From: Lachnospiraceae bacterium
GTDB taxonomy: Bacteria; Bacillota; Clostridia; Lachnospirales; Lachnospiraceae
NCBI GenBank assembly: GCA_017532145.1
Contig: JAFXJR010000123.1
Span: forward strand, 1 to 37,959
Reading direction: 5' to 3'
Length of the DNA: 37,959 nt
Position numbers and translations under genes: made by a program. The notes under the pieces were generated by a model. That model was not told the DNA's origin and did no database searches. It was given only the letters and a program-made list of their open reading frames with translations. This document shows positions 1 to 37,959 of this stretch, in pieces; position 1 is the first letter of the stretch; each line of letters opens with the position of its first letter.

Positions 1-206
1 TAATTATGGAGCTGGGCAATGGCTATGAAATTACCTATGGGCAGCTGAAGGATATTACCGTTTCTGCAGGTGGTTATGTGAATCAGGGGGATATTATCGG
101 CAGTGTGGCTGCTCCTACCAAGTATTATTCTGTGGAAGGCTGCAATATCTACCTGAAGCTGACCAAGGATGGGATACCAGTAAACCCGATGAGCAAGCTG
201 AATTAG
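1..206 (+). CDS. C-terminal end of a degenerate LytM/M23 domain protein (5' end outside window)
   Basis: Only the last 67 residues are present; the reading frame is open to the left edge. The text follows the end of an M23 (LytM) peptidase domain: a GNGYEITYGQL strand, then a VxxGxxVxxGxxIG beta turn and a closing KDGIPVNP. In active M23 enzymes the corresponding positions carry YxH and a PHLHFE motif with zinc and catalytic histidines. Here they read YGQ and CNIYLKL, so the visible part has lost those histidines. This suggests a non-catalytic LytM domain used for binding or as a regulator, as seen in SpoIIQ- or EnvC-type proteins. The N-terminal part cannot be judged. It precedes ddl by about 90 bp. 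Confidence 0.7.
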   Translation, partial: IMELGNGYEITYGQLKDITVSAGGYVNQGDIIGSVAAPTKYYSVEGCNIYLKLTKDGIPVNPMSKLN

Positions 207-218
207 GGTGGATTCTCC

Positions 219-247
219 TTTACCTTCCGGTATGTTCGGAGTATAAT
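219..247 (+). promoter_or_regulatory. candidate SigA promoter for ddl-murF
   Basis: A perfect TATAAT at 242-247 has a TTTACC 17 bp upstream (219-224), matching TTGACA at four of six positions. It lies in the gap between the M23 gene and ddl, about 50 bp before the ddl start. Placement is by pattern only. Confidence 0.4.
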
Positions 248-299
248 CGGAATAAGATAAAGAGAAGCTGGCCGAAACAGGCCGGAGGGAGGAGAATAG

Positions 300-1337
300 A
301 TGAAAGTAGTAGTATTGGCAGGTGGAATCAGTTCGGAGAGGGATGTATCCTTAAGCTCAGGCAGAATGATTTATCAGGCATTAAAGGAAAGGGGACACAA
401 AGCAGTTTTGCTGGATGTGTATCTGGGATATAAGGAGGCTGATATCAAAGAGGATATCAGCAGTATTTTTGACTGGGATAAGGATTGGGCAGGAGATATA
501 GGTGCCATTGGAGAAGAAAATCCGGACATTGATTCCATCAAGGCTCTGCGCAGTGATGGAGACCGGAATTTTTTCGGCCCTTATGTGATTTCCCTTTGTC
601 AGGCAGCAGATGTGGTATTTATGGCTTTACATGGGGAAAATGGAGAAAATGGAAAGATACAGGCCTGTTTCGACCTTTTGGGCATTCGGTATACAGGAAC
701 CGATTATGTAAGCTCAGCTCTCTGCATGGATAAGGGATTGGCAAAGGAGCTGATGAATTACCATGGTATACCTACGCCCAAGGGAATCCGCCTGAAAAAA
801 GGAGAGAAGGCAGAGCGGACAGTACCGTTTCCCTGTGTGGTCAAGGTGTGTAATGGCGGCTCCAGTGTAGGGGTATATATCGTCAAAGAGGAAGCAGAAT
901 ATCAAAAGGCTCTGGAAGAAGGCTTTGGTTATGATGATGAGGTAATTGTAGAGGAGTACATAGAAGGAAGGGAATTTTCCGTAGGTGTGATGAAGGGAAA
1001 AGCTCTTCCCATTATTGAGATTGCTCCATTGCAGGGATTTTATGACTATAAGAATAAGTATCAGGCAGGCAGTACAGTGGAAACCTGTCCGGCACTGCTT
1101 TCTGGGGAAAAAACAAGACAGATGCAGGAGCTGGCAGAGAAGGCTTTTCAGGCATTGCGGTTAAAAAGCTATGCCAGAATGGATTTTCTGATGAATCCAT
1201 CAGGAGACATCTTCTGTCTGGAGGCCAATACTCTGCCGGGAATGACTCCTACCTCCCTGCTGCCCCAGGAAGCACAGGCAGAAGGGATTAGCTTTGGAGA
1301 ACTGTGTGAGACGATTATGGAAGCTGCGTTAAAGTAG
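300..1337 (+). CDS. ddl: D-alanine--D-alanine ligase
   Basis: ATP-dependent ligation of two D-alanines to give the dipeptide that MurF adds to UDP-MurNAc-tripeptide; cytoplasmic. The 345 residues carry the family signatures in order: an N-terminal GGISSERDVSLSSG loop, LHGENGENGKIQ, the ATP-grasp segment PCVVKVCNGGSSVGVY near residue 177, EEYIEGREFSVGV, the omega-loop FYDYKNKY, and the C-terminal ARMDFL...EANTLPGMTPTSL metal and product site. An extra stretch at about residues 45-95 precedes LHGENG. The ATG at 300 follows a strong GGAGGGAGGAG. murF follows 144 bp downstream, so the two form a precursor-synthesis pair. Nothing suggests a vancomycin-type D-Ala-D-Lac or D-Ala-D-Ser variant, but specificity cannot be proven from this text. 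Confidence 0.95.
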   Translation: MKVVVLAGGISSERDVSLSSGRMIYQALKERGHKAVLLDVYLGYKEADIKEDISSIFDWDKDWAGDIGAIGEENPDIDSIKALRSDGDRNFFGPYVISLCQAADVVFMALHGENGENGKIQACFDLLGIRYTGTDYVSSALCMDKGLAKELMNYHGIPTPKGIRLKKGEKAERTVPFPCVVKVCNGGSSVGVYIVKEEAEYQKALEEGFGYDDEVIVEEYIEGREFSVGVMKGKALPIIEIAPLQGFYDYKNKYQAGSTVETCPALLSGEKTRQMQELAEKAFQALRLKSYARMDFLMNPSGDIFCLEANTLPGMTPTSLLPQEAQAEGISFGELCETIMEAALK

Positions 1338-1481
1338 GATGATAATGGATTAGTGGATAATCAAGAAAGCTTCTGGCAAGAGAAAGCTGGAGGAATGACA
1401 AAGAAAGCTTCCAGCAGGGAAATCTGGAGGCATAATGGCGGGGGACAAGGCAGGGATTTGGAAAAGGAGCGGAGAAAAGGA

Positions 1482-2918
1482 ATGAAAAACCTTACTTTTT
1501 ACAATATAGCAAAAGCCTGTGGCGGCAGGCTGTATCACTACTGCCCGGAGCAGGAACAGGAGGTAGAGGGGGTAGTACTGGATTCCAGACTGGTACAAAA
1601 GGGATATCTTTTTATTGCCACAAAGGGAGAGCGTGTGGATGGTCACTGCTTTATTTCTCAGGTTTGTGAAAAAGGTGCTGCCGGTATCGTCTGTGAAAAG
1701 CTGCCGGAGGAGTGTGAGATTCCTTGTATTTTGGTAGAAGATTCCTTTCAGGCATTAAAAGATATAGCAGAGTTTTATCGACAGCAGCTGTCGATTAAGA
1801 TAGTGGGAGTAACAGGAAGTGTGGGAAAAACCAGTACTAAGGAGGCGATAGCAGCAGTATTATCCACCCGTTATCAGGTAGGGAAGACGGAGGGAAACTT
1901 TAATAACGAAATAGGTCTTCCTCTGACGATATTGAAGATTCGTGATCATCATCAGGTAGCAGTGGTGGAAATGGGAATCAGTGACTTTGGGGAGATGCAT
2001 AGGTTAAGCAAAATTGCCAGACCGGATATCTGTGTGTTGACAAATATTGGTCAGTGCCATCTGGAAAATCTAAAATCCAGAGAGGGAATTTTACAGGCAA
2101 AAACAGAGATTTTTGACTTTATGCAGGAGGACGGTCTGGTCTGTCTGAATGGGGACGACGATATGCTGAAGACGGTGACTCAGGTTAAGGGAAGGGAGCC
2201 GATAGCCTTTGGTTTATCTGCTTCCCACCGGATTTATGCTTCTTCGGTGGAAAATCGGGGATTATTCGGCAGCAGAATCAAGGTACATGTGGAAAACCGG
2301 GAGTTTTTGATGGATATTCCTCTGCCTGGAGAACATATGGTATACAATGCACTGGCAGCCGTCTGTGTAGGCAGACTGATGGGAATCGGAGAAGAGGATA
2401 TAGTAAAAGGAATGGAGAGCCTCCAGCCTGTAGGTGGCAGAAGTCATGTGATTCGATTGGAAAATCGGGTGATTATTGACGACTGCTACAATGCTAATCC
2501 GGTTTCCGTGTGTGCAGCATTAGATCTTTTATCCACCGCTTTAACCAGAAGGGTAGCCGTACTGGGAGATATGTTTGAACTGGGAGAAGAAGAGCAGCAG
2601 ATGCATGAAACGGTGGGAAGCTATGCCATGGAGGGGAAGACGGATTTGCTTATCTGTATCGGAACACTGGCAAAGGCAATGTATACTGCTGCCTGTCAAA
2701 GAGCAGAAGAAAAGCAAGCACAGGAAACGGGAAAGGATGTGGTTGCAGCAGAAAAGGGATATTCTCTTGAAAATATCTATTATTTTAAAGAAAAAGAAGA
2801 GTTTTTAAAACAGAGTGAGGATATTCTGCAACCGGGAGATACAGTGCTGGTTAAGGCTTCTCACGGTATGGCCTTTGGAGAAATTGTAAAGGCACTGGAA
2901 GGTAAGGCTGAAACGTAA
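1482..2918 (+). CDS. murF: UDP-N-acetylmuramoyl-tripeptide--D-alanyl-D-alanine ligase
   Basis: Last cytoplasmic step of UDP-MurNAc-pentapeptide synthesis, joining the D-Ala-D-Ala made by Ddl. The 478 residues show Mur-ligase order: an N-terminal substrate domain with GVVLDSRLVQKGYLFIATKG, the P-loop GVTGSVGKTS at about 109-118, NFNNEIGLPLT, VVEMGISDFGEM, the LTNIGQCHLENL segment, GGRSHVI, and IIDDCYNANPVSV in the C-terminal domain. The frame stays open upstream to 1353, but the ATG at 1482 has GGAGAAAAGGA just before it and starts the conserved MKNLTFYNIAKACGG text, so I chose it. It is probably cotranscribed with ddl. Confidence 0.95.
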   Translation: MKNLTFYNIAKACGGRLYHYCPEQEQEVEGVVLDSRLVQKGYLFIATKGERVDGHCFISQVCEKGAAGIVCEKLPEECEIPCILVEDSFQALKDIAEFYRQQLSIKIVGVTGSVGKTSTKEAIAAVLSTRYQVGKTEGNFNNEIGLPLTILKIRDHHQVAVVEMGISDFGEMHRLSKIARPDICVLTNIGQCHLENLKSREGILQAKTEIFDFMQEDGLVCLNGDDDMLKTVTQVKGREPIAFGLSASHRIYASSVENRGLFGSRIKVHVENREFLMDIPLPGEHMVYNALAAVCVGRLMGIGEEDIVKGMESLQPVGGRSHVIRLENRVIIDDCYNANPVSVCAALDLLSTALTRRVAVLGDMFELGEEEQQMHETVGSYAMEGKTDLLICIGTLAKAMYTAACQRAEEKQAQETGKDVVAAEKGYSLENIYYFKEKEEFLKQSEDILQPGDTVLVKASHGMAFGEIVKALEGKAET

Positions 2919-2959
2919 TCAGCAGGTTACTTTTCATTCCCACACCATACCTGTTACGC

Positions 2960-3000
2960 GTTACTCTTCACCCGTCAGCCGGCTGACGGGCGAATGTAAC
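2960..3000. repeat. 20-bp perfect palindrome with outer GTTAC/GTAAC arms
   Basis: Positions 2971-2990 read CCCGTCAGCCGGCTGACGGG, a perfect 20-bp palindrome. The outer bases GTTAC (2960-2964) and GTAAC (2996-3000) can close a longer interrupted stem. No T tract follows, so it is not a standard intrinsic terminator. It sits between murF and the LRR-SLH gene. It may be a dispersed hairpin repeat, an operator, or a terminator variant. Its outer arm GTTACTCTTCAC loosely resembles the 27-bp repeat at 18404 and 19274. Confidence 0.6.
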
Positions 3001-3058
3001 ATAAGCAGCAGGGAAGGGGAGAATATCCGGTTTAGTTGTAGAAGAATAAATTAGTTTA

Positions 3059-3067
3059 TGGTATAAT
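3059..3067 (+). promoter_or_regulatory. extended -10 promoter element for the LRR-SLH gene
   Basis: TGGTATAAT (TGn plus a perfect -10) lies about 130 bp before the LRR-SLH start, with no convincing -35 at 17 bp. Extended -10 promoters can work with weak -35 boxes. Pattern evidence only. Confidence 0.35.
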
Positions 3068-3197
3068 GTAATTAAATAGGAGGAAGACTTGCTGATAAGA
3101 GAGTAAGATAATGTAGAAGGGTAAAATGCTATGGTCAGGCGGACAGGGAATGTCTGCTTTGGCAGATACTTTCAAAAGAAAAGGAGTGTGGTGTACG

Positions 3198-5417
3198 ATG
3201 AAAAAAAGAAGCTTAATCTTACTAGGATTGATGGCACTGCTGGGAACCTTATCCTCAGGAGCAGACAGGGTACAGGCAGCAGAAGCAATGGAGGCAGGAA
3301 GCCTGCAGGTTAAAGCCATAGAAGCTAAGGCTTTAGAGGCAAAAGAGACAGAAGCTTTTCCTGCAGCTGCTACTCCGGAGGTAAAGATAGATGAGGTAAA
3401 TTTTCCTGATGCTATCTTTCGCCAGATTATTCTGGATGATTTTGATGAGGATATGAGTCAGACACTGTCAGAAGATGAATTGTCATCTACTTTTATTCGT
3501 CTGGAGTATAAGGGAATTAGCAGCCTGAAGGGAATCGAATATTTTACCAATCTGAATACTCTGTTTTGTGAGGGAAATAAGCTGACAGAGTTGGATATCA
3601 GCAAAAATTTAGCGTTACAGGTTTTGCGTTGTCAGGACAACCAGTTAAAGAGTCTGGATATTAGTAAAAATGTAGCACTGAAAGATTTAGACTGTTGGAA
3701 TAATCAGCTGACGAAGCTGGATATCAGTAAGAATGTGAATCTGGAGGGATTAAGCTGTGCTTCTAATCCCATAACTGCGCTGGATACCAGCAAGAATACG
3801 AAGTTGGAGCACTTAAGCTGTTGGAATATGCAGTTGACCTCCCTGAATGTAACCAAGAATCTTGCTCTTACCGGACTGGACTGCAGTAGTAATCAGCTAA
3901 CTACTCTGGATGTCAGCAAGAACACAGCATTAGGAGTGTTGTATTGTAGCGATAATCAACTGGAAACCTTAATTTTGGGAAAGAATACCGGTCTCGGTGA
4001 GTTGAATTGTGCTACTAATAAGCTGGAAAAGTTGGATGTAAGCCAGTTGTCAGCATTGGATATGCTGGAATGTTATGAAAATAAATTAAAACAACTGGAT
4101 GTTAGCAAAAATCTGAATTTGATGGAGTTAAATTGTTTTGATAATTCCATAAAAGAACTGGATATTAGCAAAAATCTGAATTTGGTGAAGTTAAATTGTT
4201 TTGATAATTCCATAAAAGAACTGAATATTAGTAAGAATACAAAGCTGGAATTTGTAAACTGTTGGAATAATCAGCTGACTTCCTTGGATGTCAGTCAAAA
4301 TCCTTCGCTCATCGGACTGGCTTGTGACGAAAATCAGCTGGAGAGTCTTGTAGTGGGGAAAAATCCCAATATGATTGAGTTACATTGTGGGGAAAATTGG
4401 CTGAAAACTCTGGATGTAAGAGGATTACCGGCCTTGGAGCAACTGACCTGTGGAAGCAACAGATTAGAGGAACTGGATCTTAGTCAGAATACCCAGCTGA
4501 GTATTCTATCCTGTCTGAAAAATAAGATAAAGAAATTGGATTTATCCCAAAATACAGCTTTGATTAGTTTAGAATGTGATGAAAATTCATTGGCAGCCTT
4601 ACATTTGGATTCGCTGACTTTGTTGGAAGATTATCCGGAGGAAGATAGTTTTGTCATTTTTGGGGATAGTCAGATGGATATGGCAGCTTATGATAATAGC
4701 TTTGATCCTGCCAGAGTTTCTAATCTGAAGGGATTGAAGCTGGAAGGCAGTCGACTAATTCTGGATAGAGCAAGTGCCGGAAGATATACCTATAACTGTG
4801 GAAATGGAAAGACATTGAATGTAACTGTACAAAAGATTGGCAAGGAATACACAATCAGTGACGTGGAGGTTAAGCCGGGAAACTGGAAGTATGATAGTGT
4901 GAAATATGTGAATGACAGAGAGATTATGGGAGCAGTAGGCGGCAGTAATCAGTTCCAGCCGGATAATCAGCTTACCCGTGCTATGTTTGCTACAGTACTC
5001 TACCGTATGGCAGGAGAGCCTTATGTACAATACCGTCAGATGTTTACCGATGTGGAAGAGGGAAAATGGTATACCAGAGCCATCCTTTGGGCCAGTGAAA
5101 AGGGTATTGTCAATGGCTATAATGATGGCAGCTATGGAATCAACGATAATATTACCCGAGAACAGATTGCCAAGATGCTCTATCTGTATGGAGAAAGCCA
5201 AAGCTATAAGGTGGATGGCAGAGCCGATCTGGATAACTTTACTGATAAGGACAAGGTAAGCAGCTGGGCAGTAGACTATATCCGCTGGGCAGTGGGAGCC
5301 AAGATGATTGGTGGTAAGCCTAATGGTGATGGCTCTTATCGTCTGGATCCTAAAGGACAGGCTACGAGGGCAGAGTGTGCTAAGATGCTGATGATGTTCT
5401 TAGAAAGGTATGAGTAA
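3198..5417 (+). CDS. secreted leucine-rich-repeat protein with C-terminal SLH anchor
   Basis: A 739-residue surface protein. A signal peptide (MKKRSLILLGLMALLG... ending near VQAA) leads into an Ala/Glu/Lys-rich stretch. Then come 17 consecutive 21-residue leucine-rich repeats of the form L..L.C..N.L..LDISKN (about residues 115-475). The C-terminal 190 residues hold three S-layer homology domains (FQPDNQLTRAMFATVLYRMAG, FTDVEEGKWYTRAILWA, NITREQIAKML, YRLDPKGQATRAECAKML). SLH domains bind secondary cell-wall polymer. The LRR part is probably a binding module; the ligand is unknown. Most repeats carry a cysteine at a fixed position. The ATG at 3198 follows AAGGAG and begins the signal peptide; longer starts in the frame lack a signal peptide. 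Monocistronic, with a terminator at 5514. The SLH block is closely related to that of the GH84 protein at 12291. Confidence 0.9.
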   Translation: MKKRSLILLGLMALLGTLSSGADRVQAAEAMEAGSLQVKAIEAKALEAKETEAFPAAATPEVKIDEVNFPDAIFRQIILDDFDEDMSQTLSEDELSSTFIRLEYKGISSLKGIEYFTNLNTLFCEGNKLTELDISKNLALQVLRCQDNQLKSLDISKNVALKDLDCWNNQLTKLDISKNVNLEGLSCASNPITALDTSKNTKLEHLSCWNMQLTSLNVTKNLALTGLDCSSNQLTTLDVSKNTALGVLYCSDNQLETLILGKNTGLGELNCATNKLEKLDVSQLSALDMLECYENKLKQLDVSKNLNLMELNCFDNSIKELDISKNLNLVKLNCFDNSIKELNISKNTKLEFVNCWNNQLTSLDVSQNPSLIGLACDENQLESLVVGKNPNMIELHCGENWLKTLDVRGLPALEQLTCGSNRLEELDLSQNTQLSILSCLKNKIKKLDLSQNTALISLECDENSLAALHLDSLTLLEDYPEEDSFVIFGDSQMDMAAYDNSFDPARVSNLKGLKLEGSRLILDRASAGRYTYNCGNGKTLNVTVQKIGKEYTISDVEVKPGNWKYDSVKYVNDREIMGAVGGSNQFQPDNQLTRAMFATVLYRMAGEPYVQYRQMFTDVEEGKWYTRAILWASEKGIVNGYNDGSYGINDNITREQIAKMLYLYGESQSYKVDGRADLDNFTDKDKVSSWAVDYIRWAVGAKMIGGKPNGDGSYRLDPKGQATRAECAKMLMMFLERYE
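4111..4236 (+). repeat. 63-bp tandem duplication inside the LRR array
   Basis: Two adjacent 63-bp units (4111-4173 and 4174-4236) differ at five positions by eye and share a continuous 35-bp identical core. Each encodes one 21-residue repeat (LNLMELNCFDNSIKELDISKN-type). The other repeats in the array are far more diverged at DNA level, so this looks like a recent in-frame unit duplication. Confidence 0.85.
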
Positions 5418-5513
5418 TAGTCAAAAATAATTATACCTGATAGAGACCATTGCATATGTTAGAATGCTTGTAGGCAAAATATTGAATATATCCAAGTGGT
5501 ATGCTAAACAAAG

Positions 5514-5545
5514 AAGAGGAATCGGCTAATGTCGATTCCTCTTTT
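5514..5545 (+). terminator. intrinsic terminator after the LRR-SLH gene
   Basis: An 11-bp stem AAGAGGAATCG (5514-5524) pairs with CGATTCCTCTT (5533-5543) across an 8-nt loop and runs into TTTT. It lies about 100 bp after the LRR-SLH stop codon. Confidence 0.75.
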
Positions 5546-5584
5546 GATTCAAATATGTAGTATCCCCCCTTGCTTTGGGAAGTG

Positions 5585-5899
5585 TCAATATAATGTAAAT
5601 TCATGGTATTGTGTTTCTCTACAAGTTATATAGCTTCTCATTTCTCCTTTGCTTTGGCAGGTTGCCGGGGCAGTTACTTTCCATTCTCCATAGGTGTGAG
5701 AAGTCAGAACGGGAATCGTTTCCTTCTGTATAGTCAATTCCCCTTTGCTGTGTGTAAGCAATAGCAGTGTATTGGAAAAAGCGGTATCCGATATTTCAGC
5801 GTTTTTGTATACAGTGACAGTATCCATACCCAAAGGAACAAACAGCAGAGAGGTTTTGTCTGCCTTGTAAAGTGTTTTATGTATTTTTCCAAGATATTT
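5585..5899 (-). pseudogene. remnant of a BspA-like LRR surface protein, in frame directly after plsC
   Basis: Directly after the plsC stop codon, in the same frame, the minus strand is open for 104 codons. The text includes KTLYKADKTSLLFVPLGMDT, then VTVYKNAEISDTAFSN, which reads like a BspA-type (LRR_5) repeat: a link to a cell-surface protein. It is followed by HTYGEWKVTAPATCQSKGEM, the start of the small Trp/Cys repeat common at the ends of Lachnospiraceae surface proteins. There is no credible start codon with a ribosome binding site, no signal peptide, and the repeats break off. I read it as the 3' leftover of a deleted surface-protein gene. An alternative is a readthrough extension of PlsC, which I consider unlikely. 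Confidence 0.6.
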
Positions 5900-6634
5900 T
5901 CACACCAATTCCCGATTTTTTTCATAGACTTCTTCAATCTTTTTTTGTACATAGGCTCCTACAAACTTTCTTTCCTCCTTGGACAGTTCCTTTAGATTAA
6001 TAGGAGGCAGATATTCCAGAACGACATGGGCTTTTTTTATTTTGGGAAGGTGATCTTCAAAAATACCAGCAGAATTGTTGATACAGATAGGAAGTACAGG
6101 ACATCCCGACTTTTCTGCAATCTTAAAGCTGCCCTCATGGAAGGGCAGGAAGGTATCACTTACCTTGTTGCGGGTTCCTTCCGGGAAGATACAGATAGAA
6201 ATCCCTGATTTTACCTTTTCGATTCCCTCCAGAATCGTTTTCATTCCCTGTTTAATATCGTTACGGTCCAGAAAAAGGCAATGAAGATTTCTCATCCAGT
6301 TTACCAGCAGAGGATAACGAAGCATCTCCTTTTTAGCAATATAACCAGTAGGTCTTGGCACTCTGGTGTAGGTAAGAAGGATGTCGAAAAAGCTTCTATG
6401 GTTTGCCACATACAGGACAGCCTTATCTTGAGGGACATTTTCTTCTCCAATTACTGTTACGGTAACACCGGAGATATGCAGACAGACTCGAAAAGCCCAG
6501 TTGACGATGGCAAGAGAGCTTCTGTTTTTTAACTCCATATTGTATTTTCCTATGATCCACTCTGCAATAAGCAGAGGGATACTAAAGATTAAAAATGAAA
6601 TGACAAAAATAACGGTGAGAATAAAACGTATCAT
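5900..6634 (-). CDS. plsC: 1-acyl-sn-glycerol-3-phosphate acyltransferase
   Basis: Second acylation of phosphatidic acid synthesis: transfers an acyl chain to lysophosphatidic acid at the membrane. The 244 residues begin with a hydrophobic segment (about 4-28). They carry the acyltransferase motif I NHRSFFD at residues 78-84 (His79 and Asp84 catalytic pair), a motif II region near FLDRND, and motif III FPEGTRNK at 150-157. The ATG has AGGAAGG upstream on the minus strand. A matching promoter lies at 6701-6729. The stop codon is followed in frame by the remnant at 5585-5899, so its original downstream sequence has probably been rearranged. Confidence 0.92.
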   Translation of the reverse strand: MIRFILTVIFVISFLIFSIPLLIAEWIIGKYNMELKNRSSLAIVNWAFRVCLHISGVTVTVIGEENVPQDKAVLYVANHRSFFDILLTYTRVPRPTGYIAKKEMLRYPLLVNWMRNLHCLFLDRNDIKQGMKTILEGIEKVKSGISICIFPEGTRNKVSDTFLPFHEGSFKIAEKSGCPVLPICINNSAGIFEDHLPKIKKAHVVLEYLPPINLKELSKEERKFVGAYVQKKIEEVYEKNRELV

Positions 6635-6700
6635 GGCTATATCCTTCCTAATGGTATAGTAAGCAGCCTGCAGTTTTGCATTTTACCTGCTGTTACAATA

Positions 6701-6729
6701 ATTATAGCGAAGAAGTACCAGTAAGGCAA
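6701..6729 (-). promoter_or_regulatory. SigA promoter for plsC
   Basis: On the minus strand, TTGCCT (6729-6724) and a perfect TATAAT (6706-6701) are separated by 17 bp, about 70 bp before the plsC start. Fit to the housekeeping consensus is good. Confidence 0.6.
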
Positions 6730-6848
6730 TCTTTTTATAGAGCAGCAAGCAAAAGCAACTTACCTTATATACCTGGGATAAATAGGTATAAGTTAAGCTG
6801 TTCTCTTAATAGACTAGGCAAAAGAGGAATGATTCAGGGAGTATGGGA

Positions 6849-7280
6849 ATGAAAAAAAAGGCAAAAGGATTGGTTATACTGGCGATGGTGGCACTGCTTA
6901 GTCTGGCAGGCTGCAGCATAAAGACGCAGGAAAGGGATGAAAAGCTGAAGGATATGGAGTTTACTGTGTTAGGGGAGGGAGACATTCCTCAGGAACTGCG
7001 GGAGCTTGTGGAGGAGAGGAAGGAAGAGGAGTTTAAACTCACCTATCAGGATGGAGACTTTCTCTATATATGTATAGGCTATGGCAGGCAGGAGACAGGG
7101 GGCTACAGCATTACGGTAAGCGGGATGTATCTAACGGCCAATGCCATCTATGTGGATACCAATCTGATAGGACCTGAGCCAGGAGAAAAGAAGCTCTATG
7201 GAGTCAGGGAAGAGGGGGCATCCTACCCTTATGTAGTATTGAGGACAGAATATTTGGAAAAGCCGGTAGTTTTTGATTGA
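6849..7280 (+). CDS. lipoprotein with PrcB C-terminal-like domain
   Basis: A 143-residue exported lipoprotein: a basic start (MKKKAKG), a hydrophobic core and the lipobox LSLAGC. The mature part has a charged linker and then a domain reading GRQETGGYSITVSGMY ... ANAIYVDTN ... PGEKK ... YPYVVLR. This matches the pattern of the PrcB C-terminal family (GGY-I-I, a glycine/proline turn, YPYV), named after a protease-complex accessory protein of spirochaetes. Its molecular role here is unknown; binding a partner at the outer face of the membrane is plausible. An ATG at 6843 lies too close to AGGGAG (6836-6841); the ATG at 6849 is 7 nt from it and is preferred. It ends inside the likely pyr promoter. 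Confidence 0.7.
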   Translation: MKKKAKGLVILAMVALLSLAGCSIKTQERDEKLKDMEFTVLGEGDIPQELRELVEERKEEEFKLTYQDGDFLYICIGYGRQETGGYSITVSGMYLTANAIYVDTNLIGPEPGEKKLYGVREEGASYPYVVLRTEYLEKPVVFD

Positions 7281-7306
7281 TTGTTTCCGGGCAAATAGGA
7301 TATACT
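7277..7306 (+). promoter_or_regulatory. candidate promoter of pyrC-pyrK-pyrD
   Basis: TTGATT (7277-7282) and TATACT (7301-7306) are spaced by 18 bp, and the -35 overlaps the stop codon of the PrcB lipoprotein. The leader before pyrC would be under 50 nt. That is too short for a PyrR-type attenuator, and none is visible. Confidence 0.45.
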
Positions 7307-7350
7307 GGAGAAAAAAGATAGAAGAATAAGAACGTTTGGGAGATGAGAAA

Positions 7351-8643
7351 ATGCTGTTGATTCAAGGAGGGTATATTGTGGATCCGGAGGAAAAATGTGG
7401 TGGTATCGGCGATATACTGATAAAGGATGGAAAAATACAAAAGATAGCACCAACGATTGATAAGGCTTCAGTAGAGACAGGAGAGGAAGGGCTTGAGATT
7501 ATCCGGGCCGAAGGAAAGCTAGTGGCACCGGGAATGGTGGATGTACATGTACATTTCCGGGAGCCGGGCTTTACCCATAAGGAGGATATTTTGACAGGAG
7601 GAGCAACAGCAGCAAAGGGTGGCTTTACCAGCATTGTACTGATGGCCAATACCAGACCTTCTGTAGACAATGAGGAAACGCTGAAGGAGATTTTAGAAAA
7701 GGGCAGACAGACAGGGATTCATATTCATACCTGTGCCAATGTGACAAAGGGAATGAAGGGACAGGAGCTGACGGATATGGAAGGGTTGGCTAAGGCAGGA
7801 GCAGCAGGATTTACCGACGATGGAATGCCCTTATTGGATGAGAATATCGTAAAAAAGGCTATGGCAGAAGCAGCCCGGTTGGGAAAGCCACTTAGCTTTC
7901 ATGAAGAAAATCCGGCCTATATCCAAAATAATGGGATTCATGCAGGAAAGGCTTCGGATTTTTACCAAATCGGAGGCTCAGACAGAATGGCAGAAATTGA
8001 TATGGTACGTCGGGATGTGGCTTTGGCAGAGGGGACAGGAGCGGACATTGTGATTCAGCATATCAGCACTAAGGAGGCGGTAGAGCTGGTACGTCAGGCC
8101 AGAAAAGCCAATGCTCATATTCATGCAGAAGCAGCTCCCCACCACTTTACGCTTACTCAGGAGGCAGTCATCCGTTATGGTACTCTGGCTAAGATGAATC
8201 CTCCTCTGCGGGAGGAAGCAGATCGGGTGGCTATTCTGGAGGGCTTAAAGGATGGAACCATAGATATGATTGCCACCGACCATGCTCCCCACACGAAGGA
8301 GGAGAAGGAAAGACCGTTTACGGAAGCCCCCAGTGGAATTATCGGTTTGGAAACGGCTCTGTCTCTGGCGATTCGGGAATTGGTTAATCCAGGCTTGCTT
8401 ACCATGGAGCAGCTGTTTTGTCGTATGGCCTGGCAGCCCGCCAGATTGTATAAGCTGGAGACAGGCTATCTGGCAGAGGGAGGCCCTGCGGATTTAGTGA
8501 TTTTTGATCCGGAAGAGCAGTGGAGGGTGGAAGGCTTTTGCTCCAAGTCCAGTAATTCTCCCTTTTTGGGCGAGGTACTGCCGGGTACCGTATATTACAC
8601 AATTTGCAACGGAAGCATAGTATACAAAAAGGAAGGAGAGTAG
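7351..8643 (+). CDS. pyrC: dihydroorotase
   Basis: Third step of de novo pyrimidine synthesis: reversible cyclisation of carbamoyl-aspartate to dihydroorotate; cytoplasmic, zinc-dependent. The 430 residues have the class I pattern: HVHFREPG with metal-binding His66 and His68, GGFTSIVLMANTRP, FTDDGMPL, the QHIST and AAPHH histidine motifs, and IATDHAPH with catalytic Asp310. The start at 7351 has GGGAG 8 nt upstream; the frame extends slightly further but has no better start. pyrK starts 5 bp after the stop and pyrD follows, so the three form an operon. No pyrB, pyrE, pyrF or carbamoyl-phosphate synthase gene is in the window. Confidence 0.96.
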   Translation: MLLIQGGYIVDPEEKCGGIGDILIKDGKIQKIAPTIDKASVETGEEGLEIIRAEGKLVAPGMVDVHVHFREPGFTHKEDILTGGATAAKGGFTSIVLMANTRPSVDNEETLKEILEKGRQTGIHIHTCANVTKGMKGQELTDMEGLAKAGAAGFTDDGMPLLDENIVKKAMAEAARLGKPLSFHEENPAYIQNNGIHAGKASDFYQIGGSDRMAEIDMVRRDVALAEGTGADIVIQHISTKEAVELVRQARKANAHIHAEAAPHHFTLTQEAVIRYGTLAKMNPPLREEADRVAILEGLKDGTIDMIATDHAPHTKEEKERPFTEAPSGIIGLETALSLAIRELVNPGLLTMEQLFCRMAWQPARLYKLETGYLAEGGPADLVIFDPEEQWRVEGFCSKSSNSPFLGEVLPGTVYYTICNGSIVYKKEGE

Positions 8644-8648
8644 GCAAA

Positions 8649-9443
8649 ATGGCAGAGAAAAAGAAAAAAGAAACGACCAGAGTAGTCTTTCAGACCGAAA
8701 TAGCAGACGATATTTATGATATGTGGATAGAGACGGATTTGGCCACTTGGGCAAAGCCGGGACAGTTTATCTGTGTCTATCCTCATAATCAAAGTACCTT
8801 GCTTCCCCGTCCAATCAGCATCTGTGAAACGGATAGGGAAAGGGAACAGATGCGTATTGTATACCGGGCAGCAGGAGTGGGAACCAGAGAATTTGCTGAG
8901 TATCATATTGGGACAAGTATTTGCATTTTGGGAAATCTGGGAAATGGGTTTCCTTTGGAGGCGACCAGTCAGAAAAAGGTGGTTCTAATGGGAGGCGGTA
9001 TCGGTATTCCTCCCATGCTGGAGCTGGCAAAGAGACTGAGTACAGAAGGAGAAGCCACATCAGTGACTGTGGTACTGGGCTACCGAAACGACCAGCTTTT
9101 CTTAAAGGAGGAGCTGGAAAAGTATGCTACGGTTTACGTGGCTACAGAGGATGGCAGTGTGGGAACGAAGGGGAATGTAATGGATGCTATGGAGGCACAT
9201 CAGCTGCAGGCAGAGGTAATCATGGCCTGTGGTCCCCTGCCTATGCTGAGAGCCATTAAGGGCTATGCAAAGGAAAGGGAGATAGAAGCCTACCTGTCTC
9301 TGGAGGAAAGAATGGCTTGTGGAGTGGGGGCCTGCTTGGGCTGTGTTTGTAAGACGAAGGAGAAGGATGCTCATTCTCATGTAAAGAATGCCAGAATTTG
9401 TACGGATGGTCCTGTATTCCGGGCAGAGGATGTGGAAATCTAA
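8649..9443 (+). CDS. pyrK: dihydroorotate dehydrogenase B, electron transfer subunit
   Basis: Iron-sulfur flavoprotein subunit of class 1B dihydroorotate dehydrogenase, passing electrons from PyrD's FMN through FAD and a [2Fe-2S] cluster to NAD+. The 264 residues show the ferredoxin-reductase fold: RPISICETD for FAD, GGGIGIPPM for the nucleotide-binding domain, and a C-terminal cysteine cluster C224-x4-C229-x2-C232 with a fourth Cys near 251 in ARICTDGPVF, matching the PyrK [2Fe-2S] pattern. GGAGAG lies before the ATG at 8649. It sits between pyrC and its partner pyrD, as expected. Confidence 0.95.
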   Translation: MAEKKKKETTRVVFQTEIADDIYDMWIETDLATWAKPGQFICVYPHNQSTLLPRPISICETDREREQMRIVYRAAGVGTREFAEYHIGTSICILGNLGNGFPLEATSQKKVVLMGGGIGIPPMLELAKRLSTEGEATSVTVVLGYRNDQLFLKEELEKYATVYVATEDGSVGTKGNVMDAMEAHQLQAEVIMACGPLPMLRAIKGYAKEREIEAYLSLEERMACGVGACLGCVCKTKEKDAHSHVKNARICTDGPVFRAEDVEI

Positions 9444-9486
9444 GGAAACGCTTTAATCAGTCATGGGAAAGGAGCATAGTGATAAG

Positions 9487-10392
9487 ATGTTAAATACAAA
9501 AGTCAGAATAGCAGGGGTAGAGTTTAAGAATCCGGTAATGACGGCCTCCGGTACCTTTGGCTCCGGAATGGAATATGGGGAGTTTGTGGAGTTAAACAGG
9601 CTGGGAGCCGTGGTAACTAAAGGGGTAGCCAATATTCCCTGGGAGGGAAATCCTACGCCTAGGGTGGTAGAGGTCTATGGAGGGATGCTTAATGCGATTG
9701 GACTCCAAAATCCGGGAGTTGACGTATTTATGGAGAGAGATATCCCCTTTTTAAAGCAGTATGACACCAGGATTATCGTCAATGTGTGTGGAAAGACGGT
9801 GGAGGATTATCTTGAGGTAGTGGAAAAGCTGGGAGATACACCGGTGGATATGCTGGAAATCAACGTTTCCTGTCCCAATGTAAAGCAGGGAGCCATTGCC
9901 TTTGGTCAGGAAACCGGATGTCTGCAGCATATTACTACGGAAATCAAGAAAAAGGCAAAGCAGCCAATTATCATGAAGCTTAGTCCAAATGTGACGGATA
10001 TTGGGGAGATGGCCAAGGCAGCCGAAGCAGGGGGAGCAGATGCTATTTCACTGATTAATACGCTGCTGGGAATGAAGATTGATATTCATCGAAGAAAATT
10101 TGCTCTGGCCAATCGAACCGGAGGATTATCAGGGCCGGCAGTAAAGCCGGTGGCAGTACGGATGGTCCATCAGGCAGCACAGGCAGTTAAGATTCCCCTG
10201 ATTGGTATGGGAGGAATTGCCAATGCAGAAGATGCCATTGAATTTTTACTGGCGGGAGCTACAGCAGTGGCCGTAGGAGCCATGAACTTTGTTAATCCCT
10301 ATACTACGATAGAGGTAGTGGAGGGGATAGAAGCTTATATGAAGCAGTATGGAATAGAAGATATTCACTCATTAATCGGGTGTGTGGAATAG
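9487..10392 (+). CDS. pyrD: dihydroorotate dehydrogenase B (NAD+), catalytic subunit
   Basis: Oxidises dihydroorotate to orotate, the fourth step of pyrimidine synthesis, as a heterotetramer with PyrK. Family marks: KNPVMTASGTFGSG, the flexible-loop motif NVSCPNVKQGAIAFG with catalytic Cys129 (a cysteine base is typical of class 1), IMKLSPNVTD, NRTGGLSGPAVKP, and GMGGIANAEDA for the FMN phosphate. Two in-frame ATGs are possible, 9463 and 9487. The second gives 301 residues, the usual PyrDB length, and has AAGGAG 13 nt upstream, so I chose it with moderate certainty. Confidence 0.93.
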   Translation: MLNTKVRIAGVEFKNPVMTASGTFGSGMEYGEFVELNRLGAVVTKGVANIPWEGNPTPRVVEVYGGMLNAIGLQNPGVDVFMERDIPFLKQYDTRIIVNVCGKTVEDYLEVVEKLGDTPVDMLEINVSCPNVKQGAIAFGQETGCLQHITTEIKKKAKQPIIMKLSPNVTDIGEMAKAAEAGGADAISLINTLLGMKIDIHRRKFALANRTGGLSGPAVKPVAVRMVHQAAQAVKIPLIGMGGIANAEDAIEFLLAGATAVAVGAMNFVNPYTTIEVVEGIEAYMKQYGIEDIHSLIGCVE

Positions 10393-10402
10393 GAATAATC
10401 AG

Positions 10403-10457
10403 CCTCCCTGTACCATAAAATGATGAAAGGGTCATTCAATCACAGGGAGGTATTTTT
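10403..10457 (+). promoter_or_regulatory. hairpin enclosing the ribosome binding site of the SPOCS/LysM gene
   Basis: CCTCCCTGT (10403-10411) is the exact complement of ACAGGGAGG (10442-10450). A smaller inner stem AATGA/TCATT sits at 10419-10423 and 10432-10436. The right arm contains the AGGGAGG ribosome binding site, 7 nt before the ATG at 10458, and is followed by TATTTTT. The same structure could act as a terminator of the pyr operon or hide the ribosome binding site. Confidence 0.6.
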
Positions 10458-12020
10458 ATGGAATTAGTGAAGAAAAATATACATATGGATCGAATAAAAG
10501 GTCAGGCTGCCACACAGATTACGTTGGAGGATGATGTAAATATTTCCGATATGAAGCCGGATGCTGCCCGACTGGTTTACGATAAGGGAAGTGTGGCTTT
10601 GGAGGAGATTAAGGTAACAGAAGACCATGTCAGTGTGAGAGGAAAGCTACAGTTTATGATTCTCTACCTGACAGAAGGAGAAGACCCCATACCAGCCTGT
10701 ATGGAGGGAAGCCTGCCCTTTGAGGAGCAGTTGTATATGGAGGGGGCAAAGTCAGGAGACATTGTCAATGCTAAATGGGTATTGGAGGATTTGACGGTAG
10801 GACTGATTAATTCCAGAAAGCTGAGTGTGCAGGCACTGCTTTCTCTGAAGCTGTGTGCAGAGGTGGTCTATGATGAGGAAACAGCAGTGGAGCTGTATCA
10901 TGAGGAGCCGGTGGAATACCGTAAAAAGCCTCTGCGTATTGCCCAGATGACGGTAAAGAAGAGGGATATTTTCCGTATCAAGGAGGAACTGGAGCTGCCC
11001 CAGAATTTCCCCAATGTATTTCAAATTCTATGGCAGGGAATAGAGCCTGTGGGAGTGGAGTTTAAGCCATTAGAGGGTAGGATAGCCATACAGGGAGAGC
11101 TGCAGGTATTCTTTTTATATGAGGCAGAGGGAGAAGAACAGGCGGTAAGACCCTATACAGCTAATCTTCCTTTTAGTGGTTCCGTGGAATGTGGAGGCTG
11201 TGGTGAGGGAATGGTGGAGGATATCAGCTATCTGCTGACGCATAGAGAGGTAGAGGTAAAGCCTGATTTCGATGGGGAGCAGAGAGTCTTTGCTATTGAA
11301 CTGGTGATGGATATGGATATTAGTCTGTATGAGGAGGAAAGGCTGGAGATTCTTTCCGGTGTCTATGGAGTAGTCAAAGAGGTGGAGGCAGTCAGCAGAC
11401 CGGCCAGGTTTAAGGGGATTGTGTCCCGGCAGATGGGAAAGTCCAAGGCAGCTGACCGGATAAAGCTGTCTTCTGCAGACGTGCCTATGCTGCAACTGCT
11501 TCATCATGAAGCTCAGGTTCAGGTGGAACGTGAAGAAATCGTGGAAAATGGATTGCATATTCAGGGAGTTGTACAGGTACAGTGTCTGTATCTGAGTGGT
11601 GATGATAAAATTCCTTATGCTTCAGTGAAGGGAACCCTTCCTTTTAGTCAGGTGCTGGAGGTATCCGGTATACACAAGGACTGCTTCTGTCGGGTACAGG
11701 CAGAGACGGAGCAGCTAACGGTATCTATGCTGGACAGCACTGAACTGGATGTGAAAGCAATCGTGGTATGTAAGGCTATTCTGTTCGAGCAAAAAAGTGA
11801 GGAAATTGTAACTGATATTCTGGTCTCTGAGTTGGATATGAATAAGCTGGGAGAACTGCCAAGCATCGTAATCTATATTGCCAAGGAGGGCGACAGCCTG
11901 TGGGATGTGGGAAAACGCTATTATATACCCATTTCCCAGATTAAGGAAACCAACGATATGACTACTGAGGAAATCCATCCGGGAGAGAAGCTTTTGATTG
12001 TAAGAGGAACGGGTTCGTAA
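10458..12020 (+). CDS. SPOCS (DUF3794) and LysM domain protein, probable spore-envelope protein
   Basis: A 520-residue protein with no signal peptide. It has repeated SPOCS-type beta domains (about residues 30-140, 175-290 and 330-440; recurring text such as LEDLTVGLINSRKLSVQALL and AETEQLTVSMLDSTELDVKA). A C-terminal LysM domain lies at about 471-517 (YIAKEGDSLWDVGKRYYIP ... IHPGEKLLIV). This architecture is found in clostridial proteins related to spore-coat morphogenetic factors. LysM would bind glycan of the spore cortex or wall, and SPOCS domains serve in spore-coat and cortex assembly. The role in this organism is inferred from domains. It lies 65 bp after pyrD but probably has its own control (see the hairpin at 10403). 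Confidence 0.85.
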   Translation: MELVKKNIHMDRIKGQAATQITLEDDVNISDMKPDAARLVYDKGSVALEEIKVTEDHVSVRGKLQFMILYLTEGEDPIPACMEGSLPFEEQLYMEGAKSGDIVNAKWVLEDLTVGLINSRKLSVQALLSLKLCAEVVYDEETAVELYHEEPVEYRKKPLRIAQMTVKKRDIFRIKEELELPQNFPNVFQILWQGIEPVGVEFKPLEGRIAIQGELQVFFLYEAEGEEQAVRPYTANLPFSGSVECGGCGEGMVEDISYLLTHREVEVKPDFDGEQRVFAIELVMDMDISLYEEERLEILSGVYGVVKEVEAVSRPARFKGIVSRQMGKSKAADRIKLSSADVPMLQLLHHEAQVQVEREEIVENGLHIQGVVQVQCLYLSGDDKIPYASVKGTLPFSQVLEVSGIHKDCFCRVQAETEQLTVSMLDSTELDVKAIVVCKAILFEQKSEEIVTDILVSELDMNKLGELPSIVIYIAKEGDSLWDVGKRYYIPISQIKETNDMTTEEIHPGEKLLIVRGTGS

Positions 12021-12203
12021 ATGGATTTCTTCAATGAGCCGATAGGGAATCTATAGAATACATAAAAATAGTAGAAAATTCGATATTATTTGCGAACTTT
12101 TTTGTAGAAATTTAATAAAAATGGGTAAAAGTCAATAATAATATTGTGATTTTAATAAAAAAAATTTAAAATATACCTAAGGATTGTTATCAAAGTAAAG
12201 AGC

Positions 12204-12271
12204 AAAACCGGATGCATATAAAAAATACAAAACCGCAGTACTGCTGAGATGTATTTTGTGCATCCGGTTTT
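12204..12271 (+). promoter_or_regulatory. long inverted repeat in the leader of the GH84 gene
   Basis: AAAACCGGATGCA (12204-12216) is the perfect complement of TGCATCCGGTTTT (12259-12271). Inside it AAAATAC (12222-12228) pairs with GTATTTT (12251-12257), and the apex carries the palindrome GCAGTACTGC (12235-12244). The right arm ends a few bases before the AGGAAGGAGAGG ribosome binding site of the GH84 gene. A folded leader or a repressor operator are both possible. It is not a riboswitch class I recognise. The flanking 12021-12203 is very AT-rich and presumably contains the promoter. Confidence 0.6.
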
Positions 12272-12290
12272 CTCAGGAAGGAGAGGTATA

Positions 12291-15200
12291 ATGAAGAAAA
12301 AAAGAATGGCTGTTACAGCCATGGCAGCTGTGGCTACAGCAGGAACTCTGCTGTCTCTGCCCTTGCAAACGGCAGCTACAGAAAGAACCTATGAGTTGTA
12401 TCCAATACCGCAGTCGATTCAGTATCAGACTGGCAGTTATATGCTAAGTGATGAAGTCAATGTGGTGTATGAGAGCGGTATTGATCAGGAAACGAAGAAC
12501 AGGCTGGCAGAGGCGGCTCGGTTAAGTGGGATAACACTTAGTCCAACCTCAGATGTGGTGGACAACAAGACGAATATTTTGGTAGGAATCAAGGGGGATG
12601 AGGCTGATACTAAGGTAGATGAGTATGCAGAGACTCGGCTGACAGTAACTAATGAGGAACTGTTTAACAAGACAGACAGCTATGTTATGGAAAGTGATAA
12701 CAATGTAATTACTGTCTTGGCCAAGGATGCAGATGCTGCTTTTTATGGGATGACCACCCTGTATCATATTATGGACCAGATAGAGGACAAGAGTATCCGT
12801 AACTTCCAGATTGAAGACTATGCAGATATTGTAAGCCGTGGTTTTATTGAGGGATATTATGGTAATCCCTGGTCTACAGAGGATAGAATCAAGCTGATGG
12901 AGTGGGGCGGCTATTATAAGCTGAATTCCTATTTCTATGCACCAAAAAATGACCCTAAGCATAATTCCCAGTGGAGAGTTAAGTATACGGATCAGGAGAT
13001 TGAGGAGCTGATTAAGCCGCTGGCGGAGGCAGGAAATCGCTCTAAATGTCGCTTTGTCTATGCCCTCCATCCTTATATGTATAATGCTATCCGTCATAAT
13101 ACGGAGGAAAACTATCAGGAAGATTTGGCAATCATGCAGGCTAAATTTGACCAGGTAATCGAAGCTGGTGTACGTCAGATTTCCATTCTGGCAGATGATG
13201 CTGCCAATGTGGGAGGGGCTAACTATACCCGGATGTTGACGGATATGACTAACTGGATTAAAGAAAAGCAGAAAAAGTATCCTGATTTAAAACTGACACT
13301 GCCTTTCGTTACCCAGGAGTATATGTATAATGGTGAAAGCTACTACAGAGATTTCCCTGCAAATGTACAGATTGTTATGACCGGTGGAAGAATCTGGGGA
13401 GAAGTAAGTCAGAACTTTACGACTACCTTTACCACCAATGCAGGCCGTGGCCCTTATCTGTGGATTAACTGGCCCTGTACAGATAACTCGAAAAAGCATT
13501 TGATTATGGGTGGATACTCTAATTTCCTGCATCCCAATGTGGATCCGGCAAAGGTAGAGGGTATCGTGCTTAATCCCATGCAGCAGTCTGAACCCAGTAA
13601 GGTGGCTATCTTTGGAAATGCAGCTTATTCCTGGAATATCTGGGAATCAGAGGAGGTAGCAAATCAGGCATGGAAGGATTCCTTTAAATATGTGGATGGA
13701 AATTCAGCTGCAGAAACTGAGGCTTCCACTGCGTTAAGAGAGCTTTCCAAGCATATGATTAATCAGGCGATGGACGGCAGAGTAGTAGCTTTACAGGAGT
13801 CCGTAGAATTAAAGGAACTACTGACACCTTTTAAGGACAAGCTGTCTAATAATGCAGAAATTACTGAGGCAGAAATTGATGCCATTAAGGCAGAGTTTGA
13901 AAAGCTGCAGCAGGCGGCAGTTACCTATCGTGAGAAAGCAAACGATACCAGAATAAAGGATCAGATTGTCTACTGGCTTGACTGCTGGGATGATACCACA
14001 GAGGCTGCTTTGGCATACCTGGAGGGTGTCAGAGATGTTTTGACAGAAGATAAATCCGGTTTAGTAGACAATTACATAAGGGGAGAGGCTGCCTTTACCG
14101 CATCCAAGGATCATCCCCTGTGGTATCTGGATCATTATGAGTATGCGGAAGTAGGTGTACAGCATATTGTACCTTTTATTAAAGCAATGGATACCTACTT
14201 AAGCAAAAAGGCATTGGAGGCAGTAGACCCTTCTGCTGTTACTTATACTTACATCAGTAATGAATATACTACTCCTTACAGTGGCAGTCCGGAGGATGTG
14301 TTGGATGGAGACGACAGTACTGCTATGGTGTTCCATGAACCCAATTATGTTACGACAGGACAGTATATTGGGTTGCAGTTTAGTGCTCCCATTACGCTGA
14401 ATAATGTACGTTTTGCTTTAGGTGGTGGAAAGAATCACTTCTATTATTCCAAGCTGGAGTATCAGACTGCAGACAGTGAGGAATGGAAGGCAGTAAGTGA
14501 TCAAATCTATGAAAGACCTCAAAATAGTGAGGAGCCGATTATTGCAACAGAGCTTGGTCTGGAAAATGTAGTAGCCGTTCGTTTGCTTGCTACCCAGAAC
14601 AACAACATAGACAGTTGGCTGAATATTAAATCCATCGACATCAATAAGGAAGTGGAGCCTGCACCAGCAGACCCGCTGACAGCAGCTACCACAACCAACA
14701 GCTCCAATGTAGCTGTAGCCAGTGGTAATGTAGGTAATGTAACAGATGGTAATTTATCTACTGAACTGTGGTTAAAGAGTGCATCAGGAGACTTTATACC
14801 GGCAGATGCAGCAGTAACTGTGGACCTGGGAGAGGCTAAGGCTATTGGCTCTGTATATGTTGCTCAGGATACCGCCAGAGCCAATGGAAGAGATATTTTA
14901 AGTAAAGGTGTGGTAGAGTACAGTCTGGACAATAATACCTGGTATACCCTGGGTGCTTTGGCAGAAGAAAATGAGCAAACTATTTTAGGTGGTGCTACGG
15001 CAAGATATGTTCGTGTGAGAAATACCGAGCAAAAGAATGTATGGTGGAGACTCAGTGAGATTCAGGTGTTTTCAGCAGAGGACAGTCCTCTGTCCATGGC
15101 AGTGTCACTGATTGATTTAAGGGTTGGAAATCATAATAGTATTAATGATGCGAGCAAGAATAACAAGCCGGAATACATTGTCGATGGAGATATGACTACT

Positions 15201-18200
15201 CTGGCATGGCTGGCAGGCTCTGACAATGGAAATATTCCTGCAGGCGGCGGTGTGGAAATTACGCTGAGTAAGGAAACCGAACTGACAGGAATTAATATTG
15301 TACAGGCAGATGGCAGTGGAGACAAGGTAGCCAACCTGACAGCAAGCTATCAGGACAGCGAAGGAAGCTGGCATGAGCTTGGTGTGAAGACGAATGCTGG
15401 TGACAATACTGTGTTCAGTTTTAGTGCAGTAAAGGCAAAAGCTATTCGTCTGGTAAACAGTGGAAGTGCTACTAATGCCTGGTGGAAGCTATATGAGGTA
15501 AGTTTAATTCAGGCTTCTCAGAGTAAGGAAGGTATTGTGTATACTAATTCAGTAAATGCAAGTACCTTTGGAGGTAGTGTAAATAGTACTGGTGCAGTAC
15601 TTTCCTCCGGAATGATTACTTTAGCACCAGGAGAATATATTGGTTTGGATGTACAAAATATCCAGACAATAGAGACTTTATCGGTAGCAGGAGAGGGTAT
15701 TGCTGCTGCGAAACTGGAGATTTCCAGCAATGGTATGCAGTGGGAAAGCATAGAAAATACGGATGCTGCTGCCCAAAAGGCTGTTCGGTATGTGCGTCTG
15801 TACAATGCAGGTACAGAGGATTTAGCCTTGAATATTGAGGCATTTTCCCTTACCTTCTATACGATTGGACAGTTAGGTGAACTGATTTCTTCTAATATTC
15901 CAGTGACAGCAAGCTGGGGAGACGATAGAAACAATCTGAAGGCTTTTGATGGAGATATGACTACCTATCAGAAATTTGGCGGAAATCCTCAGGCAGGTAA
16001 TACAGCAGTCTACAGTCTGGGACAGGAGATAGATGTTGAGTCAATCAGAGTCTATACCACAGACGGTACTCAGGATTATATCAGAGATGCCAAGATACAG
16101 CTTTCCATGGATGGAGAGACCTGGGAGGACGCTCTGACGATTGGTGACGGTACTACCGATACAGAGCCAACTTCTACAATGGGAAGCGGAGCCTTAGGCG
16201 AAAGTGATTCCAACTATCCGAATGTACGTTATTATGGACAGGATGGCATCAATAAAAAGGCCAGGTTTATGCGGTTGTATATTACGGCTAATTTCCCCGG
16301 TCGTGCTATTATTATCAATGAAATTGTCATCAATGATGGTGCTTATATTTCTGAGGAGTCTAATGCCGCTTTCTCCGGAACACTGGAAGCAGAAGGATAT
16401 AAGCCCAGCAATATGCTGGATAAGAATCTGTCTACCAGTTATAAGGCATCCCAGGCAAATGGAAGCCTGACCTATGCAGTAAGTGAAGCCGGTGTTCTTT
16501 CCTTCCGTATGATACAGAGCGGTGAGATAACCGGAGCAGCAATAAAGGCTAAAGTATTGGATACAAACAATACAGAAGATACAGTAGAGGTAGGTACTCT
16601 GGCAGACAATATTAACGATTTCCAGGTACCGGAAGGAAAAGAGCTGGCAGCAATCGTTATTGAATGGCAGGAAAAAATTCCTGCGATTGCAGAATTAATT
16701 CTGATTAAGGATGAACAGAAGCCGACAGCACCTTCTGCAGCAGCTGCAACAGAGGTAACAGCAAATAGTGCTAAGCTGACATGGACAGCGGCTACAGATA
16801 ATGGAAGAATAGGAAAATATGAAATTTATCAGGAATCCAGTCTGATAGCCATTGTAGATGGCAGTGCGACAGAGACAGTATTAAAGAATCTGGATGCAGA
16901 GACAGCCTATACACTGGAGGTTTATGCTTACGACTCGGCAGGTAACTGCTCTGAAAGCTGTCAGGTAAGCTTTACCACCTTGAAAGAGGATAGCTCAGGA
17001 GGTGGCGAAGGTGGCGATGAAGGCGGAGACGAAGGAAATGACAACGAAGCTGTCGAAGAATATAAGCAGCAGCTGACCGCTTTGATTGCAGAGGCAAAAG
17101 AAAAGATTGCTTCTGACAAGTATACAGAGACTACTGTAACCGCTTTACAGGCAGAGGTAACTAAGGCAGAAAATCTGATGAAGGAGGCTGCCCCTACAGC
17201 AGCAGCTTTGCAGCAGTCAGTTACCGATTTGGATAATACGCTGAAGGCTTTGGAAGAAAAGAAAAATGATAGCCCGGATAGTACAGATGATACAACAGCA
17301 GAGAAGCAGCAGCTGACGGCTTTGATTGGTCAGGCAAAGGAAAAGATTGCGTCCGGTAAGTATACAGAAGCTACCGTAAAAGCTCTGCAGGCTGAGGTAA
17401 CCAGGGCAGAGAATCTGTTAAAGCAGACAGCGCCTACAGCAGCAGCTTTGCAGCAGTCTATTACTGCGATGAACAATGCGATAAAAGCTTTAGCAGAAAA
17501 AACAGACGATGGTTCAGCAGCATATAAGAAGCAATTGACTACGCTGATTGGTCAGGCAAAGGAAAAGATTGCGTCTAAAAAGTATACAGAGGCTACCGTA
17601 ACCAAGCTGCAGGCAGAAGTAGCCAAGGCAGAGGCCCTATTAAAGGAAGCTGCTCCTACAGCAGCTAAGCTGCAGCAGTCGGTAAACAGTCTGAATACCG
17701 CAGTAAAAGCGTTGGTAGAAAAGGCAGAGACAGTAGAAAAGAAGTGGATTTTCACTGATGTAAAGGTGACTACAGGCAACTGGAAATATGAAAGTGTAAA
17801 ATATGTATACAATAAGGATGTTATGGGTGCTGTAACCGGAACGACAGAGTTCCAGCCAGATCGTCCGCTGAATAGAGCGATGTTTGCTACTGTACTGTAT
17901 CGTATGGCAGGAGAGCCAAAGGTAACCTTTGAAAATAAATTTACGGATGTGGTAGCCGGAAAATGGTATAGTAATGCTATTCTTTGGGCTTATCAGAATA
18001 AGATTGTATCTGGCTTCAGTGATGGAAGCTATGGTATTGAGGCAAATATTACCCGTGAACAGATTGCTAAGATGCTGAATGAGTATGCAAAGCTCTGCAA
18101 GTATGATATTAGTCAAAAGAATGCTCTAAATGAATTTACAGATGCAGCCAGTGTAAGCAACTGGGCGGTAGAGTATATGCAGTGGGCAACAGCAGTAAAG

Positions 18201-18317
18201 ATGATTTCCGGTAAGCCAAATGGAGATGGAAGCTTCCGCCTGGATCCTAAGGGTGAAGCAACCAGAGCAGAATGTGCAGCAATGTTGCAGCGTTTTGCCA
18301 ATAAATATATTCCATAA
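12291..18317 (+). CDS. S-layer-anchored GH84 beta-N-acetylglucosaminidase
   Basis: A 2008-residue exported glycosidase. After a signal peptide (cleavage near QTAATE) comes a GH20b/GH84-type N-terminal domain (YPIPQSIQYQTG). The GH84 catalytic barrel spans about 182-460: SRGFIEGYYGNPWS, FYAPKNDP, and the paired catalytic aspartates Asp302-Asp303 in ILADDAANVG, as in Clostridium perfringens NagJ. A helical region follows. Four F5/8-type C (CBM32-like) modules lie near 650-787, 797-928, 942-1075 and 1202-1351. Then come a fibronectin III domain (about 1480-1567), a Gly/Asp/Glu linker, three FIVAR repeats and three SLH domains. The enzyme should release terminal beta-GlcNAc, for example from mucin O-glycans, while tethered to the wall. 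The ATG at 12291 follows AGGAAGGAGAGG; an upstream in-frame ATG lies in the leader hairpin and has no ribosome binding site. It stands alone with a strong terminator. Confidence 0.93.
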   Translation: MKKKRMAVTAMAAVATAGTLLSLPLQTAATERTYELYPIPQSIQYQTGSYMLSDEVNVVYESGIDQETKNRLAEAARLSGITLSPTSDVVDNKTNILVGIKGDEADTKVDEYAETRLTVTNEELFNKTDSYVMESDNNVITVLAKDADAAFYGMTTLYHIMDQIEDKSIRNFQIEDYADIVSRGFIEGYYGNPWSTEDRIKLMEWGGYYKLNSYFYAPKNDPKHNSQWRVKYTDQEIEELIKPLAEAGNRSKCRFVYALHPYMYNAIRHNTEENYQEDLAIMQAKFDQVIEAGVRQISILADDAANVGGANYTRMLTDMTNWIKEKQKKYPDLKLTLPFVTQEYMYNGESYYRDFPANVQIVMTGGRIWGEVSQNFTTTFTTNAGRGPYLWINWPCTDNSKKHLIMGGYSNFLHPNVDPAKVEGIVLNPMQQSEPSKVAIFGNAAYSWNIWESEEVANQAWKDSFKYVDGNSAAETEASTALRELSKHMINQAMDGRVVALQESVELKELLTPFKDKLSNNAEITEAEIDAIKAEFEKLQQAAVTYREKANDTRIKDQIVYWLDCWDDTTEAALAYLEGVRDVLTEDKSGLVDNYIRGEAAFTASKDHPLWYLDHYEYAEVGVQHIVPFIKAMDTYLSKKALEAVDPSAVTYTYISNEYTTPYSGSPEDVLDGDDSTAMVFHEPNYVTTGQYIGLQFSAPITLNNVRFALGGGKNHFYYSKLEYQTADSEEWKAVSDQIYERPQNSEEPIIATELGLENVVAVRLLATQNNNIDSWLNIKSIDINKEVEPAPADPLTAATTTNSSNVAVASGNVGNVTDGNLSTELWLKSASGDFIPADAAVTVDLGEAKAIGSVYVAQDTARANGRDILSKGVVEYSLDNNTWYTLGALAEENEQTILGGATARYVRVRNTEQKNVWWRLSEIQVFSAEDSPLSMAVSLIDLRVGNHNSINDASKNNKPEYIVDGDMTTLAWLAGSDNGNIPAGGGVEITLSKETELTGINIVQADGSGDKVANLTASYQDSEGSWHELGVKTNAGDNTVFSFSAVKAKAIRLVNSGSATNAWWKLYEVSLIQASQSKEGIVYTNSVNASTFGGSVNSTGAVLSSGMITLAPGEYIGLDVQNIQTIETLSVAGEGIAAAKLEISSNGMQWESIENTDAAAQKAVRYVRLYNAGTEDLALNIEAFSLTFYTIGQLGELISSNIPVTASWGDDRNNLKAFDGDMTTYQKFGGNPQAGNTAVYSLGQEIDVESIRVYTTDGTQDYIRDAKIQLSMDGETWEDALTIGDGTTDTEPTSTMGSGALGESDSNYPNVRYYGQDGINKKARFMRLYITANFPGRAIIINEIVINDGAYISEESNAAFSGTLEAEGYKPSNMLDKNLSTSYKASQANGSLTYAVSEAGVLSFRMIQSGEITGAAIKAKVLDTNNTEDTVEVGTLADNINDFQVPEGKELAAIVIEWQEKIPAIAELILIKDEQKPTAPSAAAATEVTANSAKLTWTAATDNGRIGKYEIYQESSLIAIVDGSATETVLKNLDAETAYTLEVYAYDSAGNCSESCQVSFTTLKEDSSGGGEGGDEGGDEGNDNEAVEEYKQQLTALIAEAKEKIASDKYTETTVTALQAEVTKAENLMKEAAPTAAALQQSVTDLDNTLKALEEKKNDSPDSTDDTTAEKQQLTALIGQAKEKIASGKYTEATVKALQAEVTRAENLLKQTAPTAAALQQSITAMNNAIKALAEKTDDGSAAYKKQLTTLIGQAKEKIASKKYTEATVTKLQAEVAKAEALLKEAAPTAAKLQQSVNSLNTAVKALVEKAETVEKKWIFTDVKVTTGNWKYESVKYVYNKDVMGAVTGTTEFQPDRPLNRAMFATVLYRMAGEPKVTFENKFTDVVAGKWYSNAILWAYQNKIVSGFSDGSYGIEANITREQIAKMLNEYAKLCKYDISQKNALNEFTDAASVSNWAVEYMQWATAVKMISGKPNGDGSFRLDPKGEATRAECAAMLQRFANKYIP
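17062..17730 (+). repeat. three tandem FIVAR-coding repeats
   Basis: Three copies of about 220 bp encode the FIVAR units (QLTALI.QAKEKIAS.KYTEATV.. LQAEV..AE.LL...APTAA.LQQS). Copies two and three share a 30-bp identical block at 17324 and 17546, 222 bp apart. FIVAR modules serve as spacers or sugar-binding units in wall proteins. Homogenisation between copies is likely. Confidence 0.85.
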
Positions 18318-18365
18318 GAGGAATTAGGACAGCTGAAAGTATGCGAAAATATAGCTGAAACAAGT

Positions 18366-18398
18366 AAAAATCCCATCGCCATAGGCGATGGGATTTTT
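18366..18398. terminator. strong bidirectional terminator after the GH84 gene
   Basis: A 15-bp perfect stem, AAAAATCCCATCGCC with GGCGATGGGATTTTT, closes a 3-nt loop (ATA) and has A and T tracts on the two sides. It starts about 50 bp after the GH84 stop. Confidence 0.9.
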
Positions 18399-18403
18399 GT
18401 ATG

Positions 18404-18430
18404 GTAACGGTGAGGGTACTGAACAGTTAC
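18404..18430 (+). repeat. 27-bp dispersed repeat, left copy of an inverted pair
   Basis: Begins GTAACGGTGAGGGTACTG and ends AACAGTTAC. Its reverse complement recurs at 19274-19300 with one mismatch. Each copy has GTAAC/GTTAC ends, so it is weakly palindromic itself. The identity stops sharply at both ends of the 27 bp. The two copies bracket the gene at 18502-19170. Confidence 0.85.
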
Positions 18431-18445
18431 AAAAAATATCATCAA

Positions 18446-18479
18446 AAAACAGCCGTGGGTGTAGACCAACGGCTGTTTT
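18446..18479 (-). terminator. terminator of the minus-strand gene at 18502
   Basis: AAAACAGCCGT (18446-18456) pairs with ACGGCTGTTTT (18469-18479) over a 12-nt loop. On the minus strand the stem is followed by a run of six or more T, as expected for the gene ending at 18502. Confidence 0.8.
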
Positions 18480-18501
18480 CTATCAATAATTATTTGTTAG
18501 T

Positions 18502-19170
18502 TTATTCTGCAGGGCTTTCTTCGGTTGCCTTTACAGTAGTATCTTCTACCGTAGTTTTACCGGCTTCCTCAGCAAACTTGTCGAACTTCTCCATAACTGC
18601 AGCATAGGTTTTCTGGCTCAGTTCCGGCAGCTCGCCTCCCCAGGTCTCAGTAGCCTGACGGAATCCTTCCTTAAAAGCTTCTCTCATTTCTTCCATCAGT
18701 TCCGGATCTCCACCAGTCAATGCCTTGGCAAAATCAAGGATACGCTCGGAAGTCTGTTCTACTCCCCAGTAGCCATCTTCTGCAATATCTTTCTCTGCCT
18801 GTGCTTTTACTACCGGATCTACCTCAAAGTCTCCTTTGGCAAGAAAACTCCAGATACTGTCTGTCTCTCCAAGCGTCTTACCCTGCTTGCTAATCAGCTG
18901 CTCAACCAGTGTCTTAAACTGTGCAACACGTGCTTCTGCATCTGCCTGAAGCTTGGCAATCAGTTCAGGGTCATTCTTATAGGTTTTCTTTGTAGCAGCG
19001 GTGTCTGCAGCTTCTGTTGAAGGCTCATAAATAACTCCATTAACTCCATTAGAAGCAGAAGTGTTTTCTTTAGCAGCAGCTTCTGCAGCGACAGTACTTT
19101 TGGAATCTGTGTTGTAGGTGGCATATGTCTCAGCAACGGCCGTGGTATTAGTAATTCCATTTACGCTCAT
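18502..19170 (-). CDS. conserved protein of unknown function
   Basis: A 222-residue protein, strongly initiated (AAGGAGGG before the ATG). The N-terminal 70 residues are low-complexity Thr/Ala/Ser-rich without a signal peptide. The rest is helical with conserved-looking text: DPELIAKLQADAEARVAQFK, LVEQLISKQGKTLGETDSIW, EDGYWGVEQTSERILDFAKA, LTGGDPE, FKEGFRQATETWGGELPELS, and QKTYAAVMEKFD. I recognise this as a recurring type in Lachnospiraceae. The WGV-TSERI-DFA and LPELSQKT-D segments resemble the DUF5610 family, but I cannot confirm that by search. The function is unknown. It is isolated, bracketed by the 27-bp inverted repeats and closed by its own terminator. Confidence 0.8.
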   Translation of the reverse strand: MSVNGITNTTAVAETYATYNTDSKSTVAAEAAAKENTSASNGVNGVIYEPSTEAADTAATKKTYKNDPELIAKLQADAEARVAQFKTLVEQLISKQGKTLGETDSIWSFLAKGDFEVDPVVKAQAEKDIAEDGYWGVEQTSERILDFAKALTGGDPELMEEMREAFKEGFRQATETWGGELPELSQKTYAAVMEKFDKFAEEAGKTTVEDTTVKATEESPAE

Positions 19171-19273
19171 GTGAAACCCTCCTTGGTTATGTAATGGTTG
19201 ATGCTGTTTCCTCTTTAGTTCCGGGAGTGAAATCGGACAGTAACAATCGGATAACCTGGTATAAATAAGTTTC

Positions 19274-19300
19274 GTAACTGTTCAGTACTCTCACCGTTAC
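19274..19300 (-). repeat. 27-bp dispersed repeat, right copy of the inverted pair
   Basis: Reads GTAACTGTTCAGTACTCTCA then CCGTTAC. It is the reverse complement of 18404-18430 apart from one base. It lies about 100 bp upstream of the start of the minus-strand gene, in its probable promoter zone. Confidence 0.85.
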
Positions 19301-19617
19301 GTTTTTATCACTACGTTTTCTTACGATCAGCACAGCAGGTGTGCTGACCCATTGGGTAGTTGGTTTCTTTGCTTATCCTCAGTGCTTAATGGACTTGAGG
19401 CAGGAGAACAGCAATAGATAGTTAATAGTTTCTATTATGGTATATATCGACAGCTTGAAAGGGTTTGATAAGGTAAAATATGGGAAATCGGTAAATATTT
19501 TATCAATAAACTTTTAATAGTCTGTGCCTTCCCTCACACCGGTCAAAAAGTCTCGGCAGAGTGGATACGAAAAGTAACTGATATACTGAGTACAGAAAAG
19601 GATTGTGCAGAATAGTC
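19301..19617. other. non-coding spacer with one hairpin
   Basis: No convincing reading frame. At 19327-19347, TCAGCACA and TGTGCTGA form a perfect 8-bp stem with loop GCAGG, without a T tract. The rest is AT-rich. No RNA family is recognised. It separates the divergent 18502 gene and the ispE operon. Confidence 0.5.
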
Positions 19618-19646
19618 TTGACGAACCATAGTAAATTGTATATAAT
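19618..19646 (+). promoter_or_regulatory. strong SigA promoter of the ispE operon
   Basis: TTGACG (19618-19623), 17 bp, TATAAT (19641-19646): eleven of twelve consensus bases. Transcription should start near 19653, giving a leader of about 50 nt before the ispE ATG. Confidence 0.8.
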
Positions 19647-19669
19647 AAAATACAATCTTTGTATACAAA
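19636..19669. promoter_or_regulatory. paired palindromes over the ispE promoter, candidate GntR operators
   Basis: ATTGTAT (19636-19642) and ATACAAT (19650-19656) form an inverted repeat across the -10 box. Next to it TTTGTATACAAA (19658-19669) is a perfect 12-bp palindrome at or just after the expected start. TTGTATACAA-like palindromes with a GT..AC core are typical of GntR-family sites, and a GntR regulator is encoded two genes downstream. Autoregulation is inferred. Confidence 0.55.
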
Positions 19670-19701
19670 ATGCAAATTCAAAGAAAGGAAAGGAATAATC
19701 T

Positions 19702-20568
19702 ATGGATTCTGACCGTATTCAAAGAAAGGCTTATGCCAAAGTAAATCTGGGGTTGGACGTACTTCGACGCAGAGAAGACGGATATCATGAAGTAAGAATG
19801 ATTATGCAGACGGTAGATTTGTATGATACACTTACTTTTTCCAAACAAAAAGAAAAAGGAATCCTTGTGCTTACCGATCAGGAAGCGTTGCCGGGGGATG
19901 AAAGCAACCTGGTTTATCGTGCAGCCAAGCTGATTACAGATACCTATGGTGTGGAACAGGGAATCCGGATTGATTTACAAAAAAGGATTCCCATGGCAGC
20001 AGGGATGGCAGGTGGCAGTACAGATGCAGCCGCAGTTTTTCATGGGATGAATGAATTGTTTGACTTGGGTATGGGACAAGAGGAGATGTGCAGGCTGGGA
20101 GTCAGGATTGGAGCCGATGTACCCTATTGTATTATGGGGGGTACCGCATTGGCAGAAGGAATTGGGGAGAAGCTGACCCCACTGAAGGCTGCTCCTTCTT
20201 GCTTTGTTGTGATTGCCAAACCGGATTTGGAGGTTTCTACAAAATATGTCTATGAGAATCTGCAGGCAGACAGTTTAGCCTTTCATCCTGATATAGATGG
20301 TATGCAGGCGGCTATAGACATGGGAAATCTTCAGGAAATGGCTAAACGGATGGGTAATGTGTTGGAGACGGTAACAGAGACCCGCTATCCGGTGATTACC
20401 CAATTAAAGGAGTTAATGAAGGCAGGGGGAGCCTTGAATGCTTTGATGAGTGGCAGTGGCCCTACTGTATTTGGGATTTTTGATACGCAGGAAAGTGCCG
20501 GAAATATATACGAAGAACTGAAAAATAAAAAGATAACCAGTCAGGTATTTCTTTCAGCATTAGTATAA
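19702..20568 (+). CDS. ispE: 4-diphosphocytidyl-2-C-methyl-D-erythritol kinase
   Basis: ATP-dependent phosphorylation of CDP-methylerythritol, fourth step of the MEP isoprenoid pathway; cytoplasmic. The 288 residues have the GHMP-kinase pattern: AYAKVNLGLDVLRRREDGYHE at the N-terminus, the phosphate loop PMAAGMAGGSTDAA at about 97-110, GADVPYCIMGG, and the C-terminal MSGSGPTVFGIF. GAAAGGAAAGG lies before the ATG at 19702. It is first in an operon with the GntR regulator 38 bp downstream. Confidence 0.96.
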   Translation: MDSDRIQRKAYAKVNLGLDVLRRREDGYHEVRMIMQTVDLYDTLTFSKQKEKGILVLTDQEALPGDESNLVYRAAKLITDTYGVEQGIRIDLQKRIPMAAGMAGGSTDAAAVFHGMNELFDLGMGQEEMCRLGVRIGADVPYCIMGGTALAEGIGEKLTPLKAAPSCFVVIAKPDLEVSTKYVYENLQADSLAFHPDIDGMQAAIDMGNLQEMAKRMGNVLETVTETRYPVITQLKELMKAGGALNALMSGSGPTVFGIFDTQESAGNIYEELKNKKITSQVFLSALV

Positions 20569-20606
20569 CCAGTATACCAAATGAATAAAGAAAACGGAGA
20601 ATGGAT

Positions 20607-21296
20607 ATGGGTAGTGAAAATTTGCAGGTAAGTATGGATGAGTTTTTACCTTTGCGGGATGTGGTGTTTAATACCCTGCGCAGAGGGATATTGACAGGGG
20701 AGCTAAAGCCGGGAGAAAGACTAATGGAAATTCACCTAGCAAATCGTCTGGGAGTAAGCAGGACTCCTATTCGGGAGGCTATTCGGAAGCTGGAACTGGA
20801 AGGGCTGGTGAAGATGATTCCCCGAAGAGGAGCAGAGGTAGCTCAGATTACAGAAAAGAGTATGAAGGATGTATTGGAGGTACGCAGAGCCTTAGATGCA
20901 CTATGTGCAGAACTGGCCTGTGAGCGGATTACGGAGGAGGAAAAGGAGAGATTAAAGGAAAGCTGTACAGAGTTTGAGCGGGCAGTCAAAACAAAGGATT
21001 TGACGACGATTGCAAAAGCGGATGTGGCTATTCATGATATTATTGTAGAGGCCACCGGAAATCAGAGATTGGTTCAGCTGGTGAATAACTTGGGGGAACA
21101 GATGTACAGGTATCGCTTTGAGTATATCAAGGATGAAAGTCAGCATGAGCATCTGGTGGAAGAGCATAGAATAATATATGACAGTATTATCAAAAAAGAT
21201 TGTACAGCAGCAGCGCAGGCTGCCCGAATACATATTGATAACCAGGAGAAAGCGGTGATGAAGCAGATTCGTCTGGATAATACTCCAAAAAAATAG
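20607..21296 (+). CDS. GntR-family transcriptional regulator, FadR subfamily with FCD domain
   Basis: A 229-residue DNA-binding regulator. A winged helix-turn-helix at about 17-80 contains ILTGELKPGERLMEIHLA, LGVSRTPIREAI and LEGLVKMIPRRGAEV, the GntR signature. The C-terminal half is an FCD ligand domain with spaced metal-binding-type residues (DVAIHDI, HEHLVEEHR, ARIHI). The effector is unknown; FCD members usually respond to organic acids or sugar acids. GGAGA is too near the first ATG at 20601, so the ATG at 20607 is preferred. The operon position (ispE upstream, murI downstream) and the palindromes at 19636-19669 suggest control of its own promoter. Confidence 0.9.
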   Translation: MGSENLQVSMDEFLPLRDVVFNTLRRGILTGELKPGERLMEIHLANRLGVSRTPIREAIRKLELEGLVKMIPRRGAEVAQITEKSMKDVLEVRRALDALCAELACERITEEEKERLKESCTEFERAVKTKDLTTIAKADVAIHDIIVEATGNQRLVQLVNNLGEQMYRYRFEYIKDESQHEHLVEEHRIIYDSIIKKDCTAAAQAARIHIDNQEKAVMKQIRLDNTPKK

Positions 21297-21429
21297 TTCT
21301 GATTTGGGTTGATACTGGTATAAAATGTACCAGTCAGGAAAGACTTTTTCTATCAGGGTTAATCAGGCATGAGGGAAGACGGAGAGGAAGCTGCAGATGA
21401 GACTTCCCAAGTATCTTCTTACAATGAGA

Positions 21430-21477
21430 CCATGTATTATGGAGACTATGTATTATGGAAACCATATATCATGGCCG
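21430..21477 (+). repeat. three 16-bp tandem units before the small membrane-protein gene
   Basis: CCATGTATTATGGAGA, CTATGTATTATGGAAA and CCATATATCATGGCCG follow each other exactly. Units one and three have CCAT...ATGG ends. They lie in the leader of the gene at 21516. Confidence 0.6.
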
Positions 21478-21515
21478 GAAAAACCTTTTATCATGGAAAA
21501 GATAGGAGAAGTCAG

Positions 21516-21872
21516 ATGAAAAAAATATGGGAAACGGCAGTAATCCTGTTTGCTGCGATGAGTTTTTGGGGAATGCTGTATCCGGATCTTTGTTTTACCG
21601 GAGACGTATGTGTAGTGATGGAGATGGAAACGGATGAGGATGATGTGACTCCAACCGATTCAAATAACCAAAAGCAGAAGGCAGTCTGGGGAGACAGTCG
21701 GCAGACAGCCTCCAACAGTGATATTTATGAGGCAGAGCCTGGGCAGATACGCATCAGAAGCAGGCTGCTGGAGCTGTGGAATCAAAGGATTGTGGGGATT
21801 ACTGCTGAGGCAAGGGAACTTCAGGATTCCGACAGTCAAAGGGCAGTACAACATGAAGGAAGAAAAAAATGA
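21516..21872 (+). CDS. small membrane-anchored protein of unknown function
   Basis: A 118-residue protein. A single N-terminal hydrophobic segment (KIWETAVILFAAMSFWGMLY) is followed by an acidic stretch (MEMETDEDDVTPTD) and a polar, mostly helical tail. No domain is recognised. The frame is open further upstream to 21369, but the ATG at 21516 has AGGAGAA at proper distance and starts the hydrophobic segment. It lies 12 bp before murI, so it is likely translated from the same mRNA. It could be an anchored envelope accessory protein; that is a guess from position. Confidence 0.6.
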   Translation: MKKIWETAVILFAAMSFWGMLYPDLCFTGDVCVVMEMETDEDDVTPTDSNNQKQKAVWGDSRQTASNSDIYEAEPGQIRIRSRLLELWNQRIVGITAEARELQDSDSQRAVQHEGRKK

Positions 21873-21884
21873 GGGAGGAATGGA

Positions 21885-22727
21885 ATGTCGTTAGCAGACG
21901 ATAGGGAAGCTCTCAGGCAGGCACCGGTAGGTGTTTTTGACTCTGGTGTAGGTGGATTGACTGTGGCAAGGGAAATTATGCGACAGATACCTAATGAAAA
22001 AATCATCTATTTTGGAGATACAGCCCGGGTGCCATATGGAAGTAAGTCTAAAGAAACGATTACAAGATATGCAAGGCAGATTGTTCGTTTTCTTCAGGAG
22101 CAGAGGGTAAAAGCAATCGTGGCTGCCTGCAATACGGCCAGTGCTTATGCTTTGGATGAGATAGAAGGGGAAATAGATATTCCCATTATTGGAGTAGTAA
22201 AGCCAGGTGCCAGAGTGGCAGCAGAGTCTACAAAAAATGGGCGGGTAGGTGTGATTGGTACAGAGGGTACGATAGGCAGTAGGATTTATTCTACATATAT
22301 TAAAGAAATAAACCCGGAGATACAGGTTATGGGGAAAGCCTGTCCTCTTTTTGTTCCACTGGTGGAGGAAGGACTGTGGCAGGACCCGGTAACAGATGAG
22401 ATTGCCAAACGGTATCTTGGAGGACTGATTGACAGCGAAATTGATACATTAATCCTTGGCTGTACCCATTATCCATTGATTCGCTCTACTCTGGGCAGGA
22501 TTATAGGAGAAGGCGTTACTCTGGTTAATCCTGCCTATGAGACAGCAAGAGAGTTAAAGGAGCTTTTGGAAAGAGAGCAGCTCTTAAATGAAAAAAAACA
22601 GGAGCTTGGCATGAACTGTTACCGCTTTTATGTAAGTGATATGGCAGAAAAGTTCCAAAGCTTTGCCAATTCTATATTGAAGTATGGAATTTTATCGGCA
22701 AGGAAGATAGATATAGAGCATTATTGA
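21885..22727 (+). CDS. murI: glutamate racemase
   Basis: Converts L- to D-glutamate for the peptidoglycan stem peptide; cytoplasmic, cofactor-independent, using two cysteines. The 280 residues have GVFDSGVGGLTVAREI, YFGDTARVPYGSKS, Cys82 in AACNTASA, GTEGTI, and Cys193 in LGCTHYPL, the full catalytic set. GAGGGAGGAATGG precedes the ATG. Clustering with ispE and a GntR regulator links isoprenoid-carrier and wall-precursor supply, which may simply reflect operon drift. Confidence 0.96.
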   Translation: MSLADDREALRQAPVGVFDSGVGGLTVAREIMRQIPNEKIIYFGDTARVPYGSKSKETITRYARQIVRFLQEQRVKAIVAACNTASAYALDEIEGEIDIPIIGVVKPGARVAAESTKNGRVGVIGTEGTIGSRIYSTYIKEINPEIQVMGKACPLFVPLVEEGLWQDPVTDEIAKRYLGGLIDSEIDTLILGCTHYPLIRSTLGRIIGEGVTLVNPAYETARELKELLEREQLLNEKKQELGMNCYRFYVSDMAEKFQSFANSILKYGILSARKIDIEHY

Positions 22728-22783
22728 AGGCAATGACCATTTATTTCACAACAAATAGGATGAAGGGAGAGTAGGGGAAAGGT

Positions 22784-23233
22784 ATGACAAAAGAGGTATT
22801 GTTGTCTTTACGTGGTCTGCAGTTTGATATACCAAATGCAGATGGAGATAAAATAGAGACCATCACTGTTGCTGAGTATTACTACAGAAATGACAGCCAT
22901 TATGTTCTTTATGAGGAGGTAACAGAAGGGTTTGGGCAGTCCACAAAAAGTGTAATTAAGTTCAAAAAAAATTATCTGGAACTGACCAAGAAGGGGCTGG
23001 TCAATGTCCATATGGTTTTTGAGGAAAACAGAAAAAATATGACCAACTATTGTACGCCCTATGGAGACATACTGATAGGTATCGATACCAAACGTATCCT
23101 GATTCAGGAAGAGGAGGAGCGTATTGAGGTAAGGGTGGAATATGCTCTGGAGGTAAATTATGAGCATTTTGCAAATTGCAGGATTAAGATTGGCATTCAA
23201 TCAAAAAACGGAAATGGATTTACCCTGAAGTAA
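22784..23233 (+). CDS. DUF1934 family protein (calycin-like beta-barrel)
   Basis: A 149-residue cytosolic protein fitting the DUF1934/YwiB family: GDKIETITVAEYYYRNDSHY, LYEEV.EG.GQSTKSVIKF, NYLELTKKG, VFEENRKNMTNYCTPYGDI, IDTKRI, and RVEYALEVNYEHFANCRI. The family has a single beta-barrel fold resembling calycins and no established function. It follows murI by 56 bp and ends in a hairpin shared with the converging gene at 23245. Confidence 0.8.
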   Translation: MTKEVLLSLRGLQFDIPNADGDKIETITVAEYYYRNDSHYVLYEEVTEGFGQSTKSVIKFKKNYLELTKKGLVNVHMVFEENRKNMTNYCTPYGDILIGIDTKRILIQEEEERIEVRVEYALEVNYEHFANCRIKIGIQSKNGNGFTLK

Positions 23234-23244
23234 ATCCATTTCCG
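23209..23244. terminator. bidirectional terminator overlapping the DUF1934 stop codon
   Basis: A perfect 14-bp stem, CGGAAATGGATTTA with TAAATCCATTTCCG, has an 8-nt loop. On the minus strand it is followed by TTTTTTG, a good terminator for the gene at 23245. On the plus strand it contains the DUF1934 stop codon (23231-23233) and the following T run is weak (CTATTT). Confidence 0.75.
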
Positions 23245-23724
23245 CTATTTAATTGGCTTAGCACCAGCCTTTTCCTGTGCTTTTTCTACCATCCGTTTAA
23301 AGAAACCTTTCTTTTTCTGGGGAGCAGGTGCGGCAGGACGGCCATGAAGTCCCTTGACCTCCGTAATATAGATACCGCTGACTGCAGCTTTTACCTCTTT
23401 TTTCACAGGAACCATGTCGAAGATTTTCTCCTCACAGACAAGAGTTACAATTTGAGGTCCAACCTTCGCTTTAATAATAGGAAGCTTGGAGTTGCGCATC
23501 AGACGGGGCGTTTGTTCAATGACTGCCTGGGGAAGGCCGGATTCTTTGATTTTCATCCTTTTTTTGTCAATAATAAGCATGGAAACGGTCTGTCGCATGG
23601 CGGCAATCTGTGCCTGCTGCTCGGCCTGCTTTTTTTGTGCCTTTTTTCCCAAAAAATACAAAACCACAAGTGCAATGACTAAAATTACAAGGATGACTAA
23701 TAATACAATTGTTAATGGACTCAC
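23245..23724 (-). CDS. membrane-anchored conserved protein of unknown function
   Basis: A 159-residue protein with one strong N-terminal transmembrane helix (about residues 4-25) followed by a Lys/Gln-rich helix. The middle part contains GLPQAVIEQTPRLMRNSKLP, KAKVGPQIVTLVCEEKIFD and KKEVKAAVSGIYITEVKGLH. It ends in a basic Pro/Ala/Lys tail. It is of a type recurring in Lachnospiraceae but no family name is known to me. The start is GTG at 23724, supported by AGGAGG 6-7 nt upstream. It converges on the DUF1934 gene and shares its terminator. Confidence 0.75.
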   Translation of the reverse strand: MSPLTIVLLVILVILVIALVVLYFLGKKAQKKQAEQQAQIAAMRQTVSMLIIDKKRMKIKESGLPQAVIEQTPRLMRNSKLPIIKAKVGPQIVTLVCEEKIFDMVPVKKEVKAAVSGIYITEVKGLHGRPAAPAPQKKKGFFKRMVEKAQEKAGAKPIK

Positions 23725-23798
23725 AAGGTACCTCCTGTCTGCTCGTTTTTTGCAGAATTATTGTAGCATTGTTTTGGAAAATAGGCAAGTAGTAACAA

Positions 23799-23827
23799 TT
23801 GAAGAAAGAAAAGTATTGTTATATAAT
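23799..23827 (+). promoter_or_regulatory. SigA promoter for the cardiolipin synthase gene
   Basis: TTGAAG (23799-23804), 17 bp, TATAAT (23822-23827), about 118 bp before the cls start. The leader between them has an imperfect hairpin (TTTACCTGT with ACAGGGTAAA near 23877-23906). Confidence 0.55.
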
Positions 23828-23944
23828 GGGTAGTGTTTATGGCTCTATTATTGGACAAAGGTCTAAGAAACCGTAGTTTACCTGTGGTTAAGTTGAACAG
23901 GGTAAAATAGGAGAGAAAGTCTTGAAAGGAGCAAAAAGATAAGT

Positions 23945-25429
23945 ATGCAGGTATTGTGGGAGGGGACTGGAACAGGAAGAGATTATATTTTTGGTCATCT
24001 TTTTTTTATTAATCTTTTACTGGCTATAGTTATCGTTTTTTTCCAAAGGAAGCAGGTACAGTCTGTATGGACCTGGCTGTTGCTGCTCTATTCCATACCG
24101 ATTTTGGGCTTCGTTTTTTATCTTTTTCTGGGAACGGATATGCATAAGCAAAAGATGTTCCGTATTAAGGAGATAGAGGATCATCTGAATGATGCCATAC
24201 GCAAGCAGGAGTACAGACTTCAAAGTAAGGGCTTTTATGAAAATGCTCCGGAGATTGCAGAATATGAAGACCTGATTAGATATAACCTGGATATTTCAGA
24301 GGCAGTGTTGACAGATGATAACGATATTACAATCTATACGGATGGAAACGACAAGTTTGAAGCACTGATAGAGGATATAAGACAGGCAAAAAAGTATATT
24401 CATATCCAATATTATATTATTAAAAATGATGTGCTTTTTAATAGAATTAAAGAGGTATTGATTGAAAAGGCAGCAGAGGGAGTAGAGGTGCGGATACTCT
24501 ATGATGGTATGGGATGCCGCTCCGTGAAAAGAAGCTATTGGCAACAGTTGAACAGTAAGGGAATCAAGACCTCAGAATTTTTTCCTGCTACCTTGCGCCG
24601 TCTGCATTTGAGGATAAATTATAGAAATCATAGAAAGATAGTTGTAATTGATGGAGAAAAGGGATATGTGGGAGGCTTTAACATAGGTAAGGAGTATATC
24701 GGTCTGGATGAAAAATTTGGCTATTGGAGAGATACCCATCTGCGGATAGAGGGGGCAGCAGTGGCTTCTTTAGAGCTGCGATTTATTCTGGATTGGAACT
24801 ATGCTTCCAGAGAGAATCTTTTTGCACCGGACAGGTATTGGTGTGGAAAAGTTGCAGACCGTCTGCGTAAGGAAGGACAGCATTGCAGGGTACAGATTGT
24901 TTCCAGTGGACCGGATTCCCGATATCAGAACGTCAGGGACAACTATTTAAGGATGATTGGTAAGGCAAAACAGAGTATTTATATCCAGACACCATACTTT
25001 ATTCCCGATGATGCCATTCTTTCTGCTCTTTTGATTGCAGTGCATTCGGGAATCCAGGTGAACGTAATGATTCCCTGTAAGCCGGATCATCCCTTTGTAT
25101 ACTGGGCTACCTATTCCTATATTGGGGATTTGGTTATGGAGGGAGCTAATTGCTATACTTATAACAATGGGTTTCTTCATGCTAAAGGAATGATTGTGGA
25201 TGATAAGGTAATGTGTTATGGGACAGCCAATATGGATATTCGAAGTTTTGCCTTAAATTTTGAAGTAAATGCAATCGTTTATGATGAAGGAAAGGCGATA
25301 GAGATGAGGAAGCATTTTGAGGAGGATTTAAAGTATTCCCGCCAGATTACAAAAAATATTTATGTGGGAAGGTCTCTGGTCATCAAAGGTAAGGAGCAGA
25401 TGTGTCGGCTGCTTTCTCCTCTGTTATAG
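23945..25429 (+). CDS. cls: cardiolipin synthase
   Basis: Joins two phosphatidylglycerol molecules to cardiolipin and glycerol at the membrane. The 494 residues have two N-terminal transmembrane helices (about 15-32 and 40-62) with the PLDc_N region, and then two phospholipase-D HKD motifs: His229 in HRKIVVIDGEKGYVGGFN and His412 in HAKGMIVDDKVMCYGTANMD. A PG-type bacterial Cls is thus intact. The ATG at 23945 has AAAGGAG 13 nt upstream, a bit far but the only option at the first helix. It seems to stand alone. Confidence 0.93.
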   Translation: MQVLWEGTGTGRDYIFGHLFFINLLLAIVIVFFQRKQVQSVWTWLLLLYSIPILGFVFYLFLGTDMHKQKMFRIKEIEDHLNDAIRKQEYRLQSKGFYENAPEIAEYEDLIRYNLDISEAVLTDDNDITIYTDGNDKFEALIEDIRQAKKYIHIQYYIIKNDVLFNRIKEVLIEKAAEGVEVRILYDGMGCRSVKRSYWQQLNSKGIKTSEFFPATLRRLHLRINYRNHRKIVVIDGEKGYVGGFNIGKEYIGLDEKFGYWRDTHLRIEGAAVASLELRFILDWNYASRENLFAPDRYWCGKVADRLRKEGQHCRVQIVSSGPDSRYQNVRDNYLRMIGKAKQSIYIQTPYFIPDDAILSALLIAVHSGIQVNVMIPCKPDHPFVYWATYSYIGDLVMEGANCYTYNNGFLHAKGMIVDDKVMCYGTANMDIRSFALNFEVNAIVYDEGKAIEMRKHFEEDLKYSRQITKNIYVGRSLVIKGKEQMCRLLSPLL

Positions 25430-25674
25430 CTGTTGGACAGGCTGTATTGAGGATAAGGAGAGAAAAGCAGAGGGTAAATGTACGTTTTGTCGGAGAAGTA
25501 ATGCAAAGAAAACCCGGAAAAGGGTTTTACAGAGAGGGGATTTGTGGTATGTTGATAAGAAGGCCATTTGAATCCAATCAAGGAAGCGGAAGCAATGGGG
25601 GGAACTTGCTTGTGTCAAAGGGTAATTTCTGTATGGACAACAGGATGAATAGAAAAAAAGGAGTAGATGGTAAG

Positions 25675-26949
25675 ATGAAAAGGAGAACAGTGTCGCAGAA
25701 AATAAGGGTTTTGGGAGCAGTATCCATGATGGTGGCAGCTTTGGCTGCCTGTGGACAAAAGGAGGGAGAGCAGGCACCCGCTGATACAGAGAGAAACAAT
25801 ACTGTACAGAGTGAGCAGGAGGCTGATAGTGGAGATGCCACAGGTACGGAGACCCAGCTGGATAAGCTGAATACAGAGGAGTACGTCAGTGTAACAGAGT
25901 ATAAAGGGATTGAGGTAGCAGAGGCACAGCCCCAGGTGGATGAGGCAGATAAGGAATCCTATATCAATTATCTGCTGTCCATGAATCCTCCGGAAGGTGT
26001 GGAGGAAGGAGATACGGTAGTTATCGATTATGTGGGAACTCTGGATGGTGTAGCTTTTGAAGGCGGAACGGCTTCTGGTGCCTATCTGACTATTGGCTCC
26101 GGTCAGTTTATTGATGGTTTTGAGTCCGGTTTGATAGGAGCAAAGACGGGAGATACGGTAGAGCTGAATCTGACCTTCCCGAAGGACTACCATTCTGAGG
26201 ATATGGCAGGAAAATCCGTAGTTTTTACCGTAACAATCAATAATATTATGGCAGCAGAGCCTCAGGAACTGACGGACGAGTTTGTAAAAAATCTGGCGCT
26301 GGAGGAATGCAGTAATGTTGCTGAATTTGAAACCTATGTGTATAATATGCTGTATGAGGAGGCAGTAACTGCCTATGAAAGCAATGTAAAAGGTGCAATC
26401 ATTACGGTATTGATGGAAAACAGTGAGTTTAAAAAGGATCCTCCGCAGGATATGAGTGACCGGTATGAGGAAACACTGATTTATAATCTTACCTATCAGG
26501 CAGAGAGCTATGGAGTTTCTCTGGCAGATTTTATGATGATGTACTATGGGATGGATGAGGAGACCTATTTAACCGAAATAAAAAATCAAGCCAAGGCTTC
26601 TGCCCAGCAGTATATTATGATGCAGGATATTGCGAATAAAGAGGGATTGACTATATCTGATGAGGAGATGAACAGTTCGATTGAAGAGATGGCACTGGAA
26701 TATGGATATGCTTCTGCAGATGACTATAAGACACAGACCCAGATGAATATCAATGATTACAAAGAGTATCTTATGGGACAGAAGGTGTTGAATTTTCTAA
26801 TGGAAAATGCAGTGGTAACAGAGCCTGTAGCAGAGGAATCTACCATAGCAGAGGAAACTACTATAACAGAAGAGAACAGTATGGCAGAGGAAACTACTAT
26901 AACGGAGGAAGGGACTACCGCAGCAGAGGAGACGCTTGCCACAGAATAA
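25675..26949 (+). CDS. membrane-anchored FKBP/trigger-factor-like lipoprotein (foldase)
   Basis: A 424-residue exported lipoprotein. A signal peptide with lipobox (MVAALAAC) is followed by an acidic linker. An FKBP-type peptidyl-prolyl isomerase domain at about 111-192 contains GDTVVIDYVGTLDGVAFEGG, FIDGFESGLIGAKTGDTVE and the closing VVFTVTINNI. Then comes the helical trigger-factor C-terminal domain at about 195-382 (LTDEFVKNLALEECSNVAEF, IANKEGLTISDEEMN). The ribosome-binding N-terminal domain of cytosolic trigger factor is missing and replaced by the signal sequence. It should act outside the membrane as a chaperone or isomerase. The tail (about 383-424) is a degenerate repeat of EETTITEE. 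AAGGAG lies 11 nt before the ATG. The 245 bp between cls and this start hold no convincing gene. Confidence 0.88.
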   Translation: MKRRTVSQKIRVLGAVSMMVAALAACGQKEGEQAPADTERNNTVQSEQEADSGDATGTETQLDKLNTEEYVSVTEYKGIEVAEAQPQVDEADKESYINYLLSMNPPEGVEEGDTVVIDYVGTLDGVAFEGGTASGAYLTIGSGQFIDGFESGLIGAKTGDTVELNLTFPKDYHSEDMAGKSVVFTVTINNIMAAEPQELTDEFVKNLALEECSNVAEFETYVYNMLYEEAVTAYESNVKGAIITVLMENSEFKKDPPQDMSDRYEETLIYNLTYQAESYGVSLADFMMMYYGMDEETYLTEIKNQAKASAQQYIMMQDIANKEGLTISDEEMNSSIEEMALEYGYASADDYKTQTQMNINDYKEYLMGQKVLNFLMENAVVTEPVAEESTIAEETTITEENSMAEETTITEEGTTAAEETLATE

Positions 26950-26987
26950 GGGGCAGAGACAATGGCAGCAAAGTCGGAGGAATGAGG

Positions 26988-27023
26988 CGATGCGGAGGCA
27001 TCGTTGACTGACAACGATGCCTC
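26988..27023 (+). promoter_or_regulatory. competing hairpins between the foldase gene and asnS
   Basis: GAGGCATCGTTG (26995-27006) pairs perfectly with CAACGATGCCTC (27012-27023), loop ACTGA. The upstream CGATGC (26988-26993) can pair instead with GCATCG (26998-27003). The two stems use the same bases, so they exclude each other. No T tract follows, so a plain terminator is doubtful. Confidence 0.45.
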
Positions 27024-27151
27024 AGATAAAAATTTAGACAAGTGAAACAGATGTGTGGATTATACCGGCAATTGGTATGGCTTAGGCAGAAGAAAGTTTG
27101 CCAACAGAAATACAGAAGAATGAAAAAGAGGATAAAAAGGAGATGGCAAAG

Positions 27152-28543
27152 ATGGATTTAATCGATATCAAGGCTTTGTACAGAGAAAGACAAGAATGGA
27201 TAGGAAAAGAGGTAACTGTAGGCGGATGGATTAGAAGTATCCGGGATTCCAAGACGTTTGGCTTTATCGTAGTCAATGATGGAACCTTTTTTGAACCCTT
27301 GCAGATTGTGTATAGTGATAAGCTGGAGAATTTCAATCAGATTAGCAGATTAAATGTAGGTTCAGCTATTGTAGTAAAGGGAACCATAGTGGAAACACCC
27401 CAGGCGAAGCAGCCCTTTGAAATGCAGGCAACAGAGGTAATGATAGAAGGACCTTCCACAGCAGACTATCCGCTGCAAAAGAAGAGGCACAGTTTTGAAT
27501 ATCTGAGAACGATTTCTCATCTGCGTCCCAGAACCAATACCTTTCAGGCTGTATTTAGGGTACGTTCTCTAATCGCCTATGCTATTCATACCTTTTTCAT
27601 GGAAAGAGGCTTTGTCTATGTGCATACTCCCATTATTACAGGAAGCGACTGTGAGGGAGCCGGAGAGATGTTCCAGGTGACGACGATGGATTTGGATAAC
27701 CTGCCAAGGACTCAGGATGGAAGTATAGATTACAGTCAGGATTTCTTTGGAAAGCCTACTAATCTTACAGTAAGTGGTCAGCTGAATGTAGAAACCTATG
27801 CGTTTGCTTTTAAAAATGTCTATACCTTCGGTCCTACTTTCCGGGCAGAAAACTCCAATACAACTAAGCATGCAGCAGAATTTTGGATGATAGAGCCGGA
27901 GATGGCCTTTGCAGACTTAAAGGATGATATGATGCTGGCAGAGAACATGCTGAAGTATATTATTCGTTATGTACTGGAAAACGCAAAGGAGGAGATGGAA
28001 TTTTTTAATCAGTTTGTAGATAAGGGATTGATTGAAAGGCTGAACCATGTAGTAAATTCTGATTTTGGTCATGTGACCTACACCGAGGCAATCCGGATTC
28101 TGGAGCAGCACAACGATGAATTTGAATATAAGGTATCCTGGGGCTGTGACCTGCAGACAGAGCATGAGCGTTATCTGACAGAAAAAGAATTTAAGAGACC
28201 CGTCTTTGTCACAGATTATCCTAAGGAAATCAAAGCCTTTTATATGAAGCTGAATGAAGATGGCAAGACAGTGGCAGCCATGGACTGTCTGGTGCCGGGA
28301 ATTGGAGAAATTATCGGGGGCAGCCAGAGAGAGGATAGTTTGGAGAAGTTAGAGAAGCGTATGGATGAGATGGGACTGAACAAGGAGGATTATGGCTTCT
28401 ATCTGGATTTGAGAAAATATGGTTCTGTACGCCATGCAGGCTTTGGACTGGGATTTGAACGATGTGTGATGTACCTGACAGGAATGGGAAATATCAGGGA
28501 CGTATTACCCTTCCCCAGAACTGTTAAAAACTGTGAGCTGTAA
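27152..28543 (+). CDS. asnS: asparagine--tRNA ligase
   Basis: Charges tRNA(Asn); cytoplasmic class IIb synthetase. The 463 residues show the N-terminal OB-fold anticodon-binding domain ([18 protein letters not shown]), motif 2 [20 protein letters not shown], and motif 3 [15 protein letters not shown]. Length equals the usual bacterial AsnRS. Two in-frame ATGs lie close together. AAAAGGAG ends directly before 27143 but 9 nt before 27152, so the latter is chosen. No T-box leader is present, unlike in many Firmicutes. The NlpC/P60 gene starts 21 bp after the stop. Confidence 0.95.
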
Positions 28544-28564
28544 AGCTGGTATATTGAATAGAAT

Positions 28565-30007
28565 ATGAGAAGAAGATTAAGAAAAATAATGGGAATTGGT
28601 CTGGCCTGTGTGGTAATTTTGGGTTTTCATGGAGATGCTTTTGCCTCTACCATTGAAGAGATTCAGCGACAGCAGGAGGAAAATCGCCAGCAGCTGAATC
28701 AGGTAGAAGGACAGATTGACGGTCTGGAGGGACAGCAGACAGCGGTGCAGAATGAAATTGATGCACTGGATGCCAACGTAGTACAGATTATTGCCAGTGT
28801 GGATATGCTTAAGGAGGATATTGAGGCAAAGGAAGTCCAGATTAAGGAAACAGAGATAGAGTATACCAGGGCCAAGGCAAAAGAGGAAGAGCAGTATGAA
28901 GCGATGAAGCTGCGGATTAAATTTATGTATGAGCAGGGAGACAGCTCTTATGTACAGCTATTGTTCAGCAGCGAAAGCTTTGGAGAGATGGTGAATAAGG
29001 CTGATTATGTGGAGCAGCTTTATGAGTATGACAGGAAAATGCTGGAGGAATACCAGACTGCCAGAGAGCATGTACGGCAGGTATGGGATAAATTGGAGGA
29101 AGAAAAATCTGAGCTGGAGGTAAGCCAGCATGAGCTGGAGCAGGAGCAGGCTTACATGGAGAAAATGCTGGAGGAAAAAAGGCAGGAGTACGATAATTAC
29201 AATGTGCAGATTGCCAGAGCAAAGCAGGAAGCTGCTGCCTATAAGACAAAAATCAGACAGCAGACAGCACAGATTAAACGATTAGAGGAGGAAGCCAGAA
29301 GGAAGGCGGAAGAAGAGGCGCGAAGAAAAGCAGAGGAGGAAGCCAGAAGGAAGGCGGAGGAAGAACGGAGAAAAAGAGAAGCTGAGGCCGCAGCGGCAAA
29401 CAATTCTTCATCAGGTCAGACTTCTGCCGACAGCCAGACCGGTTCATCAGGTCAGACCTCCACAGGTAGTCAGACCGGTGATAACAGTACTACAGGTCAG
29501 ACCTCTACAGGCACCAGTGCTAATCCTTCATCAGGTCAGACTTCTACAGGTAGTCAGTCAACGGATAATAGTACGACAAATAACAGTTCTATAGGTGGAC
29601 AAACATCAGGAAGTAGTACAGGGAAAACGAATACTTCCTCTGGCAGTTCATCCGGACAGGGAAGCAGTAAGGGACAGGAGATTGCTTCCTATGCTCTGCA
29701 GTTTGTGGGAAATCCCTATGTATATGGAGGTACCAGTCTGACAGAAGGAGCCGATTGCTCCGGATTTGTATGGAGAGTATATAAGGATAAAGGATATTCG
29801 GTACCGCGTACCTCCTGGACACTAAGAAATGCAGGACGAGAGGTGGCTTATGCCGATGCTCAGCCCGGAGACATTGTATGCTATGCAGGACATGTAGGTA
29901 TTTACATAGGAAATGGTAGTATTGTACATGCCAGTACACCAAAATCAGGAATTAAAGTAACGACAGCTACCTACAAGCCGATACTGACAGTGAGACGGGT
30001 AGTATAG
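28565..30007 (+). CDS. secreted NlpC/P60 peptidoglycan endopeptidase with coiled-coil domain
   Basis: A 480-residue exported wall hydrolase. Signal peptide 1-27 (ending DAFAS), then a long coiled-coil at about 28-270 of the CwlO/PcsB type. Next is a basic-acidic repeat (EEARRKA three times), a Ser/Thr/Gly/Gln-rich linker of about 100 residues, and a C-terminal NlpC/P60 domain with Cys398 in GADCSGF, His443 in GHVGIYIG and His455. It should cut the gamma-D-Glu to diamino-acid bond of stem peptides. Coiled-coil forms are often gated by FtsEX-type partners, none of which is visible here. The ribosome binding site is poor, so coupling to asnS translation 21 bp upstream is possible. The linker is DNA-repetitive and may vary in length. 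Confidence 0.92.
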   Translation: MRRRLRKIMGIGLACVVILGFHGDAFASTIEEIQRQQEENRQQLNQVEGQIDGLEGQQTAVQNEIDALDANVVQIIASVDMLKEDIEAKEVQIKETEIEYTRAKAKEEEQYEAMKLRIKFMYEQGDSSYVQLLFSSESFGEMVNKADYVEQLYEYDRKMLEEYQTAREHVRQVWDKLEEEKSELEVSQHELEQEQAYMEKMLEEKRQEYDNYNVQIARAKQEAAAYKTKIRQQTAQIKRLEEEARRKAEEEARRKAEEEARRKAEEERRKREAEAAAANNSSSGQTSADSQTGSSGQTSTGSQTGDNSTTGQTSTGTSANPSSGQTSTGSQSTDNSTTNNSSIGGQTSGSSTGKTNTSSGSSSGQGSSKGQEIASYALQFVGNPYVYGGTSLTEGADCSGFVWRVYKDKGYSVPRTSWTLRNAGREVAYADAQPGDIVCYAGHVGIYIGNGSIVHASTPKSGIKVTTATYKPILTVRRVV

Positions 30008-30080
30008 CGAGCAATTCCATTCACTTTAGACAATGGGCAGTTTACCCAAAGAGTATACATCATCTACTTTATGGGAAAAG

Positions 30081-30121
30081 AAAAGAACGCTGATAGAGAG
30101 GAATCGTCAGCGTTCTTTTTT
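30081..30121 (+). terminator. intrinsic terminator after the NlpC/P60 gene
   Basis: AAAAGAACGCTGA (30081-30093) pairs with TCAGCGTTCTTTT (30107-30119), loop of 13 nt, followed by further T. The converging gene ends at 30180. Confidence 0.85.
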
Positions 30122-30179
30122 GTTGTACAATATTTGATATTTGCTCATTTATAAGGCAAAAGGCTGTTTTATTTGCTGC

Positions 30180-31100
30180 TTATTTTGTATTTTCATCAGG
30201 GTAGACACTGGTAATACCAATAATATTCAGAATGCCTTCATCGTCTACATCAAAGGTAATATTGGGACCACCGTTTCCAAAATGGAAGCCAGAATCACTA
30301 TATTTTAGATTAAAGAGGTTGTAGTTAGCAATCCGCTCGATAAGGGCTTCTGTAAAAATTTTTTCATTGTCGATAGCTTCAAATTCCCCCGGAGTGTTGA
30401 TAACACCATTATAATTGCCTGTATCAATGAAAAGAGGGAATTTACTCAGGTCAGACAGATACTCCAAGTCCATCGCTTTAACGGCATTGATAATCTCTAT
30501 GGCAAAGGCGTATTCCTCCAGGTAAATATCGGTAGTCATATAGCTGGGAGTAACACTGGTCAGTACAGCATGGCTTTCATCCAGTGTACCAATATAATTT
30601 AAAGTAGCAAATTGGCCGATAGTAACGTAATCCAGTCCTCCTTCCAGTCCGGTTTCCGGTATGGAAAGATAGTGAGATTTACCATCTTGTGTCTGGAAGG
30701 CAACAAAGTATTGAGATGCATCGGTGATAATACCGGTAACAGAACGACGCTCAGCAGTAGTAGTTGGGGTAAGTGTCTGTTGAGGCTTTGTTGTAGCAGG
30801 AGGAGTGGTAGAAGAAGTCGTATCTGCAGAAGGAGTCTCGGAGATAGACTGACCACCGCCTACTACAGAAAAATCTTTAGAAGTTTCCGGGGAATTTGTT
30901 TCTTCTGCTGTAGTCGATGCAGTAGAGCTATCTTCGGCAGCAGTGGTTTCTTCCTGCACCGTAATATTAGCAGTCTTACTATCTGAATTGGCATTTCCGC
31001 ATCCGCTCAATACGATACAGCCTGCACAGAGCAGAGGGAGAAGCTTCTTTATATGTTTTTTCTGATCTGAATGATTAAGAGTGTATAATGTTTTTTTCAT
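30180..31100 (-). CDS. lipoprotein of unknown function
   Basis: A 306-residue exported lipoprotein with lipobox VLSGC after an unusually long, basic n-region (MKKTLYTLNHSDQKKHIKKL). A Thr/Ser/Pro/Glu-rich linker (about 40-120) leads to a beta-rich domain (ERRSVTGIITDASQYFVAFQ, GKSHYLSIPETGLEGG, ATLNYIGTLDE). The C-terminal part has EFEAIDNEKIFTEALIERI and a closing NITFDVDDEGILNIIGITS. No family is recognised. The ATG at 31100 has AAGGATGGA upstream on the minus strand; a longer start at 31133 would put extra charged residues before the signal. It is read divergently from the dgt gene, with an AT-rich control region (31101-31358) between. Confidence 0.75.
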   Translation of the reverse strand: MKKTLYTLNHSDQKKHIKKLLPLLCAGCIVLSGCGNANSDSKTANITVQEETTAAEDSSTASTTAEETNSPETSKDFSVVGGGQSISETPSADTTSSTTPPATTKPQQTLTPTTTAERRSVTGIITDASQYFVAFQTQDGKSHYLSIPETGLEGGLDYVTIGQFATLNYIGTLDESHAVLTSVTPSYMTTDIYLEEYAFAIEIINAVKAMDLEYLSDLSKFPLFIDTGNYNGVINTPGEFEAIDNEKIFTEALIERIANYNLFNLKYSDSGFHFGNGGPNITFDVDDEGILNIIGITSVYPDENTK

Positions 31101-31358
31101 ATGTGGAATCCATCCTTTTTTATTTCTGGTCAAAGGAGATATTGATTATCTCTTCCGCCATTGGTTGATAATTGCTTTGCATTCTCTGTGATTGGAGAAA
31201 CAATTTTCTGGAGTGGATAATAAAATATCATCCCGTTTCCATATATTAATAATATACCATGAAGGGATTATCTGTCAAACTATAAAGAAAACTTGTTTTT
31301 CACGAAAAAACGTAGTAAGGTGTTAGATAAGAGAAAAAGGAAAGGGGTATGGGAAGGG

Positions 31359-32765
31359 ATGGAATGGAAAAGGCTTTTATGCAGTGACAGAATCAGAAGT
31401 TATAGGGCAAAAAACAAGCAGGAGGATTTGCGGACAGAGTTTGAAAAGGATTATCATCGAATTATAGGGAGTGCTTCCTTTCGGAGACTGCAGGATAAGA
31501 CTCAGGTTTTTCCTTTGGATAAAAGTGATTTTATCCGAACCAGACTAACCCACTCCTTAGAGGTATCTTCCTTTGCCCGTTCACTGGGACAGAATATTTC
31601 AAAGAAAATCCGACAGGATATTCAGGATACAAGCTTTCAGGCTTCTTATCAGGAGGATGTTTGCGATATTTTACAGTGTGCGGGTCTTCTTCATGATATC
31701 GGTAATCCTCCCTTTGGTCATTTTGGTGAGACGGTAATCAGACAGTGGTTTGAGAAGAATCTGAGACGGCTGGATTATAAGGGGAGGACTTTAGAGGAGA
31801 TACTACTTCCTCAGATGAAGGAGGATTTTCGCAACTTTGATGGCAATACTCAGGCACTGCGGCTGGTAACGAAGCTTCACTATCTGGTAGATGAGCATGG
31901 AATGAATCTGACCAAGGGTTTGCTGGGAACGATAATCAAATATCCGGTAGCTTCTCTGGAAATTAATAAAAACAGCGGAAATATTAAGGATAAAAAGATG
32001 GGCTATTATTATGCGGAGAAGGATATTTTTAACGATATACAAAATACGCTGGGAACCTATGGAAGCAGGCATCCATTGACCTATGCACTGGAGGCAGCCG
32101 ACGATATTGCTTACCGTACAGCCGATATAGAGGATGCCTTTAAAAAGGGTTGTATCACGTTTCTGCAACTGGTGAATGAACTGAAAAGCTATGGAGGGCA
32201 GGATGAAGAAACAGCTTATATGCAGATGGTAAGGACTTTGCAGGAACGCTATGAAAAGGCAGTGTCCAGAGGAGTAGCACAGCCGGAAAACCATGCCATT
32301 CAAAATTGGATAATTGGAATACAGGGGCGGCTGCTGACCAGTGCCACACAGGGATTTGCAGATCATTACAGAGAAATTATGGAGGGTACCTATAAGCAGG
32401 ATTTATTTTATGGAACAGATGGGCAGCAGATGACAGAGGCTTTGGGAGACATTGCCAGCCGTTACGTTTTTAATTCCCGGCCTATTCTGAAGTTGGAGAT
32501 AGGGGCAGAGTCCATTCTTAATTTTTTACTGGATAAATTTGTGAATGCTGCTATCTATTTTGATACAGACAGAATGCAGGATGAAATTAAGGAGAAGCTA
32601 ATCGATTTGATTTCGGATAACTATAAGGCTATTTATCGAATCTATGCAAAAGAGAAGAATGAGATAGAGAGGCTGTATTTAAGATTACTGTTGGTTACCG
32701 ATTTTATTTGCGGAATGACGGACAGCTATGCAAAATCCCTTTATCATGAGCTGAATGGAATGTAA
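31359..32765 (+). CDS. dgt: deoxyguanosinetriphosphate triphosphohydrolase-family protein (dNTPase)
   Basis: HD-superfamily enzyme that splits dNTPs into the deoxynucleoside and tripolyphosphate. The 468 residues show the N-terminal YHRIIGSASFRRLQDKTQVF, RTRLTHSLEVSSFARSLG (first His), GLLHDIGNPPFGHFGE (the HD pair), EAADDIAYRTADIEDA (the later Asp), and a long helical tail. The ATG at 31359 begins MEWKRLLCSDRIRSYRAK, with AAGGGG about 12 nt upstream. Substrate (dGTP or all dNTPs) cannot be told from this. It is followed by a SigE-like promoter and spoIIID. Confidence 0.92.
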   Translation: MEWKRLLCSDRIRSYRAKNKQEDLRTEFEKDYHRIIGSASFRRLQDKTQVFPLDKSDFIRTRLTHSLEVSSFARSLGQNISKKIRQDIQDTSFQASYQEDVCDILQCAGLLHDIGNPPFGHFGETVIRQWFEKNLRRLDYKGRTLEEILLPQMKEDFRNFDGNTQALRLVTKLHYLVDEHGMNLTKGLLGTIIKYPVASLEINKNSGNIKDKKMGYYYAEKDIFNDIQNTLGTYGSRHPLTYALEAADDIAYRTADIEDAFKKGCITFLQLVNELKSYGGQDEETAYMQMVRTLQERYEKAVSRGVAQPENHAIQNWIIGIQGRLLTSATQGFADHYREIMEGTYKQDLFYGTDGQQMTEALGDIASRYVFNSRPILKLEIGAESILNFLLDKFVNAAIYFDTDRMQDEIKEKLIDLISDNYKAIYRIYAKEKNEIERLYLRLLLVTDFICGMTDSYAKSLYHELNGM

Positions 32766-32768
32766 ATA

Positions 32769-32813
32769 GTCATAACCCAAAAGAATATTTCATAGAATGT
32801 AAAAAAATATTCT
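32769..32813 (+). promoter_or_regulatory. SigE-like promoter and small hairpin before spoIIID
   Basis: GTCATAAC (32769-32776) and CATAGAAT (32791-32798), 14 bp apart, resemble the mother-cell SigE consensus (ATA-type -35, CATACAAT-type -10). A 9-bp stem AGAATATTT/AAATATTCT (32782-32790, 32805-32813) overlaps it. spoIIID is a known SigE-transcribed gene in Bacillus, which supports the reading. Confidence 0.55.
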
Positions 32814-32826
32814 GAGGGGACTTCCG

Positions 32827-33090
32827 TTGAAAGATTATATCGAGGAAAGAGCAATCGATATTGCCAATTATATTATCGAGAATAATGCTACGGTAAGACA
32901 GACGGCAAAACAGTTTGGAATCAGTAAGAGTACGGTGCATAAGGATGTAACTGATCGACTGATGCAGGTAAATCCTGCACTGGCTAAGGAGGCCAGAAAG
33001 GTTCTGGATGTGAATAAATCAGAGCGGCATATCAGAGGCGGACTGGCGACAAAAGAAAAGTATCTGCATCAGCAGGAGGCCGTAATCTAA
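32827..33090 (+). CDS. spoIIID: sporulation transcription factor SpoIIID
   Basis: Small mother-cell regulator that activates and represses SigE- and SigK-dependent genes during sporulation. The 87 residues cover the whole family: MKDYIEERAIDIANYIIENN, the helix-turn-helix TVRQTAKQFGISKSTVHKDV, and a basic C-terminal helix (NKSERHIRGGLATKEKYLH). The start is TTG at 32827, supported by GAGGGG about 10 nt upstream and by family length. Its presence marks the organism as a spore former or a descendant of one. Confidence 0.95.
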   Translation: MKDYIEERAIDIANYIIENNATVRQTAKQFGISKSTVHKDVTDRLMQVNPALAKEARKVLDVNKSERHIRGGLATKEKYLHQQEAVI

Positions 33091-33290
33091 TACATAGGAC
33101 AGTCTGGATGGCAGATATAAGGCTGTAATCTGGAAAATACAAGCACAATCTCCCTTCAGGCTGTGGTCATATACTATACAAAGTTAACCGAGTCAAGAGA
33201 ACCTTTACTCCAGGAATTTAAGATATCACCCTGCTTCATCATAACAGAGGACTGGCCTGTTAAAAGATAGAAGGAGGCGGAGAAAATCTT
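33091..33290 (+). other. spacer between spoIIID and the guaA promoter
   Basis: No gene is visible. I saw no guanine-riboswitch core and no clear terminator. An AAGGAGG at about 33271-33277 precedes no credible reading frame. Confidence 0.5.
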
Positions 33291-33320
33291 TTGACAGTAG
33301 CAACCGGTTTATTATATGAT
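33291..33320 (+). promoter_or_regulatory. SigA promoter of guaA
   Basis: A perfect TTGACA (33291-33296) and TATGAT (33315-33320) with an 18-bp spacer. Transcription would start near 33328, leaving a leader of about 115 nt. The TTG of the -35 box is in frame with guaA and could be mistaken for a start codon. Confidence 0.65.
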
Positions 33321-33443
33321 GATGTTGTGGTCAAAAGTACCTATTTTCATGCAAGCAAGAAAACAGATGACCTTTTGACTCTAGCATCATATGATAAGAA
33401 AACAGGGGTGTTAGCAGCTGGAAGGAAAGGAGTAAAGGACAAG

Positions 33444-34985
33444 ATGGAAAGAGAGAAAATCTTGGTGCTGGATTTTGGCGGTCAGTATAATCAGTTGATT
33501 GCAAGGAGGGTCAGGGAGTGTAATGTCTATTGTGAGGTACATCCCTATAGTCTGAAGCCTGATGAGTTGAAAGAAATGAAGCCAAAGGGAATTATTTTTA
33601 CAGGCGGCCCCAATAGTGTCTATGCAGAAAATTCTCCTCTATGCGATAAGGCAGTCTTTGAGCTGGGTATTCCCATATTAGGGATTTGCTATGGCTCTCA
33701 GCTTATGGCACATTTGGGAGGCGGCAGGGTAGCTACGGCTCCGGTCAGTGAATATGGAAAAACAGAAGTAGAAGTGGATAACAGCAGAAAATTGTTTGAG
33801 GGAGTGGGAAAAAAGACAATCTGTTGGATGAGCCATACTGACTATATTGCACAGGCACCGGAAGGCTATACCATTACAGCATCAACTCCGGTTTGTCCAG
33901 TGGCTGCTATGGAAAATGTGGAAAAAAATCTATATGCAGTACAATTTCATCCGGAAGTAGTACACACTCAAGAAGGGACCAGAATGCTGCAAAACTTTGT
34001 GTGTAATATCTGTGGATGCAAGGGTGACTGGCAGATGGATTCCTTTATTGAGACAAGTATAGCAGCAATTCGTGAAAAGATAGGTAAGGGGAGAGCGCTC
34101 TGTGGATTATCAGGAGGTGTGGACTCTTCTGTGGCAGCGGCTCTGCTGTCCAAGGCTATCGGCAAGCAGCTAATCTGTGTCTTTGTGGATACCGGTCTTC
34201 TGCGTAAGGGAGAAGGAGACGAGGTAGAGGCAATCTTTGGTTCAGGAGGAATGTATGACCTGAATTTTATCCGTGTAAATGCACAGGAACGCTTTTTTCA
34301 CCAACTGGCAGGAGTAGAAGACCCAGAAGAAAAACGGAAGATTATTGGAGCGGAATTTGCCTATGTGTTTGAAGAAGAAGCAAAAAAGATTGGGGCTGTA
34401 GACTATCTGGTACAGGGAACAATCTATCCAGATGTAATTGAAAGTGGTTCAGGAGAAAGTGCAGTGATTAAGCTGCATCACAATGTAGGGGGTCTGCCGG
34501 AGAAGGTGGACTTTAAAGAGGTAATAGAACCGCTGCGCTTTCTGTTTAAGGATGAGGTAAGGAAGGTAGGACTGGAATTGGGGATTCCTGAGTATCTGGT
34601 ATACAGACAGCCTTTTCCGGGTCCGGGATTGGGCGTTCGTATTGTAGGAGAAGTAACAGCCGATAAGGTTCGTATCGTTCAGGAGGCAGATGCAATTTAT
34701 CGGGAAGAAATCAGTAAGGCGGGACTGGATAGACAGCTGGGACAGTATTTTGCAGCATTGACTAATATGCGTTCCGTAGGCGTGATGGGGGATGAGAGAA
34801 CCTATGATTATGCAGTGGCTCTGCGGGCGGTTACTACTACTGATTTTATGACAGCAGAAACGGCAGAGTTGCCTTGGGAGCTGTTGGGGAAGGTGACAAG
34901 CCGGATTGTGAATGAGGTGAAAGGTGTCAACCGGGTGTTGTATGACTGTACGGGGAAGCCGCCGGGGACGATTGAGTTTGAATAA
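33444..34985 (+). CDS. guaA: GMP synthase (glutamine-hydrolysing)
   Basis: Converts XMP to GMP with ATP and glutamine, last step of guanine nucleotide synthesis. The 513 residues match the usual length. Class I glutaminase: [29 protein letters not shown], Cys82 in GICYGSQLM, and the His-Glu pair in QFHPEV. PP-loop synthetase: [14 protein letters not shown] near 221-234. C-terminal dimer domain: [14 protein letters not shown] to [12 protein letters not shown]. The frame is open to 33291, but that stretch contains the promoter; AAAGGAG lies 11 nt before the ATG at 33444. The last ~130 bases look more G/C-ending in codon choice than the rest of the gene (by eye). Confidence 0.96.
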
Positions 34986-34992
34986 TACAAAT

Positions 34993-35040
34993 GAGCCAAG
35001 AAATGCCGAATTTACGGCGTTTCTTGGCTCTTGTTTTTTT
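34993..35040 (+). terminator. strong terminator of guaA
   Basis: GAGCCAAGAAATGCCG (34993-35008) pairs with CGGCGTTTCTTGGCTC (35015-35030), with one G-T pair and a 6-nt loop, followed by TTGTTTTTTT. It marks the boundary with the accessory segment. Confidence 0.92.
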
Positions 35041-35087
35041 GTGTGACAATCAAATGACAATAATTTTAGAAATATTTTATGCGTTTC

Positions 35088-35777
35088 CTAATTTGAAGAC
35101 GAAGAATCTTCTTTGGCATAAAAGAGTTTGATTTGTCTTAAATCATAAATCAGTTCACCATACTTATTGTAATCACGGTATAAAATATCTTTCACAATAG
35201 GTGTAAGTGAAAAAATAAGTGAGAAAATAAGTAAAACAATTGCTATTATTTGAGCTACCATAATAATCATTTCATTTTGAGATGTTGAATCCCCAATTTT
35301 TTCAGCAACGTATACTACAATCGGGATGATTATTGCGGCGAGCGTTTTTAGTGGTTTTTTTAGAGGTGCTAAATAATCACATTGAATTTGTGCAATTTTA
35401 GCTTCTTTTATTAACAGATCAATTGACTCAAAATCGTGAATGTTAATTTGGTAATTGTTTAATACATCGATGGTCATTTGCATCCTTTTTTCAGAATAAG
35501 GGCTATAGTGTTCATTAAGCATTACTTTAAGATTTTTTTTCAAGGAATCAATTATAAAGAAAATAAACATTGAAATGATTCCTAGTATTAATGGAATATA
35601 TGAAGCCCAAGTTTGTTTAAACATTAGTAGAATGCTACTAATAATTGCACTGGCAAAAAGAATAATTACAAATATTTTTCTATATAGTGGAAGCTTGGTA
35701 AAGGGAATAGTACTCTTGATATCCTTTAGCCCAATTTTATAGCTAATAAATAAATCACAAAATCTCATATGTATCAT
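35088..35777 (-). CDS. four-helix membrane protein of unknown function
   Basis: A 229-residue protein with two pairs of hydrophobic helices (about 35-53, 57-77, 143-161, 169-192), separated by a charged 65-residue loop (LKKNLKVMLNEHYSPYSEKR, IKEAKIAQIQCDYLAPLKK). The C-terminal tail is charged (RDYNKYGELIYDLRQIKLFY) and ends in serines. No family is recognised. The layout resembles small membrane proteins found in defence and toxin neighbourhoods, but that is only an impression. AAAGGA lies close upstream of the chosen ATG (35777); a second ATG at 35768 is possible. It is 77 bp after the gene at 35855, so it may be the last gene of that operon. Confidence 0.65.
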   Translation of the reverse strand: MIHMRFCDLFISYKIGLKDIKSTIPFTKLPLYRKIFVIILFASAIISSILLMFKQTWASYIPLILGIISMFIFFIIDSLKKNLKVMLNEHYSPYSEKRMQMTIDVLNNYQINIHDFESIDLLIKEAKIAQIQCDYLAPLKKPLKTLAAIIIPIVVYVAEKIGDSTSQNEMIIMVAQIIAIVLLIFSLIFSLTPIVKDILYRDYNKYGELIYDLRQIKLFYAKEDSSSSN

Positions 35778-35854
35778 AGTCCTTTCTTGATTAGTAGTAT
35801 ATCTGCGTTTTATGTTAGTTGCAAATGATTTTACGGTGAGAATTAATCTCAAAA

Positions 35855-36403
35855 TCAATTAATAAGATTTCCATCATAATCTATCTCATAGTAATTATCT
35901 TCAAAGTCATAGCATATGGAGTTATCCCGTAATTCAAAGGGCTTCTTGTTTGATAATGAAACAAAAATATCTTTTCCGGAGAAAGCCCACTTTTTGATAA
36001 AGTCAAAGTCCAGCATCGTAATTTCGATTTCTCCATAGATGATGTATCCGTTTTTAACTTTATATATTCCATAGTTACAGCCAAAGCAATCAAACTTAAT
36101 ATGTTTTGTTATGGAGCCGTCAAAGATATTGATTATAGTTATGGTATCATTTTGTAAAACTGTAAGTGTATCATTTTCAAGGACGGCACAATCGAAATCA
36201 TATGTATAGAATGAGCCTATAAGTGCAATGCTGTATTCTTTTGAAAAAAGGTCTACATGTATAGCTAGAGTTTTTGCAATATCACTTTGCTTATATTGGC
36301 AGGGATTGTGGATAATATCGTAGTAACGATTGTCTGTCGAATCGACGGTAAAGGTTTCGTCTATGCTAATTTTAATAATGCAGTTACTATTTTCTAAAAT
36401 CAT
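35855..36403 (-). CDS. hypothetical protein in the immunity cluster, beta-rich
   Basis: A 182-residue soluble protein without a signal peptide. The sequence is rich in short beta-type strands with recurring aromatic and Asp/Asn turns: NTFDGSI-like loops (INIFDGSITKHIKFDCFGCN), YGIYKVKNGYIIYGEIEITM, LDFDFIKKWAFSGKDIFVSL and a C-terminal YEIDYDGNLIN. This suggests a beta-propeller-like or blade fragment. No family is recognised. GGAGGAC lies 5 nt before the ATG at 36403, favouring it over earlier in-frame ATGs. It starts 18 bp after the barstar gene, so it is probably another immunity-type gene of the same operon. Confidence 0.65.
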   Translation of the reverse strand: MILENSNCIIKISIDETFTVDSTDNRYYDIIHNPCQYKQSDIAKTLAIHVDLFSKEYSIALIGSFYTYDFDCAVLENDTLTVLQNDTITIINIFDGSITKHIKFDCFGCNYGIYKVKNGYIIYGEIEITMLDFDFIKKWAFSGKDIFVSLSNKKPFELRDNSICYDFEDNYYEIDYDGNLIN

Positions 36404-36421
36404 AAGTCCTCCGGATACCAT

Positions 36422-37024
36422 TTAAAAAGCGTGCTCATCATACAGTTCTAAATATTTGTTGTTACTTTCATGGTTTTTTATAATGGATATAATTTTATTG
36501 AAATATTTGTTACCTAATGCTTGTCTGCTTTTCTCGGCATAAATCCAAACGATATGAAGCGGTGCTTCATATTCATGAATGCCAAAACCACCCCAAAGCA
36601 AGTCATTAAAAGCATTCAGATTACGTCCTGTTTTAAAGTCAATCTTATATGTCAATTTTTGCTCTATTTGGTCAAAAAAATCATTAAGTGTTTGGATATC
36701 GCGTCCGTCAATAAATATCCATTTTTCGTCATTTGCATCAAGGATAGGATTTACTATTTCGGTAACTTTGAAAGTACCCATTACTTTTGAACCCTCATAT
36801 ATATCCAAACACTTATCAAGCCATAATGAATTTGCACAATACTTTGGAGAAATAAAAGCGATGGAGGCTGGAATAGATTCGTCCAAAGAAATTGGATTAT
36901 CAAAGTTAAGGACACAGCTTGTCCAATAGTTTTCTTTAATTATTGTGGTAGGACGAATGTCTGGAAAAAAAGGAGTTGTTCTACCGGTATTTGTTAATAT
37001 TCCTTTTGCATCTATATTAAGCAT
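36422..37024 (-). CDS. barstar-family immunity protein with an extra N-terminal domain
   Basis: A 200-residue protein. Residues about 101-185 fit the barstar (barnase inhibitor) family: WIFIDGRDIQTLNDFFDQI, then the hallmark GRNLNAFNDLLWGGFG at 133-148, and the closing strand PLHIVWIYAEKSRQAL. Barstar family proteins bind and block small secreted ribonucleases. The first ~100 residues form a separate domain (ILTNTGRTTPFFPDIRPTTI, ASIAFISPKY, LDIYEGSKVMGTFKVTEIVN), possibly an EF-Tu-like beta-barrel seen with other immunity proteins; this part is uncertain. No ribonuclease gene is in the window. A start at 37024 is supported by AAAGGCGAGA; a longer frame to 37117 would overlap the upstream gene. 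It sits 14 bp after the WapI-type gene. Confidence 0.75.
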   Translation of the reverse strand: MLNIDAKGILTNTGRTTPFFPDIRPTTIIKENYWTSCVLNFDNPISLDESIPASIAFISPKYCANSLWLDKCLDIYEGSKVMGTFKVTEIVNPILDANDEKWIFIDGRDIQTLNDFFDQIEQKLTYKIDFKTGRNLNAFNDLLWGGFGIHEYEAPLHIVWIYAEKSRQALGNKYFNKIISIIKNHESNNKYLELYDEHAF

Positions 37025-37038
37025 ATTATCTCGCCTTT

Positions 37039-37494
37039 CTATTTGTCGTGCAATCCTTCCATACCACCATATTTCACTTTTAAGCTTTCGATATCTTGGA
37101 TAACACTCAATAAGCAAGATTGGTCAGTATCAAACTCGAATTGCAGTACATTTTGTTTATCCGGGCGTTCTTGGAAGGTTCCAGTTACAATAGCAAGTCC
37201 TCCACTTGTCATTTCAACATTAAAGACCAAACCATTTTCATACAAAGAATGATATTCTGCGGAACCAAAAAGAACTGTATAACAAGCATCAAGTTCTTTT
37301 GAAAAACGATAAAGAGTACCAGTGGCGGAGTAGAGTCGGTCAAATTCAATGTGATAGCATCCTGAGTCGATAACTAAGGTACAAATAATATCATAGCCGC
37401 CTTCAATGCTTGTGTTATTGGGAAAGCCAATAACTTCATTAAGTTCAAGACTGAGCTTTTCACCATTATATCCATTTAAGCAAAATATGTTCAT
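37039..37494 (-). CDS. WapI-type immunity protein
   Basis: A 151-residue soluble protein. The text resembles the WapI immunity family that protects Bacillus from the WapA tRNase toxins: LSLELNEVIGFPNNTSIEGG (about 14-33), YDIICTLVIDSGCYHIEFD, a LYRFSKELDACY helix, GTFQERPDKQNVLQFEFDTD and a closing IQDIESLKVKYGG. I recognise the pattern but cannot run a search. The ATG at 37494 has GGAG 9 nt upstream; an ATG at 37509 directly abuts the stop of the preceding gene and is less likely. Spacing of 14-15 bp to both neighbours shows one operon. Confidence 0.6.
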   Translation of the reverse strand: MNIFCLNGYNGEKLSLELNEVIGFPNNTSIEGGYDIICTLVIDSGCYHIEFDRLYSATGTLYRFSKELDACYTVLFGSAEYHSLYENGLVFNVEMTSGGLAIVTGTFQERPDKQNVLQFEFDTDQSCLLSVIQDIESLKVKYGGMEGLHDK

Positions 37495-37509
37495 AAAGCA
37501 ACACTCCAT

Positions 37510-37959
37510 TTAGTCTTTCTTCGGCTTCCTCTTCCTCTTCACATAAGAGAAATCCGGAAACAAGTCTTTTAACAATTCAGCAGTTTCTTCTGCGGCTTCA
37601 TCCTCATTCGCATTCTGAACCATTAGCTGGTCATCGTCATCAAGATTCAACGAAAATGTATATTCTTTATCCGGTTCGACCGGATTCATCGGGAATTTAA
37701 TCTCTTTAAGATAGTATTCCGATTCTGTTATTTCGCCATCTTCCAATCTATCTCGTAAGCGTGCCCAATACTCAATCATCTTTCGGAAGTTATCAAGGTC
37801 TTCTTGAGGACAGGGACCGGTGCTTGAAAGTCTTTCTTCAAATTTGAAAGTCAATTCCCCATTTTTCATAGTAGGGCGTAGTCCGTATGCCCACTCAATA
37901 TCAAACAGCACATGAAGTGCGCTGAATATGTTTGCAACGTCAGGATCAGATAACGCATA
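37510..37959 (-). CDS. C-terminal part of an unrecognised protein (5' end outside window)
   Basis: The frame is open from the right edge for 149 codons. Visible text: DPDVANIFSALHVLFDIEWA, YGLRPTMKNGELTFKFEERL, a charged helix FRKMIEYWARLRDRLEDGEI, PMNPVEPDKEYTFSLNLDDD, an acidic run ANEDEAAEETAELLKDLFPD and a basic end KRKRKPKKD. No family is recognised. A GTG at 37911 could serve as an internal start but has no ribosome binding site, so it is treated as partial. It directly precedes two immunity-type genes, so it might be part of the toxin, its adaptor, or another immunity protein. Confidence 0.6.
   Translation of the reverse strand, partial: YALSDPDVANIFSALHVLFDIEWAYGLRPTMKNGELTFKFEERLSSTGPCPQEDLDNFRKMIEYWARLRDRLEDGEITESEYYLKEIKFPMNPVEPDKEYTFSLNLDDDDQLMVQNANEDEAAEETAELLKDLFPDFSYVKRKRKPKKD

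Follow-up and report, generated by a model that had tools for sequence, protein, structure and literature searches.

A probable orphan-immunity cassette in an integrative mobilizable element behind guaA of a Lachnospiraceae bacterium

That mobile DNA can carry orphan immunity genes is established for gut Bacteroidales, in which the attackers use the T6SS; the Gram-positive Lachnospiraceae are not known for a T6SS. Heterogeneous polyimmunity loci were described as tandem arrays of structurally unrelated immunity genes that lack a toxin gene, several of them beside a recombinase, and polyimmunity fusion proteins were likewise described (Zhang et al. 2012, PMC3482391). Protection by orphan immunity genes has a precedent in PMC12247911, and streptococcal integrative mobilizable elements (IMEs) with Tyr_3 integrases target guaA (PMC5357655).

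The DNA analysed here (the window, 37,959 nucleotides) is an entire contig (G000:C99) from a Lachnospiraceae bacterium, and its right end carries a small gene cassette. Like the polyimmunity loci, this cassette has unrelated immunity genes in tandem and no recognised toxin gene, but unlike them it is small (two recognised and one candidate immunity gene) and is bounded by a regulator and the att site of a defined IME, and its fusion of barstar with an EF-Tu-like half is not among the polyimmunity combinations in the excerpted text of PMC3482391. It resembles acquired interbacterial defence (AID/rAID) of gut Bacteroidales (PMC12247911) in that gut bacteria collect orphan immunity genes on mobile or recombinase-associated DNA, but it lies in a guaA-targeting IME of Lachnospiraceae, its families are WapI and barstar, its protective role is deduced, and other copies of its element carry phage-defence-type cargo in the same slot. 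The element type shares tyrosine integrase and guaA integration with the streptococcal IMEs of PMC5357655, but in a different host family, and the main text of that paper does not contain the terms “cargo”, “defense” or “immunity”. Among the open-licence papers listed by the literature search, none dealt with a guaA element of Lachnospiraceae that carries orphan immunity cargo, and none was found on DUF6414.

The element end at guaA and the bordering regulator

The features to which the text refers are as follows.
33441..34985, plus strand: guaA (GMP synthase), the integration target, with its last codons retained in the att core
34974..34985, plus strand: att core GAGTTTGAATAA, 12 bp, encoding Glu-Phe-Glu-stop of guaA
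34993..35030: stem-loop GAGCCAAGAAATGCC...TTTCTTGGCTC, then GTGACAATCAAATGACAATAATTTT, at the element end
35088..35777, minus strand: 229-aa protein with four hydrophobic segments (256 aa from an upstream TTG), ATG at 35777
35855..36403, minus strand: candidate immunity protein of 182 aa (188 aa from an upstream ATG) without hydrophobic segments, ATG at 36403, stop at 35855
36422..37024, minus strand: 200-aa fusion, EF-Tu domain III-like at aa 1-100 and barstar at about aa 103-185 (PF01337, E 2.8e-10), ATG at 37024, stop at 36422
37039..37494, minus strand: WapI-like immunity protein of 151 aa (PF24716, E 1.9e-14), ATG at 37494, stop at 37039
37510..37959, minus strand: gene 5, C-terminal 149 residues of an XRE/HTH_3 regulator, stop at 37510, truncated by the contig end

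The first-pass annotation had described five tightly spaced, AT-rich minus-strand genes, and both properties were borne out. From the stop of gene 5 downwards, the gaps were 15, 14, 18 and 77 bp. The four cargo genes had a G+C content of 0.283, 0.317, 0.323 and 0.364 (28-36%), compared with 0.409 in gene 5 and 0.434 (43%) across window positions 1-34985. Gene 5 had been counted as a member of an immunity cluster and turned out to be part of a regulator instead: it was 82% identical to the protein encoded at L020:10516-11199, which matches HTH_3 at E 1.3e-12, and 78-95% identical over 146-149 residues to 17 of the 19 related regulators (L105 aligned across 51 residues only, and L106 did not align in frame). 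Six regulator-related loci in viral contigs, at 29-45% identity, were left out of the analysis.

A guaA-type gene lay just past the element end in 11 of the 19 loci; six of these genes were full-length and 68-77% identical to that of the window, and five were of a shorter type (49-52%). The stem-loop was found at the element end in 17/19 loci and was also seen in L020, L053, L054 and L055. The window shows one element end, and two relatives with an integrase and short direct repeats show both: the 12-bp att core stands at both ends in G023 (contig C24, 12492 and 24045) and likewise in G244, which showed no guaA in the vicinity. Element length in relatives was 11.6-14.3 kb. L020 and L091 carry a Mob_Pre/MobV-type relaxase, and by ORF lists alone, transfer genes appear to be missing. 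Among the five window proteins, the one NCBIfam match, mob_CxxC_CxxC, was rejected at 17.4 bits against a cut-off of 70.

Integrase sequence, in some cases just a fragment, was located divergently upstream of the regulator in 15 of 20 loci (the 19 regulator-relative loci and L053). Three loci (L089, L099, L101) had no match to the integrase though sequence was available there, and two (L090, L097) stop at a contig edge. The search of the window's own assembly for its integrase gave two matches, on other contigs and at best 28% identical, so the element may be incomplete or merely unassembled. The element end with its att core and stem-loop, the regulator bordering the slot and the occurrence of cassette versions in three further copies of the element, of which one has its integrase and relaxase complete, are established at the level of sequence, and we read the window's cluster as sitting in an IME inserted behind guaA of a gut bacterium.

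The four cargo proteins

The earlier reading had called one protein barstar-like and its neighbour WapI-like and had named an HMM search as its possible refutation. It survived this check, because two unrelated immunity families were matched side by side: the 151-aa protein reached 54.5 bits with PF24716 (curated Pfam cut-off 27) and the fusion 40.5 bits with PF01337 (cut-off 23.4). The L091 relative of the WapI-like protein was 82% identical (PF24716, E 5.5e-14), and the fusion relatives in L091, L095 and L100 also matched PF01337. The WapI gene of the window is flanked by the regulator and the barstar fusion, not by a WapA/RHS toxin. No match was found for the WapI-like protein or the N-terminal half of the fusion in viral contigs, for the fusion in the phage search, or for the fusion in a PDB sequence search at E up to 10.

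The N-terminal half of the fusion may resemble EF-Tu domain III, as judged from profile comparison. With hhalign the similarity was remote (probability 76%, E 2.3e-5, score 32.5), and the best of 60 column-shuffled controls reached a probability of 2.1% and a score of 17.0. With L136, which matches PF03143 at 1.4e-15 and was itself retrieved by the N-half profile, the hhalign probability was 95.2%. EF-Tu chains made up three of the seven PDB hits in the N-half test, with a best E of just 0.29, and in a Pfam search including PF03143 the N-halves of the window, L095 and L100 had no match at E up to 10. The window's assembly had no EF-Tu over the cut-off, so the domain III sequences were taken from relatives. 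The N-half also stands alone as genes of 101-105 aa, one of which (L074) sits in an array containing Imm7 (E 4.9e-37).

Two further genes had been proposed as new immunity families, and this proposal held weakly for one of them. The 182-aa protein had no match in Pfam, NCBIfam or PADLOC; in its 188-aa form, it had none in the PDB sequence search (E up to 10) or the plasmid search, nor did its family in viral contigs. Its relatives were 92-95% identical in L095 and L091, and the family profile was present in 6 of 392 family genomes, including that of the window. At L139/L144 a relative is fused to DUF7674 and adjoins DUF4259, which hints at a candidate immunity family; at L143 and L145 relatives sit among unknown or ordinary genes. 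The membrane protein is more likely a separate module swapped in and out of the slot than an immunity protein against the same toxins. Its relatives (75-77% identical) occupy the same slot with other partner genes in L091, L053 and L101, and among the five genes its own diverged most from L091 (78.8% DNA identity) and had no match in L095 and L100. No Pfam family exceeded the cut-off for it, and matches to DUF6264, Pesticin and five other families were rejected as below cut-off.

The cargo slot in related elements

Versions of the cassette were found in three of 19 related public loci (L091, L095, L100), whose regulators were 83-95% identical to that of the window. The barstar fusion is common to all three, whether or not WapI and the 188-aa gene accompany it. 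The 188-aa gene was 99.1% identical to that of L091 over 424 bp and the other genes 79-92%, a pattern that we read as a mosaic in which cassette genes recombine one by one among element copies.

The barstar gene of L091 loses its reading frame near residue 167, and the 188-aa gene of that locus runs into a stop after 142 residues. L095 has a disrupted frame in the 5' part of WapI, so some copies may be decaying or the disruptions may be assembly errors. These disruptions, in two of the three cassette relatives, would suit a reading of the cluster as non-functional debris, with old immunity gene fragments hitchhiking in the slot. However, all four cargo ORFs of the window are open with short gaps between them, and the fusion is intact in L095 (87.5% protein identity) and L100 (91.5%), and we consider debris very unlikely.

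The remaining 16 readable slots hold different cargo, part of it from defence families: a DarT fragment with NADAR-DarT1 and EcsC, PDC-S29 at 1e-80, kinase models of defence systems, a protein kinase and DUF4062, which we take to be linked to defence. In this census L093 was left out because its contig ends, and L020, L054, L055 and L056, being the same stretches as L088, L098, L104 and L103, were each counted once. Gene calling followed a longest-ORF rule that may miss short genes, and the cargo families come from scanning part of the cargo proteins against both libraries. Where the regulators are more distant (about 28-41% identical among those listed), most elements had no sizeable gene from the regulator to guaA, so the cargo slot appears to be a feature of close relatives.

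Anti-phage-type cargo in several relatives raises the alternative of an anti-phage or toxin-antitoxin module, with the membrane protein as effector and the barstar- and WapI-like proteins as sensors or antitoxins. The unrelated partners of the membrane protein in L053 and L101 would fit it, as would several other slots whose last protein has hydrophobic segments (L088, L092, L100, L104). However, PADLOC gave nothing for the five window proteins at E up to 1, the names of barstar and WapI denote inhibitor and immunity families, and the membrane gene is the least conserved one, with no match in two cassette copies. We regard this alternative as unlikely, though deserving of some weight.

In the first-pass annotation the cluster was the immunity end of a polymorphic-toxin locus whose large toxin gene, of LXG, RHS or WapA type, would lie upstream past 37959. 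Two immunity families side by side would suit such a locus, the DNA past the contig end is unseen, and at L022 a relative of the N-half lies among fragments that look toxin-tip-like by eye (one was scanned, with nothing above cut-off). However, the gene upstream is a regulator, relatives mostly have divergent integrase sequence beyond it, and L091 carries the same cassette with no recognisable toxin by Pfam scan in the 8 kb upstream, which hold an integrase, a NikA-like gene, a relaxase, methylases and an unrecognised 690-aa gene. Six other window ORFs, comprising a surface GH84-type enzyme, an LRR/SLH protein, a PLD-like protein, an acyltransferase and two without a match, likewise contained no recognised toxin. 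A toxin locus is highly improbable here.

Because L091 has no recognisable toxin upstream and 16 slots have other cargo, we interpret the cluster as a heterogeneous orphan-immunity cassette, like acquired interbacterial defence, in Lachnospiraceae-type elements. Two recognised immunity families and one candidate stand in tandem, with no toxin recognised in the visible part. Taken as a whole, the cluster is probably an orphan-immunity cargo module of an IME that a tyrosine integrase put into the 3' end of guaA.

A proposed role in contact competition

We propose that the cargo is transcribed together with the regulator as one short operon. The WapI-like protein and the EF-Tu-like/barstar fusion, and perhaps the 182-aa protein, would then act as orphan immunity proteins that bind RNase or tRNase toxin domains delivered by neighbouring bacteria and so block them, although none of the four cargo proteins could be paired with a toxin. 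The cassette would thereby protect its host against toxins of other bacteria, and the element would repay its carriage in contact competition.

A broader idea, which we hold to be doubtful, is that guaA IMEs of Lachnospiraceae have an interchangeable, regulator-bordered “protection slot” for anti-phage or anti-competitor genes, and that the EF-Tu-domain-III-like half is a tRNase-toxin decoy. Such a half would bait translation-factor-dependent tRNase toxins, and one fusion protein would block two toxin classes; the putative EF-Tu-like immunity domain is directly testable against EF-Tu-dependent tRNase toxins. The interval from the regulator to the guaA att core would be a simple address at which to find new protection genes. 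If the idea is true, one slot swaps anti-phage and anti-competitor genes, so selection by neighbours and by phages would act on the same vehicle, and the protection slot would be the Gram-positive parallel to acquired interbacterial defence, in the second great lineage of gut bacteria.

Gene content of the cluster

The minus-strand genes beside guaA had been read by the first-pass annotation as an AT-rich cluster of five genes, one barstar-like and one WapI-like, at the immunity end of a polymorphic-toxin locus. The five genes were confirmed, with spacings of 15, 14, 18 and 77 bp, and are arranged as follows:

33441-34985, plus strand: guaA
35088-35777, minus strand: membrane protein gene
35855-36403, minus strand: 182-aa gene (188 aa from an upstream ATG; "188-aa gene")
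36422-37024, minus strand: 200-aa barstar fusion
between the barstar fusion and gene 5, minus strand: WapI
37510-37959, minus strand: gene 5 (fragment)

The barstar and WapI calls both exceeded the Pfam cut-offs, and G+C was 0.283-0.364 in the four genes nearest guaA versus 0.434 for window positions 1-34985. A toxin had been expected upstream, past 37959. The window spans the entire contig C99, so its right end is the contig end (the source genome has 134 contigs and is 87% complete), and the closest available answer came from the related locus L091, which carries the same cassette: no toxin was recognised in the 8 kb readable upstream of its regulator gene. This stretch included an HTH excisionase-like gene, an integrase, a NikA-like gene, a Mob_Pre relaxase, a HARE-HTH gene, two DNA methylases and a 690-aa gene with no Pfam match.

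Elsewhere in the window, positions 12249-18317 encode a 2,022-aa surface protein with a GH84-type beta-N-acetylglucosaminidase, several F5/8C domains, fn3 and an S-layer homology domain, which is perhaps a mucin glycan enzyme and not a toxin. Positions 3126-5417 encode a 763-aa protein with leucine-rich-repeat and S-layer homology domains.

The probable integrated element and its boundaries

The 149-residue fragment of gene 5 was 82% identical to a 228-aa HTH_3-domain protein of the related genome G023, and its sequence identifies it as a regulator. In G023 the regulator and a tyrosine integrase are divergently arranged. Beyond the integrase come a NikA-like gene, a TnpV gene and a Mob_Pre/MobV-type relaxase; guaA is on the regulator's other side, away from the integrase. 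The order integrase, regulator, guaA was seen again with more distant regulators, mostly with no sizeable gene between regulator and guaA.

Directly behind guaA, the DNA of the window and G023 was nearly identical, though the guaA proteins were 70% identical. This stretch consists of a 12-bp core formed by the last bases of guaA, then a stem-loop and finally an AT-rich tail. In genome G244 the same element end starts with GAGTTTGAATAA, and no guaA was found nearby. G023 and G244 each have a second exact copy of the core at the far end, so that their elements measure 11,554 bp and 14,272 bp, respectively. Thus, one end of a probable integrative mobilizable element (IME) lies in the window, on the guaA side, and by sequence the cluster is placed in the slot between its regulator and att.

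Searching the species-genome collection once with a profile built from five regulators yielded 19 loci. By record title these belonged to Lachnospiraceae bacterium (10), Agathobacter, Roseburia (2), Lachnospira or Eubacterium (5 together), Clostridia or Eubacteriales (2), Oscillospiraceae (1) and Lactobacillus rogosae (1). The element-end stem was present in 17/19, and a guaA-type gene lay beyond it in 11/19 (full-length in six; in the other five a shorter type with 49-52% identity). With L053 (G244) added, divergent upstream integrase sequence was found in 15/20 loci; it was fragmentary in L093, L103 and L104 and cut by a contig edge in several others. L090 and L097, counted among these 20, stop at a contig edge, and no integrase lay beside the regulator in L089, L099 and L101.

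L099 and L101 keep regulator and cargo without this integrase alongside, as if the slot had outlived decay of the element. In L089 a 466-aa ORF (5895-7295), transposase-like by eye, sits at the expected integrase position, between an excisionase-like gene and the remaining element. L023 and L024 (G015:C3 285000-312000) show three integrase-regulator units in a row adjoining guaA, spaced about 8-10 kb, related elements having accumulated in tandem at a single att site. In L060-L061 (G336), the opposite strand beyond more distant regulator relatives carries a GmrSD-type restriction gene in one contig, and CAP12/Pycsar TIR and DUF5677 genes in a second.

Cargo of the slot and its exchange

The 19 loci, L053 and the window make 21 elements, and the slot was readable in 20. 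The barstar fusion occupied four of these (window, L091, L095 and L100), accompanied by WapI in three: the window, L091 and L095, where the WapI frame is disrupted. These three also had the 188-aa gene. The short upstream parts of L095 and L100 contained integrase sequence. The remaining 16 slots held other cargo.

Table. Cargo of slots without the barstar fusion
L096: DarT fragment with NADAR-DarT1
L092: EcsC; also PDC-S29
L102: protein kinase; best PADLOC models MADS and PD-T4-6 kinases
L103 (= L056): DUF4062
L053, L097, L106: DUF6414, alone or with membrane protein (Pfam run on L053 only)
L098 (= L054): 514-aa protein; AAA matches under cut-off
L088 (= L020), L090: 182-aa membrane protein, weak PycTM likeness
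L099: exonuclease-like match under cut-off; adjoining gene weakly like SIR2
L089, L094, L101, L104, L105: proteins without match above cut-off

One membrane protein family recurs in the slot (L053 8605-9291, L101 9457-10146, L091 10284-11054, window 35088-35777). Its partners form three or more unrelated sets (DUF6414; a 243-aa protein; immunity genes), and a protein with hydrophobic segments also closes several other slots.

Between window and L091, DNA identity was 99.1% over 424 bp for the 188-aa gene, 91.6% for the barstar fusion, 85.3% for the regulator, 82.0% for WapI and 78.8% for the membrane gene. The window regulator was nearest to those of L100 (92.7%) and L104 (92.2%), whose cargo differs partly or wholly. 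Thus, cargo genes appear to move between element backbones, even singly.

The 188-aa family profile matched 6/392 family genomes, the window's included. DUF7674 and DUF4259 are common near immunity genes, and in G391 a 188-aa relative is fused to DUF7674 and adjoins DUF4259, whereas in G028 and G139 the neighbours were ordinary or without known family, so an immunity role of this protein is only likely.

Relatives of fusion residues 1-100 (N-half) exist as separate genes of 101-105 aa: in L074 in a small-gene row with Imm7, DUF6896 and CPCC, in L080 in another small-gene row (two scanned, no match), and in L078 among transporter-like genes. Others were a longer protein in L082 and a fragment among gene pieces in L022. 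The N-half profile matched 7/397 family genomes, including the window's. Its pattern GRxTPFF...RP...EG is reminiscent of EF-Tu domain III, and profile comparison with that domain gave a probability of 76% (score 32.5), while none of 60 column shuffles exceeded 2.1% (score 17.0). The protein L136 is an intermediate, matching PF03143 at 1.4e-15 and the N-half with a probability of 95.2%. Kinship with EF-Tu domain III is likely but not proved, because the N-half had no direct Pfam match and a PDB profile search reached EF-Tu at E 0.29 only. Several tRNase toxins are described as requiring EF-Tu of the cell they attack, and contacts with EF-Tu domains 2 and 3 are described for the NC101 immunity protein (PMC9086364); on this basis, our guess is that the N-half may serve as a decoy.

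Relation to known systems and proposed working

Position in the element, short spacing, gene families, recurrence and exchange are established for the cassette. Barnase-type RNases are inhibited by barstar. WapA of B. subtilis is described as a tRNase that is delivered into other bacteria (PMC5566331). RNases are thus a theme common to the recognised genes. Toxin-less polyimmunity loci, sometimes adjoining recombinases, were described in 2012 (PMC3482391), rAID is reported in Bacteroidales (PMC12247911), and guaA-located IMEs are reported in streptococci (PMC5357655). The guaA element here has orphan immunity cargo in a slot that holds phage-defence-type genes in other copies, an arrangement of which our literature search found no report. 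We propose that the cargo is co-transcribed with the regulator and that the immunity proteins would bind RNase-type toxins coming from neighbours, by which the element may profit through protecting its own host.
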